A stretch of 64,000 bases of DNA, taken from NCBI RefSeq assembly GCF_024055595.1, contig NZ_JAMXOF010000002.1, forward strand, positions 496,001 through 560,000. The letters are read 5' to 3'. The notes under the pieces are model-generated. The model was not told the DNA's origin, searched no databases, and was given only the letters and a program-made list of their open reading frames with translations. Positions 1 through 64,000 of this stretch are shown here, in pieces; the first letter of the stretch is position 1, and every line of letters begins with the position of its first letter. This DNA comes from Mucilaginibacter aurantiaciroseus. GTDB taxonomy: Bacteria > Bacteroidota > Bacteroidia > Sphingobacteriales > Sphingobacteriaceae. The translations under genes were made by a program, and so were the position numbers.

Positions 1-510
1 TACCAAGGCTTAGTGCCTGCAGTACTTTACGGTGGTGCAACACAAACCCACTTTGCAGTGTCCGCAGCTGATTTGAGAGCCCTAGTTTATACTCCGGTTG
101 TTCATTTCATCGACATTGAAGTTGCTGGTGTTAAATCACAAGCAATTATTAAAGATATGCAGTTCCATCCTTTAACTGAACAACTTATCCACATCGACTT
201 TTTATTGTTAGATCAAAACAAGCCGGTAACTATCGAGATCCCTGTAAAATTAACAGGTACTTCTCCGGGTGTTAAAGTGGGTGGTAAATTAGTTCAAAAA
301 CTAAGGAAACTGCGTGTTAAAGCATTGCCAAAAGATCACTTAGATAACATCGAAGTGAGCATCGAAGACCTTGAGGTTGGTAAATCAGTAAAAGTTAACG
401 AGATTAACTTGCCTAACCTTACTATCACTAATGCACAAGAAGATACAATTGTATCTGTAACCACTTCACGTGCTTTACGCCAGGCTGAACAAGAAGCAGG
501 TAAAAAATAA
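1..510 (+). CDS. rplY: 50S ribosomal protein L25/TL5/CTC family (5' end cut by window)
   Basis: 5S-rRNA-binding ribosomal protein of the large subunit, long CTC form with a C-terminal beta domain. The frame is open from base 1 and enters inside the N-terminal domain at the family motif GLVPAVLYGG, so the first in-frame GTG at 13 is internal and the real start lies upstream. 169 codons are visible; the C-terminal domain occupies roughly residues 90-165 and the protein ends in a charged EAGKK tail. It is followed by a strong hairpin terminator and then pth, an L25-pth order common in bacteria. Confidence 0.93.
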   Translation, partial: YQGLVPAVLYGGATQTHFAVSAADLRALVYTPVVHFIDIEVAGVKSQAIIKDMQFHPLTEQLIHIDFLLLDQNKPVTIEIPVKLTGTSPGVKVGGKLVQKLRKLRVKALPKDHLDNIEVSIEDLEVGKSVKVNEINLPNLTITNAQEDTIVSVTTSRALRQAEQEAGKK

Positions 511-551
511 TTTGTGGTGATAACACCGATTATTGTGTAATTACAACGATT

Positions 552-585
552 ACAGCGATAGGATATCCTATCGCTGTTTTTGTTT
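552..585 (+). terminator. Rho-independent terminator after rplY
   Basis: Perfect 13-bp inverted repeat (552-564 pairing with 565-577, central ATAT) followed by a T-rich run. It lies 42 bases after the rplY stop and before pth. Confidence 0.85.
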
Positions 586-715
586 AATCATATCGTTAAA
601 ACAATTACAGGGTTAAAATTAAGAGAGTAAACTATAAAAGCAACGGAGTTAAACCCATCGCAATTTTTGTATAATTGTGGTTGTAAAAGTTTCCCTTATT
701 AAGGGCAGAGGAAAT

Positions 716-1276
716 ATGAAGTATTTGATAGTAGGACTGGGAAATATTGGGCCTGAGTATGCGGATACAAGGCATAATATCGGTTTTATGGTGCTTAATG
801 AAATGGCGAAGCAGGAGGGGGCAAAATTTTACACCATGCGCCTGGCTGCATATACCGAAGTGTCTTTTAAAGGCCGCACCTTGTCGCTTATCAAACCAAC
901 CACCTATATGAACCTTAGTGGTAAGGCCCTAAACCATTGGATGAAGGAGTTGAAGATCCCGGTTGAGAATGTACTGGTTATTGTTGATGATATTGCACTG
1001 CCATTAGGCACGCTGCGTTTAAAACCTAAAGGCAGTGCTGCCGGGCATAATGGTTTAAAACACATCGAAGCTACATTGGGCAATAACGAATATGCGCGGC
1101 TGCGTTTTGGCGTGAGCGATAATTACCCTAAAGGCCGCCAGGTTGATTATGTGTTAAGCGGATTTGATGACGATGAAAAACCCGAGTTACCTGCCCTGAT
1201 AGACCGCTCGATAGAAATGATAAAGAGCTTTGCTACTATTGGCACTGAGTTGACCATGACTAAATTCAATAAATAA
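716..1276 (+). CDS. pth: peptidyl-tRNA hydrolase
   Basis: Cleaves peptidyl-tRNA released from stalled ribosomes, recycling tRNA in the cytosol. 186 aa, normal family length. Visible motifs are GLGNIG at residues 7-12 with Asn10, TRHNIGF with the catalytic His20, KPTTYMN, and the DDIALPLG/GHNG block. The frame is open upstream to a GTG-type start at 677, but the ATG at 716 is preceded by a purine-rich AGAGGA and begins exactly at the family N-terminus (MKYLIVGLGN), so I chose it. It sits downstream of rplY. Confidence 0.95.
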   Translation: MKYLIVGLGNIGPEYADTRHNIGFMVLNEMAKQEGAKFYTMRLAAYTEVSFKGRTLSLIKPTTYMNLSGKALNHWMKELKIPVENVLVIVDDIALPLGTLRLKPKGSAAGHNGLKHIEATLGNNEYARLRFGVSDNYPKGRQVDYVLSGFDDDEKPELPALIDRSIEMIKSFATIGTELTMTKFNK

Positions 1277-1279
1277 GTT

Positions 1280-1477
1280 GTGAATACTAAGTTGTTATTA
1301 ATAGGTATTGCTTTTGTAATAGTTGGGTTGCTAATGTATTTGGACGTTAGAAATAGAAGACCGGCTTCTGAAAAAACCAATTGGAATGGACAGCTATTAC
1401 CACAATTTATTGAATTTTGGATTTACGCAATTCTGAGTATAGTTGTTGGGCTGGTGTTTATTTTAAAATCATTTTAA
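1280..1477 (+). CDS. small two-helix membrane protein, function unknown
   Basis: 65 aa starting at GTG, three bases after the pth stop, so probably co-transcribed with pth. Two hydrophobic segments (about residues 4-21 and 46-63) flank a short basic/polar loop (RNRRP... NWNGQ), giving a helical hairpin in the inner membrane. I do not recognise the family. Close spacing and good hydrophobic patterning argue that it is real. Confidence 0.65.
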   Translation: MNTKLLLIGIAFVIVGLLMYLDVRNRRPASEKTNWNGQLLPQFIEFWIYAILSIVVGLVFILKSF

Positions 1478-1490
1478 CAATTTATATCCT

Positions 1491-1838
1491 ATGAAAGTTT
1501 ACGGCATCACCAATTGCAATACGGTAAAAAAAGCACTCGACTGGCTTAAGGCCAATAATGTAACTTACGAGTTTCACGATTTTAAAAAACTTGGTGTTAG
1601 CGCCGAAAAACTGAATGAGTGGGATAGCAAGGCTGGCTACGAAAAGTTTATGAACAAGCAGGGCCTTACCTACAAACAGCTTGACCCGGTTGTTAAAGAG
1701 GGCATCAAAACCAAAGACGATGCTTTGGCTTTACTACAACAAAAAACCAGCATGATCAAACGCCCGGTGATAGAGAATGGCGATTTCCTTTTTTTTGGTT
1801 TTGATGAAGCTGTGTATCAAAAAATATTGTTAGCGTAG
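1491..1838 (+). CDS. ArsC/Spx-family protein (YffB-like)
   Basis: 115-aa thioredoxin-fold protein of the arsenate reductase/Spx family. The N-terminus MKVYGITNC carries the single active-site-type Cys9 followed by NTVKKA, as in the YffB/Spx-like branch, and the C-terminal half has the family IKRPV segment. There is no CxxC. True arsenate reduction is not implied: most chromosomal relatives are glutathione-linked reductases or of unknown role. It follows the small membrane gene with a 13-base gap. Confidence 0.85.
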   Translation: MKVYGITNCNTVKKALDWLKANNVTYEFHDFKKLGVSAEKLNEWDSKAGYEKFMNKQGLTYKQLDPVVKEGIKTKDDALALLQQKTSMIKRPVIENGDFLFFGFDEAVYQKILLA

Positions 1839-1846
1839 TAACTTTT

Positions 1847-1867
1847 GCTAATTGCTTAACAATTAGC
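1847..1867 (+). terminator. possible weak hairpin terminator after the ArsC-like gene
   Basis: GCTAATTG and CAATTAGC form a perfect 8-bp stem with a 5-base loop just after the stop codon. The downstream tract is AT-rich but not a clean T-run. Confidence 0.4.
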
Positions 1868-1958
1868 GTAATTTAATTATTACAGTTAATAAATGTCATA
1901 GTAGCTAATTCAATTATTACTATACTTGTCCTTGTTTTTACCAAATCATTAAAAAATT

Positions 1959-3911
1959 ATGAAATTGAAACTAATTGCCGGGTTTACGTTGGCTTTTATG
2001 TCTGTTACGGGCATTAGCCAGGCACAGCAAGCCCCGGTGAGTAACTATAATTACCACGAAGCTTTTGCGCCGTTCTTTTACACCAAAAATGGTAACGAGT
2101 TCCGTGCGGCAGATGGCCAGCCCGGTGCAAAATACTGGCAAAATCGTGCCGACTACCAACTATCGGCCATCCTTAACGATCAAAACAATGAGGTTACAGG
2201 TGCCGAAGTATTAACCTATACCAATAACAGCCCACAAAAACTGGATTTCTTGTGGATGCAGTTAGATCAAAACTTATTCAAACAAGATTCTCGCGGTACA
2301 GCTATTATCCCGCCAAGCGGAAGCCGTAACGGTGGCCGTGGTAATCTGGCTAACGTAGGTTATAATATTAAATCTGTTAAGATAGGCGATACACCGGTTA
2401 AGTTTTTAATAAACGATACCCGTATGCAGGTGTTTTTACCAACTGGGGTTAACCCAAACGGCGGCCAGGTAAAACTGAATATTGAGTATTCATTTGTAGT
2501 GCCTGAGTATGGTTCTGACCGTACCGGGATCCAAAACACAAAAAATGGTAAGATCTACACTGTTGCACAATGGTACCCGCGTATGTATGTATATGACGAT
2601 ATCATGGGTTGGAACACCTTGCCTTACACGGGCCCTGCCGAGTTTTATTTGGAGTATGGCGATTTCGACCTGAGCATTACTGCTCCTGCAAATCATATTG
2701 TAGTTGCATCAGGTGAATTACAAAACCCGCAGGATGTTTACACGCCTGAGCAATTGAAGCGTTGGGCATTAGCTGAGAAAAGCGAGGAAACGGTGGTTAT
2801 CCGTTCTGCAAGTGAAGTTACCGATGCGGCATCTCGCCCGGCGGGTAAAAAACAATTAACCTGGAAATTCAAGGTCAAGAATGCCCGTGATGCATCATGG
2901 GGTTCATCAGCAGCCTTTATTATTGATGCTGCCAAAATGGACTTGCCAAGCGGTAAAAAATCGACAGCAATATCTGCCTACCCGGTTGAAAGCGGTGGTA
3001 AAGATGCATGGGGCCGCTCTACTGAGTATGTGAAAAAATCTATTGAGTATAACTCACAAAAATGGTTCGAATACCCTTATCCTGCTGCTACGGCTGTTGC
3101 CGGTGTAGTTGGTGGTATGGAGTACCCGGGTATTGTTTTCTGTAGTTGGAAAGCTAAAAAGGGTTCACTCTGGGGTGTTAATGATCACGAATTTGGCCAT
3201 ACGTGGTTCCCCATGATCGTTGGTTCTAACGAACGTTTATATGGCTGGATGGACGAAGGTTTTAATACTTTCATCAACACTTTAAGCACTGCCGATTTTA
3301 ACAAAGGCGAGTACGCCGGTAAAAAACAGGACATGCAAAAAGTTGGTGCTTACTTAACCAGTTCGCAAATGGAGCCGGTAATGAGCTACCCTGAAAACTT
3401 AAGGGAAGAAAATACCGGCTGGATGTTATACTTTAAACCGGGCATAGGTTTAACCTTACTGCGCGAGCAGATCTTAGGCCCTGAGCGTTTCGACTTCGCT
3501 TTCCGTGCCTATATAGCACGCTGGGCATTTAAACACCCCACGCCTGATGATTTCTTCCGTACGATGGAGAACGCAAGCGGCGAAACCCTGCAATGGTTCT
3601 GGAGAGGCTGGTATGTAAACAACTGGCGCCTGGATGTTGGCGTTAGAGATGTTAAATATGTAAGTGGTGATGCGTCAAAAGGGGCATTGATCACTTTAGA
3701 TAACCTTGATAAACTGGTTATGCCGGCTACGCTGGAAATTAAGACCGTTAGTGGTAAAGTTGACCGTATTAAACTGCCTGTTGAAATTTGGGAACGCAAC
3801 AGTACATTTATTGTTAGATACCCGTCTACAGAAGAAATACAATCTGTTACCTATGACCCGGACAAAGTATTGCCGGACTATAATTCGGACAATAATGTTT
3901 GGAAAAAGTAA
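1959..3911 (+). CDS. secreted M1-family (gluzincin) metallopeptidase
   Basis: 650-aa zinc aminopeptidase-type protein. Residues 1-22 form a signal peptide (hydrophobic core, cleavage near SQAQ). The M1 catalytic core is clear: exopeptidase motif GGMEYPG at 385-391 (variant of GxMEN), zinc motif HEFGH at 410-414, and third zinc ligand Glu433 in WMDEGFNTF, the expected spacing. It likely trims peptides in the periplasm or at the cell surface. It is monocistronic: a long leader lies upstream and a terminator downstream. The substrate cannot be read from sequence. Confidence 0.92.
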
Positions 3912-3920
3912 CAATAATAA

Positions 3921-3946
3921 AAAACTCGGTTTAGGCCGGGTTTTTT
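3921..3946 (+). terminator. Rho-independent terminator after the M1 peptidase
   Basis: Nine-base stem (3921-3929 with 3936-3944, loop of 6) ending in TTTTTT, 10 bases after the stop. Confidence 0.85.
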
Positions 3947-4018
3947 GTTGATTTGAAGTATTATAATTGAAACCTTTGCCCGGCAAAACAGGTTTAACTG
4001 TTAGCTAATCCATCTGCC

Positions 4019-4699
4019 ATGAAAAAACTATTTCCCCTCATCATTTTATTAATTACCACAGCAACATTTGCTAACGCCCAAACCATATTTAAAGGTACTG
4101 TATACGAGCATGGCACCAATAAACGCCTGCCAGATGTTTTTATAAAGGACATCACCAATAAACAGGTAAGCATTACAGATAAGAACGGGAACTTTGGCAT
4201 CCGGGCCGCGGCAGGGCAAACGCTTATATTTAATTCGCCGGGATATATATCAGATACCTTGTACCTGGTTGATATGTCGCCTAAAAAGATAGAGCTTACC
4301 ACATCAATGATATCATTAAGGGGAGTAAACATTACAGCTACCCGTATCGCATTTAACCCAAGGGAAGAATATCCCGAAGTTTACGAGAAAAGTAAGGTGT
4401 ACGCTTTTTCGCCATCAACCTGGTTTAGCGACGAAGGTAAAAAGGCCCGCAGGTTAAAGCACTACTTTCAGCGCGAAGCCGAAGAGCGTAATATTGATGC
4501 AGCCTTTAGCCCGGCGTACGTAACCAGCCTGGTGCCTTTACGGGGTAACGATCTGGAGAACTTCATGACTATGTTTAGGCCAAGCTATGCATTCCTTCGC
4601 AGTAATAACAGCGAATCTATGGTGGCTTATATCAACGATAGCTATAAAAAATTTATGGTTTTACCGGCAGATAAGAGAGCGCCGCAATCGCTTAAATAA
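4019..4699 (+). CDS. secreted carboxypeptidase-regulatory-like domain protein
   Basis: 226 aa. Residues 1-20 are a signal peptide ending at ANAQ, typical of Bacteroidota. Residues about 22-100 match the beta-sandwich CarboxypepD_reg-like domain that begins many TonB-dependent receptors (GTVYEHGTNKRLPDVFI, TDKNGNF, spacing to a final beta strand). The rest is an uncharacterised C-terminal region with many Arg/Tyr residues. There is no barrel domain, so this is a stand-alone envelope protein and not a truncated receptor. Function unknown. Confidence 0.8.
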   Translation: MKKLFPLIILLITTATFANAQTIFKGTVYEHGTNKRLPDVFIKDITNKQVSITDKNGNFGIRAAAGQTLIFNSPGYISDTLYLVDMSPKKIELTTSMISLRGVNITATRIAFNPREEYPEVYEKSKVYAFSPSTWFSDEGKKARRLKHYFQREAEERNIDAAFSPAYVTSLVPLRGNDLENFMTMFRPSYAFLRSNNSESMVAYINDSYKKFMVLPADKRAPQSLK

Positions 4700-4761
4700 T
4701 AAGGGTTAAATCGGCATAAAAAAATATAAAATATTGTATTTCAAAATTAAAAGTAATTTCC

Positions 4762-4769
4762 TACCTTTG
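4762..4769 (+). promoter_or_regulatory. rpsU promoter, Bacteroidota -7 element
   Basis: TACCTTTG is an exact match to the Bacteroidota TAnnTTTG box, 28 bases before the rpsU start. I see no convincing -33 TTTG at the usual distance. Confidence 0.6.
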
Positions 4770-4778
4770 ACGTCCCTG

Positions 4779-4787
4779 AAAGGAGGT
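4779..4787 (+). promoter_or_regulatory. extended Shine-Dalgarno sequence of rpsU
   Basis: AAAGGAGGT is a nine-base perfect complement to the 16S 3' end, 10 bases before ATG. Neighbouring genes in this window almost all lack SD sequences. In Bacteroidota the anti-SD is known to be masked by S21 and neighbouring proteins, and strong SD elements on rpsU are associated with autoregulation. Confidence 0.8.
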
Positions 4788-4797
4788 ATTTGGAATT

Positions 4798-4992
4798 ATG
4801 ATCATTATTAACGTAAAAGACGGCGAATCATTAGACAAAGCATTAAAACGCTTTAAAAAGAAATTTGAAAAAACGGGTGTTTTAAGAGAACTGCGCAGTC
4901 GCCAGGCTTTCGAGAAAAAATCAATTACCCGCAGGCATGAAATTAAACATGCTATTTACAAGCAAAATATGAATTTAGAAACTACTGTTTAA
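4798..4992 (+). CDS. rpsU: 30S ribosomal protein S21
   Basis: 64-aa basic helical protein of the small-subunit platform next to the 16S 3' end. Family start MIIINVKDGESLDKALKRFKKK and the basic EKKSITRRHEIKHA segment are clear. It has its own TAnnTTTG promoter and an unusually strong SD. It leads the rpsU-xerC-hpf group, a gene order common in Bacteroidota. The C-terminus is slightly extended relative to short enterobacterial forms, as usual for the phylum. Confidence 0.95.
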   Translation: MIIINVKDGESLDKALKRFKKKFEKTGVLRELRSRQAFEKKSITRRHEIKHAIYKQNMNLETTV

Positions 4993-5080
4993 TTCTTCTT
5001 CGAAAAGAATTTACAGATTTTCTTGTCACTATAAAAAAACTATTTGTACATTCAATTTATTGGGTGTTCAAATAGTTTTT

Positions 5081-5998
5081 ATGTTTTCAGATAAGTTTAT
5101 ACAGTACGTCAGTTTTGAGAAGAGGTACTCGCCCCATACTGTATTAGCTTACAAAAGCGACCTGGAGCAGTTCGTGCTTTTTTTGAACCCGCCCAACGCC
5201 ATACCACAGGTTACCCACCCATCAGAAATTACCCATCACGACATCCGCAACTGGATGGTTGCCCTAATGGATAATAAACTATTAGCCCGCTCTGTTAACC
5301 GTAAAATTGCCACGCTGCGCAAATACTTTAAATTTTTATTGCAAGAGGGAGAGGTTACCATTAACCCAACATCGCGCATTACTGCGCCCAAAGTACCCAA
5401 GAACCTGCCAACCGTTGTTGACGGCGATAAACTTACCCGCATGTTGGATGGCAGGATGGACGCAACGGGCGACGATCCTATTTTTTCAAACGACTTTTCC
5501 GGCCTGCGCGATAAACTAATTATTGAAATGCTTTTTGGCACCGGCATGCGCCTGGCCGAAATTACGGGCATAAAAGATGAAGATATAAATTGGTACGAAA
5601 GCACTGTTAAAGTTTTAGGTAAACGCAACAAACAGAGGATAATACCCTTAAATAACGAACTTATACAACTGTTAAAGCGTTATGCAGAGGCGAAAAAAAG
5701 TGAAAATTTTAATAACAATTCCTTAATGTTACTCGTTACAAATAAAGGAGCAAGCGCATATTCAAAGCTTATATATTTAATAGTGCAAAAGTACTTGTCG
5801 CATATATCAACTCAGGATAAACGCAGCCCCCACGTGTTAAGGCATACGTTTGCGACCAGCTTGTTAAATAATGGTGCCGATTTAAACGCGATAAAGGAGT
5901 TATTGGGCCATGCTAACCTTAGCGCAACGCAAATTTATACGCACAATTCAGTAGAACGACTTAAATCTATTTATAAACAAGCCCATCCAAAGGCATAA
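5081..5998 (+). CDS. xerC: site-specific tyrosine recombinase XerC
   Basis: 305-aa tyrosine recombinase that resolves chromosome dimers with a XerD partner. The N-terminal SAM-like DNA-binding domain (about 1-100) precedes the catalytic domain. All catalytic residues are present: Arg157 (GTGMRLAEI), Lys181 (LGKRNK), His251 and Arg254 (HVLRH), His277 (LLGHANL) and the nucleophile Tyr286 (IYTH). The frame opens earlier at a TTG (5060), but ATG 5081 starts the normal N-terminus. It sits between rpsU and hpf with no mobile-element context, so this is the housekeeping enzyme and not a phage integrase. Confidence 0.93.
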   Translation: MFSDKFIQYVSFEKRYSPHTVLAYKSDLEQFVLFLNPPNAIPQVTHPSEITHHDIRNWMVALMDNKLLARSVNRKIATLRKYFKFLLQEGEVTINPTSRITAPKVPKNLPTVVDGDKLTRMLDGRMDATGDDPIFSNDFSGLRDKLIIEMLFGTGMRLAEITGIKDEDINWYESTVKVLGKRNKQRIIPLNNELIQLLKRYAEAKKSENFNNNSLMLLVTNKGASAYSKLIYLIVQKYLSHISTQDKRSPHVLRHTFATSLLNNGADLNAIKELLGHANLSATQIYTHNSVERLKSIYKQAHPKA

Positions 5999-6000
5999 AA

Positions 6001-6006
6001 AGGAGG
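6001..6006 (+). promoter_or_regulatory. strong Shine-Dalgarno sequence of hpf
   Basis: AGGAGG, extended upstream by AAA, ends four bases before the hpf ATG. Besides the rpsU site it is the only clear consensus SD I found just ahead of a start codon in the window. Confidence 0.75.
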
Positions 6007-6010
6007 AAAA

Positions 6011-6358
6011 ATGAAAATTACCGTGCAATCTATTCACTTTAGTGCAGACCAGAAATTGTTGGATTTTATTCAGAAGAAGGTAGATAAGCTGGAAACCTTT
6101 TTTGATCACATCATAAGTGGTGAAGTATATTTAAAATTAGAGAATGTAGATGATGAGGCAAACAAGATAAGCGAGATTAAAATTTTGCTGCCGGGAAACC
6201 AAATTTTTGCAAAAGAAAAGTGCAAAACGTTTGAAGAGGCTACCGATTTGGTGGTTGAGAGCCTTCGCAAACAGATAGAAAAGCATAAAACAAAAAAATC
6301 TATAGCTGCCGAAGCTGCTAAAAAAGCAGCTCTTATTACGGAAGAGGATGATTTTTAA
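6011..6358 (+). CDS. hpf: ribosome hibernation-promoting factor, short form (HPF/RaiA family)
   Basis: 115-aa S30AE-domain protein that binds the decoding region of idle ribosomes during slow growth. The N-terminus (KITVQSIHFSADQKLLDFI) and the central KLENVDDEANKISEIKI beta strands match the family. The Lys-rich C-terminal helix ends in an acidic EEDDF. It lacks the long-form dimerisation domain. It lies 12 bases after xerC, has a consensus SD, and is closed by a strong terminator. Confidence 0.92.
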   Translation: MKITVQSIHFSADQKLLDFIQKKVDKLETFFDHIISGEVYLKLENVDDEANKISEIKILLPGNQIFAKEKCKTFEEATDLVVESLRKQIEKHKTKKSIAAEAAKKAALITEEDDF

Positions 6359-6387
6359 GCATATATGAGCGCTGATTTGTAGCGCAG

Positions 6388-6419
6388 ATCGGCAGGTTTA
6401 AAGCCTGCCGATTTTTTTT
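6388..6419 (+). terminator. Rho-independent terminator after hpf
   Basis: Perfect nine-base stem ATCGGCAGG/CCTGCCGAT with a 7-base loop followed by a run of seven T. Confidence 0.92.
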
Positions 6420-6428
6420 GCAAAAATA

Positions 6429-6459
6429 TTTTGTACAGCTCTATTTTTTTGTAGATTTG
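6429..6459 (+). promoter_or_regulatory. promoter of the tRNA-tuf operon
   Basis: TTTTG at 6429-6433 (-33 type) and TAGATTTG at 6452-6459 (TAnnTTTG -7 type) are separated by 18 bases. It lies right after the hpf terminator and about 140 bases before the first tRNA. Confidence 0.75.
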
Positions 6460-6600
6460 CAATCCCTTTCAGAGAGGCCTTAACCGCCACTATGATTATT
6501 GAAAGGGTGGTTCTTTAAATAGAAAAAAATAGTGCAATATTAATTGCAGTCAAATATCCAAAAAGCCCGAAACGGTAAATAGGTAATGGCAACAATTTAA

Positions 6601-6673
6601 GCCTCCTTAGCTCAGCTGGTAGAGCGACTGACTTGTAATCAGTAGGTCATTGGTTCGATCCCGATAGGAGGCT
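6601..6673 (+). tRNA. tRNA-Thr (anticodon TGT)
   Basis: Cloverleaf read directly: acceptor GCCTCCT/AGGAGGC, anticodon stem ACTGA/TCAGT with loop CTTGTAA giving TGT, and T-arm GGTTCGATCCC. CCA is not encoded. First of four tRNAs ahead of tuf. Confidence 0.97.
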
Positions 6674-6737
6674 CTGTTTATTTCGGAAATGGTATGCTTA
6701 GCTTCCAATTAGGCATAACAGATCCGAAATCAACAAT

Positions 6738-6818
6738 GGGGGGATACCAGAGCGGTCAAATGGGGCGGACTGTAAATCCGCTGCTTCGGCTACGAAGGTT
6801 CGAATCCTTCTCCCCCCA
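6738..6818 (+). tRNA. tRNA-Tyr (anticodon GTA)
   Basis: Acceptor GGGGGGA/TCCCCCC, anticodon stem GCGGA/TCCGC with loop CTGTAAA, and a long class II variable arm (TGCTTCGGCTA). CCA is not encoded. Confidence 0.97.
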
Positions 6819-6826
6819 CATTTTTG

Positions 6827-6940
6827 AGTTAGCAGTTTATAATTGGCAGTTGGCAATAAGCCTCTTGAAAACGATAAGCTGCTAACTTGATTATAAAGGT
6901 TTTCGGGAAACGCAATATCGGCCAGGCATAATGCCAACTG
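6827..6940 (+). repeat. word-built intergenic inverted repeat (tRNA-Tyr/tRNA-Gly gap)
   Basis: The gap holds two nested pairs of perfect complementary words: AGTTAGCAG (6827-6835) with CTGCTAACT (6879-6887), and CAGTTGGCA (6847-6855) with TGCCAACTG (6932-6940). The sequence between them is made of near-copies of the same words. It would be transcribed between two tRNAs. No protein-coding signal. Confidence 0.7.
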
Positions 6941-6964
6941 AAAAATGCCAACCGAAATTAATAA

Positions 6965-7037
6965 GCGGAAGTAGCTCAGTTGGTAGAGCGATAGCCTTCC
7001 AAGCTATAGGTCGAGAGTTCGAACCTCTTCTTCCGCT
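6965..7037 (+). tRNA. tRNA-Gly (anticodon TCC)
   Basis: Acceptor GCGGAAG/CTTCCGC, anticodon stem ATAGC/GCTAT with loop CTTCCAA giving TCC, and T-arm AGTTCGAACCT. CCA is not encoded. Confidence 0.97.
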
Positions 7038-7055
7038 CTAAATGAACTAATACAA

Positions 7056-7127
<72 letters not shown>

Positions 7128-7186
7128 CATAATTTTAACAGATTATAATTTTTAAGAATAAATTAACCTACAAACAAATATAAATC

Positions 7187-8374
7187 ATGGCAAAAGAAAA
7201 ATTTGACCGCAGCAAACCGCACTTAAACATCGGTACAATCGGTCACGTTGACCACGGCAAAACAACTTTAACTGCAGCTATAACTAAAGTGTTATCTGAC
7301 GCAGGTTTATCAGAAGCTCGTTCATTTGAGTCAATTGACTCGGCTCCTGAAGAAAAAGAACGTGGTATAACTATCAACACAGCGCACGTTGAGTACTCAA
7401 CTGCAAACCGTCACTACGCTCACGTTGACTGTCCAGGTCACGCGGATTATGTGAAAAACATGGTTACTGGTGCGGCTCAGATGGACGGTGCAATTATCGT
7501 TGTTGCTGCTACAGATGGTCCTATGCCTCAAACTCGCGAGCACATCCTTTTGGCTCGTCAGGTAGGTGTGCCTTCATTGGTTGTATTCATGAATAAAGTG
7601 GATATGGTTGATGATCCAGAATTATTAGAATTAGTTGAAATGGAAATTCGTGAATTATTATCATTCTACGATTTCCCTGGCGATGATATCCCTGTTATCC
7701 AAGGTTCAGCATTAGGCGGTCTTAACGGCGATGTTAAATGGGTAGGTAAAATTATGGAGTTGATGGATGCTGTAGATAGCTACATTCCAATCCCTCCACG
7801 TTTAACTGAGCTTCCTTTCTTGATGCCTGTTGAGGACGTATTCTCGATCACTGGTCGTGGTACTGTTGCAACTGGTCGTATCGAGCGTGGTATCATCAAC
7901 TCTGGTGAGCAGGTTGACATATTAGGTATGGGTGCTGAGAACTTAAAATCAACCGTAACTGGTGTTGAGATGTTCCGCAAGATCCTTGATCGTGGCGAAG
8001 CTGGCGACAACGTAGGTTTATTATTACGTGGTATTGAAAAAACCGATATCCGTCGTGGTATGGTTATTTGCAAACCAGGTTCTGTTAACCCACATACAGA
8101 TTTTAAAGCAGAGGTTTACGTATTATCAAAAGCAGAAGGTGGCCGTCACACTCCATTCTTCAACAAATACCGTCCTCAATTCTATTTCCGTACAACTGAC
8201 GTAACCGGTGAAATTTCATTGGCAGAAGGTGTAGAAATGGTTATGCCAGGTGATAACGTTACTATCACTGTAAAGCTAATCAACGCTATCGCTATGGAAA
8301 AAGGTCTACGTTTCGCTATCCGTGAGGGTGGTAGAACAGTAGGTGCTGGTCAGGTAACTGAAATATTAGCATAA
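7187..8374 (+). CDS. tuf: translation elongation factor Tu
   Basis: 395-aa GTPase delivering aminoacyl-tRNA to the ribosome. G1 motif GHVDHGKT at residues 19-26, the RGITI switch I segment, G3 DCPGHADY, and G4 NKVD are all intact. Domains II and III follow, ending in the family motif [15 protein letters not shown]. It is preceded by four tRNA genes, the same thr-tyr-gly-thr-tuf order known from E. coli tufB. No SD is visible before the ATG. A hairpin follows the stop. Confidence 0.98.
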
Positions 8375-8417
8375 TTACAATCTGCCTTTAGGCAGAGCAA
8401 ACGGTTAATTTTTGTGT

Positions 8418-8447
8418 AAAGTACCGGGACTTTTGTCTCGGTACTTT
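8418..8447 (+). terminator. hairpin terminator after tuf
   Basis: AAAGTACCGGGAC pairs with GTCTCGGTACTTT (one G-T pair) around a TTTT loop. The 13-bp stem is very stable, but the run after it is TTTATT-like and not a long T-tract, so partial read-through into tRNA-Trp/secE is possible. Confidence 0.75.
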
Positions 8448-8498
8448 ATTCACAATAAGTAAACACAATAAATTTCTCCATTTTTGGAGATAGTATAC

Positions 8499-8569
8499 AC
8501 GGGAATAGTTCAACGGTAGAATAGAGGTCTCCAAAACCTTTGATCAGGGTTCGAATCCTTGTTCCCGTG
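8499..8569 (+). tRNA. tRNA-Trp (anticodon CCA)
   Basis: Acceptor ACGGGAA/TTCCCGT with discriminator G, anticodon stem GAGGT/ACCTT with loop CTCCAAA giving CCA, and T-arm GGGTTCGAATCC. It sits 17 bases ahead of secE, a common position for the Trp tRNA. Confidence 0.96.
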
Positions 8570-8586
8570 CATAAGCAATTAATAAA

Positions 8587-8781
8587 ATGGCAGGCGTAGC
8601 TGAATACATTAAAGAATCATACATCGAGTTGACCGAGAAAGTAACCTGGCCAACCTGGACAGAATTGCAAAACAGTGCCGTATTGGTGTTGATAGCTGCA
8701 ATTATTATTGCTATGGTCATTTTTGGTATGGACCAGATCATTGGCTATTTGCTTAATCAGTTTTACACTTCACTAACCTAA
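8587..8781 (+). CDS. secE: preprotein translocase subunit SecE
   Basis: 64-aa single-span form of SecE, the clamp subunit of SecYEG. An amphipathic N-terminal helix (YIKESYIELTEKVTWPTW, with the family VTWPT motif) precedes one membrane helix at about residues 33-55. It lies between tRNA-Trp and nusG with an 11-base gap to nusG. Confidence 0.93.
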   Translation: MAGVAEYIKESYIELTEKVTWPTWTELQNSAVLVLIAAIIIAMVIFGMDQIIGYLLNQFYTSLT

Positions 8782-8792
8782 TTATACAATAG

Positions 8793-9335
8793 ATGAGTGA
8801 TCAATTAAAGTGGTACGTAGTTAGAGCCATCAGTGGTAAAGAAAAAAAAGTAAAACAATATATAGACGCTGAAGTAAGCAGGTTAGGAATAACACACTTG
8901 GTACCCCAGGTGCTTATCCCGACTGAAAAGTATTACCAAATGCGCGATGGAAAGAAAATTGCTAAAGAACGCAATTACTTCCCGGGTTATGTATTGATGG
9001 AAGCCTCACTTGACGGTGAGCTGGAACACATCATAAAAAATGTGAACAGTGTAATTGGTTTCTTAGGCGATAAGCAAGGTAATGCTATCCCTTTACGCCA
9101 GGCCGAAGTTAGCCGTATTTTAGGTAAGGTTGATGAGATGAGCGCACAAGGCGAAACTATGAACGTACCATATTACGCTGGCGAAAACGTTAAAGTAATG
9201 GATGGTCCATTCAACGGTTTTAGCGGCGTAATAGAAGAGGTTAACGAAGAGAAAAAGAAATTAAAAGTAATGGTAAAGATATTCGGGCGCCGTACGCCGC
9301 TTGAATTGAATTACATGCAGGTAGAGAAAGAATAG
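8793..9335 (+). CDS. nusG: transcription termination/antitermination protein NusG
   Basis: 180-aa RNA-polymerase-binding factor. The NGN domain (about 1-115) starts KWYVVRAISGKEKKV and includes NYFPGYVLM. The C-terminal KOW domain carries VKVMDGPFNGFSGVIEEVNEEK. It is the housekeeping copy, coupled to secE and the ribosomal/RNAP genes, and not a UpxY-type capsule regulator. Confidence 0.95.
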   Translation: MSDQLKWYVVRAISGKEKKVKQYIDAEVSRLGITHLVPQVLIPTEKYYQMRDGKKIAKERNYFPGYVLMEASLDGELEHIIKNVNSVIGFLGDKQGNAIPLRQAEVSRILGKVDEMSAQGETMNVPYYAGENVKVMDGPFNGFSGVIEEVNEEKKKLKVMVKIFGRRTPLELNYMQVEKE

Positions 9336-9474
9336 TTTGGTGAGTGATTAATGGTTAATTAATAAATAGTTGACCGAAACCTGACCCAAGCAAACACAAT
9401 ATTAAATACACAGAGCGTTTGATAACATAAGAGTGACAACACTTACCACTCACAAAATCAACCACTCACAAAAC
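9336..9474 (+). repeat. word-built intergenic inverted repeat (nusG/rplK gap)
   Basis: The left arm begins TTTGGTGAGTGATTA. The right arm holds two tandem near-complements of it, around ACCACTCACAAAA (near 9446-9474). The arms are imperfect and lie within the operon transcript. No ORF and no clear promoter box here. Confidence 0.55.
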
Positions 9475-9532
9475 CTTAAATGTTACTTAGCTTCCACTTA
9501 CTAACATTGAGTTATAATTAAAACAAATCAAA

Positions 9533-9976
9533 ATGGCAAAAGAAGTCGGTGCGATGGTAAAGCTACAAGTAAAGGGCGGCGCTGCAAATCCATCTCCTCC
9601 AATTGGCCCAGCATTGGGTGCAAAAGGTGTGAACATTATGGAGTTTTGCAAGCAGTTCAACGCACGTACCCAGGATAAACCTGGTAAAGTGTTACCTGTA
9701 GTTATTACTGTTTATGTCGACAAGTCTTTCGATTTTATCATCAAAACCCCTCCCGTTGCTATCCAACTTTTGGAAGTTACAGGCTTAAAAGGTGGTTCGG
9801 CTGAACCTAACCGTAAAAAAGTTGCCAATGTAAATTGGGAACAGGTTGAGACCATAGCTAAAGATAAAATGATTGATTTGAATGCATTTACAGTAGAATC
9901 AGCCATGAGAATGGTGGCAGGTACTGCCCGCAGTATGGGGATAACCGTATCAGGTACGGCACCCTGGAATAATTAA
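9533..9976 (+). CDS. rplK: 50S ribosomal protein L11
   Basis: 147-aa protein of the GTPase-associated centre. Family motifs are [20 protein letters not shown] and [14 protein letters not shown] in the N-terminal domain, and the C-terminal rRNA-binding domain ends [10 protein letters not shown]. It starts ATG after an AT-rich stretch lacking an SD. First ribosomal gene after nusG. Confidence 0.97.
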
Positions 9977-9999
9977 TTAATACAAATCAGTTTAAGACA

Positions 10000-10698
10000 G
10001 TGGCTAGATTAACAAAAAATCAAAAAGCGGCACTCTCCAAAATTGAGGCTAACAAAACGTATACGTTAGAAGCAGCGTCATCGCTGGTAAAGGAATTAAC
10101 CAATACCAAATTTGACTCATCTGTAGATATCGATGTACGCTTAGGTGTTGATCCTCGTAAAGCCAATCAAATGGTACGTGGTATTGTAACATTGCCTCAT
10201 GGAACCGGTAAAACTGTACGTGTGTTGGTGCTTTGTACTCCTGATAAGGAACAAGAAGCAAAAGATGCAGGTGCGGATTTCGTAGGTTTGGATGATTATA
10301 TTGCCAAGATTGAAAGCGGATGGACTGATGTTGATATTATCATTACTATGCCAAGCGTTATGGCTAAGGTAGGTCGTTTGGGTCGTATATTAGGCCCGCG
10401 TAACCTTATGCCTAACCCTAAATCAGGAACAGTAACACCAGAAGTTGGTAAAGCTGTAACTGAGGTAAAAGGTGGTAAGATCGATTTCAAGGTTGATAAA
10501 ACCGGTATCATTCACACTTCAATAGGAAAAGCATCTTTCACTGCTGAGAAAATTTATGAGAATGCATTAGAAGTATTGCAAACTATCTCTAAATTAAAAC
10601 CATCAGCAGCAAAGGGCACATATTTTAAGAGCATACATATCTCTTCAACAATGTCGCCAGGAATCACAATTGAAACTAAATCAGTAGCGGGGATCTAA
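10000..10698 (+). CDS. rplA: 50S ribosomal protein L1
   Basis: 232-aa L1-stalk protein. The start is GTG at 10000 ([11 protein letters not shown]); 23 bases separate it from rplK. The signature [21 protein letters not shown] is intact, followed by KAGKIDFK-type and [17 protein letters not shown] segments. It ends two bases before rplJ, so translation is probably coupled. Confidence 0.97.
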
Positions 10699-10700
10699 TC

Positions 10701-11219
10701 ATGAATAAAGAAGAAAAACACGACCTTGTTCTTGCCCTTGCTGATCAGATTAAAGAGTACGGTAATTTTTATATTACTGATACTGCTGATCTAACAGTTG
10801 TAAAAGTGAATAATATCCGTCGTCAATGTTTCGAGGCTGATATCATCATGCTTGTAGCAAAAAACAGCTTGATCAAAAAAGCTATGGAAGCTGCAGAAGG
10901 TGATTTTTCCCCGATATATGATGTATTAAAAGGTTCTTCATCAATCCTTTTCTCAAAATCAGCAACTGCCCCGGCAAAGTTGATCAAAGCTTTAAGGAAA
11001 AAAGGTGATAAACCGGTTTTAAAAGCAGCATACATTGATTCAGCGATATTTATTGGCGATAATCAATTAGATACTTTGACTAAATTGAAGTCAAAAGAGC
11101 AATTGATCGGCGAGATAATAGGCTTACTACAATCACCAGCGAAAAACGTTATTTCTGCATTACAATCAGGCGGAAATATCCTTGCAGGTGTTGTAAAAAC
11201 ATTACAAGAAAGAGGTTAA
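10701..11219 (+). CDS. rplJ: 50S ribosomal protein L10
   Basis: 172-aa stalk base protein. The N-terminal rRNA-binding domain is followed by a C-terminal helix (about 135-172) that binds L7/L12 dimers. It begins two bases after rplA, so the classical L10 leader-RNA autoregulation site cannot sit in a long spacer as in E. coli; any operator would have to lie inside rplA. Confidence 0.95.
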   Translation: MNKEEKHDLVLALADQIKEYGNFYITDTADLTVVKVNNIRRQCFEADIIMLVAKNSLIKKAMEAAEGDFSPIYDVLKGSSSILFSKSATAPAKLIKALRKKGDKPVLKAAYIDSAIFIGDNQLDTLTKLKSKEQLIGEIIGLLQSPAKNVISALQSGGNILAGVVKTLQERG

Positions 11220-11277
11220 CAAACACCTTAAAGTTTGATATTAAACAAAAAGAATTAAGTAAAAAATAAAAAATAAA

Positions 11278-11661
11278 ATGGCGGATTTAAAAGCGTTTGC
11301 TGAACAGTTGGTAAACTTGACAGTAAAGGAAGTAAACGAATTAGCTCAGATCTTGAAAGACGAGTATGGCATTGAGCCAGCTGCTGCAGCTGTTGCTGCT
11401 GCACCGGCTGCTGGTGGTGGCGATGATGCTCCTGCTGCTGCTGCTGAGCAAACTGCATTTGACGTGATCCTGAAAGAAGCAGGTGGTTCAAAGTTAGCAG
11501 TTGTTAAATTAGTAAAAGACTTAACTGGCTTAGGTTTGAAAGAAGCTAAAGATTTAGTTGACAGTGCACCTAAAGAGGTAAAAACTGGCGTAACTAAAGA
11601 AGAAGCTCATTCTTTGAAATCTCAATTAGAAGAAGCTGGAGCAGTAGTTGAGGTTAAATAA
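11278..11661 (+). CDS. rplL: 50S ribosomal protein L7/L12
   Basis: 127-aa stalk protein. The N-terminal dimerisation helix pair is followed by an Ala/Gly-rich flexible hinge at about residues 37-60, encoded by GCTGCT-type repeats. The globular C-terminal domain carries [20 protein letters not shown], the factor-binding helix. Confidence 0.97.
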
Positions 11662-11685
11662 TTTAGCCTAACACCAAATAGCATC

Positions 11686-11713
11686 AGACTCCGATCATTT
11701 TTGGTCGGGGTCT
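11686..11713 (+). terminator. intercistronic hairpin between rplL and rpoB
   Basis: A ten-base stem with two G-T pairs (GACTCCGATC/GGTCGGGGTC) sits 25 bases after rplL. No strong T-run follows, so it may attenuate or be an RNA-processing site rather than a full terminator. This would allow less rpoBC than rplJL. Confidence 0.55.
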
Positions 11714-11742
11714 ATTGCCGTTTATACACATTAGATTTGAGG

Positions 11743-11827
11743 CGTAAGATAAGAGATATGAGATCTTACGTAATTACAACAGGCTTTAAGCGATTGTCTT
11801 CAATCTAACGTCTAACATCTCATATCT
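11743..11827 (+). repeat. word-built intergenic inverted repeat (rplL/rpoB gap)
   Basis: AGATATGAGAT (11754-11764) has a perfect 11-bp complement at 11817-11827. A shorter nested pair, CGTAAGAT/ATCTTACG, lies at 11743-11750 and 11763-11770. Near-copies of the same words (TCTAACGTCTAACATCT) fill the right arm. It lies 35 bases before the rpoB start. Confidence 0.7.
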
Positions 11828-11862
11828 GAAACACAGGTTTAATAAAATTAAATTATAACACC

Positions 11863-14800
11863 TTGGCAAACAATATTAACCAAAGAGTAAACTTTGCAAC
11901 CAGCAGAAAGGTACTTGATTACCCCGATTTCCTGGATGTACAGTTACAATCTTTCCAGGAATTTTTTCAATTGGAAACCACGTCAGACAACCGCTATAAA
12001 GAGGGGTTGTTTAAAGTATTTGCCGAAAACTTTCCTATTTCAGATTCAAGGAACATCTTCGTTTTAGAGTTTCTTGATTATTTTATTGATCCGCCACGTT
12101 ACGATATACGCGAGTGTATTGAGCGCGGGTTAACTTACAGTGTGCCATTAAAAGCAAAACTTCGCTTATCATGTAATGATGCCGAGCACGAAGATTTTGA
12201 AACAATTGTACAGGACGTGTACCTGGGAACTATCCCATACATGACGCCTAAAGGTACGTTTGTTATCAATGGCGCCGAGCGTGTAATTGTATCACAATTA
12301 CACCGTTCACCTGGTGTGTTCTTTGGCCAAAGCCGCCACACCAACGGTACAAAACTATACTCTGCCCGTGTTATACCTTTCAAAGGTTCATGGATAGAGT
12401 TTGCTACAGACGTTAATAACGTGATGTATGCCTACATTGACCGTAAAAAGAAATTCCCGGTTACTACGCTTCTGCGTGCTATAGGCTACGATTCTGATAA
12501 AGACATCTTAGAATTGTTTGAGCTTGCAGACGAAGTTAAAGTAAGCAAATCTGGTCTGAAGAAATTCATTGGCCGTAAGCTTGCTGCAAGGGTGCTTAAA
12601 AAATGGGTAGAAGATTTCGTGGATGAGGATACCGGTGAAGTGGTATCTATTGACCGTAACGAGATCATCCTTGAGCGCGAAACCGTATTGGAAGACGATC
12701 ACATCGATATGATCATTGATGCAGGTGTTAAAACCATCATCCTTAACAAGGAAGATGCTGCCACCAGCGGTGATTATACTATTATATATAACACGTTACA
12801 AAAAGACACTTCAAACTCTGAGAAGGAAGCGGTTGAACACATCTATCGCCAGTTGCGTAACGCCGAACCACCTGATGAAGAAACAGCTCGTGGTATCATC
12901 GATCGTTTATTCTTCTCTGATAAAAGATACGATTTGGGCGATGTGGGCAGGTACCGCATCAACCGTAAATTAAAGTTGAATACTTCTGACGAAACAAAAG
13001 TATTAACCAAACAGGATATCATCGCGATTGTGAAATACCTGATCAAATTAATCAACTCAAAAGCTGAGGTGGATGATATTGATCACTTGTCAAACCGTCG
13101 TGTTCGTACCGTTGGTGAGCAACTTTACGCACAATTTGGTGTTGGTTTGGCTCGTATGGCACGTACCATCCGCGAGCGTATGAACATTCGTGATAACGAG
13201 GTGTTCACACCAACCGACCTAATCAATGCACGTACACTATCATCTGTGATTAACTCGTTCTTCGGAACAAACCAGTTATCACAGTTTATGGACCAAACCA
13301 ATCCACTGGCAGAGATTACGCACAAGCGTCGTCTGTCAGCCTTAGGCCCCGGCGGTCTGTCGCGTGAGCGTGCAGGTTTCGAGGTTCGTGACGTACACTA
13401 CACCCACTACGGTAGGTTATGTACAATTGAAACTCCGGAAGGACCGAACATTGGTTTGATCTCATCACTTTGTGTACACGCTAAAATCAATAACTTAGGC
13501 TTTATCGAAACACCATACAAACGTGTGGTTGACGGTATTGTACAGGTTAACGAGCCGGTTATTTACCTATCTGCAGAAGATGAAGATGGTAAAACTATTG
13601 GCCAGGCTAACGCTTATTACGATGATAAAGGTGTTTTCGCTAACCCACGTGTAAAAGCACGTTTCGAAGGTGACTTCCCTATTATCGACCCGGACAAACT
13701 GGATCTGATGGACATCGCTCCAAACCAGATCACGTCAATCGCGGCTTCATTGATTCCTTTCCTGGAGCATGATGATGCTAACCGTGCCTTGATGGGATCT
13801 AACATGCAACGCCAGGCCGTACCATTGTTACGCCCCGAAGCGCCAATTGTAGGTACAGGTTTGGAAGGCCGTGTAGCAAAAGACTCTCGTACCCTTATCA
13901 ACGCCGAAGGTGATGGTGTGGTTGAGTATGTTGATGCTAACGAGATCAAAATTAGATATGACCGTAACGATCTTGATCGTTTGATCTCTTTTGATGGCGA
14001 TACCAGGAGCTACCTGTTAACTAAATTTAAAAAGACCAATCAAAGCACTACCATCAACTTGAAGCCTATTGTTAAGAAAGGCCAGCGGGTTACTAAAGGT
14101 GAAGTGCTTTGCGAGGGCTATGCAACCCAGAATGGTGAGCTTGCCTTAGGCCGTAACCTTAAGGTGGCATTTATGCCTTGGCAAGGTTACAACTTTGAGG
14201 ATGCGATCGTAATATCTGAGCGTGTAGTATCTCAGGATATATTCACATCACTTCACGTTGAAGAATTTGAACTTGAAGTGCGTGATACAAAACGCGGCGA
14301 AGAGGAATTGACACCGGATATCCCTAACGTATCAGAAGAAGCTACCAAAGACCTTGACGAAGACGGTATTATCCGTGTTGGTGCCGAGGTTAAAGAAGGC
14401 GACATACTGATAGGTAAGATTACTCCAAAAGGTGAATCAGACCCTTCTCCGGAAGAAAAATTGTTACGTGCCATCTTTGGTGATAAAGCAGGTGATGTTA
14501 AGGATGCTTCTTTAAAAACTCCGCCGTCAATAGCGGGTGTTGTTATCGATACAAAATTATTTAGCCGTGCTAAAAAAACCACTAAAGCGGAAGAAAAAGC
14601 GCAAATTGAAAAACTTGATGCTAAACATGATAAAGCTGTAAAAGATCTTAAAAACACGCTAATTGAGAAGTTATTTGAGATTGTTAACGGTAAAACATCA
14701 CAAGGTGTTTACAATGTTTACAAAGAGTTATTTGTAGCTAAAGGTGTTAAGTTTACTCAAAAAATATTGTCTGAGCTTAGCTACGAAAGTATCAACCCAA

Positions 14801-15666
14801 CAAAATGGACAACTGACGATGATAAGAACGACCATATAAAAACTTTGCTTCATAACTATAATATTAAAGTGAACGAAGAACTGGGTGCTTACCGTCGTGA
14901 TAAGTTTGCTATTAGCGTAGGTGATGAGCTTCCATCAGGTATTGTTCAAATGGCTAAAGTTTACATCGCTAAAAAACGTAAGCTTAAAGTAGGTGATAAA
15001 ATGGCGGGCCGCCACGGTAACAAAGGTATTGTTGCGCGTATTGTACGTGACGAGGACATGCCTTTCTTAGAAGATGGTACCCCGGTTGATATTGTGTTGA
15101 ACCCACTGGGTGTACCTTCACGTATGAACCTTGGCCAGATCTACGAAACAGTATTAGGTTGGGCAGGTAAAGAGCTTGGTGTAAAATTCGCTACTCCTAT
15201 TTTTGATGGTGCAAGCCATACCGAAGTAGAAGAGTGGGTTAAAAAGGCAAACTTACCGGAATCTGGCCGTACCTATTTATACAATGGTTTAACAGGCGAC
15301 CGTTTTGACCAGCAAACAACCGTAGGTATTATCTACATGCTTAAACTGGGCCACATGGTTGACGATAAGATGCACGCGCGTTCTATCGGGCCATACTCAT
15401 TAATTACACAACAGCCATTGGGTGGTAAAGCCCAGTTTGGTGGTCAGCGTTTTGGTGAGATGGAGGTTTGGGCACTTGAGGCATTTGGTGCATCAAACAT
15501 CCTGCAGGAAATATTAACTGTTAAATCGGATGATGTTGTTGGCCGTGCCAAAACTTATGAAGCTATTGTTAAAGGTGAAAACTTGCCTACGCCATCAGTA
15601 CCGGAATCATTCAACGTATTGGTTCACGAATTAAGAGGTTTAGGTTTGGATATCACTTTAGAATAA
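11863..15666 (+). CDS. rpoB: DNA-directed RNA polymerase subunit beta
   Basis: 1267 aa, the usual Bacteroidota length. The start is a TTG ([14 protein letters not shown]); no ATG suits the conserved N-terminus. The rifampicin region begins at Phe467 ([12 protein letters not shown]) and has no substitution obvious against the family sequence. Later blocks [26 protein letters not shown] and [20 protein letters not shown] are intact. Cotranscribed with rpoC. Confidence 0.98.
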
Positions 15667-15668
15667 AG

Positions 15669-15770
15669 GTTGTTGTAAAGTTGTAAGGTTTGAATGTTGA
15701 AAGGTTAACGCCATAACATTCCAACCTTACAACATTTCAACTTTGCAACATTTCAACCTTTTCAACAACT
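15669..15770 (+). repeat. word-built intergenic inverted repeat (rpoB/rpoC gap)
   Basis: The whole 121-base gap is built from words such as GTTGTAAGGTT and TTGAAATGTTG. TTGTAAGGTT (15681-15690) is perfectly complementary to AACCTTACAA (15723-15732). The right arm (to 15770) holds several further near-complements of the left. It would form a long imperfect hairpin in the rpoBC mRNA. Confidence 0.7.
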
Positions 15771-15787
15771 AAAAAATCAAGTAGACT

Positions 15788-18700
15788 ATGTCTTACAAAA
15801 AGGATAATAAAATTAAGAGTAATTTCACCACAATTACCATCAGTTTAGCTTCTCCGGAATCTATCCTTGAGCGTTCAAGCGGTGAGGTTTTAAAACCTGA
15901 GACCATTAACTACCGTACCTACAAACCCGAGCGTGACGGTTTGTTCTGCGAGCGTATTTTCGGTCCGGTTAAAGATTACGAATGCCACTGTGGTAAATAC
16001 AAACGTATCCGTTACAAGGGTATAGTGTGTGACCGTTGTGGTGTTGAAGTAACTGAGAAAAAGGTACGCCGCGAACGTATGGGCCACATCAACTTAGTGG
16101 TGCCTGTTGCGCACATCTGGTACTTCCGCTCGTTGCCAAATAAAATTGGTTACCTGTTGGGCTTACCTACCAAAAGGTTAGACCTTATCATTTACTACGA
16201 AAGATATGTAGTTATTCAGCCTGGTGTTAAAGAATCTGACGGTATCTCTAAAATGGATTTCCTGACAGAAGAAGAATACCTGGATATATTGGATACCTTA
16301 CCAAAAGAAAACCAATACCTGGATGATAAAGATCCACAAAAATTTGTGGCTAAAATGGGTGCCGAAGCATTAGAAGAATTGTTGCGCCGCATCAATTTGG
16401 ATGAGCTTTCATACAACCTACGCCACCAGGCAGCTAACGAAACTTCACAACAACGTAAAAACGAAGCGTTAAAACGCTTACAGGTTGTTGAGGCTTTCCG
16501 TGGTGCGGCTACAAGGATAGAGAATAACCCATCTTGGATGATTGTTAAGATCGTACCGGTTATACCTCCAGAATTGCGCCCGTTAGTACCATTGGAAGGT
16601 GGCCGTTTCGCTACTTCCGACTTAAACGATTTATACCGCCGTGTAATTATCCGTAACAACCGTTTAAAACGTTTGATCGAGATCAAAGCACCGGAAGTTA
16701 TATTACGTAACGAAAAACGTATGTTACAGGAAGCTGTAGATTCGTTATTTGACAACTCACGTAAAGTTAACGCGGTTAAAACTGAAGGTAACCGTGCCCT
16801 TAAATCACTTTCAGACATCCTGAAAGGTAAACAAGGTCGTTTCCGTCAAAATTTACTTGGTAAACGTGTGGATTACTCGGCACGTTCGGTAATTGTTGTA
16901 GGCCCTAACTTGAAACTGCACGAGTGTGGTTTGCCAAAAGATATGGCTGCTGAGTTATTCAAACCATTTATCATTCGTAAGATGATAGAACGTGGTGTGG
17001 TTAAAACAGTAAAATCTGCAAAGAAAATTGTTGACCGTAAAGACCCATTAGTTTGGGATATTTTGGAAAACGTATTAAAAGGCCACCCTGTATTATTAAA
17101 CCGTGCGCCTACGCTGCACAGGTTGGGTATCCAGGCTTTCCAACCAAAACTGGTAGAAGGTAAGGCTATACAATTGCACCCGTTAACCTGTACCGCCTTC
17201 AACGCGGATTTTGACGGTGACCAGATGGCTGTGCACGTACCACTTGGTAACGCAGCAATTTTGGAAGCCCAGGTATTAATGCTTGCATCACACAATATCT
17301 TAAACCCTGCTAACGGTACGCCTATTACAGTACCTTCGCAAGACATGGTGCTTGGTTTGTACTACATAACCAAAGGCCGTAAAACTGACGAAGGACGTGT
17401 TGTAAAAGGGCAAGACCTTACTTTCTATTCTTCCGAAGAGGTAATTATCGCTTATAACGAAAGAAAGATAGATCTGCACGCCTTTATCAAGGTTAAAGGA
17501 AAAATTAAAGACCGCGATGGTATCATCGTATCTAAAATAATTGAAACTACTGTAGGCCGTGTGTTATTTAACCAGCACGTGCCCGAAGAAGTAGGTTACA
17601 TTAACGAATTATTGACCAAAAAATCATTACGTGATATTATTGGCGAGGTTGTTAAAATAACCGGTATGGCACGCGCTGCCCAGTTCCTTGATGATATTAA
17701 GGAGTTAGGTTTCCGTATGGCATTCCAGGGTGGTTTATCATTTAACTTGAAGGATATTAATATCCCTGAAGAAAAAGTGACTTTAATTGCCCAGGCTTCT
17801 AAAGAAGTAGAAGATGTTATGGGTAACTATAACATGGGTTTTATCACCAACAACGAGCGTTACAACCAAATCATCGATATCTGGACACGTATCAATAACC
17901 GCTTAACCGCGAATGTGATGAACATCCTTTCGAATGATAACCAAGGGTTCAACTCGGTGTACATGATGCTTGACTCTGGTGCACGTGGTTCTAAAGAGCA
18001 GATCCGTCAGCTTGCAGGTATGCGTGGTTTGATGGCTAAGCCTCAAAAATCAGGTTCGGGTGGTGAGATCATCGAAAACCCGATCTTATCTAACTTTAAA
18101 GAAGGATTATCGGTATTAGAGTACTTCATCTCTACCCACGGTGCGCGTAAAGGTTTGGCAGATACAGCGTTAAAAACTGCGGATGCTGGTTACTTAACCC
18201 GTAGGTTGCATGATGTTGCACAAGACATGATCGTTGGTGAGGTTGATTGTGGTACCCTGCGTGGTATTTACACAACTGCATTAAAAGATAACGAGGATGT
18301 TGTTGAGCCTTTATATGACCGTATCTTAGGCCGTACCACACTACATGATGTACACGACCCTATCACTAACGAATTATTGATCAAAGCAGGTGAGGACATC
18401 ACCGAAGAGATCGCTAAAAAAGTAGAGAACTCACCTTTAGAAGGTGTTGAGATCCGTTCGGTATTAACATGCGAAAGCAAACGCGGTGTGTGTGCTTTAT
18501 GTTATGGCCGTAACCTTGCAAGCGGTAAACGCGTGCAAATGGGCGAGGCTGTAGGTGTAATTGCTGCACAATCAATCGGTGAACCGGGTACACAGTTAAC
18601 ATTACGTACATTCCACGTGGGTGGTACCGCATCTAACATCGCGGCCGAGTCTCAGATCAATGCTAAATTTGATGGCGTTATTGAGTTTGAGAACGTACGT

Positions 18701-20074
18701 ACAGTAGAATACAAAACAGAAGAAGGTATAGTTGACGTGGTATTGGGTCGTTCAGGCGAGTTCCGTATCATCGAGGCCGGTACAAATAAAGTAATTGTTA
18801 CCAACAACATCCCATACGGTTCATACCTGTATGTTAAGGATGGCGCTAACATTACCAAAGGCGACCGTATATGTTCATGGGATCCGTACAATGCGGTAAT
18901 TATCTCTGAATTTGCCGGTATCACTACATTTGAGGCAGTATTGGAAGGTATCACATTCCGCGAGGAAAGTGATGAGCAGACTGGTCACCGCGAGAAAGTG
19001 ATCATCGATACCAGGGATAAAACTAAAAACCCTGTTATACAGATAGCTGATACAAAAGGTAATATCATTAAAGGTTATAACATCCCGGTAGGTGCCCACA
19101 TTTCTGTTGAAGAAGGTGAGAAACTACAAACCGGGCAAGTTATTGCCAAGATTCCTCGTTCAACCGGTAAAACGCGAGATATTACAGGTGGTTTGCCACG
19201 TGTAACCGAGTTATTCGAAGCACGTAACCCATCTAACCCGGCCGTAGTAACCGAGATTGATGGTGTGGTAACTTTAGGTGGTGTTAAACGTGGTAACCGC
19301 GAAATGACTATCGAAAGTAAAGACGGCCAGGTTAAAAAATACCTTGTGCCATTGTCTAAACACATCCTTGTACAGGATAACGACTTTGTTAAAGCAGGTA
19401 TGCCATTGTCTGATGGTTCTATCTCTCCAGCAGATATCCTTGCAATTAAAGGCCCGGCTGCAGTACAAGAGTATCTTGTTAACGGTATCCAGGAAGTTTA
19501 CCGCTTACAGGGTGTGAAAATTAACGATAAGCACTTTGAGGTGATCGTTCACCAAATGATGCAGAAGGTTGCCATTGAAGATGCCGGCGATACCCGTTTC
19601 CTTGAAAGGGAAGCAGTTGACAGCTGGGATTTCATGACCGAAAATGATGAGATGTTTGACAAGAAAGTTGTTGTTGAGCCGGGTGATTCAGCATCGTTAA
19701 AAGCTGGTCAGATCATATCATTGAGGAAACTAAGGGACGAAAACTCTATCTTGAGACGTAAAGATTTAGCTTTGGTTGAAGTTAGGGATGCTATTGCAGC
19801 AACTTCGAGCCCGATGTTACAAGGTATCACAAGAGCATCATTAGGTACCAAATCGTTCATTTCAGCGGCATCGTTCCAGGAAACTACCAAAGTACTGAAC
19901 GAAGCAGCCATAGCAGGTAAGAAAGACTTAATGCTTGGCCTGAAAGAAAACGTTATTGTTGGTCACTTAATTCCGTCAGGAACCGGTTTACGCGAATACG
20001 AAAATATCCGTGTAGGTTCTCAGGAAGAGTTTGATCGCCTGATGGCTTCAAAAACTGAGGAAGTGGAAGCTTAA
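15788..20074 (+). CDS. rpoC: DNA-directed RNA polymerase subunit beta'
   Basis: 1428 aa, normal for the phylum. The N-terminal zinc site uses Cys66, Cys68, Cys81 and Cys84. The catalytic Mg motif NADFDGD is at residues 472-478. The bridge-helix/trigger-loop region, the second zinc cluster ([13 protein letters not shown]) and the [16 protein letters not shown] block are present. It starts at an ATG 121 bases after rpoB and ends 22 bases before a terminator. Confidence 0.98.
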
Positions 20075-20096
20075 TCAGATTTTTTTAAATACTTTT

Positions 20097-20135
20097 GCAA
20101 AGCCTTCTGTGAAAACGGGAGGCTTTGCTATTTTT
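20097..20135 (+). terminator. terminator after rpoC
   Basis: GCAAAGCCT and AGGCTTTGC (20097-20105 and 20120-20128) form a perfect nine-base stem, followed by TATTTTT. A TACTTTTG box (20090-20097) overlaps its left edge and could start a separate transcript for the next gene. Confidence 0.75.
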
Positions 20136-20143
20136 ATACCATT

Positions 20144-20455
20144 ATGGAAGAACAAAGCGAAAACCAGATCAACATTGAGCTTACCGAAGAGGTAGCCGAA
20201 GGTGTATATGCCAACCTGGCCATTATAACCCATTCCAGTTCGGAATTTGTGCTCGATTTTATCCGTGTAATGCCCGGTGTACCAAAGGCGAAAGTAAAAT
20301 CGCGCATCATACTTACGCCCGAGCACGCAAAACGTTTGTTAGCCGCTTTAGAAGATAATTTAGAAAAGTTTGAGGCAGCTAATGGTCGCATCAAAATCCA
20401 GAACGAACCAACTGGTTTCCCGATGAACTTTGGCGGAACAATGGGGCAGGCGTAG
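20144..20455 (+). CDS. DUF3467 family protein
   Basis: 103-aa cytosolic protein of the DUF3467 family, found after rpoC in many Bacteroidota. The core is EGVYANLAIITHSSSEFVLDF, then RIILTPEHAKRLLAALEDNLEKFE. No catalytic motif is visible and the molecular role is not known to me. The conserved position suggests a link to transcription or translation, which is inference only. Confidence 0.88.
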   Translation: MEEQSENQINIELTEEVAEGVYANLAIITHSSSEFVLDFIRVMPGVPKAKVKSRIILTPEHAKRLLAALEDNLEKFEAANGRIKIQNEPTGFPMNFGGTMGQA

Positions 20456-20461
20456 TACGGA

Positions 20462-20604
20462 AGTTAATAGATCATAGTTAAAAGTTCATAGTGTTTTGAA
20501 CACTATCATGAGATGATTTATCGACTATTAATCCTATCCACAGGTGACCTACACTTCATGGTATCAATTTTTTACTATGAACTATGAACCATCAACTATT
20601 AACT
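20462..20604 (+). repeat. word-built intergenic inverted repeat (DUF3467/fcl gap)
   Basis: Perfect pairs are AGTTAATAG (20462-20470) with CTATTAACT (20596-20604), and AGTTCATAGT (20483-20492) with ACTATGAACT (20574-20583). A small hairpin ATAGTGTT/AACACTAT lies inside. The right arm ends three bases before the fcl ATG and contains a decoy ATG at 20584. Confidence 0.75.
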
Positions 20605-20607
20605 AAA

Positions 20608-21543
20608 ATGCATAAATACGATAAAATATATATTGCCGGGCACCGGGGGATGGTGGGTTCTGCCATTATGCGGAAACTGCAGGCCGAGGGGTTTACAAAC
20701 TTTGTAACCCGTACCTCAGCCGAACTCGACCTGCGCGACCAGCCTGCTGTAGCCGCTTTTTTTGAACAGGAAAAACCCGATTACGTTTTTTTGGCGGCAG
20801 CCAAAGTAGGGGGCATTGTTGCCAATAATACCTACCGTGCGGAGTTTTTATATGATAACCTGCAGATCCAAAATAACATCATTAATTCGGCCCATCTAAA
20901 TAACGTCACAAAACTGATGTTTTTGGGCTCGAGCTGTATCTATCCAAAACTGGCGCCACAACCCCTGCATGAAGATGCATTGTTAACGGGTTTGCTTGAA
21001 CCAACCAACGAGCCATACGCGATTGCCAAAATAGCCGGTATTAAAATGTGCGATGCCTACCGCGCGCAATACGGTAGTAACTTTATATCGGTTATGCCAA
21101 CCAATTTATATGGGTATAACGATAACTATCATCCGCAAAATTCGCACGTGTTGCCGGCATTGATCCGCAGGTTTCATGAAGCTAAAGAGGCTGGCACGCC
21201 CGAGGTTGTTATTTGGGGAAGCGGCTCGCCGTTACGCGAGTTTTTATTTGCAGATGACCTGGCCGGGGCATGTTACCACCTGATGCAAAACTTTGACGAA
21301 GCCGGTTTCATCAACATCGGCAGCGGTAAAGAGATAACCATAAAAGACCTTGCCCTGCTTATCAAAAAAATAGTTGGCTACCAAGGTGAGTTAACCTTTG
21401 ATAGCAGTAAGCCCGATGGCACGCCACGCAAACTAATGGATGTATCAAAACTGGCGGAAAAAGGCTGGACTTATAAGACAGAGTTAGAAGAAGGTATCAA
21501 ACTTGCATACCAGGATTTTTTGGTGAAACATGTAGAGCGCTAA
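20608..21543 (+). CDS. fcl: GDP-L-fucose synthase
   Basis: Two-step epimerase/reductase turning GDP-4-keto-6-deoxy-mannose into GDP-L-fucose. 311-aa extended SDR with GHRGMVGSA nucleotide motif, the SSCIYP serine, and the YAIAK catalytic pair. The partner dehydratase Gmd is not in this window. The frame is open to an earlier ATG (20584), but that lies in the repeat arm; ATG 20608 gives the family N-terminus. First of three nucleotide-sugar genes. Confidence 0.93.
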
Positions 21544-21575
21544 TAGGTTAATTACATCAAACCTCACAACACATT

Positions 21576-22439
21576 ATGAGTAAAACAATCGTTTTTGGTG
21601 CTTCCGGACAGTTGGGGCAATGTTTTAAAAAGCTTGTCATAGAAAAAGGTTTAGATTTTTTCATTTTCCCCGAAGAAGGCGAAGCCAATATATTGGATGT
21701 TGAAGGCTTGGAGAAGCTGTTTGCAGCACATCAACCCGATTACGCCATAAATTGCGCTGCATACACTGCTGTAGATAAAGCCGAAGACGATGCCGAAACC
21801 GCCGCTAAAGTAAATGTAACTGGGGTAGAAAACCTGGCAAGATTATGCAGCAAATACGATGTTACGCTTATTCATACCTCTACCGATTTTGTATTTAAAG
21901 GCGATAGATCGTCCCCGTTAAAAGAAAACAGCGAAGCAAAGCCTGTTAGCGTTTACGGCCAAACTAAACTGGATGGCGAGCGTGTTATTCCGCATTTGCT
22001 TGATAAGTATTTCACCATACGTACGGGTTGGTTATATTCTGAATTTGCCAACAACTTTGTAAAAACCATGCTTAAGCTTGGCGCCGAACGAGAGGAACTT
22101 AAGGTAATTGCAGACCAGGCAGGAACACCTACGTACGCTATCGATCTGGCGGAGACTGTGATACATATTATTCAGTCGGACAGCACTGCTTACGGCATTT
22201 ACCATTACAGTAACGAAGGCATTGCCTCTTGGTACGATTTCGCGAAAGCGATCTTCGAACTATCGGGCAGCGATGTAAAAGTAATACCCGTGCCAACCAG
22301 CGAATACAAGACCCGCGCGGTAAGGCCGGCCTACTCGGTAATGGATAAAACGAAAGTGAAACAAACATTTGGCCTGCAAATTCCGTATTGGAGAGAAAGC
22401 CTTGCAATTTGCATCGGCAGGCTTAAACAACAAAATTAA
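21576..22439 (+). CDS. rmlD: dTDP-4-dehydrorhamnose reductase
   Basis: 287-aa SDR catalysing the last step of dTDP-L-rhamnose synthesis. The N-terminal GASGQLGQCF binds NADPH, NCAAYTAVDKAEDD is the family signature, and the catalytic YGQTK lies mid-protein. It sits 32 bases after fcl and about 105 before rmlA. rmlB and rmlC are absent from the window, so the pathway genes are split. Confidence 0.92.
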   Translation: MSKTIVFGASGQLGQCFKKLVIEKGLDFFIFPEEGEANILDVEGLEKLFAAHQPDYAINCAAYTAVDKAEDDAETAAKVNVTGVENLARLCSKYDVTLIHTSTDFVFKGDRSSPLKENSEAKPVSVYGQTKLDGERVIPHLLDKYFTIRTGWLYSEFANNFVKTMLKLGAEREELKVIADQAGTPTYAIDLAETVIHIIQSDSTAYGIYHYSNEGIASWYDFAKAIFELSGSDVKVIPVPTSEYKTRAVRPAYSVMDKTKVKQTFGLQIPYWRESLAICIGRLKQQN

Positions 22440-22544
22440 TTAGAGACTTTTAACAATCTTACGATACGTAAAGTTGATAGGAAATCACTAATTCAATAAC
22501 TCACTATGCCGATAACTATCGGGACAAAATATCACTAATTAAAA

Positions 22545-23402
22545 ATGAAAGGTATCATATTAGCAGGCGGATCGGGCACAAGGCTTTACCCTATAACTAA
22601 GGCCATAAGTAAGCAGTTGATGCCTATTTATGATAAGCCGATGATTTACTACCCGCTCTCGGTTTTAATGCTGGCCGGTATAAACGAAATCCTGATCATC
22701 ACCACTGCCGAGGATAACCCTGGTTTTGTGCGCCTTTTAGGTACCGGGGAGGAGATTGGCTGCCGCTTCGAGTATGCCATACAGGAAACCCCGAACGGGC
22801 TTGCCCAGGCTTTTGTTATTGGCGAGCAATTTATTGGCGATGATAAGGTTGCGTTGGTTTTGGGCGATAATATTTTCTACGGATCAGGCTTTAGTAAGCT
22901 GATCCAAAGCTTTAATGATGTAAATGGCGCGGCTATATTTGCCTATCCGGTAGCGGATCCGGAGCGTTATGGGGTAGTAGAATTTGATAAAGACAACATC
23001 GCCATATCTATCGAAGAAAAACCGCTGAAACCAAAATCGAAATTTGCTGTTCCGGGATTGTATTTTTACGATAATAGTGTTGTAGAAATAGCTAAAAATA
23101 TTGACCCATCGCCACGTGGCGAGTACGAGATAACCGACGTAAACCGTGTTTACCTGGAGCAGGGCAACCTGCATGTAGGTGTAATGGATAGGGGCACAGC
23201 ATGGCTTGATACAGGTACATTCGACTCGTTAAGCGATGCCACCGAATTTGTGCGCGTGATTGAAAAACGCCAGGCTAAAAAGATAGGTTGTATCGAAGAA
23301 GTAGCCTACCTAATGGGTTACATAAATGCCGAACAATTACAGGTATTGGCCAACAAGTATATTAAAAGCGGATATGGCCAATATTTACAACAGCTGATCT
23401 GA
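22545..23402 (+). CDS. rmlA: glucose-1-phosphate thymidylyltransferase
   Basis: 285-aa nucleotidyltransferase making dTDP-glucose, the first step to dTDP-rhamnose. Hallmarks are [20 protein letters not shown] at the N-terminus, GDNIFYG, and the C-terminal [11 protein letters not shown] with metal/nucleotide contacts. The coding end overlaps a perfect hairpin: its stop codon lies in the loop. Confidence 0.95.
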
Positions 23403-23426
23403 TATTTTTTAAATCAGCTGTTGTAA
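23385..23426 (+). terminator. hairpin overlapping the rmlA stop, between convergent genes
   Basis: A perfect 14-bp inverted repeat (23385-23398 and 23413-23426) with a T-rich 14-base loop that contains the rmlA TGA. It lies between rmlA and the convergent lipoprotein gene, so it may act as a terminator in both directions, although neither side has a long T-run. Confidence 0.55.
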
Positions 23427-23454
23427 TAATTTGTTGCGCTATAGCCTTGGGTGC

Positions 23455-24936
23455 TTAGCTTGTGAAAAGCGTAGCATCGCTTAAGGATTTATCGATCATG
23501 TTTTTGGTGATTTGACAAATTTTATCAGCATCATCGCCACCCATACCGGTAGGAGAACACCAATTCATTGTCGCAACATTTACCACGGTACCAGAACTAG
23601 CAGTTTTTTTAAATACAATAAAAGTTGCTAACCCATTTTTTTGAGGTCCGCCTGTAGCAAAATCGAACCCGAGAAGTTCAACTTTATTAAATTGAAGAAC
23701 TTTATTATCAATTACCGGTATTTCTGATGAGCCTGGCAGAATAGTCTTTACCACAGGGGCACCATCTACCTCGTATGACGGAAGCTTAATAATATCACCG
23801 TTTTTCAAATTTAAGCCTTCAAATAATGGTGAACTTGCGTTAGTAACTTTAAAACCGTTCCATCTATTTGGCAGTTGATTTGCATATCCCCCACCGTTCC
23901 AATCTGCACCGATACTTTGTGTTATAGGTAATTTTAAAATTTCGTCGGACCAGTGTATAGTTGAGTAAACAGAGTTTCCTATAGGGTCATAAGTCGCATC
24001 CTTTGTGCAAATCATTAATGTTTTGTTTTGTGCATACCTTACTTGCCACCACATCGTATTACCGGATAATACCAACATGTTTTTACCAGATGCAACAAAC
24101 TTATCTGCATTGATCCTCGCTTTTCGCGTCCAATATTCACTATGCCCTATAATTATTAATGTTTTTGAATTTGCAATTACATTGTAGTCTTCAAGATCGG
24201 TATCAACAATATAATTTATTGAGTACGACTGCATATTAGCCCATTTTGTAAAACCGGTAGTGTAATCAACCGGAAACTGAAAATATCTTTCAAATGATGC
24301 TACGGTTGATCTATCTGAAGGGGTAGGGCCGTAAAGAGACTTGCCGCCACAAATATTGTAGGCATTGTCTGTGTTCATAGGATAAACAACTGTCAAATCA
24401 GTGTTTTTAATTTTGCTTTTACAAATTATAGTAATTTTTTCATGAACATTATGACCAGTTAATATTTTGTAAACCCCGCTTTTTAAATTTACCGGTAAAG
24501 TAAAAGTTGTGGTTTCATTAAAAAATAAACCGCTTTTCCATGGCTTTATGTTATTAATACTTTGCCTTTCTATGGATGTTGAAAAGCTATATACTTGTTT
24601 CCCTGCAATATCAGTTAAAATAATAAGTTTACTTTCACTTTTAGGGCCAGTAAGGTACAGGATTACATCGTCGCCCGGATAATATGAAGTTTTATCACTA
24701 TATCCATAAGTCAGTAACGAAAAATATCCAGGAAGTATTGCTATAGCAGGGCCCAGCTCAGTTGCACCGTATAGCTCCAGATCATACACAGTAGGCGGTA
24801 TAACGGGTGGGATAGTTCCGTTTGTAGTTAGTATAGTAGTACTTGGTTTTAAATCAGATTTTTTGCAGCCAACAAGCACAAGAAAAACTGACAAAGAACC
24901 AAGAAAGGCTCTTCTGTTAATAGTAGGGGGTGTCAT
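23455..24936 (-). CDS. predicted lipoprotein with N,N-dimethylformamidase beta C-terminal-like domain
   Basis: 493 aa. The N-terminus has a twin-Arg-like NRRAFLG (Arg8-Arg9), a hydrophobic run and a lipobox ending at Cys24 (VLVGC), so export and lipidation are likely, possibly by Tat. Residues about 190-490 resemble the DMFA2_C family: YNICGGKSLYG, a DLEDYN block, GHSEYWTRKAR and LSGNTMWWQVR. That fold is glutaminase/amidotransferase-like, but dimethylformamidase activity should not be assumed. It stands alone between convergent rmlA and co-directional miaA. Confidence 0.75.
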   Translation of the reverse strand: MTPPTINRRAFLGSLSVFLVLVGCKKSDLKPSTTILTTNGTIPPVIPPTVYDLELYGATELGPAIAILPGYFSLLTYGYSDKTSYYPGDDVILYLTGPKSESKLIILTDIAGKQVYSFSTSIERQSINNIKPWKSGLFFNETTTFTLPVNLKSGVYKILTGHNVHEKITIICKSKIKNTDLTVVYPMNTDNAYNICGGKSLYGPTPSDRSTVASFERYFQFPVDYTTGFTKWANMQSYSINYIVDTDLEDYNVIANSKTLIIIGHSEYWTRKARINADKFVASGKNMLVLSGNTMWWQVRYAQNKTLMICTKDATYDPIGNSVYSTIHWSDEILKLPITQSIGADWNGGGYANQLPNRWNGFKVTNASSPLFEGLNLKNGDIIKLPSYEVDGAPVVKTILPGSSEIPVIDNKVLQFNKVELLGFDFATGGPQKNGLATFIVFKKTASSGTVVNVATMNWCSPTGMGGDDADKICQITKNMIDKSLSDATLFTS

Positions 24937-25033
24937 TAATTTATTATATTTATTACACTGCTAAGATATATAATAGTCAAGTCATTAGAAAGCAAGATTT
25001 CTTTAAACTATCAAAAATAAGTATCAAGTTAAT

Positions 25034-25936
25034 TCAATGTTCTAGCAATGTTAACATCATGTTAGGGATGGTCCAAATTATATCTTTATCTTTACGGAAC
25101 CAGGTTAGTTGCCTTTTGGCGAAGCGGCGGGTGTTTTGTTTGATCCTATCGATTGCCGTGTCCATATCGGTTTTGCCATCAAAAAAGTCAAATAGTTCTG
25201 AATAACCCACTGTATTTAGCGCATTATATTGGCGAAACCGCTTAAGAGCGGCTACTTCTTCTAACAAGCCATCTTTCACCATAAGATCCACGCGGCGGTT
25301 TATCCTTTCGTATAATTGTTCGCGGGGCATATCCAACCCAAACTTAATGATATTGAAAGGGCGTTTATGTAATTTAGCTGTACGAAATGATGATATTGGA
25401 TTGCCTGTAGCTTCAAACACCTCCAGCGCTCTTATAACCCGTTGTGGGTTGCTGATATCTACTTCGGCATAATATGCTGGGTCAGCTTTTTTTAATCGTT
25501 CCTGGAGGGCTGCAATGCCGTTTGTGGTAAGTTCGGTATTGAGGCGGTCGCGAATATCAGGTTCAGCGGTTGGCAATTCATCAAAGCCTTCTGTAATGGC
25601 ACGGATATATAAGCCTGAGCCGCCTGCCATAATAACGACATCATGCTTTTCGAAAAGCTCCGTTAATAATTTCATTCCCTCGCGCTCAAAATCGCCGACA
25701 GAGAATGGTTCAGTAATACTATGCGAATTAATAAAATAATGTGGGGCTGCTGCTAACTCTTCATCGGTAGGTTTAGCCGTGCCGATAGACATTTCCCGGA
25801 AAAATTGCCTGGAGTCAGCAGAAACAACAACTGTATTATAATGCTGCGCCAAACTAATAGCCGCCGCGGTTTTACCCGAGGCCGTAGGGCCGGCAATTAC
25901 AATAAGGGTTTTATTATTTAAAGGTTCATGGTTCAT
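25034..25936 (-). CDS. miaA: tRNA dimethylallyltransferase
   Basis: Adds the isopentenyl group to A37 of tRNAs reading UNN codons. The P-loop GPTASGKT and the following VSADSRQFFREMSIGTAKP block are diagnostic, and RALEVFEATGNP is present. About 300 aa from the ATG at 25936. In-frame ATGs at 25951 and 25963 would add 5-9 residues, and the N-terminal coding lies in a repeat arm, so the start is uncertain. Last gene of the tsaC-cca-ORF3-miaA series. Confidence 0.93.
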   Translation of the reverse strand: MNHEPLNNKTLIVIAGPTASGKTAAAISLAQHYNTVVVSADSRQFFREMSIGTAKPTDEELAAAPHYFINSHSITEPFSVGDFEREGMKLLTELFEKHDVVIMAGGSGLYIRAITEGFDELPTAEPDIRDRLNTELTTNGIAALQERLKKADPAYYAEVDISNPQRVIRALEVFEATGNPISSFRTAKLHKRPFNIIKFGLDMPREQLYERINRRVDLMVKDGLLEEVAALKRFRQYNALNTVGYSELFDFFDGKTDMDTAIDRIKQNTRRFAKRQLTWFRKDKDIIWTIPNMMLTLLEH

Positions 25937-25999
25937 GGTTGGTAAAATCATGATCGCTGTCATGTTTAATATTTTATTGTTTTACTATGAACCATGAAC
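25924..25999 (-). repeat. inverted repeat spanning the miaA start
   Basis: GTTCATGGTTCAT (25924-25936) and ATGAACCATGAAC (25987-25999) are a perfect 13-bp inverted repeat with a 50-base spacer. The left arm contains the preferred miaA start codon. The words resemble those of the repeat before fcl. Confidence 0.75.
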
Positions 26000-26016
26000 T
26001 ACAGGCCATCAACTTA

Positions 26017-26664
26017 TTAATAGTCGTCGCGGCCGGGTTTGTCCTCATCTTCAAATTCGGCATCGTCACCAAAGCCAAATTCGTCTTCTTCTTCCTCGTT
26101 GTCAACTTTCTTTTCAACATTATCTTCAACACCGTTATCGGTCACTTCAGAAAACTCGTCGGCATCATCATGGTTGTAGGCCATCTCGTTTAGGAAATCG
26201 AAATCGCCGTCAGGTGCCTCAACCGCTTCCACAGCAGGGTTAAATTCATTGCCAAATTGTCTTGGCGCCTCACCAACCGAACGTATAACAGCAGGGTAGG
26301 TAACACCAGGTGCGTCGTCAAGGATGATCTTCATCAACTCTACATGGAAATCAAATGGCCTGTCGAAATTGAAGGTATAATAGAATTTTTGATGCGGATC
26401 GTCAATAAAACTGCTCAGCTTTATTTTTTCCATCAAAGGGATCTTACGGTCGGTACGTTTTTGGTTTGGCATGTAGGTGATCTCTTCACCCTTCATCCAT
26501 TGGTCGTTACTGATGTAAAAAGAAGACGGAAAATCAGGGCTGTAACCGGTGCTCTGGTGTATTGCCTTATGAAGATCTTCGAATGTTTGGTTAGATTTTA
26601 CATCGATATCCCGGGAAACGTCGTCATAATCTTCAAAAGTAACCCTGAACCTGTATAGTGCCAT
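26017..26664 (-). CDS. pRiA4b ORF-3 family protein with acidic tail
   Basis: 215 aa. Residues 1-160 match the plasmid pRiA4b ORF-3 family (often labelled IS1096 passenger TnpR): MALYRFRVTFEDYDDVSRDIDV, FEDLHKAIHQS, and a FYTFNFDRPFDFHVEL beta-rich centre. Residues about 165-215 are a strongly acidic, low-complexity tail ending GRDDY. No transposase or inverted ends are nearby, so this is not a mobile element. It sits 35 bases after cca and about 80 before miaA, in the same direction, inside a tRNA-maturation cluster. Function unknown. Confidence 0.82.
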   Translation of the reverse strand: MALYRFRVTFEDYDDVSRDIDVKSNQTFEDLHKAIHQSTGYSPDFPSSFYISNDQWMKGEEITYMPNQKRTDRKIPLMEKIKLSSFIDDPHQKFYYTFNFDRPFDFHVELMKIILDDAPGVTYPAVIRSVGEAPRQFGNEFNPAVEAVEAPDGDFDFLNEMAYNHDDADEFSEVTDNGVEDNVEKKVDNEEEEDEFGFGDDAEFEDEDKPGRDDY

Positions 26665-26699
26665 TTTTAAGTAGTTTTTGTAAAAGTAGTAATGATAAA

Positions 26700-28112
26700 T
26701 TAATTTTTGTTTGCCACAACTTTCAAGCCAATTTCTTGCCCTTTTGCAATTGTAAAGTTTATTGCAGCTTCGCGCTCGTTTGGTATCTCACCTTCCAGTA
26801 TCGCTTCGCGGATCTTATTTTTAATGATCCCTACCTCGCGGCCCTCGCCAATACCAAAAAGCTGCATAATATCCAGCCCGGTCACCGGTGGCTGCCAGTT
26901 ACGGATGTTGTCGCGTTCTTCAACGGCTTTCAACTTTTGTTGTACCAGTTCAAAGTTGTTGCGGTACTTTTTAACCTTATATTCATTTTTGGTGGTGATG
27001 TCTGCTTTGCATAGCAGCATTAACGCTTCAATATCATCGCCGGCCTCAAATAGCAACCTGCGCACTGCAGAATCCGTTACAATAGATTGCGACAGTACAA
27101 TAGGTCGTAAGTGCAGTTGTACCAGCTTTTGTACCAACTTCATTTTTTCGTTAAGCGGCAGTTTCAACTGCGCGAATATCTTGGGAACCATGCGCGCGCC
27201 TTTATCCTCATGCCCATGGAACGTCCATCCGTGGCTTGGTTCAAAGCGTTTGGTAGGAGGTTTTGCAATATCATGCAATATAGCCGACCAGCGCAGCCAA
27301 AGGTCGTCGGTAGCTTCGCAGATGTTATCAAGCACCTGCAGGGTATGGTAAAAGTTGTCTTTATGTCCTTTCCCGTTTATGATCTCTACGCCGTAAAGCG
27401 CAACCATCTGCGGGAAAATGATATTCAGCATCCCGGTATCAAACAGGTAGTTAAAACCTATTGATGGTTTGGGCGACAGGATGATCTTGTTCAGTTCGTC
27501 GGTTATGCGTTCCTGCGACACGATCTTTATGCGGTGCAGGTTGCTTTTGATGGCGGATATAGCCTCGACGTCAATTTTAAAATCGAGCTGACTGGCAAAA
27601 CGGATCGCGCGCATCATCCGCAACGGGTCATCAGAAAAAGTTTCGACCGGATTTAGGGGCGTACGAATGAGTTTTGCCTCCAAATCAGCAATGCCTTCAA
27701 ATGGGTCTATTAATTCCCCAAATTGTGAACTATGAAGGGCGATTGCGAGTGCATTTATGGTGAAATCGCGACGCTTTTGATCGTCCTCCAAAGTGCCATT
27801 TTCAACAATAGGCTTACGCGAATCGGACCGGTAACTTTCCTTACGGGCACCTACAAATTCAACTTCAACATCCTGGTAGCGCAGCATGGCTGTACCAAAA
27901 TTCTTAAATACAGACACCTTAACATTTAGCTTTGCGGCAACAGCCTCGGCAAACGCTATCCCGTTCCCTAAAATTACAATATCAATGTCTTTAGAAGAGC
28001 GTTTAAGGAAAATATCGCGCACGTAACCCCCTATTGCATAGGCCTTTACGTTTTGTTCGGCAGCAAGTTTAGAAATAACAGAAAATACCGGATGTTGCAG
28101 GTGTTGTTTCAT
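26700..28112 (-). CDS. cca: CCA tRNA nucleotidyltransferase/polymerase with HD domain
   Basis: 470-aa class II nucleotidyltransferase that builds or repairs tRNA 3' CCA; the tRNAs here do not encode CCA, so the enzyme is needed. The N-terminal head has AIGGYVRD and the DIDIVILG metal-binding pair, then RRDFTINALA. An HD domain follows (ILHDIAKPPTKR). The frame is open to 28196, but that would overlap tsaC; ATG 28112 begins the family N-terminus. Same-strand with tsaC and miaA. Confidence 0.92.
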   Translation of the reverse strand: MKQHLQHPVFSVISKLAAEQNVKAYAIGGYVRDIFLKRSSKDIDIVILGNGIAFAEAVAAKLNVKVSVFKNFGTAMLRYQDVEVEFVGARKESYRSDSRKPIVENGTLEDDQKRRDFTINALAIALHSSQFGELIDPFEGIADLEAKLIRTPLNPVETFSDDPLRMMRAIRFASQLDFKIDVEAISAIKSNLHRIKIVSQERITDELNKIILSPKPSIGFNYLFDTGMLNIIFPQMVALYGVEIINGKGHKDNFYHTLQVLDNICEATDDLWLRWSAILHDIAKPPTKRFEPSHGWTFHGHEDKGARMVPKIFAQLKLPLNEKMKLVQKLVQLHLRPIVLSQSIVTDSAVRRLLFEAGDDIEALMLLCKADITTKNEYKVKKYRNNFELVQQKLKAVEERDNIRNWQPPVTGLDIMQLFGIGEGREVGIIKNKIREAILEGEIPNEREAAINFTIAKGQEIGLKVVANKN

Positions 28113-28167
28113 AAGGATGCTGCGAACAGGCTTGTATAACGCTGCAAATTTAGCGATTATATAAAAA

Positions 28168-28734
28168 TTAACGGCGAATAAATTCGAAACCGCCATTTGG
28201 ATTCAACCGCATAATGGTTGAAGGCTTCTTAATTTCAGTGCTATATTGTTCAATGTCAACCACATAATCAACACCATCAATAATATCCTGGTCTATTTTT
28301 CCAAAATATTCCGGTGATGGCTGACCACTTATATTGGCCGATGTGCTTACCAAAGGTTTGCGTAAACGCTGTATTAGTTGCTGGCAAAATGGGTGACTTG
28401 TCACTCTAACGCCAACACTACCATCCTCAGCGATCAAAGCCGAAGAGATGTTCTTGGCCCCCGGCATCACCAGTGTTAATGGGCTTTCGGCATATTCTAT
28501 CAGGTCGTAAGCAATATCGGGTACTTCGTTGATGTAGGTTTGCAGTTTATTGTCGATATCCAGCAGGATGATCATGCTTTTACTTTCTTCGCGTTGTTTA
28601 AGGGCGTAGATTTTTTTAACGGCTTCGGTATTGGTGGCATCGCAGCCAATACCCCATATGGTATCGGTAGGGTATAGGATAATGCCACCATCCTGCACAA
28701 TTTTTAGTGCCTTGTTTACTTCGTCTTTAAGCAT
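28168..28734 (-). CDS. tsaC: L-threonylcarbamoyladenylate synthase (TsaC/Sua5/YrdC family)
   Basis: 188-aa enzyme making threonylcarbamoyl-AMP, the first step of t6A37 in ANN-decoding tRNAs. Motifs are LYPTDTIWGIGCD, LKQREESKSM, PLTLVMPG, GVRVTSHPF and STSANISG. Its start overlaps the end of the GT9 gene by 8 bases, and cca follows after 55 bases. Confidence 0.92.
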   Translation of the reverse strand: MLKDEVNKALKIVQDGGIILYPTDTIWGIGCDATNTEAVKKIYALKQREESKSMIILLDIDNKLQTYINEVPDIAYDLIEYAESPLTLVMPGAKNISSALIAEDGSVGVRVTSHPFCQQLIQRLRKPLVSTSANISGQPSPEYFGKIDQDIIDGVDYVVDIEQYSTEIKKPSTIMRLNPNGGFEFIRR

Positions 28735-29713
28735 GATTGAGGTGCAAACTTAATGCTTTTATTATTTTTATTTCATCAAGCATTTCCATGCACCTTGGCA
28801 CACCGTATAATTCGCAGGTATTGCGCACACAGGGCTCACATTCCAGCTTGCCGTAACGAATAACTTGCAGGTTCTGTTTGTTGTAAGGCGCGGTGTTGGT
28901 TTCATCGCCGGCGCCAAACAATACTACAGTAGGCGCACCAACAGCATTTGCTAAATGTGCCGGACCCGAATCCGTTGTCAAAACAGCTTTGCTGTTGGCC
29001 ATGGTTTCGGCGAGGTCTTTTAAATTGGTTTTGCCGGCAATGTTTTGTAACCTGTCGGGATTATCAAGTCCAATTAATAAATCATCAATAAAGCCAGCCT
29101 CTTTTGGGGAGCCAACAAAAGCAAAGGTAATATCTTTAAAGGTATTGGTTAACGTGTTAATAATATCGCGTCCTTTTTTTAACGGCATCCTGCGCGATGA
29201 GGCTTCTGAGTTAAAGTTGATAATAACTGTATCTTTAGTATCAGTAAATTTGTCTAATTTTAAATTAACCTGCCTTTCAGAGATGGTTTTTCCTTCAAAT
29301 TGTTCTAACAAGTAAACGTACTCATCTACCCGGTGCAGGTTAGCAGGTTTATTAAAAGATCGCGTTAGCAAAAATAGGCCGCCTTCTTTATTAAAACCTA
29401 TGCGCCGCTTAGCGCCGCTGGCCCAGGCCAGTACAAAAGAGGATAGGGAATGCGGCAGGTTAAAAAAAATGTCGTACCGCTCTGCACGCAAGGTTTTACC
29501 AAAGCGATAAACACCGCCAAGGCCATTGTATTCATGTTTTGAGAAGAGATGGATCTTGTTTAAACCGAGGATAAGTGAGGCAATGCCGCCCAGTTCTTTT
29601 TTGATAATAACATCGATTGACCCATCGGGATAAAGCTGGCGCACTGCATTGATGAACGCTGTGCTCATAACCACATCCCCAAGCCAGTTGGGCAGGCGAA
29701 TCAGGATTTTCAT
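28727..29713 (-). CDS. glycosyltransferase family 9 (heptosyltransferase-like)
   Basis: 328 aa, ADP-heptose:LPS heptosyltransferase family. Starts MKILIRLPNWLGDVVMS, the WaaF/WaaC N-terminal motif, and carries the C-terminal TTDSGPAHLANAVGAPTVVLFG nucleotide-sugar site. Four Cys residues near the end (CEPCVRNTC) are typical of the subgroup. Likely adds sugar to the LPS inner core; acceptor and donor are not determined. Ends overlapping tsaC. Confidence 0.88.
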   Translation of the reverse strand: MKILIRLPNWLGDVVMSTAFINAVRQLYPDGSIDVIIKKELGGIASLILGLNKIHLFSKHEYNGLGGVYRFGKTLRAERYDIFFNLPHSLSSFVLAWASGAKRRIGFNKEGGLFLLTRSFNKPANLHRVDEYVYLLEQFEGKTISERQVNLKLDKFTDTKDTVIINFNSEASSRRMPLKKGRDIINTLTNTFKDITFAFVGSPKEAGFIDDLLIGLDNPDRLQNIAGKTNLKDLAETMANSKAVLTTDSGPAHLANAVGAPTVVLFGAGDETNTAPYNKQNLQVIRYGKLECEPCVRNTCELYGVPRCMEMLDEIKIIKALSLHLNHA

Positions 29714-29800
29714 GTATAGGCCCCATTAAAATCTCCGCCGGAAGGGGAAACTTTATTTAAAAGCCCTCCCTTCTCGGGAGGGTGGGGAGGGGCTTCTAAT
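29711..29800 (-). repeat. REP-like palindromic element (dapD/GT9 gap)
   Basis: A G/C-rich hairpin, CCCTCCC/GGGAGGG (29764-29770 and 29776-29782), is nested in outer AAGCCC/GGGCTT arms, preceded by TCTCCGCCGGAAGGGG. This layout resembles repeats dispersed through Bacteroidota genomes. It fills most of the 94-base gap and would be transcribed. Confidence 0.6.
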
Positions 29801-29807
29801 CTCATAC

Positions 29808-30623
29808 TTAAACTGCTACGTTATTCTCCCTTAAAGCATCGTTAAGCGATGTCTTTTTATCGGTAGATTCTTTACGCTTGCCAATTATAAGAGCACAAGG
29901 CACCTGGTAGTCGCCGGCAGGGAATTTTTTAGTGTACGAGCCGGGTATAACTACCGAACGGGCCGGTACACGGCCTTTATATTCAATTGGCTCGGGGCCG
30001 GTTACATCAATAATTTTGGTAGATGCTGTTAAAACCACGTTAGCGCCTAACACAGCTTCGCTTTCCACGTGTACACCCTCAACCACAATAGCACGTGAAC
30101 CAAGGAAACAGTTATCCTCAATAATTACCGGGGATGCCTGTACCGGCTCTAACACGCCACCAATACCAACACCACCGCTAAGGTGAACATGCTTGCCAAT
30201 TTGCGCGCATGAACCTACAGTAGCCCAGGTATCAACCATTGTGCCTTCATCAACATAAGCGCCAATGTTTACATACGAGGGCATCATAATAACACCTTTA
30301 GCCAGGTATGCACCGTAACGGGCAACACCAAGCGGCACTACGCGCACACCGAGTTCCTTATAATTGGTTTTAAGTTTCATTTTGTCATGAAAGACAAACT
30401 GGCCGAATTTAATTTCTTCCATAGTGCGGGTAGGGAAGTATAATATTACAGCTTTTTTGATCCAGTCGTTAGTATGCCAGCGGCTGCCAATCAGTTCGGC
30501 AACACGTATCTCACCTTTATCAAGGCGTTCAATAACGGTATTTATGGCATTAATGTAGTCGTTTTCACTTAAAAGGGTGCGGTTATCCCAGGCATCCTCA
30601 ATCATTTTTTTAAGGTCGATCAT
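29808..30623 (-). CDS. dapD: 2,3,4,5-tetrahydropyridine-2,6-dicarboxylate N-succinyltransferase
   Basis: 271-aa left-handed beta-helix acyltransferase of the succinylase branch of lysine/diaminopimelate synthesis. The N-terminal helical domain is followed by hexapeptide repeats (MMPSYVNIGAYVDEGTMVDTWATVGSC and GVGIGGVLEP). Length matches the family (about 274). Divergent from the S4-domain gene. Confidence 0.95.
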   Translation of the reverse strand: MIDLKKMIEDAWDNRTLLSENDYINAINTVIERLDKGEIRVAELIGSRWHTNDWIKKAVILYFPTRTMEEIKFGQFVFHDKMKLKTNYKELGVRVVPLGVARYGAYLAKGVIMMPSYVNIGAYVDEGTMVDTWATVGSCAQIGKHVHLSGGVGIGGVLEPVQASPVIIEDNCFLGSRAIVVEGVHVESEAVLGANVVLTASTKIIDVTGPEPIEYKGRVPARSVVIPGSYTKKFPAGDYQVPCALIIGKRKESTDKKTSLNDALRENNVAV

Positions 30624-30703
30624 TACAGAATTTAAATTTTGTCAAATTAAAGGAATTTTAAGGAGATTTGCTTGATTGTAGTATCAAGATTATAGAGAGC
30701 GCC

Positions 30704-31096
30704 ATGGCTGAGAAAGAAAAATTAAGAATTGATAAGTATTTATGGTCTATCCGTGCGTTTAAAACGCGCACTTTAGCATCTGATGCTTGTAAGGCCGGCC
30801 GGGTTAAACTGGCGGGTAATAATATTAAACCATCGCACGAGGTAAAGGTGGGCGAAGTGTATACTGTTTCAAAAGGCCCTGATAAACGTGTGCTTAAAGT
30901 TACCGGTTTATTGGAAAGCCGCACCGATGCAAAAAACGCCGTAATGTTTTACGAGGATGTGACGCCCGAGGAAGAAACAATCGCATTTAAATCAATGTTC
31001 CATGCGCCACTATTAACGCGCGACAGGGGTGCCGGCCGCCCTACAAAGCGCGACCGCCGCGAAATTGACGACCTAAAAGACGATTTTTTTAATTAA
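30704..31096 (+). CDS. hslR: S4-domain RNA-binding protein (heat-shock protein 15-like)
   Basis: 130-aa protein of the Hsp15/YrfH family that binds stalled 50S subunits carrying peptidyl-tRNA. The S4 motif is clear: LRIDKYLWSIRAFKTRTLASDACKAGRVKLAG. The C-terminus is basic then acidic (GRPTKRDRREIDDLKDD). The frame opens at 30668, but ATG 30704 starts right before the S4 domain. Identification rests on the S4 domain; the precise function is inferred. Confidence 0.85.
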   Translation: MAEKEKLRIDKYLWSIRAFKTRTLASDACKAGRVKLAGNNIKPSHEVKVGEVYTVSKGPDKRVLKVTGLLESRTDAKNAVMFYEDVTPEEETIAFKSMFHAPLLTRDRGAGRPTKRDRREIDDLKDDFFN

Positions 31097-31266
31097 ATAA
31101 AACAATTACATTGTAAATATGTTTTACCCTCGCATACAAACAGGTATTTAGTAAAGTGCTATGTTTTATTGGTGTTTGGCTGTGTTTTATTTTGAAAATG
31201 ACCTTAATTCATTTGTATTATTTTAATATAATACAACCGCATTTAAGTCGAAGTTGTTTATTTACA

Positions 31267-31297
31267 TTGGTTTAATTAATAAAAAAATCTACTTTTG
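31267..31297 (+). promoter_or_regulatory. promoter of the exopolysaccharide operon
   Basis: TTGG (31267-31270) and TACTTTTG (31290-31297, exact TAnnTTTG) are spaced by 19 bases, with a short leader before the wza ATG. The preceding gap from 31097 is AT-rich and otherwise holds nothing I can support. Confidence 0.7.
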
Positions 31298-31317
31298 CGC
31301 CGATACCGCACCATACT

Positions 31318-32136
31318 ATGAAAAAAAAAAGCTACTTTAATTTTTTTTTGATATTATCTGTTATTTCTGTTTTGACATCGTGTGTAAGTCGTAAACAAAT
31401 AGCATATTTTCAAAAAGGCATTGGTCAAATGGATACGATTGCTGTAGCTGAAGCCTACATACCTAAAATCCAGCAGGCTGATATACTTGCCATTAATATT
31501 GGTTCTCTTAACCCGATGGCGAGTAGTTTTTTTAATCCATATTCATCACTGCCTATAAGCCCAAATACTGATGTTAATTCGGTAACTCAGATATCCGGAT
31601 CCAACACAGCCATACAAAACGTAGCCCCAGGTTTTCTTGTTGACCCTTTAGGCAATATTGAATTACCGCTTGTTGGGTCTTTAAAAGTTGTGGGTTTAAA
31701 TACTTCTGAAGCCAGGGACCTTATAAAAGAACGCCTAAAAACTTACTTAAAAGAACCTACTGTAAATGTTCGGTTTCTTAACTACAAAATATCTGTAATG
31801 GGCGAAGTAGCCCGACCATCTGTATATGTTATACCAAATGAGAAAATAACCCTTCCTGAAGCCCTAAGTATGGCAGGAGACCTTACAATTTTTGCCAAGC
31901 GAGAAAATATACTAATTATACGCGACAATAATGGGAGGAAAGAATTTGGTACCGTTAATTTAAGTACGCGTGAACTATATACTTCCCCTTATTATTACCT
32001 ACACACCAACGATGTTGTATATGTAGAACCAGGAAAAGGAAAAATATCACAGTCAGATAAAGTTTATCAGATATTACCTGTGTTATTAAGCGCACTTTCA
32101 TTCATATCTATCATTTTTGTATACGCACGTCGATAA
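31318..32136 (+). CDS. polysaccharide export lipoprotein (Wza/BexD family)
   Basis: 272 aa. Signal with lipobox LTSC (Cys22), then the Poly_export and SLBB beta domains (PGFLVDPLGNIELPLVGSLKVVGL, then VMGEVARPSVYVIP). A hydrophobic C-terminal segment (VLLSALSFISIIFVY) probably spans the outer membrane, as the Wza barrel helix does. It opens the capsule/EPS operon and is followed by the Wzc-type kinase after 19 bases. Confidence 0.9.
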   Translation: MKKKSYFNFFLILSVISVLTSCVSRKQIAYFQKGIGQMDTIAVAEAYIPKIQQADILAINIGSLNPMASSFFNPYSSLPISPNTDVNSVTQISGSNTAIQNVAPGFLVDPLGNIELPLVGSLKVVGLNTSEARDLIKERLKTYLKEPTVNVRFLNYKISVMGEVARPSVYVIPNEKITLPEALSMAGDLTIFAKRENILIIRDNNGRKEFGTVNLSTRELYTSPYYYLHTNDVVYVEPGKGKISQSDKVYQILPVLLSALSFISIIFVYARR

Positions 32137-32155
32137 TCTTTTTATTATCTAATAA

Positions 32156-34477
32156 ATGACCAATCTCACAGAGGACATAGAATTTTTTGAAAAACATCAA
32201 AACGAGCCAAATTTCAGAGAATTTTTTTTTAAATATTTATCTTATTGGAAATGGTTTGCATTTTCATTGACTATTGCAATACTTTCAGGCTATGTCTATA
32301 TAAGATTTAGTACACCTTTATATAAAATCGAAACGGATCTTTTAATAAAAGATAATAAGGGTAATTTAGGAGGGCAAAATGATCTTCTAAAAGATTTAAA
32401 TCTTTTTTCTTCCGATAAGATAATTGATAATGAAGTTCAAATCTTAAAATCTAAAACTATTTTAAAGAAAGCTATTTTAGGATTAAATCTGCAAAGTTCT
32501 TATTATAGTACTTCAGGTGTCAGGCGACATGAAATATACGCTGATATCCCTTTTAAAGTTGAATTAATGAAACCAGCATCCTGGGTTGACTATACTATTA
32601 TTTATCAGATGCGGTTATTAAATCCTAATCAGGTAGAAATTAATGGTAAAAATTACGCCATTGATAAGCCAATTAAGATAGATGCCGGGATAATTTTGAT
32701 TACCCTTAACCCCGGTACCAAATACTCTCCTAAAAGTATTGTTGAGATTAAATTCAACAATGTAGACGACTTAATCGATCAATATTCTAATGCCATAAAT
32801 GTTTCTCCGGTTAGTAAGCAAGGAACCGCACTTATTATCACACTTGAATCAGCTATACCCGAAAAGGGGGAGAATATATTAAACAGGTTGGTATTTGAGT
32901 ATAATAAAGCCGCTGTTGAAGACAAAAACAAAGTTACTGCTACCACTTTAGCATTCATTAAAGACAGACTAAATAAGTTGCAAAATGAATTGGGTACTGC
33001 TGAAAAAAAGGTGGAAAATTATAAATCAGGCAATCAAATAACGGATATCAGCGCTCAATCGCAAATTTTTTTAGAGACGGTTCAGGGTAATGACAGTGAG
33101 CTAAGTAAGGTAAATATTAAGCTTAGTTTGTTGAAAAACATGGAAGATTATCTGCAAAATACAATTAGCGAACATAGTAGCGTACCATCTATGTTAGGTA
33201 TCGAAGATCCTGTATTACTTGGTTTAGTAAGCCAGTTAGGCGAAATTCAACTTAAAAAACAAAGTTTATTACAAACAATACCTGACACCAACCCCGTTAT
33301 TATTTCTTTAAATGATCAAATTAAAACGTTAGTTTCTTCAATAGGTCAATCAGTACAAAATACAAAGGCCGGTTTACTTAGTACAAAAAGATTTTTAGAG
33401 AATAAGAATGCATCGTTTCAGGGAATTATTAGTAATGTACCTGCTAAAGAACGCGGTTTGATAGATGTTATGCGTCAACAAGAAATTAAAAACAATTTGT
33501 TTACTTATTTATTGCAAAAGCGCGAGGAAACAGAAATTTCTTTAGCCTCTACAGAGGCAGATAGCCGAACGATTGACGACGCAAAAAGTTCAAGAAACCC
33601 CGTAAAACCTATAAAGCAATTAACATTTTTGGTATTCATAATTCTGGGAATAGTAATTCCGGTAATTATTATTTACATACAGGATATTTTGAACTTTAGA
33701 ATATCCAAAAGATCTGATGTTGAAAGTTTTACAAGAGTACCTATATTATCAGAAATATCGCATTCTGACGATTCATCAGCGTTACTTGTTGCAAGTAAAC
33801 CCCGATCAATGGTGGCGGAACAGATTAGGGCTTTAAGAACAAATCTTAATTTTATTATTCCTCAAGCAACTCAAAAAGTTTTATTATTTACATCCAGCAT
33901 AAGTGGTGAAGGTAAATCTTTTATTTCGCTTAATTTAGGTGGAAGTTTGGCTATGTCAGGAAAAAAAGTTATAATCCTTGAACTTGACCTTCGCAAACCC
34001 AAATTGCACGCGGGATTGGAAATTAGTAATGCAAAGGGTTTATCGAATTATTTGATAGGCGAAATTTCTAGCAAAGAGATTATAAAAAAAATCCCTCAGC
34101 AAGAAAATTATTACATTATTACTTGTGGTCCAATCCCGCCTAACCCTGCAGAGTTGCTTTTAAATGGTAAGATTAAGACTCTTATAGATGAGTTAAGAGA
34201 AAACTTTGATTATATATTATTAGATGCTCCGCCAGTAGGCTTGGTAACAGATGCCCAAATATTGGCACCGTATGTAGATGCTACACTCTATATAGTGCGT
34301 CATAATTATACAGCAAAAGCTCATATCCGTAATTTAGAAAATTTAAATCGCACGAAGAAGTTTTCGAATCTTAGCATGGTAATGAATTCTATTGATAATA
34401 AAGGCGGATATGGATATGGATATGGATATGGGTATGGGTATGGGTACGGGTATGGTGGCTATTATCAAGAAGAGTAA
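32156..34477 (+). CDS. Wzc-type polysaccharide copolymerase and tyrosine kinase
   Basis: 773-aa inner-membrane chain-length regulator fused to a BY-kinase. Wzz domain with a first TM at about 29-50, a coiled-coil/GNVR region in the periplasm, and a second TM near 485-507. The cytoplasmic kinase has Walker A (SGEGKS at 583-588), Walker A' (ILELDLRKP) and Walker B (YILLDAPP). The tail is eight Gly-Tyr units plus Tyr-Tyr, likely the autophosphorylation cluster. The 48-base repeat coding it may vary by slippage. Partner of the Wza-like protein. Confidence 0.92.
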   Translation: MTNLTEDIEFFEKHQNEPNFREFFFKYLSYWKWFAFSLTIAILSGYVYIRFSTPLYKIETDLLIKDNKGNLGGQNDLLKDLNLFSSDKIIDNEVQILKSKTILKKAILGLNLQSSYYSTSGVRRHEIYADIPFKVELMKPASWVDYTIIYQMRLLNPNQVEINGKNYAIDKPIKIDAGIILITLNPGTKYSPKSIVEIKFNNVDDLIDQYSNAINVSPVSKQGTALIITLESAIPEKGENILNRLVFEYNKAAVEDKNKVTATTLAFIKDRLNKLQNELGTAEKKVENYKSGNQITDISAQSQIFLETVQGNDSELSKVNIKLSLLKNMEDYLQNTISEHSSVPSMLGIEDPVLLGLVSQLGEIQLKKQSLLQTIPDTNPVIISLNDQIKTLVSSIGQSVQNTKAGLLSTKRFLENKNASFQGIISNVPAKERGLIDVMRQQEIKNNLFTYLLQKREETEISLASTEADSRTIDDAKSSRNPVKPIKQLTFLVFIILGIVIPVIIIYIQDILNFRISKRSDVESFTRVPILSEISHSDDSSALLVASKPRSMVAEQIRALRTNLNFIIPQATQKVLLFTSSISGEGKSFISLNLGGSLAMSGKKVIILELDLRKPKLHAGLEISNAKGLSNYLIGEISSKEIIKKIPQQENYYIITCGPIPPNPAELLLNGKIKTLIDELRENFDYILLDAPPVGLVTDAQILAPYVDATLYIVRHNYTAKAHIRNLENLNRTKKFSNLSMVMNSIDNKGGYGYGYGYGYGYGYGYGGYYQEE
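34406..34453 (+). repeat. in-frame hexanucleotide tandem repeat encoding (Gly-Tyr)8
   Basis: Eight GGNTAY units: four GGATAT, two GGGTAT, one GGGTAC, one GGGTAT. They sit in the last 24 codons of the kinase, so gain or loss of a unit keeps the frame and changes the number of tail tyrosines by one. Confidence 0.95.
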
Positions 34478-34561
34478 ATCCTATAAGAAAAATTATTTTT
34501 GTAAGGATATTTATAACGTTAAAATACCGTTTGAATTAAAATTATAATTCCCTATATATAT

Positions 34562-35872
34562 ATGTCAACTAATAAGATTAATCAACAAGAAAAATATAGA
34601 GTTGCAGTAATAGGTTTAGGTTATGTAGGACTACCTTTGGCTGTTGAATTTGCAAAAAAATATAAGGTTGTAGGTTTGGATATTAACCAAAAACGTATAA
34701 CCGAACTAAGTATCGGACATGACGCTACACTAGAAGTTGATGATGAATTACTTAACTCTGTTTTATCAAAATTTCATAATAGTGGAATAGGATTATCCTT
34801 TAGCAGTAGCTTGGATAAAATCGCTGATTGTAATATTTATATTATAACTGTTCCAACTCCTGTTGACAAGAATAATCGCCCAGATCTTACCCCGTTATAT
34901 AAAGCCAGCGAGAGCATAGGTAAGGTATTAAAAAAAGGTGATATTGTAGTATATGAATCAACCGTATACCCGGGTGTTACGGAGCATGAGTGTGTACCTG
35001 TGCTTGAAAAAATATCAGGATTGAAATTCAATATCGATTTTTTTGCTGGGTATTCTCCTGAACGTATTAATCCTGGAGATAAAGAGCACACAGTTTCTAA
35101 AATTCTTAAAATAACTTCGGGCTCGACACCGGAAATAGCGGATATTGTTGATCGCTTATATAATTCAATTATCACAGCGGGTACTTATAAAGCCCCTTCA
35201 ATAAAGGTTGCAGAAGCCGCAAAAGTCATTGAAAACGCACAGCGTGATATTAATATTGCTTTTGTTAATGAATTGGCTAAGATATTTAATCGCTTAGGTA
35301 TAGATACAGATGAAGTTTTACAGGCGGCCGCTACGAAATGGAACTTCTTAAAATTCAAACCTGGTCTTGTTGGCGGGCATTGCATCGGGGTTGACCCGTA
35401 TTATCTGGCTCAAAAAGCACAAGAAGCGGGGTATCATCCCGAAATTATCTTAGCTGGCCGAAGATTAAATGATGGCATGGGAGAGTATATTGCACACGAG
35501 GTTATCAAACTGATGATTAAGCAGGAGATCCCCGTGAAAAATTCCGAAATACTTGTATTAGGAATAACGTTTAAAGAAAACTGCCCGGATGTAAGAAATA
35601 CCAAGGTAATAGATATTTTAAATACGTTGAAGGGTTACAATATTAATATTAGCGTATACGATCCCTGGGCAGACCCCGCTGAAGTTGAACATGAGTATGG
35701 TTGGAAATCAACAAAAGTAATAGTTGCCGAGCAACTATATGACGCCATTATCCTTGCGGTATCACATAATGAGTTTGTAAGTTTAGATATCCAATCATTA
35801 TGTAAAAATAATAATGTAGTGTACGATGTAAAAGGACTTTTACCTAAAAACAGCGTATCTGCAAGGCTTTAA
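34562..35872 (+). CDS. UDP-N-acetylhexosamine 6-dehydrogenase (WbpO/TviB-like)
   Basis: 436-aa UDP-sugar dehydrogenase that oxidises C6 to a uronate. Rossmann motif [13 protein letters not shown] near residue 18, [20 protein letters not shown], and the catalytic Cys274 in [11 protein letters not shown]. The sequence style and its pairing with a WbpP-like epimerase next door suggest UDP-GlcNAcA/GalNAcA, not UDP-glucose, as product. Substrate is inferred. Confidence 0.88.
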
Positions 35873-35892
35873 TATTTAATTTTACACATAAA

Positions 35893-36870
35893 ATGTATAC
35901 CACCCCCTACCATACCCGAGATTTAAGTAATATATCTTTTCTTATTACCGGTGGCGCCGGTTTTATAGGGTCTAATATAGTAGAATACCTTTTAAAATAC
36001 GGTGCAAAAAAGGTCAGAGTTTTAGACAATTTTTCTACAGGTTATAAAAAAAATATTAAGCCATTCTTAGCAAACCCAGCTTTTGAACTTATAGAGGGCG
36101 ACATTAGGGATATTGAAGTATGCAGGCACGCTGTAAATGGTATAGATTGCGTATCTCATCAAGCAGCGTTAGGGTCAGTACCGCGTTCTATTAATGATCC
36201 TGTAACAACCAATGATGTAAACATAAGTGGCTTTTTAAATATATTGCTGGCAAGTAAGGATGAAGGTATAAAGTATTTTGTATACGCAGCAAGTTCAAGC
36301 ACGTATGGTGATCATCCCAGCTTACCCAAGGTAGAAGATAAAATTGGCAATCCGCTATCGCCATATGCTGTTACAAAGTATGTAAATGAATTATACGCAT
36401 CGGTTTTTTCCAGAACATACAACTTTCATACAATAGGTTTGCGATACTTTAATGTTTTTGGCCCACGACAAAATCCTAGTGGTGCATACGCGGCTGTAAT
36501 ACCATTGTTTATAAATGCTGCTGCAAAAAAGGAAATCGTAACCATAAACGGTGACGGACAAACTAGCCGCGACTTTACATTTATTGAAAATGTTGTACAA
36601 GCAAATATTAAAGCACTTTTAATTGAGCCCAAAAACCATGAAGTTATTAATATTGCTGTTGGCGAACGAACAACGCTTAACCAGTTGTGGAAATATATAT
36701 GCAATTTAAATAATGTTGATATAGAACCAAATTATCAACAAGAACGCCGTGGCGATGTGAAACATAGTTTAGCTAATATACAAAAAGCTGAGAGTCTGAT
36801 AAACTACAAGCCCCAAATATCTATTAAAAAGGGCCTCGAGATTTCTGTAGTATGGTATGCACAGCAATAG
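35893..36870 (+). CDS. UDP-N-acetylglucosamine 4-epimerase (WbpP/TviC-like SDR)
   Basis: 325-aa extended SDR. ITGGAGFIGSNIVE at the N-terminus, GSVPRSINDP (a WbpP-type signature), ASSSTYGDHPSLPK and catalytic YAVTK. It lies 20 bases after the dehydrogenase. Together they should yield UDP-GalNAcA for the exopolysaccharide. Confidence 0.87.
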   Translation: MYTTPYHTRDLSNISFLITGGAGFIGSNIVEYLLKYGAKKVRVLDNFSTGYKKNIKPFLANPAFELIEGDIRDIEVCRHAVNGIDCVSHQAALGSVPRSINDPVTTNDVNISGFLNILLASKDEGIKYFVYAASSSTYGDHPSLPKVEDKIGNPLSPYAVTKYVNELYASVFSRTYNFHTIGLRYFNVFGPRQNPSGAYAAVIPLFINAAAKKEIVTINGDGQTSRDFTFIENVVQANIKALLIEPKNHEVINIAVGERTTLNQLWKYICNLNNVDIEPNYQQERRGDVKHSLANIQKAESLINYKPQISIKKGLEISVVWYAQQ

Positions 36871-36908
36871 CTGCTACTAAAGGAAATTAGGAACTTTATA
36901 AGTAAAAA

Positions 36909-38261
36909 ATGATTAAACTGTTAAAAAAAATAAAGAATATTAGTGATGAAAGATATAAACAGGCAATAAAAACCTCAACGATTTCTTTTTTAGCACAGGG
37001 TATACAAATGCTAACGGCACTTATAAGCGTACCGTTAGTTTTAAAAGCTGTAGGGAATGAAAGGTATGGCCTTTGGATGACCTTATCATCAATATTACTA
37101 TTTGTGACGTTCTCCGATTTTGGTATGGGTATAGGCATGCAAAATATTATGTCATACGCAAAAGCCGAAAATGATGAAAATAAGCTTACTAAAGCGTTTG
37201 CTACAACATTAGCATTTGGTGGAGTTATATTTACAGTATTGATAGCAATATCTTATTTGGTATTGCCATTTATAAATCTGGCTACAATATTTAAGTATCA
37301 GGATAATAGTATCGCATCAGAAATTTTACCTACAACGCAATCTGTATTTATAGTATTGTCATTTGGTATCATTTCAGGATTAGTTCAACGTGTTTTTGAT
37401 GCATATCAGCAGGGTTATTATTCACGCATTATATTGGTAATATCTAGGGTCATATCATTGGCTTTATTGTTTTGGGCGGTAAAAACTAATCAGTCTCTTT
37501 CTATTATCATATTGGTATCAAGTGGTTTGCCAAATTTAATGCTTGCAATTGGTATATTTTTATTATATCGAAAGTACCCTTACCTTGTATTCCAGTTTAA
37601 AAACGTCGATAAAGTATTATTTAAAAGAATCTTTAGAACTGGTATTGTAGGCCTTGGAGCGGCCATAGCAATTTTTTTGGTAAGCAGTATTACCCCGATG
37701 ATAATTTCATCAAATTACGGATTGAAAGAAAGTGCTAAATATCTTGTGTTAATGCGTTTGTTAAACTTTATTATACTGTTTGTTAATATGATGTTTATGC
37801 CACTGTGGCCTGCCGTATCAGATGCTTACTCAAAACAGGATACAGTTTGGCTTAATACTTTATATAAAAGAATTAACCGGTTATTTATTCAAATTGGTAT
37901 ACCTATATTTTTACTGCTAATTTTTACCAGTAAATGGCTGATACTGTTATGGACACATAATTACGCTGTATTACCATCTTTTCAGATGACCGTTTTTTGT
38001 GTGTTTTTTATCATATTATCGGTATGGAATACAATTATATGTGTTTTTTTAAATGGTATGTCTCTTTTTAGGGGCCAGGCAACATATGGTATTTTAATAG
38101 CTGCGGTATCAATATTCGCGGTATACGTACTAAAAAAATATATTGATCCATCAGGTGTTGTGTTAATAATTACAATAGGTATGTTGATACGCTGTATTTA
38201 TTTAAATTATGAATTAAAAAGCACAATGGACAAACGGTTTAAATTAGATGAACAAATATAA
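36909..38261 (+). CDS. oligosaccharide flippase (Wzx-type)
   Basis: 450-aa polytopic membrane protein of the MATE/MOP polysaccharide-transporter group, with about 12-14 hydrophobic segments. It opens with an amphipathic KLLKKIKNISDERYKQAIKT stretch. Moves lipid-linked repeat units across the inner membrane. Its stop overlaps the next start (TAATG). Confidence 0.87.
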   Translation: MIKLLKKIKNISDERYKQAIKTSTISFLAQGIQMLTALISVPLVLKAVGNERYGLWMTLSSILLFVTFSDFGMGIGMQNIMSYAKAENDENKLTKAFATTLAFGGVIFTVLIAISYLVLPFINLATIFKYQDNSIASEILPTTQSVFIVLSFGIISGLVQRVFDAYQQGYYSRIILVISRVISLALLFWAVKTNQSLSIIILVSSGLPNLMLAIGIFLLYRKYPYLVFQFKNVDKVLFKRIFRTGIVGLGAAIAIFLVSSITPMIISSNYGLKESAKYLVLMRLLNFIILFVNMMFMPLWPAVSDAYSKQDTVWLNTLYKRINRLFIQIGIPIFLLLIFTSKWLILLWTHNYAVLPSFQMTVFCVFFIILSVWNTIICVFLNGMSLFRGQATYGILIAAVSIFAVYVLKKYIDPSGVVLIITIGMLIRCIYLNYELKSTMDKRFKLDEQI

Positions 38262-39520
38262 TGAGTGTACAAGCGCTCTCTAAGCAACCTGTGGGTTGGA
38301 TTCCTTCCTTTTTGATTTTAGCTATAATGGCTTTAACCGGGTTTGAGTTTTTTTATAGAGCACAAAATTATTTGCTGGTGCCTGTTTTTGTAATTTCAGG
38401 AATATTCTTTACTAAAAGAGGGTACAGAATCAGCGAAGGCTTGCTTGTTATACTTATTCCATTTTTAATATTATCTCTAATTCAAACAATTTTAGGATAT
38501 AATAAAAACATTCTAACATCAATATCACTATTACTCGCTTTTTTGACGTATGGTTTTATATCAAAAGTAGTTGGGGATAAATTCATACATGTATATATAA
38601 AACTTGTATTAATTTTTAGTATTGTTAGCCTTATATTTTTTCCGTTGACTTATGTTGAGCCATTTATGGCCATAATAAGTACTAAGATTGCGCCTATGTT
38701 TAAATCATTGAATGATAATAATAATGATTTAGCCATTGGCGAAGAAAACAGAAATATTATAATTTATAATTTTAAAAATTATGCTTCATTATATAATCGT
38801 AATTCAGGGCCCTTTTGGGAGCCCGGTATGTTTGCTGTATTTATAAATGTTGCGTTATTTTTTAATATAGTAATTAGCAAAAAGCTCATTAATATTCGTA
38901 ACATTATCCTTATAACTACAATTGTAACTACATTTTCCACAACAGGTTACATAGCACTTATTTTTATTTTTTTAGTTTATTCCATCTTTTATTCAAACTC
39001 CAAATTAAGCCTGCTATATGTGCTGGCTATTGTTATTGCTTCTATTTATATTGCCAACCTTGATATATTAAAGACCAAAATATTAAATCAATATTCTGAT
39101 AAAACAGGGACAAGCCGTTTTGGTGCTACATTAATTCATTATCAGGTAATTAGTGAATATCCTTTTACAGGCGTAGGTGATGGTGCTTCAAGATATATTG
39201 CAGATTTGACCGATGCCGAGTCTACTGCCAACGGGCTTACTTTCGTTTTTGTAAAATATGGCGTTATATATGGATTGCTTTACTATATGGTGTTGTGCCG
39301 ATCCTGTATATATATCATGGGGGCTTATTCCAATAGAAAAATCATTGGGTATAGCCTCTTTGTGCTTTTGCTGATACTTGCCTTTTCTCAGGATATAACG
39401 GTGCGCCATTTTTATTTTTTTATTATAATATGGGGGACAATTATTATGGCTCCTAATGTGCGGATAAAACAAATTAGTAGAAGGTTGAAATATTATCAAA
39501 AGCAAAGTGTCTCCCAATAA
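38261..39520 (+). CDS. O-antigen/EPS polymerase (Wzy-type), predicted
   Basis: 419-aa protein with about 10-12 membrane spans and one long periplasmic loop (about residues 145-190). A short GVGDGASRYIADL segment resembles the Wzy/WaaL C-terminal loop. Sequence is poorly conserved as usual for Wzy, so the call rests on topology and its place between Wzx and glycosyltransferases. Confidence 0.75.
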   Translation: MSVQALSKQPVGWIPSFLILAIMALTGFEFFYRAQNYLLVPVFVISGIFFTKRGYRISEGLLVILIPFLILSLIQTILGYNKNILTSISLLLAFLTYGFISKVVGDKFIHVYIKLVLIFSIVSLIFFPLTYVEPFMAIISTKIAPMFKSLNDNNNDLAIGEENRNIIIYNFKNYASLYNRNSGPFWEPGMFAVFINVALFFNIVISKKLINIRNIILITTIVTTFSTTGYIALIFIFLVYSIFYSNSKLSLLYVLAIVIASIYIANLDILKTKILNQYSDKTGTSRFGATLIHYQVISEYPFTGVGDGASRYIADLTDAESTANGLTFVFVKYGVIYGLLYYMVLCRSCIYIMGAYSNRKIIGYSLFVLLLILAFSQDITVRHFYFFIIIWGTIIMAPNVRIKQISRRLKYYQKQSVSQ

Positions 39521-40706
39521 ATTAAAAAGGATTGCAATAATATGCGGCTATTCATTCCCGGATGGGTTAGCACCAACCAACCGTATATTAACTTATTCTA
39601 AGGGGTTGGTTGAATTGGCTGTTAAGGTTCATATTTTTATTTATTTTCCTACAGATAGCATAGAAAAAAATTTACCTGTTAACGGAAGTGTTAATGGTAT
39701 TAATTACCATTACCCTGGTACTCGATCGTACCCTTCAAATAAGTTTATTAGAAAACTTAGCCATATTTTTTATTGTTATAAATCAATTAGGGTACTAATA
39801 AAAGAAAATCGAAAGGAAAAATTTGACTTAGCCATTATTAGCTCAGATTGGTTTAGGATATTGTATGCATTTATTCCTGCCCTGAAAATAATCGGGTTAA
39901 AAATTGTGTTTATCGCAGATGAGTTTCCCGTACCTATCAGAGTATACTTAAAAACAAGTATATCTTTTTGGCGTAAACTATTGTTTAAAAATAGTTTGAA
40001 ATTTGTATCTGGAATGATTTTCATGACTCAATCTCTAAAAGAATTTTATAACGGCATAGTCAAAAAAAATAGCTTCATACTACCCAGTGTGGTAGATATC
40101 TCTAGGTTTACAGATGTCCGTGATACACATGAAAATAAAAAGCATTTGTGTTACATGGGCAATATGGAACTATCTAAAGATAACGTAGACAATATTATAG
40201 ATGCCTTTTATCTAATAGCTGATAAATTTATAGATATTGAATTTCATCTCTACGGAGCACCGTCGCAAATTGATAAAGCAAAGTTAATAGCCTTGATAAA
40301 AAAATACAATTTAGAGAAAAGAGTATTATTTAAAGGTAAAGTTAATAATAATGAAGTACCGGTTATATTAAAAAACAGCTATATACTCGTATCTTCTCAA
40401 CCTGATACGAAAAGAGCTGCTGGCGGATTCCCGACGAAACTGGGTGAATATATGGCAGTGGGAGTACCAACACTACTTACTGCAGTAGGCGAAATTCCTA
40501 ACTATATTACTAACGGGGTTAACGGGTGGTTAGCAAAACCTAATGACCCACAAGATTATGCAGTGAAACTTAAATACATTATTGAGAACTATCCTGCGGC
40601 ATTAGAAGTTGCAGATAAAGCGAAAAAATATGTCAATGATAACTTTGATTATAAATTTCAATGTGCAAAGCTATTACAGTTTTTAAATAACATTGTTAAT
40701 GAATAA
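39507..40706 (+). CDS. glycosyltransferase family 4
   Basis: 399-aa GT-B-fold enzyme. Starts at GTG inside the 3' end of the polymerase gene (14-base overlap). The C-terminal half has the GT4 donor site: LCYMGNMELSKDNVDNI, then GGFPTKLGEYMAVGVPTLLT with the EX7E-type pattern. N-terminal APTNRILTYSKGL suits acceptor binding. Adds one sugar of the repeat unit; specificity unknown. Confidence 0.87.
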   Translation: MSPNKLKRIAIICGYSFPDGLAPTNRILTYSKGLVELAVKVHIFIYFPTDSIEKNLPVNGSVNGINYHYPGTRSYPSNKFIRKLSHIFYCYKSIRVLIKENRKEKFDLAIISSDWFRILYAFIPALKIIGLKIVFIADEFPVPIRVYLKTSISFWRKLLFKNSLKFVSGMIFMTQSLKEFYNGIVKKNSFILPSVVDISRFTDVRDTHENKKHLCYMGNMELSKDNVDNIIDAFYLIADKFIDIEFHLYGAPSQIDKAKLIALIKKYNLEKRVLFKGKVNNNEVPVILKNSYILVSSQPDTKRAAGGFPTKLGEYMAVGVPTLLTAVGEIPNYITNGVNGWLAKPNDPQDYAVKLKYIIENYPAALEVADKAKKYVNDNFDYKFQCAKLLQFLNNIVNE

Positions 40707-41895
40707 TCAAAAACAGATACTATATATAGGCGGGTTTGAACTACCTGATAAAAATGCAGCCGCACAACGTGTTATTGCTAACGGAAAGGCATTCAGAGAT
40801 CTTGGATATTCTGTTTACTATTTATGCCTCGATCGTGCAGTTAGTAAGATAACGAAGTTGGAAGATACTAAAGATGTTTTTGAGGGGTTTACATATTATC
40901 GATTTAAGTATCCAGTAAATACTATTGATTGGTTTTTGTATATGCTAAGTATAAATGATGTAAAGTCAATAATGAATTTACTCAATAACTTGAAGTTTAT
41001 TGTGGCTTACAATTACCCTGCTTTTGCGCTTTTAAGATTAAAATATATATGTGAAAAGAATAATATAGCCCTTGTCTCAGATTGTACGGAATGGTATGTG
41101 CCACAGGGAAACATACTTTTTAAGATTGTAAAAGGTGCTGATACGTTTTTAAGAATGAGAGTTGTGCAACGCAAACTTGACGGTGTTATTGCCATAAGCA
41201 AGTATCTATATGACTATTATGCACCCCGTATGAAAAATGTAATCCAGTTGCCTCCAATGGTAGATTTGGCATCAGTGAAATGGGCTGCCATTGTTTTGAA
41301 CGATGAAGATGACGCTATCAAACTTGTTTACGCAGGCTCGCCGGGTGTGGGGGCAAAAGATAGAATTGATAAAATAATTAGTACATTAAGTACAATAAGA
41401 GTTAACATAAAAAATAAACTATTATTAAACGTTATTGGTTTAACAAAGGAACAATATCTGAATAGTTTTAACAAACAGCTACCTATAAATGATATTGATG
41501 AATTTGTTTCTTTTAAGGGTAGGCTGTCTCATGAGGATGCCCTTATGCAAGTAAAAAGAGCTGATTATGCCATATTTATCCGGGATAATAATTTGGTTAA
41601 TACAGCTGGTTTTCCAACCAAGTTTGTGGAAGCTTTTTCATGCGGAATACCTATACTTGCAAACGCATCAAGTAATATTACAGATTACTTAAAAAATGGA
41701 GAAACCGGGTACGTTTTAGACACTACCAATACTCTTTTGTTTTGTAACTCACTACTAATACCGTTATCACTAAACAAGTTCCAAATTAGTACTATGAAAA
41801 ATAATATTATAAAAAAGCGTTTGTTTGATTATAAAAATTATTTAACACCTATTAGTAGTTTTCTAGACAGCGTATCTAAAGATAATCATAGCTAA
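40699..41895 (+). CDS. glycosyltransferase family 4
   Basis: 398-aa GT-B enzyme. The N-terminus KQILYIGGFELPDKNAAAQR and C-terminal TAGFPTKFVEAFSCGIPILAN mark a GT4 relative of the previous gene; the two may have arisen by duplication. ATG 40699 overlaps the preceding stop by 8 bases; a TTG two codons earlier is also possible. Adds an unknown sugar. Confidence 0.87.
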   Translation: MNNQKQILYIGGFELPDKNAAAQRVIANGKAFRDLGYSVYYLCLDRAVSKITKLEDTKDVFEGFTYYRFKYPVNTIDWFLYMLSINDVKSIMNLLNNLKFIVAYNYPAFALLRLKYICEKNNIALVSDCTEWYVPQGNILFKIVKGADTFLRMRVVQRKLDGVIAISKYLYDYYAPRMKNVIQLPPMVDLASVKWAAIVLNDEDDAIKLVYAGSPGVGAKDRIDKIISTLSTIRVNIKNKLLLNVIGLTKEQYLNSFNKQLPINDIDEFVSFKGRLSHEDALMQVKRADYAIFIRDNNLVNTAGFPTKFVEAFSCGIPILANASSNITDYLKNGETGYVLDTTNTLLFCNSLLIPLSLNKFQISTMKNNIIKKRLFDYKNYLTPISSFLDSVSKDNHS

Positions 41896-41897
41896 AT

Positions 41898-43109
41898 ATG
41901 TCAAAAAAGGTGCTGTTTTTAACGGGTTTGTTTCCCAGTGAGATACGTGAAGAAATTGTTTCAAACAGTAAATTTAATATACAATTTGCTGCGGATGCCC
42001 TGCAATGGTCATTTGTAAAAGGGTTAGGTGCCTATTATGATGATTTAACGGTATTAAACTTTCCATTTGTAGGGTCTTACCCTACTTTGTATAAAGTACC
42101 GATAGTAAAAAGAATAGCGTTTGGCTCGATGTCGGGTTTTACTGGTATAAATCCCGGTTATTTTAATCTTTTAGGGCTAAAAAATATTGATATTTACCTA
42201 AGTGCAAAAAGAGAGATAAAAAAGTGGGCTCTTAATACAAACGGCGAAAAAGTTATCATAATATATTCCGCTTTTTTACCTTTTTTAAAAGCTGCAATTA
42301 ACTCAAAAGAATTATTTAATGAGTTAAAGGTGGTTTTAATTCTGCCAGACTTGCCGCAATTTATGGGGGGGCCCAATAATGTTTTTTACAGAATCTTTAA
42401 GAACTATACATATAATGCTTTACAAAAGCTTTTTAAAAAAACAGACGGGTATATATTATTAACCCCGTATATGATGGAAAAATTGCCTGAAAAAAAGCCG
42501 TTTACGGTAATTGAGGGTATTTTTAATAATGTGGATATTAGCAGCACCACTAACGTTAATGATTTAGTAATAAAAACTATACTTTATACGGGTACTTTAG
42601 CACGGCGTTATGGGATATTAAATTTACTGGCTGCATTTAACGTTTTAGAAAATATAACAGCAAGATTAATTATATGCGGAGACGGAGATGCCAAAGATGA
42701 AATAAAGGCAGCTGCTGAGAATAATCCTAATATAATTTATCATGGATCTTTAGAAAGATCACGAGTTTTGCAATTGCAAACGCAGGCATCATTACTCGTA
42801 AACCCGCGTACGGCTGAAGGAGAGTTTACCAGATATTCTTTCCCGTCAAAAACAATGGAATATTTGGCATCAGGAGTGCCTGTGCTCATTTATAAGTTAC
42901 CAGGTATACCAAAAGAATATTATGAGCATTGTTATAGTTTAGATGATGTATCAATAAAAACTTTATCAGATAAAATTAAATGCATACTGCAAATGGATAG
43001 TAAAACATTAATTGAAAAAGGTAAAAAAGCACGTGATTTTATTTTAAATTATAAAAACCCGGTTGCGCAATGTAAAAAAATAGTTGATTTAATTGAAAAT
43101 AAAATATAA
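41898..43109 (+). CDS. glycosyltransferase family 4
   Basis: 403-aa GT-B protein with N-terminal acceptor domain (KVLFLTGLFPSEIREEI) and C-terminal donor site (LYTGTLARRYGILNLLAAF, then FPSKTMEYLASGVPVLIYKL). It starts two bases after the previous gene. Third of four non-initiating glycosyltransferases in the operon. Confidence 0.86.
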   Translation: MSKKVLFLTGLFPSEIREEIVSNSKFNIQFAADALQWSFVKGLGAYYDDLTVLNFPFVGSYPTLYKVPIVKRIAFGSMSGFTGINPGYFNLLGLKNIDIYLSAKREIKKWALNTNGEKVIIIYSAFLPFLKAAINSKELFNELKVVLILPDLPQFMGGPNNVFYRIFKNYTYNALQKLFKKTDGYILLTPYMMEKLPEKKPFTVIEGIFNNVDISSTTNVNDLVIKTILYTGTLARRYGILNLLAAFNVLENITARLIICGDGDAKDEIKAAAENNPNIIYHGSLERSRVLQLQTQASLLVNPRTAEGEFTRYSFPSKTMEYLASGVPVLIYKLPGIPKEYYEHCYSLDDVSIKTLSDKIKCILQMDSKTLIEKGKKARDFILNYKNPVAQCKKIVDLIENKI

Positions 43110-43112
43110 GAA

Positions 43113-44150
43113 ATGTTTGATAATAAAGTACTATTAATAACCGGAGGAACGGGTTCATTCGGTAATGCGGTCTTAAACCGTTTCTTGAATACTGATATTA
43201 AAGAAATACGCATATTTAGCCGGGATGAAAAAAAGCAAGATGATATGCGCAACCAGCTTAACAATCCTAAGCTTAAATTCTATATTGGTGATGTAAGAGA
43301 TTATAACAGTATTGAAAAGGCTGTGCATGGGGTGGATTATATATTTCACGCAGCTGCGTTAAAGCAAGTCCCTTCATGTGAGTTCTTTCCAATTGAAGCT
43401 ACTAAGACAAACGTTTTTGGGACACAAAATGTTATTGACGCAGCAGTAGCTAATAAGGTTTCGCGTGTTATTTGTCTAAGTACAGATAAAGCGGCATATC
43501 CAATTAATGCAATGGGTATCTCAAAAGCATTAATGGAAAAAGTAGCCATAGCTGCATCACGAAATATTGTTAACGGCGAAACTACAGTTTGTTTAACCCG
43601 TTATGGTAATGTGATGGCGTCAAGAGGGTCAGTAATTCCATTGTTTTTAAAGCAAATTAAGGCTGGTATTCCAATAACAATAACTGACCCCTATATGACC
43701 CGTTTTTTGATGTCATTGGAAGAGGCTGTTGAATTAGTTTTATTTGCCTTTGAACATGGTAATCAAGGAGATTTATTTGTTAATAAGGCACCTGCTGGAA
43801 CTATAAATGATTTGGCTATTGCGCTAAAAGAGTTGTGTAATGCCGATAATGAAATCAAGATAATTGGAACACGCCACGGTGAAAAGCTTTACGAAACACT
43901 CTGTACTAGAGAAGAGATGCAAAAAGCTGAAGATATGGGTGAATTTTACCGTATACCTGCAGACAATCGCAGCTTAAACTATGCGCAATATTTTTCTGAA
44001 GGTGAAACAAACCTTTCTAAAATTGAAGATTATCACTCCCATAATACAGAACAATTAGGGGTTGAAGGAATGAAAGCTTTGTTATCTAAACAGCCATATA
44101 TTCAACGCGAAGTATTTGGTGATACAAATGCAGTAAAATATAATTTATAA
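43113..44150 (+). CDS. UDP-GlcNAc 4,6-dehydratase, 5-inverting (CapE/FnlA/WbjB-like)
   Basis: 345-aa soluble SDR starting the UDP-L-FucNAc pathway. ITGGTGSFGNAVLNRF binds NAD(P); STDKAAYPINAMGISK places Ser123, Met134 and Lys138, the Met-for-Tyr pattern of this subfamily. C-terminal RHGEKLYETL is family typical. It is followed immediately by a cupin gene and CapF- and CapG-like genes, so product assignment is well supported by context. Confidence 0.9.
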   Translation: MFDNKVLLITGGTGSFGNAVLNRFLNTDIKEIRIFSRDEKKQDDMRNQLNNPKLKFYIGDVRDYNSIEKAVHGVDYIFHAAALKQVPSCEFFPIEATKTNVFGTQNVIDAAVANKVSRVICLSTDKAAYPINAMGISKALMEKVAIAASRNIVNGETTVCLTRYGNVMASRGSVIPLFLKQIKAGIPITITDPYMTRFLMSLEEAVELVLFAFEHGNQGDLFVNKAPAGTINDLAIALKELCNADNEIKIIGTRHGEKLYETLCTREEMQKAEDMGEFYRIPADNRSLNYAQYFSEGETNLSKIEDYHSHNTEQLGVEGMKALLSKQPYIQREVFGDTNAVKYNL

Positions 44151-44596
44151 TGTTGCAAACTCCACAATTTATAAATGGGGGCAGTTTTAACGATGAAAGA
44201 GGAAGTCTTTCATTTGTTAATCACTTCTCTTTAGATGATGTAAAAAGACTTTATCATATTCAGCCCGCTAATACTGAAATAGTTAGAGCATGGCAGGGGC
44301 ACAAGTTTGAGCAAAAATGGTTTTACGTAGTAGCAGGCAGCTTTAAAATAGTTGTTGTAAAGCCAAGCGGTTGGGAAAATCCTATACACATCCATAATTT
44401 ATATGAATATACAGTTACAGAGCTAACAGGTATTTTACACATACCGGGTGGATATGCTAATGGTTTTAAGGCACTTGAGCCAAACTCAAAATTAATTGTG
44501 TTTTCCGACTTTTCGGTTGAGCAATCTGCAGCAGATGAATGCAGGTTTGATAAACAACTTTGGTATGATTGGAAAAAAAATGAAAAATATGATTAA
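44150..44596 (+). CDS. RmlC-like cupin, probable sugar isomerase/epimerase
   Basis: 148-aa cupin. NDERGSLSFVNHF at the N-terminus, WQGHKFEQKWFYVVAGSFKIVVV in the beta barrel and HIPGGYANGFKAL near the end match the WxcM/FdtA and RmlC-like sugar cupin group. Its place between CapE-like and CapF-like genes suggests a nucleotide-sugar role, but CapF carries its own cupin, so its exact step is unclear. Start overlaps the previous stop (TAATG). Confidence 0.78.
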   Translation: MLQTPQFINGGSFNDERGSLSFVNHFSLDDVKRLYHIQPANTEIVRAWQGHKFEQKWFYVVAGSFKIVVVKPSGWENPIHIHNLYEYTVTELTGILHIPGGYANGFKALEPNSKLIVFSDFSVEQSAADECRFDKQLWYDWKKNEKYD

Positions 44597-45707
44597 AGTA
44601 GGAATTACCGGTCAGCAAGGTTTTGTTGGTCAGCATTTATATAATACACTTGGCCTTTTCCCGGATGAGTTTATACGTGTAGATTTTAATAAGACGTATT
44701 TTGTTGACCAAGCAATTCTGGATAATTTTGTGTCTGGTTGTGATGTAATTGTGCATCTGGCGGCAATGAACCGGCATAACGACCAGCAAGTAATATATGA
44801 AAATAATGTTGGGCTTATTAAACAGTTAATAGGAGCATTAGAACGTACTGATAGTAACGCACACGTTATATTTTCATCTTCATCGCAAGAGAATAATGAA
44901 AATTTATATGGTAAAAGTAAAAAAGAAGGTCGCGAACTTTTTATAAACTGGGCAAAAAAATCAAAAGGGAAATTTTCCGGTTTAATAATACCCAATGTTT
45001 TCGGCCCATTTGGGCATCCATATTATAATTCATTTGTATCTACCTTTTGCCATCAGCTAATCAATAACGAGCAACCTAAAATAGAAGTTGATGGCAACGT
45101 AAAACTAGTTTATGTAGGCGATTTAGTAAAGGCATTAGTAAACAAAATAAGAAGTAATTCTGGCGATGATTTATTGACCATTGCGCATACCGATGAATAC
45201 AAAGTGTCAGAAGTTTTAACCTTGCTTAACACATTTAAAGAACAATATTTGGATGCGGGGATAATACCTGAATTAAAAGATTCATTTGAGATAAACTTGT
45301 TTAATACTTTCCGGGCATATATAAATGTTGAAAGCCATTTTCCGGTTAAATTTACACGGCATACAGATCCCAGAGGGACATTTGTTGAGGTAATACGGTT
45401 AAACCTTGGCGGCCAGGTTTCGTTCTCAACAACAGTACCTGGTATTACACGAGGTAATCATTATCACACCCGTAAAATTGAGCGTTTTGCAGTAATAAAA
45501 GGCGAAGCGCTTATTCAGCTCAGAAAAGTTAACACCGATAAAGTATTTGATTTTCATTTGTCAGGTAATGCACCTGCATATGTTGATATGCCCATTTGGT
45601 ATACTCATAGCATAAAAAATACTGGGACCGAAGAGTTATTTACTATATTTTGGATTAACGAATTTTTTGATCAGAAAGATCCTGATACATATTTTGAAAA
45701 TGTTTAA
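44580..45707 (+). CDS. bifunctional CapF/FnlB-like C3-epimerase and C4-reductase
   Basis: About 376 aa. The N-terminal SDR domain (VGITGQQGFVGQHLYNTL) is fused to a C-terminal cupin domain (about 260-376: FTRHTDPRGTFVEVIR, GNHYHTRKIERFAVIKGEALIQ), the CapF architecture. Makes the UDP-6-deoxy-L-talose-type precursor of L-FucNAc. It overlaps the cupin gene; ATG 44580 or 44589 could be the start. Confidence 0.88.
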   Translation: MKNMIKVGITGQQGFVGQHLYNTLGLFPDEFIRVDFNKTYFVDQAILDNFVSGCDVIVHLAAMNRHNDQQVIYENNVGLIKQLIGALERTDSNAHVIFSSSSQENNENLYGKSKKEGRELFINWAKKSKGKFSGLIIPNVFGPFGHPYYNSFVSTFCHQLINNEQPKIEVDGNVKLVYVGDLVKALVNKIRSNSGDDLLTIAHTDEYKVSEVLTLLNTFKEQYLDAGIIPELKDSFEINLFNTFRAYINVESHFPVKFTRHTDPRGTFVEVIRLNLGGQVSFSTTVPGITRGNHYHTRKIERFAVIKGEALIQLRKVNTDKVFDFHLSGNAPAYVDMPIWYTHSIKNTGTEELFTIFWINEFFDQKDPDTYFENV

Positions 45708-45735
45708 TAATATTACAAAAGTCAGCTACCTATAA

Positions 45736-46875
45736 ATGAAAACAAAATTAAAAGTAATGACGGTCGTAGGCACACGGCCCGAAATTATAAGATTAGCACG
45801 TGTAATGGCCGCTTTAGATGCGTCTGATGCGATAGAACATATTATTGTGCACACTGGCCAAAACTACGATTATGAACTTAATCAAATATTTTTTGATGAC
45901 TTATCAATCCGTAAACCAGATCATTTTTTAAATGCAGCAGGTGGTACGGCAACTGAAACTATTGGACAAATAATAATAAAAATAGACACTTATCTTGAAA
46001 GTGAAAAGCCGGATGCTTTCTTGGTATTAGGCGATACTAATAGCTGTCTATGTGCAATACCTGCTAAAAAGCGTCATATTCCTATTTTTCATATGGAAGC
46101 TGGAAACAGGTGTTTTGACCAACGTGTGCCCGAAGAAACTAATAGGAAAATTGTAGATCATATAGCTGATATTAATTTAACATATAGTGATATAGCCAGA
46201 GAGTATTTATTACGAGAAGGATTACACCCAGACAGGATAATAAAAACAGGCTCACCTATGTTTGAGGTACTGAATCATTATTTACCAAGAATAAAAAACT
46301 CTGATATTTTAAAGTGTTTAAACCTCCAAGAGCATAAATATTTTGTAGTGTCGTCGCATCGCGAAGAGAATATAAATAGTGAAGCCAACTTTAAAGGATT
46401 AATAAATAGCCTTAACAATATAGCCGATACCTATGGCTACCCTATTATTGTAAGCACACACCCGCGCACCCGAAAAATGATTGAAAACAAAAATTTTGCA
46501 GTAAGCCCACTGATTCAGTTTTTAAAGCCAATGGGATTTAATGACTATAATGCCTTACAAATGAATTCGTACGCGGTATTATCAGACAGCGGCACAATTT
46601 CTGAAGAATCTTCTATCCTGAACTTCCCCGCATTAAATATTAGGGATGCACATGAACGCCCGGAAGCCATGGAAGAAGCTTCTGTAATGATGGTTGGCAT
46701 GAATACTGAACGTATAATGCAAGCGTTAATACAATTGAAGTATCAGAAGAGGGGAAGTGAGAGGAATTTTAAGCAAGTAGCTGATTATTCTATGCCTAAT
46801 GTGTCTGATAAAATGGTCAGAATAATAATAAGCTACGTTGATTACATTAAAAGGGTAGTGTGGCGTGAAATTTAG
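45736..46875 (+). CDS. UDP-N-acetylglucosamine 2-epimerase family (CapG/FnlC-like)
   Basis: 379-aa non-hydrolysing 2-epimerase fold (GT-B like). Motifs are VVGTRPEIIRLARVM, HTGQNYDYELNQIFF, HMEAGNRCFDQRVPEETNR, SSHREENIN and SDSGTISEES. Following CapE- and CapF-like genes it should complete UDP-L-FucNAc. It could in principle be WecB, but gene order favours CapG/FnlC. Confidence 0.88.
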   Translation: MKTKLKVMTVVGTRPEIIRLARVMAALDASDAIEHIIVHTGQNYDYELNQIFFDDLSIRKPDHFLNAAGGTATETIGQIIIKIDTYLESEKPDAFLVLGDTNSCLCAIPAKKRHIPIFHMEAGNRCFDQRVPEETNRKIVDHIADINLTYSDIAREYLLREGLHPDRIIKTGSPMFEVLNHYLPRIKNSDILKCLNLQEHKYFVVSSHREENINSEANFKGLINSLNNIADTYGYPIIVSTHPRTRKMIENKNFAVSPLIQFLKPMGFNDYNALQMNSYAVLSDSGTISEESSILNFPALNIRDAHERPEAMEEASVMMVGMNTERIMQALIQLKYQKRGSERNFKQVADYSMPNVSDKMVRIIISYVDYIKRVVWREI

Positions 46876-46878
46876 AGT

Positions 46879-48075
46879 ATGTTAAAACAACGATTTTATA
46901 ATAAAGTATATCGCTTTAGACAGAGGTTTAATTGCACAATTATTGTATTTACAACCTTACTTATTTTTTGGGGAAGTTGTAAAGCTCAGGAAAGCTTTAA
47001 ATATAAAACTATAGCGAATAGTTATCTGCCATCGGTTCAAGAACTTGCCCCTTTTAAGTTAACAGCAAATTCTTTTAAAAATAGGGCCTACGATGCAACT
47101 CAAGAATTACCGCCAGGGTATGTAAAAGATGGCTCTATAGATTATACAACCTATATGCAGCGGGCAATAAATGGTAATGCAAATGTGCTAATGCCAAACT
47201 TCCCTATTCTTGTTAACTCAAGTGGAATATCCATATTAAGCAATAGGATAATATTATTTGGCCCTAATTCAAAATTAATAATGGCACCAAATAATTTAAC
47301 AAATTATCAAATACTTAGAATATTCAACGCAAACAATGTTAAAATATATTTTCCGGTATTAGTGGGTGACAGAGATCAACATACCGGCACTACGGGAGAA
47401 TGGGGCATGGGCATTTCTATTGCAAGTTCATCAAATATTCAAATTATAAACCCAAAAGTTTATGAGTGTTGGGGGGACGGCATATACATAGGACAGTTAA
47501 CTAAGCATAGTAGTAATATTCAAATTTATTACCCACAAGTGGATCACGCCAGGCGCAATGGAATATCTATTGTAAGCGCAACTAACGTTACAATCTTACA
47601 TCCTGTTGTTTCTAATATCAATGGCACAGAACCTATGGCGGGAATTGATATGGAACCCAACCAAAATTCAGATTCACTTAATAATATTACGATAGATAAA
47701 CCAGTAACTTTTAATTCAAAGCGTGGATTGATGATAGTTTTACTTGGTTTAATTGGTAAAAATGGCCAGCAGGTTAATATTAGCGTAAAAAATCATATTG
47801 ATGACCAATCACAAACGGCATTGCACTATAGCGGTTATAAACAGTTTTATAATTATGCCCCAATAGGCGGTAATATAAATATTATAAATTCTACGTGGAA
47901 AAATAATAAGTTAGGATTTGGGCATGGCCTATATAATAAATATGGACCTGTACTCCACATAAATAAGGTTAAAACAATCTATGATTTATCTGGTAAAAAC
48001 ATTTCTCAAACTCAGATGCTTGACGCTATTAAAAACAATATCGTTGAAAAGGACAAAATACAATTGGTTAACTAA
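46879..48075 (+). CDS. secreted right-handed beta-helix protein
   Basis: 398 aa. N-terminal signal (hydrophobic about 20-33, cleavage near CKAQ). The rest has the Asn/Ile/Val periodicity of a parallel beta-helix, e.g. NNVKIYFP, SNIQIINPKVYECWGDGIYIG, SNIQIYYPQVDHARRNGISIVS. Such proteins in EPS operons are often lyases, hydrolases or epimerases acting on the polymer. No catalytic triad is firmly identifiable, so activity is unassigned. Confidence 0.75.
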   Translation: MLKQRFYNKVYRFRQRFNCTIIVFTTLLIFWGSCKAQESFKYKTIANSYLPSVQELAPFKLTANSFKNRAYDATQELPPGYVKDGSIDYTTYMQRAINGNANVLMPNFPILVNSSGISILSNRIILFGPNSKLIMAPNNLTNYQILRIFNANNVKIYFPVLVGDRDQHTGTTGEWGMGISIASSSNIQIINPKVYECWGDGIYIGQLTKHSSNIQIYYPQVDHARRNGISIVSATNVTILHPVVSNINGTEPMAGIDMEPNQNSDSLNNITIDKPVTFNSKRGLMIVLLGLIGKNGQQVNISVKNHIDDQSQTALHYSGYKQFYNYAPIGGNINIINSTWKNNKLGFGHGLYNKYGPVLHINKVKTIYDLSGKNISQTQMLDAIKNNIVEKDKIQLVN

Positions 48076-49245
48076 TTGCACAACAGTTTGAAAGATAAAG
48101 TAAAGCTTTTACGTATATCAACAGTCCCACACTCATTACATTTACTATTACGGGGGCAAATAAAGTACATGGCTTGCCATAACTTCGAAGTTTATATGGC
48201 AAGTGCTACAGATAATTCAGTATCAACTTTAGAAATGAATGAAGGAGTGCCGCACTTCCAAATTCCTCTTAATAGAAAACTAAATGTTTTTAAAGATATT
48301 GTTGCACTATACTATACTATAAAATTAATCAGAAAGCTAAAGCCTGATATTGTACATACTCATTCGCCTAAAGCCGGTATAGTTGGAATGTTAGCTGCTA
48401 TGCTATGTAATGTTAAGCTTAAAATTCATACTGTAGCCGGCCTGCCCTTAGTAGAGGAAACAGGGTTAAAACGCCAATTGCTTATTTGTGTTGAGAAATT
48501 AACTTATATTTTTGCCGACTGGGTTTTGCCAAATTCACAAGAACAGCTCCAATTTATAAAAGCAAATATTGATTCTTCTGATAAGATCACCATTATTGGA
48601 AAAGGAAGCAGTAATGGTATTGATCTTGATTATTTTTCCAAATCCGAAAATAACCTTACTGAAAATGATAATCTGAGAAAGCTTTACAATATTAATTCAG
48701 ATGACGTTGTACTAACTTTTGTTGGCAGATTAGCAAATTATAAGGGCTGTAATGAATTAGTTGCATGTTTTAAAAATCTCAGCCTTAGGCATACTAATAT
48801 AAAATTATTTTTAGTTGGCCCCTTAGAAGATTTAAACCCATTAATGCCCGAAACTTTAAACGAGATAAAGAGTAATAATGCTATTATCGCTACAGGGCAT
48901 CAGAATGATATAAGACCTTATCTTAATATGGCCGATATATTTGTATTCCCAAGTTACCGGGAGGGCTTTCCACAATCTCTGATGCAAGCTTGTGCTTTTG
49001 GGCTACCATGCATAGCAACTGACATAAATGGTTGTAATGAAATTGTTTTTGATGATGTTAATGGTTATCTCATACCAACCAAAAGCGAAATCAAATTAAT
49101 TGAAAAATGTGAAATTTTAATTAATGACAAAAACAAAAGGCTTGAGTTTGGAGCAAAGGGGCGTAAATATTTAGAAGATAACTTTGAGCAAAAACAATTT
49201 TGGCATCGCCTAAAAGGATTTTATTTAAAAAAATTGAGTCTATAA
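48076..49245 (+). CDS. glycosyltransferase family 4
   Basis: 389-aa GT-B enzyme starting at TTG directly after the beta-helix stop. N-terminal VKLLRISTVPHSLHLLLRGQ and HTHSPKAGIVGMLAA fit the CapM/PglA-like branch that adds a HexNAc-type sugar to a lipid-linked one. C-terminal donor site FVGRLANYKGCNELV and FPSYREGFPQSLMQACAFGLPC. The start could be TTG 48088. Overlaps the next start (TAATG). Confidence 0.87.
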   Translation: MHNSLKDKVKLLRISTVPHSLHLLLRGQIKYMACHNFEVYMASATDNSVSTLEMNEGVPHFQIPLNRKLNVFKDIVALYYTIKLIRKLKPDIVHTHSPKAGIVGMLAAMLCNVKLKIHTVAGLPLVEETGLKRQLLICVEKLTYIFADWVLPNSQEQLQFIKANIDSSDKITIIGKGSSNGIDLDYFSKSENNLTENDNLRKLYNINSDDVVLTFVGRLANYKGCNELVACFKNLSLRHTNIKLFLVGPLEDLNPLMPETLNEIKSNNAIIATGHQNDIRPYLNMADIFVFPSYREGFPQSLMQACAFGLPCIATDINGCNEIVFDDVNGYLIPTKSEIKLIEKCEILINDKNKRLEFGAKGRKYLEDNFEQKQFWHRLKGFYLKKLSL

Positions 49246-50177
49246 TGCAAAAAGTATTGTTAACAGGAGGGCATGGTTTTTTAGGTAACGAAATTTATAA
49301 GTATCTTAAAACCGATCGTGATGTCAGTGTTTTAACTTTAGGAAGAAGTGTAAATAATGATATAATTGCTGACGTTAGCAGTAGTTCTCTTTCGCTTCCG
49401 TCTGATATTAATATTGTAGTTCATGTAGCTGGTAAGGCACATTCTATTCCGAAAACGCCCACCGAAATACAGGAGTTTATAGATGTTAATTTTCAAGGAA
49501 CAAAAAACCTGTGCGAAGCATTACAAAATAGGGCCAAGGCTCTAAAAAGCTTTATATTCATCAGTACCGTTGCCGTATACGGATTAAATAGCGGTAAACT
49601 GATTACCGAAGACAGTCCGCTTAATGGAAATACCCCTTATGCCCGATCAAAAATAATGGCCGAAGAATTTTTGCGAAACTGGGCGAGTAGAAATGGTGTG
49701 ATATTGGGCATTTTGCGATTGCCACTTATAGCCGGGCCAAGCCCCCCGGGTAATTTGGGTGCTATGATAAATGGCATTAAAAAGGGCAAATACTTAAGTA
49801 TTGGTAAAGCAAATGCACGTAAAAGCATAGTTTGGGCCGAAGACATAGCTAAGATAATTTCAGTAATAGCTAACAAAGGTGGTATATATAATCTTACAGA
49901 TGGTTACCATCCTTCTTTTAACGAACTTGAAAAAGCAATTTCTAAGGCCTTGAAAAAACCATATCCTCCAAAAATTTCGCTATTCTTGGCTCGGTTTATA
50001 GCTAGGTTAGGTGATCTTATAGGCAGTAAATCCCCAATAAACTCAAGTAAATTAAGTAAAGTTTTGTCAACATTAACTTTTAGTGATAATAAGGCCAGAG
50101 AAGAATTGGGGTGGAATCCCACAACTGTTTTAGACAAAATTTATTTAATTATCAATAGCAATAATTTAAGTAAATGA
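49245..50177 (+). CDS. NAD-dependent sugar reductase/epimerase (WbpV/WbpK-like)
   Basis: 311-aa extended SDR. KVLLTGGHGFLGNEIYKYL, then STVAVYG and catalytic YARSK. Encoded directly upstream of a WecA/WbpL-type transferase, it resembles the reductases that turn the WbpM-type 4-keto product into UDP-QuiNAc or UDP-FucNAc. Which of the two is not decidable here. ATG at 49245 overlaps the previous stop by one base. Confidence 0.82.
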   Translation: MQKVLLTGGHGFLGNEIYKYLKTDRDVSVLTLGRSVNNDIIADVSSSSLSLPSDINIVVHVAGKAHSIPKTPTEIQEFIDVNFQGTKNLCEALQNRAKALKSFIFISTVAVYGLNSGKLITEDSPLNGNTPYARSKIMAEEFLRNWASRNGVILGILRLPLIAGPSPPGNLGAMINGIKKGKYLSIGKANARKSIVWAEDIAKIISVIANKGGIYNLTDGYHPSFNELEKAISKALKKPYPPKISLFLARFIARLGDLIGSKSPINSSKLSKVLSTLTFSDNKAREELGWNPTTVLDKIYLIINSNNLSK

Positions 50178-51130
50178 TTTACCTTGTCTTATTTTTAGTT
50201 CTTTTAGTTTTGATGCTTTTATATTTCCGCATCGCAGATCATTACAATATTGTCGACCATCCCAATGAACGAAGCTCCCATAGCGAAGTAACCATTCGCG
50301 GAGGTGGAGTTATATTTGCTATAGCTATTATTTTCGCCGTGTTAATGCACTCCGTTTATTGGTTGCCTGGTTTAGGTTTACTTATGATAAGTGTTATAAG
50401 TTTTATTGACGATAGGATAAACCTGTCAAGCAGGTTAAGGGTAATGGTGCATGTAGCAGCGGTAACGCTAATGTTTATGTTTTTGCAACTATTTATGCTA
50501 CATTTTTACGTATGTATAGTGCTGTATATTATCGCTATAGGTATTATAAATATGTACAATTTTATGGATGGTATAAACGGTATTACCGGGATATATACTC
50601 TTGTTTTACTTGCAGGCTTACAATATGTTAATTTAAATATGCAACCTTTTATAGAGGCCGATCTTATATGGTTGCCAATGCTGGCCAGCGTTGTTTTCTT
50701 ATTTTTTAATTTTCGCAAAAGGGCAAAATGCTTTGCTGGGGATGTTGGCAGCGTTGCAATTGCATTTTGGCTTGTTTTTTTATTATTCAGGTTGATACAG
50801 GTAAGCGGTAACTTTACTTACATTTTGTTTTTATCTGTTTACGGGGTTGATGCCGTCTTAACTGTAGTTCACAGGCTAATACTAAAACAAAATATTTTTC
50901 AGGCGCATCGCCTTCATTTTTATCAAGTACTTGTTAACGAGCAAAAGATGCCGCATTTGTTTGTAGCAGTAAGTTATGCTCTTATCCAATTATTAATTAT
51001 TGCGCTTATTATTTTATACAAAGACGCTTCAGTAATATTAGTCTTTATTGCGGTTGTTGCACCGCTTGCTATTTTATATATCGCAATAAAACCGCGATTA
51101 ATGATAACAAGAATACAAGCTTTTAAATAG
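50174..51130 (+). CDS. undecaprenyl-phosphate HexNAc-1-phosphate transferase (WecA/WbpL/MraY family)
   Basis: 318-aa polytopic membrane enzyme (about 10 spans) starting repeat-unit synthesis on the lipid carrier. Conserved sites are SFIDDRINL, the YNFMDGINGITG catalytic loop, GDVGS and HRLHFYQVL. Starts within the previous gene by ATGA overlap. Last gene of the contiguous operon; probable substrate is the QuiNAc/FucNAc nucleotide from the adjacent reductase. Confidence 0.9.
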   Translation: MIYLVLFLVLLVLMLLYFRIADHYNIVDHPNERSSHSEVTIRGGGVIFAIAIIFAVLMHSVYWLPGLGLLMISVISFIDDRINLSSRLRVMVHVAAVTLMFMFLQLFMLHFYVCIVLYIIAIGIINMYNFMDGINGITGIYTLVLLAGLQYVNLNMQPFIEADLIWLPMLASVVFLFFNFRKRAKCFAGDVGSVAIAFWLVFLLFRLIQVSGNFTYILFLSVYGVDAVLTVVHRLILKQNIFQAHRLHFYQVLVNEQKMPHLFVAVSYALIQLLIIALIILYKDASVILVFIAVVAPLAILYIAIKPRLMITRIQAFK

Positions 51131-51478
51131 ATGTTTATGATAATTCCAAAATACAGGTAATATTTTTTTGTTAGCTACCGGAAATTGTCATTTATTTATT
51201 TAATTAATTTATATTTGTGATGGTCACAACTAATTTCCCCCGATTGTGTTGTAAACACAGATTGCATTATTTTTTATTTAATTTGCGACTTTTAGATGTA
51301 AGCCAAAAACAAGCGTTCAATATGCTCATAGTTTATGTTTAATTTTATAACATAATCATTAATTTGACGATAATTAAATCCGCGTAACAAATTATTACAA
51401 GTTTGTGCCCAGTGTAAAAAAGTTTGATCAGAAAGTTTAACTATTAAATTTGCTTCTCTACCTACAACAAAAATACTT
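51131..51478 (+). other. 348-base AT-rich gap before the WbpM-like gene
   Basis: No supported protein gene. It holds a TATATTTG box at 51210-51217 (possible early promoter), a small TGTGTT-gta-AACACA dyad near 51246-51260, and the strong promoter at 51423-51452. A minus-strand 85-codon frame (51292-51549) has no homology I recognise and overlaps the real gene. Confidence 0.6.
51423..51452 (+). promoter_or_regulatory. promoter of the WbpM-like gene
   Basis: TTTG (51423-51426) and TAAATTTG (51445-51452) spaced by 18 bases, 26 bases before the ATG. A near-ideal Bacteroidota promoter. Confidence 0.8.
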
Positions 51479-53425
51479 ATGAAAAAATATTTGCTTTTCA
51501 GTAAGGTAGTACCACGGTGGATAATAATGTTACTGGACTTTGTTATCATAACATGGTCTTTCGCTTCATCTTACCTCATCGTAAACCGCTTCGAGTTTTC
51601 TAATATATTACGGGGATATTTTTTTATTTATACAGGCATTTATTGTATAATAGCTGCAATTGTTATGTTTTTAATGCGGGTTCATATAGGGCTTATCAGG
51701 TATTCTAACACAAGGGATGTATTACGCATTTTTGGTTCGGTATTTATTAGCAGCTTGGTTTACATTATAATTATTACTCTATGGGTTAAACCGGTGTTGG
51801 CAATTAATTCTGCAACTATAAATTTGGTGTTGTTGGTTAATTTCTCGGTGTCCAGTACGTTACTTATCCTTTTACGGAGCGCTGTAAAAAGTGCGTTCAA
51901 CTATATCAACAATTATTCGAGCTCAAAAAAAACATCCGTACTTATCTACGGGTCGGATACCAGCGCAGTGCTTGTTAAGCAGGCTTTAGAGGCCAGCGCC
52001 AAAACCAATTTTGTTATTGTGGGCTTTGTGGATGCCGATACAAACAAAATCAACAAAGAGATCCAGCAGGTAAGGGTTTATGATATTAATAAACTTGCCA
52101 AACTAAAGGAAAAGCGTGCCATCGATAAGATGATCATCATGAACCATCATTTGGATGAGCAATCTAAAAAAACAGCCCTTGAGGCTTGCCTTGCATTGGG
52201 TATACAGGTATTAACCGTGCCGCCGTCAGATCAATGGATTTATGGCAAGCTTAATATGCAGCAAATTAAAGATCTTAAAATTGAGGACTTGCTGCAGCGT
52301 AAAACTATACAAATTGATACCACACGTATATCTGAAGATTTGCAAGGTAAACGTGTGTTAATTACAGGTGCGGCCGGTTCTATTGGTTCAGAGATCGTTC
52401 AGCAGGTATTGCAATATAAACCGGCAATGGTCATTCTTTGCGACCAGGCCGAATCGCCTTTGCATGATATCCGTTTAGAGGTTGAAGAAAAATTTGAGCA
52501 GGTACCGGTTAAAATCTTTATTGGAGATATCCGTAACTACTACCGCATGCAAAAATTATTTTCTGAGTATAAACCGGAGGTTGTTTACCATGCTGCTGCT
52601 TACAAGCACGTGCCGATGATGGAAGAAAACCCGTCTGAAGCGGTTAGGGCGAACGTACTGGGTACAAAAAATATTGCTGACTTATCAGTTGCGTTTGGTG
52701 TACATAAGTTTGTGATGGTATCAACTGATAAAGCGGTTAATCCGTCAAATATAATGGGTACCACCAAGCGTATTGCTGAGATCTATATCCAGTCGCTTAA
52801 AGATAATCCTATCAATAAAGGTACCGCATTTATAACTACCCGTTTTGGTAACGTATTGGGTTCAAACGGTTCGGTTATTCCACGCTTTAGGGCGCAGATC
52901 CAAAAAGGCGGGCCTATTACCGTAACCCATCCGGAAATTACCCGTTACTTCATGACCATACCCGAAGCCGTGCATTTGGTATTGGAAGCGGGTACCATGG
53001 GTACAGGTGGCGAGATCTTTATCTTTGATATGGGCGAACCCGTTAAAATCGTCGACCTGGCGCTTAAAATGATAAAACTTGCAGGCTTACAGCCCGAGCG
53101 TGATATTAAGATTGTTTATTCGGGCCTGCGACCGGGCGAGAAGCTTTACGAGGAACTACTAAATCAAGGCGAGCACACCATGCCAACCCACCACGAGAAG
53201 ATAAAGATCTCTGAAGTGATATCTTACCCTTATAAAAAGGTTATAGAGGACATTAACGAACTTATTTTGTTGAACCAGCAAAATGATGATATGGCGATGG
53301 TAAATAAAATGAAAGAGATTGTTCCTGAATTTATCAGCAAAAATTCTCAATTCGAAGGCCTTGATAACAAGCCTGCTCCGCCTGTACAGATAGAGGTTAA
53401 AAAGCTAAGGGCATTACAAAACTAA
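51479..53425 (+). CDS. membrane-anchored UDP-sugar 4,6-dehydratase (WbpM/CapD/PglF-like)
   Basis: 648 aa. Four N-terminal membrane helices (about 15-130), a first Rossmann-like domain, and a C-terminal SDR dehydratase domain with ITGAAGSIGSEIVQQ. The active site is Ser415-Met426-Lys430 (STDKAVNPSNIMGTTKR), the Met form of WbpM. Converts UDP-GlcNAc to the 4-keto-6-deoxy sugar used for QuiNAc/FucNAc or bacillosamine. Own promoter, separate from the long operon. Confidence 0.92.
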   Translation: MKKYLLFSKVVPRWIIMLLDFVIITWSFASSYLIVNRFEFSNILRGYFFIYTGIYCIIAAIVMFLMRVHIGLIRYSNTRDVLRIFGSVFISSLVYIIIITLWVKPVLAINSATINLVLLVNFSVSSTLLILLRSAVKSAFNYINNYSSSKKTSVLIYGSDTSAVLVKQALEASAKTNFVIVGFVDADTNKINKEIQQVRVYDINKLAKLKEKRAIDKMIIMNHHLDEQSKKTALEACLALGIQVLTVPPSDQWIYGKLNMQQIKDLKIEDLLQRKTIQIDTTRISEDLQGKRVLITGAAGSIGSEIVQQVLQYKPAMVILCDQAESPLHDIRLEVEEKFEQVPVKIFIGDIRNYYRMQKLFSEYKPEVVYHAAAYKHVPMMEENPSEAVRANVLGTKNIADLSVAFGVHKFVMVSTDKAVNPSNIMGTTKRIAEIYIQSLKDNPINKGTAFITTRFGNVLGSNGSVIPRFRAQIQKGGPITVTHPEITRYFMTIPEAVHLVLEAGTMGTGGEIFIFDMGEPVKIVDLALKMIKLAGLQPERDIKIVYSGLRPGEKLYEELLNQGEHTMPTHHEKIKISEVISYPYKKVIEDINELILLNQQNDDMAMVNKMKEIVPEFISKNSQFEGLDNKPAPPVQIEVKKLRALQN

Positions 53426-53530
53426 GTAATTTTTATCTCGCGCTGTAGCTCAGTACGGCCCGTCATTTATCTAATCTGATTTTATTGAGTATTATTGCAA
53501 TACAAATAGTACCCCGAGCTATCACAGCTT

Positions 53531-54466
53531 ATGAAAAGTATTGCCCAAAAAGTATTTGATATAGAAATAGCGTCGCTGCAGTATGTGGCATCGATGATCG
53601 ACGAGCAATTTAGCCAGGCTGTTGAATCTATACTGGAGTCAAAAGGCCGTTTAGTTGTTTGCGGAATGGGCAAATCCGGCCATATCAGCCGTAAGATCTC
53701 TGCAACTTTTACCAGCACAGGCACTCCAAGTTTCTTTATGCATCCCGCCGAAGCTTTCCATGGCGATTTGGGAATGATAAGCGCCGATGACGTGGTGGTA
53801 TTGGTATCCTACTCCGGCGAAACCGAAGAGGTGCTGAAAATTGTTCCATATCTGCAATACAATAAAAACACTTTTATAGCTATAACAGGCAACGCCAAAT
53901 CTACATTGGCTATCAATGCTAACTACCATTTAAATGTTTGCGTTAAGCAGGAGGCTTGCCCGCTGGAGTTAGCGCCTACATCATCAACTACAGCTACATT
54001 GGTTATGGGCGATGCCCTGGCAGTAGCGCTTATGACCGCGAGGGATTTTTCACCGGCAGATTTTGCACGTTTTCATCCCGGAGGCAGGCTTGGCCGCAAA
54101 TTATTGGTGAGAGTAAAAGATCTGATGCGTACCGATAAACTTCCGTTTATTGACAGTAGTGCAACGTTTACGCAATTAGTGTTGCAAATGAGCGAAGGTA
54201 AATTAGGAATGGTGATAGTAGGCACGCCCGATAAAGTAGCAGGTGTAATAACCGATGGTGACCTGCGACGGGGCTTTGTAAAGTATGAAGACATCCATCA
54301 TTTGCCAATTACGGATCTGATGAATACTAATCCCCGAATAATAAACGAGCATGAGTTGGTTTATGACGCGGAGGAATTGATGATGGAACGCAAAATAACC
54401 ACTCTGTTGGTACACAATGATGATAATACTCTAACGGGGGTTTACCAGATATTTAACCAGGCTTAG
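53531..54466 (+). CDS. kdsD: arabinose-5-phosphate isomerase
   Basis: 311-aa KpsF/GutQ family enzyme making arabinose 5-phosphate, the Kdo precursor. N-terminal SIS domain (VVCGMGKSGHISRKISATFTS, SYSGETEE, MGDALAVALM) followed by two CBS domains ending NTLTGVYQIF. Four-base gap to kdsB, completing an isomerase-cytidylyltransferase-synthase trio. Confidence 0.93.
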   Translation: MKSIAQKVFDIEIASLQYVASMIDEQFSQAVESILESKGRLVVCGMGKSGHISRKISATFTSTGTPSFFMHPAEAFHGDLGMISADDVVVLVSYSGETEEVLKIVPYLQYNKNTFIAITGNAKSTLAINANYHLNVCVKQEACPLELAPTSSTTATLVMGDALAVALMTARDFSPADFARFHPGGRLGRKLLVRVKDLMRTDKLPFIDSSATFTQLVLQMSEGKLGMVIVGTPDKVAGVITDGDLRRGFVKYEDIHHLPITDLMNTNPRIINEHELVYDAEELMMERKITTLLVHNDDNTLTGVYQIFNQA

Positions 54467-54470
54467 CAAG

Positions 54471-55211
54471 ATGAAGGCAATCATAGTTATACCCGCCAGG
54501 TTAAAGTCGACCCGATTACCCCGCAAAATGCTGCTTGATTTGGGTGGAAAACCCGTGATACAACGCGTTTACGAAGCCTGTTTAAAAGCAACCCTTCATC
54601 ACGAAATTTGGATAGCTGTTGACAGTGATGAGGTGTTTAACGTTTGCAAAACGTTTACTCCAAACGTACTCATGACCAAAGAGGAGCATCCAAGTGGTAC
54701 AGATCGTATTGCGGAAGTGATTGAAACCGTGCCCTGCGATATGGTTGTGAACGTACAGGGCGACGAACCTTTTTTTGATGCCGGCATCATCGACAGGTTA
54801 ATAACCGCCCTGCAGCAAAGCGATGCCGTTATGGCAAGTGTTTGCGCGCCGGTACAGGATGTAGCCGAACTAAACAACCCAAACCTTGTTAAGATTATTA
54901 CCGATGTGAATGGCAATGCTATTTATTTTTCAAGGTTCGCTATTCCGTTTTCAAGGGACAAGGAAGTAGGGGACACATCGGTTTACAAAAAACATATGGG
55001 GGTGTATGCTTATAAGGCATCATTCCTGAAAGAATTTATTACTATGCCAGTATCGTTTTTAGAGAGCACCGAAAAATTGGAGCAGTTAAGGGCGATTGAG
55101 AACGGCTATAAAATTAAAATGATTGAAGTGAAAGGTATCGAGAAGGGGATAGACACCCCCGAAGACCTTGAGCTTGCACGTAAAAAGATAAAAGACAATG
55201 GCATTATATAA
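54471..55211 (+). CDS. kdsB: 3-deoxy-manno-octulosonate cytidylyltransferase
   Basis: 246-aa enzyme making CMP-Kdo for lipid A core. N-terminal IPARLKSTRLPRKMLLDLGGKPVI and NVQGDEPFFDAGIID are diagnostic; C-terminal EKLEQLRAIENGYKIKMIEV is typical. ATG follows the kdsD stop by 4 bases, and the end overlaps kdsA by 14 bases. Confidence 0.95.
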   Translation: MKAIIVIPARLKSTRLPRKMLLDLGGKPVIQRVYEACLKATLHHEIWIAVDSDEVFNVCKTFTPNVLMTKEEHPSGTDRIAEVIETVPCDMVVNVQGDEPFFDAGIIDRLITALQQSDAVMASVCAPVQDVAELNNPNLVKIITDVNGNAIYFSRFAIPFSRDKEVGDTSVYKKHMGVYAYKASFLKEFITMPVSFLESTEKLEQLRAIENGYKIKMIEVKGIEKGIDTPEDLELARKKIKDNGII

Positions 55212-55977
55212 CGACATCACCCAAAAACCTTTTTTTATTGTTGGCCCATGCGTAATGGAGAATCAGGAACTGCTTTATACGGTAGCCGAAAAGGTTGCCG
55301 AGATTGGTGCCAAATACCCGGTTACGGTGGTTTTTAAATCATCGTTTGATAAGGCAAACCGTACCAGCGTAAGCGCTTACCGCGGGCCGGGTTTAGCAAA
55401 AGGCATGGAGATGCTGAACAAAGTAAAGGAGAAATTCAACCTGCCTGTTACTACAGATATCCACGAACCATTCCAGGCTGCAGCATGCGCAGAGGTAGTA
55501 GATATCTTGCAGATCCCGGCATTCCTTTGCCGCCAAACAGATCTGTTGGTAGCAGCTGCCGAAACCGGTAAAATTGTAAATGTTAAAAAAGCACAGTTTC
55601 TATCCGGTCAGGATATGTTTTACCCTGCGCAAAAAGTAAAAGAAAGCGGTAATGACCAGATCATCCTTACCGAGCGCGGTAATTCATTTGGTTACAATAA
55701 CCTGGTAGTTGATTTTAGGAACGTTGCCGATATGCTGGAGTTTGGTTATCCTGTTTGTATGGATTGTACCCACTCGGTACAGCGCCCGGGCGGTGCAGGT
55801 GGTAAAACCGGCGGCGATCGTAAATTTGTACCCGGCATGGCGCACGCTGCAAAAGCATTCGGTGCCAGCGGTTATTTTATAGAAACTCACACTGACCCGG
55901 ATCATGCGATGAGTGATGGTCCTAATATGCTTTACCTTAAAGATTTGGAAGAGCTTATTAAATCGTTGATAAACTAA
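55198..55977 (+). CDS. kdsA: 3-deoxy-8-phosphooctulonate synthase
   Basis: 259-aa DAHP-synthase-fold enzyme condensing arabinose 5-phosphate with PEP. Motifs IVGPCVMEN, FKSSFDKANRTS, TDIHEP, VKKAQFLSGQDM and CTHSVQRPGG. Starts within kdsB. The operon provides all steps from arabinose 5-P to CMP-Kdo except the 8-P phosphatase. Confidence 0.95.
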   Translation: MALYNDITQKPFFIVGPCVMENQELLYTVAEKVAEIGAKYPVTVVFKSSFDKANRTSVSAYRGPGLAKGMEMLNKVKEKFNLPVTTDIHEPFQAAACAEVVDILQIPAFLCRQTDLLVAAAETGKIVNVKKAQFLSGQDMFYPAQKVKESGNDQIILTERGNSFGYNNLVVDFRNVADMLEFGYPVCMDCTHSVQRPGGAGGKTGGDRKFVPGMAHAAKAFGASGYFIETHTDPDHAMSDGPNMLYLKDLEELIKSLIN

Positions 55978-55985
55978 AAACCTAC

Positions 55986-56070
55986 CGTCATTGCAAGGAA
56001 CGAAGCAATTTCTTTGCTATACAGAGCTGTTCTGCCTATGTAAAGATTGCTTCGTAATCTCGTAATGACG
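55986..56070 (+). repeat. CGTCATTGC-type palindromic element
   Basis: 85-base imperfect palindrome: CGTCATTGCAAGGAACGAAG at the left, AGATTGCTTCGTAATC followed by CGTAATGACG at the right. Matches the widespread dispersed CGTCATTGCGAGGAA repeat class. Lies between convergent kdsA and the deaminase gene. Confidence 0.75.
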
Positions 56071-56082
56071 CTTGGGAGATTT

Positions 56083-56562
56083 TTAATACTCCTTCTTACT
56101 TTCCGATATCTCCCACTGCTTAAAAACGGCAAACGCCTTGGTATGCATCATTTGCACGAATGGGAGTTTGCGTTTTTCCATCGGTTTCGCTAATTCATCA
56201 TAAATAAAGTGGTCGTCGAAGCCTATATTGGCTGCATCTTTTTTGGTATTAGCGTAATATATTTTGTTGATGCGTGCCCAGTATATTGCCCCCAGGCACA
56301 TTGGGCAGGGCTCGCAACTGGTGTATATCTCGCAACCCTCTAAATTATAAGTTTCCAGCTCCTGGCATGCAAGGCGAATCACCGAAACCTCGGCATGTGC
56401 TGTGGGGTCATTGGTAGGTACAACCCTGTTTGCGCTGCGCGCTATAACCATGCCATCCTTTACTATCACTGCGCCAAACGGGCCCCCCTGCGCGTGTGTT
56501 ACGTTATATTCAGACAGGTCAATTGCCATCTGCATAAACTTTTCGTTGCCTTTGTCTTCCAT
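56083..56562 (-). CDS. guaD: nucleoside/guanine deaminase
   Basis: 159-aa CDA-fold deaminase. Zinc motif HAEV then CEPCPMCLGAIYWA; the C-terminal KKDAANIGFDDHFIYDEL segment matches GuaD of Bacillus, so guanine to xanthine is the likeliest reaction. A broader nucleoside deaminase role is possible. Separated from the upstream OmpH gene by a terminator. Confidence 0.87.
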   Translation of the reverse strand: MEDKGNEKFMQMAIDLSEYNVTHAQGGPFGAVIVKDGMVIARSANRVVPTNDPTAHAEVSVIRLACQELETYNLEGCEIYTSCEPCPMCLGAIYWARINKIYYANTKKDAANIGFDDHFIYDELAKPMEKRKLPFVQMMHTKAFAVFKQWEISESKKEY

Positions 56563-56575
56563 ATTGTTCTAAATT

Positions 56576-56604
56576 AAAAAACCCCAACTATAAGCCGGGG
56601 TTTT
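56576..56604 (-). terminator. terminator of the ompH/skp-like gene
   Basis: On the minus strand AACCCCGGC...GTTGGGGTT folds as a hairpin followed by T residues. It lies 34 bases after the OmpH stop and immediately before the deaminase gene. Confidence 0.75.
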
Positions 56605-56637
56605 AATTAATTTATATTTTGTGCATCAGCACAATTA

Positions 56638-57231
56638 TTATTTTTTGTCTTTAGCGTAAGCGTCGTTTAATCTTTTAACAACATCCTTAGTCACATCAAG
56701 GCTTGGGTCGCCGTAAAGTACTGTAGCGTTACCTTTTTGATAAGTTAAGATCATTTTGTAACCTTTTTCTTTAGCGTAGGCCTTGGTAAACTCAACCAAT
56801 TTTTCGTAAAGTTTGGTTTGTTCGCTCACCTGATCGTTTTGAACCTGTGCACCGGCATTTTGCTGATATTGTTGAAACTCCTGGCCTTTACGTTGTAAAC
56901 GTTGCTCGGTAGTGGCACGCACATCCGCAGCCATTGTAGGGGCGGCTTTTTGGTACTCAGCAATTTCGCGTTGGATAGCTTGCTGGCGCGATGCAACATC
57001 AGCCTGCGCAACTTTACCTTTATCACCAAGGCGTTTGTCCATATCCTTGATGTAATCGTATTTAGATACTAACGAATCCTGGTTAATGTAAACAATTTCA
57101 GGAGAGTCGGCAGTTGCGGTTGTAGCAGCAGCCGGCTTAGCATCTGGTTTATTTTGGTTACAAGCAAATACACCTGCAGCTATTAGTAATGCTAATACTG
57201 ATTTTGTAACAATTGAAGTCTTCATTTTCAT
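56638..57231 (-). CDS. OmpH/Skp-family periplasmic chaperone with lipoprotein signal
   Basis: About 197 aa. Start at ATG 57231 (or 57225) gives a hydrophobic signal with lipobox VFAC (Cys24). A low-complexity Ala/Thr linker follows, then IVYINQDSLVSKYDYIKDMD and a long coiled coil of Lys/Gln/Glu as in Skp/OmpH. Open frame to 57336 is not expected to be translated. Skp is normally soluble, so lipid anchoring is noteworthy. Confidence 0.82.
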   Translation of the reverse strand: MKMKTSIVTKSVLALLIAAGVFACNQNKPDAKPAAATTATADSPEIVYINQDSLVSKYDYIKDMDKRLGDKGKVAQADVASRQQAIQREIAEYQKAAPTMAADVRATTEQRLQRKGQEFQQYQQNAGAQVQNDQVSEQTKLYEKLVEFTKAYAKEKGYKMILTYQKGNATVLYGDPSLDVTKDVVKRLNDAYAKDKK

Positions 57232-57257
57232 TGGGTTTATCTTAAAAAAATTTTTGA

Positions 57258-57265
57258 CAAATATA
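57258..57265 (-). promoter_or_regulatory. possible promoter of the OmpH gene
   Basis: On the minus strand TATATTTG is an exact TAnnTTTG box, 27 bases before the OmpH start. No clear -33. Confidence 0.5.
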
Positions 57266-57377
57266 ATCTTTCGGCACAAGTTTCCTAACCATTTATTAAG
57301 ATGTTTGTTATGGATCATATTTATCCACAATCGCACTAATATTGCACATAATTCGAGTTAATGCGAAGCTAAATTCG

Positions 57378-57385
57378 TAAATTTG
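57378..57385 (+). promoter_or_regulatory. possible promoter of gyrB
   Basis: TAAATTTG, exact TAnnTTTG, 22 bases before the gyrB ATG. The -33 region is weak. Confidence 0.5.
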
Positions 57386-57401
57386 ATAGTTATTGTTTTA
57401 A

Positions 57402-59366
<1,965 letters not shown>

Positions 59367-59391
59367 GAGCATCTATTCTGCCTATGATATT

Positions 59392-59424
59392 AAAGCTTCC
59401 TGACTATACAGGAGGCTTTTTTAC
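59392..59424 (+). terminator. terminator after gyrB
   Basis: AAAGCTTCCTG (59392-59402) pairs with CAGGAGGCTTT (59409-59419), one G-T pair, followed by TTTT. Confidence 0.85.
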
Positions 59425-59556
59425 TTTTTGGATTTTATGAGCGCCTTTTTTAGCATTTTAATCACCTTTATTCGCCCTTCATTCGTCCTTTAAAGTTTCT
59501 TTTAAGTATAAAAACAGCCAAGTAAGCGATAGCATCAAAAATTATATACTTTTTTA

Positions 59557-59604
59557 TTTATATACATAGTTTTCTTATGTATATAAATATTTTTTTTATA
59601 TTTG
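59557..59604 (+). promoter_or_regulatory. PadR promoter with 12-bp dyad operator candidate
   Basis: A perfect inverted repeat TTTATATACATA/TATGTATATAAA (59557-59568, 59576-59587, 7-base spacer) is followed by TATATTTG at 59597-59604, a TAnnTTTG box. The -33 region falls inside the dyad, so binding of the encoded PadR protein would block transcription. Confidence 0.7.
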
Positions 59605-59608
59605 AATT

Positions 59609-59947
59609 ATGAGCACTAATCCATTGCTGAAAGGCAGCCTGCAAACCATTATTTTAAAACTGCTGGAAGATAACCACCAGATGTACGGCTACGAGATAAC
59701 CCAAAAAGTTAAGGAGGTTTCTGAAGGCGAAATAATGCTTACCGAGGGTGCATTATATCCGGCGTTGCACAAACTGGAGGCGGATGGTTTTTTAGAAACT
59801 TTCACCCAGGTAGTTGATAACCGCGTGCGTAAATATTACCGCCTTACCGAGCAGGGCGGCAAAGAGGTTACCAGTAAAATGAATGAGGCACAGGCTTTTA
59901 TTGAGCAGTTGCAAACATTGTTAAACCTTAAACCTACAACCAAATGA
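59609..59947 (+). CDS. PadR-family transcriptional regulator
   Basis: 112-aa winged-helix protein. NPLLKGSLQTIILKLLEDNHQMYGYEI is the PadR N-terminal motif, with the LTEGALYPALHKLEADGF recognition helix and a C-terminal dimerisation helix. It ends with ATGA coupling to the following (now broken) gene. The dyad upstream is a likely autoregulatory site. Confidence 0.9.
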   Translation: MSTNPLLKGSLQTIILKLLEDNHQMYGYEITQKVKEVSEGEIMLTEGALYPALHKLEADGFLETFTQVVDNRVRKYYRLTEQGGKEVTSKMNEAQAFIEQLQTLLNLKPTTK

Positions 59948-60602
59948 AACCAACAGACCGACAATTAATGGTATTGCAGGTTTTCTGCATAAAACGCTTA
60001 CATACCGCGAAATTTATGAGGAAGTGTATCATCATATTTTATCTGCTGTTGAATTTCAACCGGGCAATATTTAATTTGAGGATGCTGTAAATAATATTAT
60101 AAGGAATGATTTTGGTAGCCCTGAAAATTTGCTGAAGATTGAAAAAGGTATAAAAAATGCGTTGGTGAAAGACACAGTAAGAAAGTATTTTACCTATTTA
60201 TCAGCCTGCTTTAAATTCCCGGGGATGTTATACACTGTATTGGGTGCATTACTGACGTACTATTTCTTTTGGACTATAAAATTTAGTCTGGTGGTAATCT
60301 TTGCAATTTTCGCAGTATTGATATTTTCACCGTGTATTATTTGGTTTATGCGCTTATACAATACTGGCTATATTTAAAATACTACCCGTAAATCCGCGAA
60401 AGATAAGCTGTTTGAAACCTTCACTGGGATTCCAATCCGCATAGCGTTGATCCCCTTGTTTTTTACAAACATATGGGGCTATAAGATATGGCAAAACAAT
60501 AATTATTATTTAATCACCACATTTTTTATGGTGGGCGTATTGTACAATATTGCACTTTACAAATTGTATAAAGAGGAATTTAAAATAGATTCCGCCAAAT
60601 GA
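59944..60602 (+). pseudogene. decayed membrane-protein partner of PadR
   Basis: ATG overlaps the PadR stop. One-base deletion near 59968 shifts the frame (MKPTDRQL then GIAGFLHKTLTYREIYEEV), and in-frame TAA codons lie at 60072 and 60375. Ignoring these, the reading frame from 59970 to 60602 gives a charged N-terminal helical domain and four or so membrane helices, as in PadR-linked hypothetical membrane proteins. Three lesions make it non-functional unless recoded. Confidence 0.8.
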
Positions 60603-60979
60603 TACTAACCTCCGATGAACTGCAATGGGTTACAGATCGTATGAAGATCTACGACGTCAAATACCAGGAGATTTTTTTGCTGGATATTACGGCGTTGATC
60701 TACTTGTATGCTGATATCCCGGAGGGTGAAAACCATAAAGGGAAAGCGATCTTTACTTAAAAGACACCTTATATGGCAAACCTATCTGCCGGCAATGTTG
60801 CTAAACAACATTATTTATCTCCCCACATTTTTACGGCTTTGGTTGATGGGGATAACGGTTTTAAGCTGATGCAGCATTGGCCATTGCCCGCACCTATGGT
60901 TGACCTGATATTTTTTGCTGTATTAAACTTAAGCACGACAGACCTCTGCCGTAAGGTTCTAAATAAGCAAGTAGTTTAA
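60599..60979 (+). pseudogene. second decayed gene, split by a TAA
   Basis: ATGA overlap with the preceding gene. The first part (53 codons, ILTSDELQWVTDRMKIYDVKYQEI) ends at TAA 60758; the same frame continues in-phase for 73 codons (KTPYMANLSAGNVAKQ...) to 60979. The N-terminus resembles that of the previous gene's family (short helical domain), so an ancestral second copy is plausible. Convergent with the protease gene after two bases. Confidence 0.6.
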
Positions 60980-60981
60980 GC

Positions 60982-61413
60982 TTACTTCAGTAATAACCTT
61001 TTCTTGCCAAAATCAACAACGGCTTTATATTTCATCAGTATATCACTACCCAAAACACCTAATACTTCGGGATGCCCCATTTCGTGATAGGCTATGTTTA
61101 TGGTAGATAGGTTGAGCACGGCTACTTCCAACTCCGGTATGAGTAGATCACCTATCCAAATGTTTTCGATAACTGCTGTGGCCGATTCCATGGTATTGGT
61201 ACCTAACCCGGTCGACAATCTTTCGCTCGCTACAATGGCAGCTTGTTCATTCACTTCAATGAGTAAGTCTCTATCAAATGCGGTACGCGATGCGCCGGTA
61301 TCCAGCACCACTTTAAAAGGCTTGCCAAATATTACAATATCCAGCAAGGGATGGAAACCATCGCCTTGCAAATCGATAATGTTTAGCGGAACGGAGATCG
61401 TGTTTTTAGTCAT
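60982..61413 (-). CDS. retropepsin-like aspartic protease domain protein
   Basis: 143 aa. Catalytic DTGAS motif with Asp38, preceded by a beta strand FKVVL and followed later by LGVLGSDILMKYKAVVDF, the paired hydrophobic-Gly motif of clan AA. No signal peptide. Probably dimerises as retropepsins do. Substrate unknown. Confidence 0.82.
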   Translation of the reverse strand: MTKNTISVPLNIIDLQGDGFHPLLDIVIFGKPFKVVLDTGASRTAFDRDLLIEVNEQAAIVASERLSTGLGTNTMESATAVIENIWIGDLLIPELEVAVLNLSTINIAYHEMGHPEVLGVLGSDILMKYKAVVDFGKKRLLLK

Positions 61414-61484
61414 TAGATCATTCGGTAGATAGTGATTAGACGTATCTAACCTCGTAATATTACAATCACCATTACACTAAATAA

Positions 61485-63746
61485 TTAAAATGGATAACCG
61501 ATGGCAATATTTAAAATTGCGTTTTTAAAGCTTGGGCTTATTGACCGTGTGCCACCTGCAGGGGTATAAGGCCTCATCAGCGGGAAACCAAGATCGGTAC
61601 GTAATACCAATATGGTAGCATCAAACCTTAAACCAGCACCGGCATCAACAGCCAGTTGAGATAAAAAATTAGGGCCGAATGTACCACCTGCCTGGTGTCG
61701 CTTGGCATTCCAAATATTACCGGCATCGGCAAATATGGCGCCGTACACAATGCTAAATAGTTTTTGGCGGAACTCGATGTTGGCTTCCAATTTTATATCA
61801 CCGCTTTGGTCGGCAATAAAACTGTTGCCGCTAAGTGGGGTAGGGTCAACCGTACCCGGGCCTATTGACCGTGGCCTGAAGCCCCTTAAGCTGTTTGGCC
61901 CGCCAATAAAGAATTGCTGATTGTAAGGCAGGATGGTAGAGTTACCATAAGGTAAACCAACACCCACCAATAGCCTGGTAGCAATTTTACTGCCCGTGCT
62001 CAATTTATGAAAGAACCTGATCTCGCTCTCTACTTTAGCATACTGGTTAAATATAGTTCCGAAAAGTTTTTTCTCTTTACCGGCAAGTGTATCGGCGCCG
62101 GTAACAAGGCCATACAGGTTATTTGATAAACTTACTTTACCACGGAAGAAAATGCTATTGGTGCGATAATCTTCGGTAGTATTATCATAAGTATAAGCAT
62201 AGCTTGGGCCTAAAGTAAATTGAGGATCGATAAGATGTTTAAGCGAAGGGTTACGGTTGTTCGGATTATTGATGCTATCCCTGTATAAACTATCTACAGA
62301 ACGCGGTTTTACAAAGGTAGCCTCCAGTAAATTCAGTTCGTGCAATTTGTGTTCATTAGTTTTAAACTGGTAGCCAAATGAACCGGTAAATGAGTTTAGC
62401 GAATACAGTTTTTGCCTCACAACAGAGGTATAACCCAAACTTAAAACGGTACGTGGTATATATGCGTTTGATGAACTAACGCGCCATGGGGTTATCAATC
62501 GTGGCCACGAAAGGCTGGTTTGCACACCATATTGGAACACGTTAAAGCCGTTATTTTTCCCGCCTATTTGCACATCGGTACTTCCAAATAGCGTTACGGT
62601 TAGCAATTCGCCGCCTTTAAAGGCGTTGCGGTTTTTCCAGCTCAGGTTTATTTGCGTACCGGTGTAGTTGGCAGATGTGGTACGGCCAATAATCTCGGCC
62701 TGTAATGATTTACGTTTGTAAGGGGTAAGGAAGTAGTAAACATCCAGTTTTGGTGAATCAGGCGTCACATCCTCAAACCTGTTTTTTACATAACGGTAAG
62801 GGCCTAAGTTAATGAACCTGTTTAACGAATTATTATGCGTGGTGCGGCTGTAAGAATCGTTTGGATGCAGCAAAACAGTATTAGCAAACAAGTAAGGCCT
62901 GGCGGTATTACGGGGGTCTACAATGTTGTACCAGCGGTAGGGCTTAGCCTGGTTTAGCTTTAACGCAGTATCCCTTAACGAATAGTTAGGGTACACATAA
63001 ATATTACGGATGGTGTAAATTTCACGGGCACGCTCAGGCGTAGTTTCTTTGATCTTTACTAACAGATCAACTTTGTGGGTATCAACCGTGCTATCAACTT
63101 TTACAATCAATTGCTCGGGCGAGAAGAAGAAGAAACCCTCATCCTTTAAGCGGGTGTCAATACGCACACGTTCCGATTTGATAACGTCTAAATTGTATTT
63201 ATCGCCGGTTTTCAATAGTGTTCCCTTTTGGGCGCCCCTGATCGCGGTATCCAGGTTGTTATCTGTCGCGCTGGGGAAAGTTACATTACGAATGGTGTAA
63301 GATGGCCCGGGCAAAGCTGTAAACAGAGCCGAAGCCGTTTTCTTTTTACCAACAGTATCACCACTTACCGACGCCTGGAAGTAACTTTCGTTTTGGAGGC
63401 GATTGGTCATGATGTCGCTGTTCTTAGCTAAGTTAACCTGACTTACGTAAATAGGTGGCTCGCCATATTTGCTGAAGAATTTTTGGATAAAACCATGGCG
63501 GCCCTTTGTCTTATAATACAACCAAAGTTTAATGCGCATCCCCAATAATGAAGAATTTGGTTTAGGGCGGATAAGCGTTTTCATTTCGGCACTAAGCGCC
63601 TTGGCATCACCTTTTGATATGCTTTTATCATCAACCTTTACAGTACCGCCGGTGTATAATTTTTCACCCTCGGGTACATACTTAGTGGTACTACAAGCGT
63701 TTAATATTACGGCCAGCGATAGTAAATATATTATCCGTTTTATCAT
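61485..63746 (-). CDS. tamL: TamL: lipidated TamA/BamA-family outer-membrane protein
   Basis: 753 aa. Lipobox LNAC (Cys18), POTRA-like region at about 80-320, then a 16-stranded BamA/TamA barrel (surface-antigen domain) with GGPNSLRGFRPRSIGPG and the C-terminal NIAIGYPF beta signal. Bacteroidota use a lipidated TamA, TamL, together with TamB. Its start overlaps the tamB end by ATGA. Role in outer-membrane biogenesis is inferred from the family. Confidence 0.87.
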   Translation of the reverse strand: MIKRIIYLLSLAVILNACSTTKYVPEGEKLYTGGTVKVDDKSISKGDAKALSAEMKTLIRPKPNSSLLGMRIKLWLYYKTKGRHGFIQKFFSKYGEPPIYVSQVNLAKNSDIMTNRLQNESYFQASVSGDTVGKKKTASALFTALPGPSYTIRNVTFPSATDNNLDTAIRGAQKGTLLKTGDKYNLDVIKSERVRIDTRLKDEGFFFFSPEQLIVKVDSTVDTHKVDLLVKIKETTPERAREIYTIRNIYVYPNYSLRDTALKLNQAKPYRWYNIVDPRNTARPYLFANTVLLHPNDSYSRTTHNNSLNRFINLGPYRYVKNRFEDVTPDSPKLDVYYFLTPYKRKSLQAEIIGRTTSANYTGTQINLSWKNRNAFKGGELLTVTLFGSTDVQIGGKNNGFNVFQYGVQTSLSWPRLITPWRVSSSNAYIPRTVLSLGYTSVVRQKLYSLNSFTGSFGYQFKTNEHKLHELNLLEATFVKPRSVDSLYRDSINNPNNRNPSLKHLIDPQFTLGPSYAYTYDNTTEDYRTNSIFFRGKVSLSNNLYGLVTGADTLAGKEKKLFGTIFNQYAKVESEIRFFHKLSTGSKIATRLLVGVGLPYGNSTILPYNQQFFIGGPNSLRGFRPRSIGPGTVDPTPLSGNSFIADQSGDIKLEANIEFRQKLFSIVYGAIFADAGNIWNAKRHQAGGTFGPNFLSQLAVDAGAGLRFDATILVLRTDLGFPLMRPYTPAGGTRSISPSFKNAILNIAIGYPF

Positions 63747-64000
63747 AAGGTGGTAGTCTGGGTCTTAGTTCTGTCTGCTTTATCTTTTTCCTGCGATGCT
63801 TTCTCCTGCTCGTTTTTTACTTTTTGCTCCTCTTTGTATTTACGGCGCATCTCTTTTTCTTCTTCGGTACGTTTGCGGAAGATTTCGCGGAAACGGTTAT
63901 AATCTACCGTTAACGAGAAACCTAAACCGGTTTCAACTATCTGGCCCTGTATCACTACAAATTCGTCCTTACGGTAAGCGCGCAGGGTGTAGCGGCCGTC
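63743..64000 (-). CDS. tamB: TamB C-terminal end (5' part outside the window)
   Basis: 85 residues visible, ending at TGA 63743. GRYTLRAYRKDEFVVIQGQIVETGLGFSLTV is typical of the TamB/DUF490 C-terminus, followed by a charged RFREIFRKRTEEEKEMRRK coil and low-complexity tail. Translationally coupled to tamL by a four-base overlap. Only the C-terminal portion can be seen. Confidence 0.72.
   Translation of the reverse strand, partial: DGRYTLRAYRKDEFVVIQGQIVETGLGFSLTVDYNRFREIFRKRTEEEKEMRRKYKEEQKVKNEQEKASQEKDKADRTKTQTTTL

Follow-up and report, generated by a model that had tools for sequence, protein, structure and literature searches.

Comparative sequence analysis indicates that hpf, the gene of a hibernation promoting factor (HPF), is a real and selected Shine-Dalgarno (SD) gene in the SD-poor lineage of Mucilaginibacter aurantiaciroseus. 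The whole explanation put forward here, namely that the selected SD of hpf is preferred by ribosomes with an exposed anti-SD and that HPF output would follow the free 30S tails, is given about even odds (roughly 0.5). The window analyzed is a stretch of 64,000 nucleotides from this genome (3.93 Mb, nine contigs), and all coordinates below are window positions on the + strand. An earlier note on the same DNA had ascribed strong SDs to rpsU and hpf only and had linked ribosome composition to hibernation through them; its interpretation is partly supported.

The rpsU-xerC-hpf locus

In this part of the window, rpsU, xerC, and hpf are followed by a terminator-like hairpin and then by tRNA genes and tuf. 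Ahead of rpsU, TACCTTTG at 4762..4769 is a candidate promoter -7 element that matches TAnnTTTG, which we take to be the Bacteroidota -7 consensus, and TANNTTTG is found no more than 80 nt from rpsU in all 65 of the 65 scored loci of Mucilaginibacter, Pedobacter, and Sphingobacterium. With the -7 element at this position, the rpsU SD would fall near the 5' end of the mRNA. The rpsU gene (4798..4992) encodes bS21, a protein of 64 aa in which Tyr54 is present and whose identity rests on domain searches (PF01165, E 2.8e-18; TIGR00030). Between rpsU and xerC lies an A+T-rich hairpin, AAACTATTTG...CAAATAGTTT (5030..5081, ends approximate), the 3' arm of which extends to the xerC ATG. Such an A+T-rich hairpin (window 4990-5100), running up to the xerC ATG, is common to the inspected Mucilaginibacter loci; the inspected Pedobacter loci have a terminator-like hairpin with a T run between the two genes instead. 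Given the hairpins that separate them, rpsU and xerC-hpf probably belong to different transcripts.

The xerC gene (5081..5998) encodes a XerC/XerD-like tyrosine recombinase, for which recomb_XerC is the best NCBIfam match, under its cut-off; the protein searches were run with 5096-5998. Its stop codon, TAA at 5996-5998, directly adjoins the hpf SD, AAAGGAGG (5999..6006), which is followed by hpf itself (6011..6358). The 115-aa product is identified as HPF by PF02482 (E 5.6e-21, 75.5 bits against a cut-off of 23.7) and TIGR00741 (50.1 bits, cut-off 40.9), and in a protein search it is closest to Mucilaginibacter proteins, with 96% identity to that of M. terrigena. PF02482 is the sole domain in the 115 aa, and the second, C-terminal (dimerising) domain of long HPF is absent; the protein is therefore of the short type. 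Past hpf, a terminator-like hairpin, ATCGGCAGG...CCTGCCGAT, is followed by a T run (6386..6419).

No hpf-proximal promoter is claimed, as TACGTTTG at 5845, inside xerC, falls within conserved RHTFAT codons and TANNTTTG occurs no more than 250 nt from hpf in just 15 of 79 loci. None of the scanned family and class loci contains a fused XerC-HPF reading frame. PDB chain 9i5v_14, deposited as 'RaiA' (401 residues), has a XerC match at residues 11-297 and an HPF match at 307-399.

SD strength in the window and the genome

The 16S rRNA of this genome ends in GGCTGGAATACCTCCTTTCT. Ahead of the rpsU ATG (4798), AAAGGAGGT at 4779-4787 places the end of GGAGG 11 nt from the start codon, and the extended SD, GAAAGGAGGTATT (4778..4790), is a 13-nt complement of the 16S 3' tail, with a duplex energy of -18.4 kcal/mol. 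The hpf SD lies 4 nt from its ATG and pairs with the same tail over 8 nt at -12.2 kcal/mol. Both SDs are thus strong, as had been claimed, and they are unlike in kind: that of rpsU is extended and widely spaced, whereas that of hpf is core-only, pairing with CCUCCUUU at close spacing. In particular, the rpsU SD pairs the variant AAUA part of the 16S tail, and hpf pairing stops at GGAGG. At this place the tail of the genome reads AAUACCUCC (L032, around 1745-1775), which the rpsU SD tracks (GGAGGUAUU); the corresponding place in the E. coli 16S tail reads AUCACCUCC. All energies given here were computed for the bare duplex, leaving out the mRNA context, and in most cases with CCUCCUUU, the common core, as the partner; an SD is called strong at -9 kcal/mol or stronger.

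A scan based on a simple ORF caller covered 188 genes of this genome, 59 in the window and 129 from 160 kb elsewhere. Among the 59 window genes, rpsU and hpf alone reach -9. Outside the window, one of the 129 genes does so (-10.4, start uncertain). At -12 or stronger there are only rpsU and hpf in the 188 genes, and 1 of 188 mock regions. At -9 or stronger, three SD matches stand against four mock matches, so that strong SDs are generally no commoner than chance in this genome. The SDs of rpsU and hpf are held to be real because of their conservation; strength alone would not prove it.

Across the whole genome, the pattern AAGGAGG-N2-14-ATG occurs at 45 sites, compared with 37 for a reversed-pattern control. 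Those of the 45 that are likely true starts belong to rpsU, hpf, rpsB, rpsG, a gene resembling ribonucleotide reductase, and a small number of further genes (names read from translations), and GGAGG is present at rpsR too. The claim that only rpsU and hpf bear strong SDs thus stands for the window and falls for the genome as a whole, where rpsB, rpsG, and rpsR are to be added. AAGGAGG was also seen 5-7 nt ahead of the likely starts of a ribonucleotide-reductase-like protein, a 155-aa protein, and a 482-aa protein (L007, L013, and L021; names read from translations), and at the same distance from each start of two similar 87-aa proteins (L177 and L178), which may, at a guess, be part of a mobile element.

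Conservation in Sphingobacteriaceae

The family set consists of 80 loci of Mucilaginibacter, Pedobacter, and Sphingobacterium obtained by protein search, and pairing energies were computed for 79 of their hpf leaders. Homology served to choose the starts; a gene was passed over if it lay outside the locus or if its start deviated by more than 8 codons. GGAGG stands ahead of the hpf ATG in 80/80 loci, at a spacing of 4 nt in 54 and 5 nt in 26, and the SD variants, mainly AAAGGAGG and in some loci AGAGGAGG, keep this core. In the same three genera, hpf reaches -9 or stronger in 79/79 scored leaders and rpsU in 63/65. No strong SD was found in these loci on tuf, secE, or nusG (0/47 each), rplK, rplA, or rplJ (0/45 each), rplL (0/44), or xerC (0/78), nor in the hpf mock region (0/79). 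The genes upstream, scored in fewer loci, gave 1/4 for pth, 1/23 for the next gene, 0/27 for the peptidase, and 0/28 for the CarbD gene. Moreover, the hpf SD is strong in 42 of 43 further family genomes, which are part of 143 with an HPF match: 29 of the 30 best-scoring (the window genome among them) and 13/13 from other genera. In these further genomes rpsU is strong in 24/29, and in 8/11 from other genera; weak rpsU leaders that were re-scored with a long 16S tail gave -14.2, -14.1, -12.0, and -10.5. Conservation of the hpf SD among relatives had been set beforehand as the test of the earlier proposal, and both sets bear it out.

Third codon positions agree pairwise in just 45% of cases in hpf and 57% in the last 25 xerC codons, so that presence in 80/80 loci goes beyond mere relatedness. 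This presence is the result, as the pairwise identity of 1.00 for GGAGG itself holds by construction (the loci were aligned on it). The A-rich sequence on either side of GGAGG is likewise conserved (86-91% pairwise), so that the context is maintained together with the SD. A purine-rich intergenic stretch that resembles an SD by chance, or through an annotation artefact, might be read into the small surplus of AAGGAGG-ATG pairs over the control in this genome and into the one mock region that reaches -12. However, GGAGG in every one of 80 loci across wide divergence, and its recurrence in 15 other families (see below), rule out a chance origin of the hpf SD and leave this explanation with next to no credence.

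It has also been considered that the motif is the target of another RNA or protein (a small RNA, a binding protein, or an mRNA stability element) rather than of the anti-SD. Nothing direct favors this, apart from a mean unpaired probability of GGAGG of just 0.42 in hpf versus 0.64 in rpsU (mRNA folding, without a shuffled control). Against it, the motif is the anti-SD complement, stands at SD spacing, and keeps its GGAGG core in variants, and such a target is judged quite improbable.

Three further ribosomal protein genes carry an SD in 10/10 Sphingobacteriaceae tested, namely rpsR, rpsG, and rpsB, with pairing no weaker than -8.5, -9.0, and -9.6, respectively. The test of these genes used 30 chosen genomes, and rpsB starts were set by an anchored motif, with those of G231 and G301 doubtful.

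Distribution across Bacteroidia

The class sample comprised 158 genomes, of which 148 outside Sphingobacteriaceae (f1) had an HPF match; 128 were scored, and 19 plus G261 (a 10-base stub) were left out. A strong hpf SD was found in 28/128 genomes and 15/55 families; it recurs in the class, and most genomes (100/128) have none. The controls gave 0/69 for xerC and 5/128 for the hpf mock region; the comparison of hpf with xerC (Fisher P 2e-6) ignores relatedness and is descriptive. The pairing is -12.2 in the window and -9 to -12 elsewhere. Tyr54 of bS21 is present in 22/22 hpf-SD class loci with readable rpsU and in 58/68 others. Some genomes encode second PF02482 proteins; two of these (L389 and L454) were scored and are without an SD, and for the others (L396-L401, L455) phmmer gave no match.

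Among the 22 class genomes with a strong hpf SD in which rpsU was scorable, 21 have no strong SD on rpsU. Where both genes were scorable (n=90), 21 genomes have the SD on hpf only, 14 on rpsU only, 1 on both, and 54 on neither; the association is negative in direction (Fisher P 0.10, relatedness ignored). On a quick tree of XerC, HPF, and bS21 (139 rows; 42/136 inner branches open), the hpf SD changed at least 15 times and the rpsU SD at least 13 times, and an independent-pairs test had 4 and 10 pairs only, of which so few were informative that a P of 0.05 was beyond reach; the test is compatible with a link as well as with none. The co-occurrence counts show no positive link between the two SDs, and the special tie between rpsU and hpf that had been proposed finds no support in their rare co-occurrence in the class.

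In 16 other-family genomes chosen for their hpf SD, -9 is reached by rpsG in 0/16, rpsB in 2/16, rpsR in 4/16, and rpsU in 0/14 scored. Of the five genes hpf, rpsU, rpsR, rpsB, and rpsG, hpf is the sole one with a strong SD in 12 of the 16 (rpsU unscored in two of the 12), with rpsU at -8.9 in G173 and -8.8 in G282, and rpsR at -8.8 in G247, falling just short. In family f20, 22/24 hpf genes reach -9 or stronger (the other two are at -7.3) and rpsU in 0/13 scored. Families in which hpf is the sole strong SD of the five genes tested offer clean test systems.

In family f21 the anti-SD is altered to UCUCA, as read in one member (G170), and an SD matching the altered sequence (-7 or stronger) is found on rpsU in 21/26 and on hpf in 0/27. 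Because hpf has no SD in f21, this family gives no covariation proof for the hpf SD. Family f9 (G158, G199, G233, G261, and G287) has the 16S tail AACATCTCCTTT, in which the core of the anti-SD differs by a single base; the four members scored have no strong hpf or rpsU SD against the common, not the altered, core.

Function of the hpf SD

The abutment of the SD on the xerC stop in the window suggests termination-reinitiation, in which AAAGGAGG, just past the stop, would retain ribosomes that have completed xerC and let them start again on hpf. A precedent for an SD-like sequence acting in elongation is the prfB frameshift site, where Bacteroidia keep such a sequence (PMC8710568), and the gap to xerC is 20 nt or less in 18/24 class genomes with the SD versus 46/87 without it, a weak excess (Fisher P 0.064). 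However, 10 of the 28 SD-bearing class genomes have no close upstream xerC: the gap is more than 20 nt in six, and the fetched stretch holds no xerC match in four. Six f20 loci (L444, L449-L453) keep GGAGG with TAnnTTTG 34-61 nt before the hpf SD and no xerC end in 70 nt, and in two of their genomes (G210 and G271) no xerC match was found in the fetched stretch. The 46 class genomes in which the gap is no wider than 20 nt and the SD is missing likewise argue against reinitiation. An SD confined to a close upstream stop, that is, xerC-hpf translational coupling, is contradicted by the 10 genomes and the f20 loci; coupling is weakened, and reinitiation is regarded as unlikely.

A stronger competitor grants the hpf SD a use but no regulatory role, with leaky SD pairing and the A-rich context setting a high HPF output in resting cells at any bS21 level. 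Like SD-less starts, the hpf leader carries A at positions -3, -12, and -13 (taken from PMC9976891), its A-rich flanks are conserved, the hpf SD is found in families without an rpsU SD, and rpsB, rpsG, and rpsR also have SDs in Sphingobacteriaceae. A plain booster would nevertheless be unexpected, because in F. johnsoniae wild-type output fell somewhat when tuf was given a strong SD, as reported in PMC9976891, and because AAGGAGG-N4-9-ATG is at or under its reversed control in 17/26 genomes. The counts of this pattern against the control speak against a broad preference for SDs in these genomes; they are 338 versus 327 in eight Sphingobacteriaceae and 681 versus 845 in 15 other hpf-SD genomes, with depletion in G156 (14 versus 45) and G273 (36 versus 74) and enrichment in G239 (50 versus 18), G016 (55 versus 37), and G301 (53 versus 39). 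Published tables put SD genes at approx. 1-2% in Bacteroidota (PMC10783764). Non-regulatory use is a serious possibility, to which roughly a third of the credence is assigned.

The regulatory reading of the hpf SD draws on work in F. johnsoniae, where bS21, bS18, and bS6 are reported to hide the 16S tail (PMC9976891) and rpsU is autoregulated by ribosomes without bS21 (McNutt 2023, PMC9976891). The hiding of the anti-SD by S21 and the autoregulation of rpsU, both invoked in the earlier note, were thus already published for this species. According to the same report, translation from strong SDs goes up when bS21 is mutated or depleted, to a modest degree with a core-type SD and more so with the extended rpsU SD; the core-type SD AGGAGGU put on tuf responds to bS21 loss by 70% to over 2-fold, and a change of bS21 Tyr54 raised translation of an SD reporter (PMC9976891). 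There, rpsU is marked by extended pairing below -13, which is tied to autoregulation, and its native leader is short (25 nt). SD control in Flavobacteriales is described as limited to rpsU, the all-gene screen covering Flavobacteriales only, and nearly all Sphingobacteriales are reported to have rpsU of the extended-SD type (PMC9976891). The bS21-less ribosomes of F. johnsoniae are an experimentally demonstrated case of specialized bacterial ribosomes. In the window, rpsU at -18.4 lies well beyond the threshold of -13, and hpf at -12.2 is weaker than it.

As a core-type SD on tuf responds to bS21 loss and the window bS21 has Tyr54, hpf is expected to respond like the tuf-SD reporter. More HPF at low bS21 would be consistent with the published reporter data, and such a rise would not be peculiar to hpf. 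In this mechanism, the small set of translation genes with SDs in Sphingobacteriaceae (rpsU, rpsR, rpsB, rpsG, and hpf) would be the preferred starting places of ribosomes whose anti-SD lies open. In the absence of bS21 (or bS18), or after its loss, translation of hpf might rise, perhaps about twofold, and HPF production would partly report the number of 30S subunits with a free 3' tail; HPF may then idle and shield those subunits. In support of this explanation, the hpf SD is present also at loci without a close upstream xerC and in genomes with an SD-less rpsU.

A more far-reaching version concerns the integrity of the 30S subunit. The proteins bS21, bS18, uS2, and uS7 are platform and exit-site proteins, and the SDs of Sphingobacteriaceae might form a regulon for 30S integrity that would also restore them. 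The hpf SD would then let the synthesis of HPF report on exposed 16S 3' tails, with bS21-less 30S subunits initiating better on hpf and also offering their tail to RNase R. In B. subtilis, the first 30S binding site of RNase R is reported to overlap that of bS21 on the platform; RNase R is further reported to start at the anti-SD end, and its attack to be blocked by HPF in S. aureus (PMC10901742, PMC8406268). If 30S subunits without bS21 are both at risk and the best translators of hpf, vulnerable ribosomes would order their own protector. However, in PMC10901742 it is long HPF that clashes with RNase R, by way of its linker and its C-terminal domain, and the odds of this version, which had stood slightly higher, were lowered because the short HPF has neither; it is rather doubtful.

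Relation to known systems

The closest parallel is the rpsU system of F. johnsoniae, which likewise has a strong SD in an SD-poor lineage and a bS21 with Tyr54. The window rpsU resembles its F. johnsoniae counterpart in the extended type of its SD (13 bp) and, probably, in a short leader. In contrast, hpf is not a ribosomal protein gene, its SD is core-only (8 nt) with a spacing of 4-5 nt in Sphingobacteriaceae, and the SD is kept in families with an SD-less rpsU; hpf would be cross-regulated, not autoregulated. SDs on rpsR and other ribosomal genes are also on record for some Bacteroidia orders (Jha 2021, as cited in PMC9976891 and PMC8710568). The hpf SD is like them in being core-type, at about -8 to -12 kcal/mol, and in Sphingobacteriaceae it accompanies the rpsR, rpsB, and rpsG SDs; it differs in that the latter genes rarely reach -9 in the 16 other-family hpf-SD genomes. 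The prfB frameshift site of Bacteroidia, as described in PMC8710568, is similar in keeping an SD-like sequence despite an occluded anti-SD, and differs in lying within a coding region and acting in elongation.

In other bacteria, the control of RMF, HPF, and RaiA has the same output, the amount of a hibernation factor. As far as titles and the beginnings of abstracts tell, these controls work through transcription factors (CodY), CsrA, and polyamines, and none senses ribosome composition via an SD. A literature search covering the same parts of papers brought up no SD of hpf in Bacteroidota. Whereas autoregulation of rpsU is already known, as are the SDs of rpsR and certain other ribosomal genes, a conserved SD on a non-ribosomal gene for a hibernation factor, in a number of families and frequently where rpsU has none, is new as far as this literature search goes. 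It points to a target of bS21-less ribosomes beyond ribosomal proteins and offers a direct route to testing whether ribosome composition controls dormancy.
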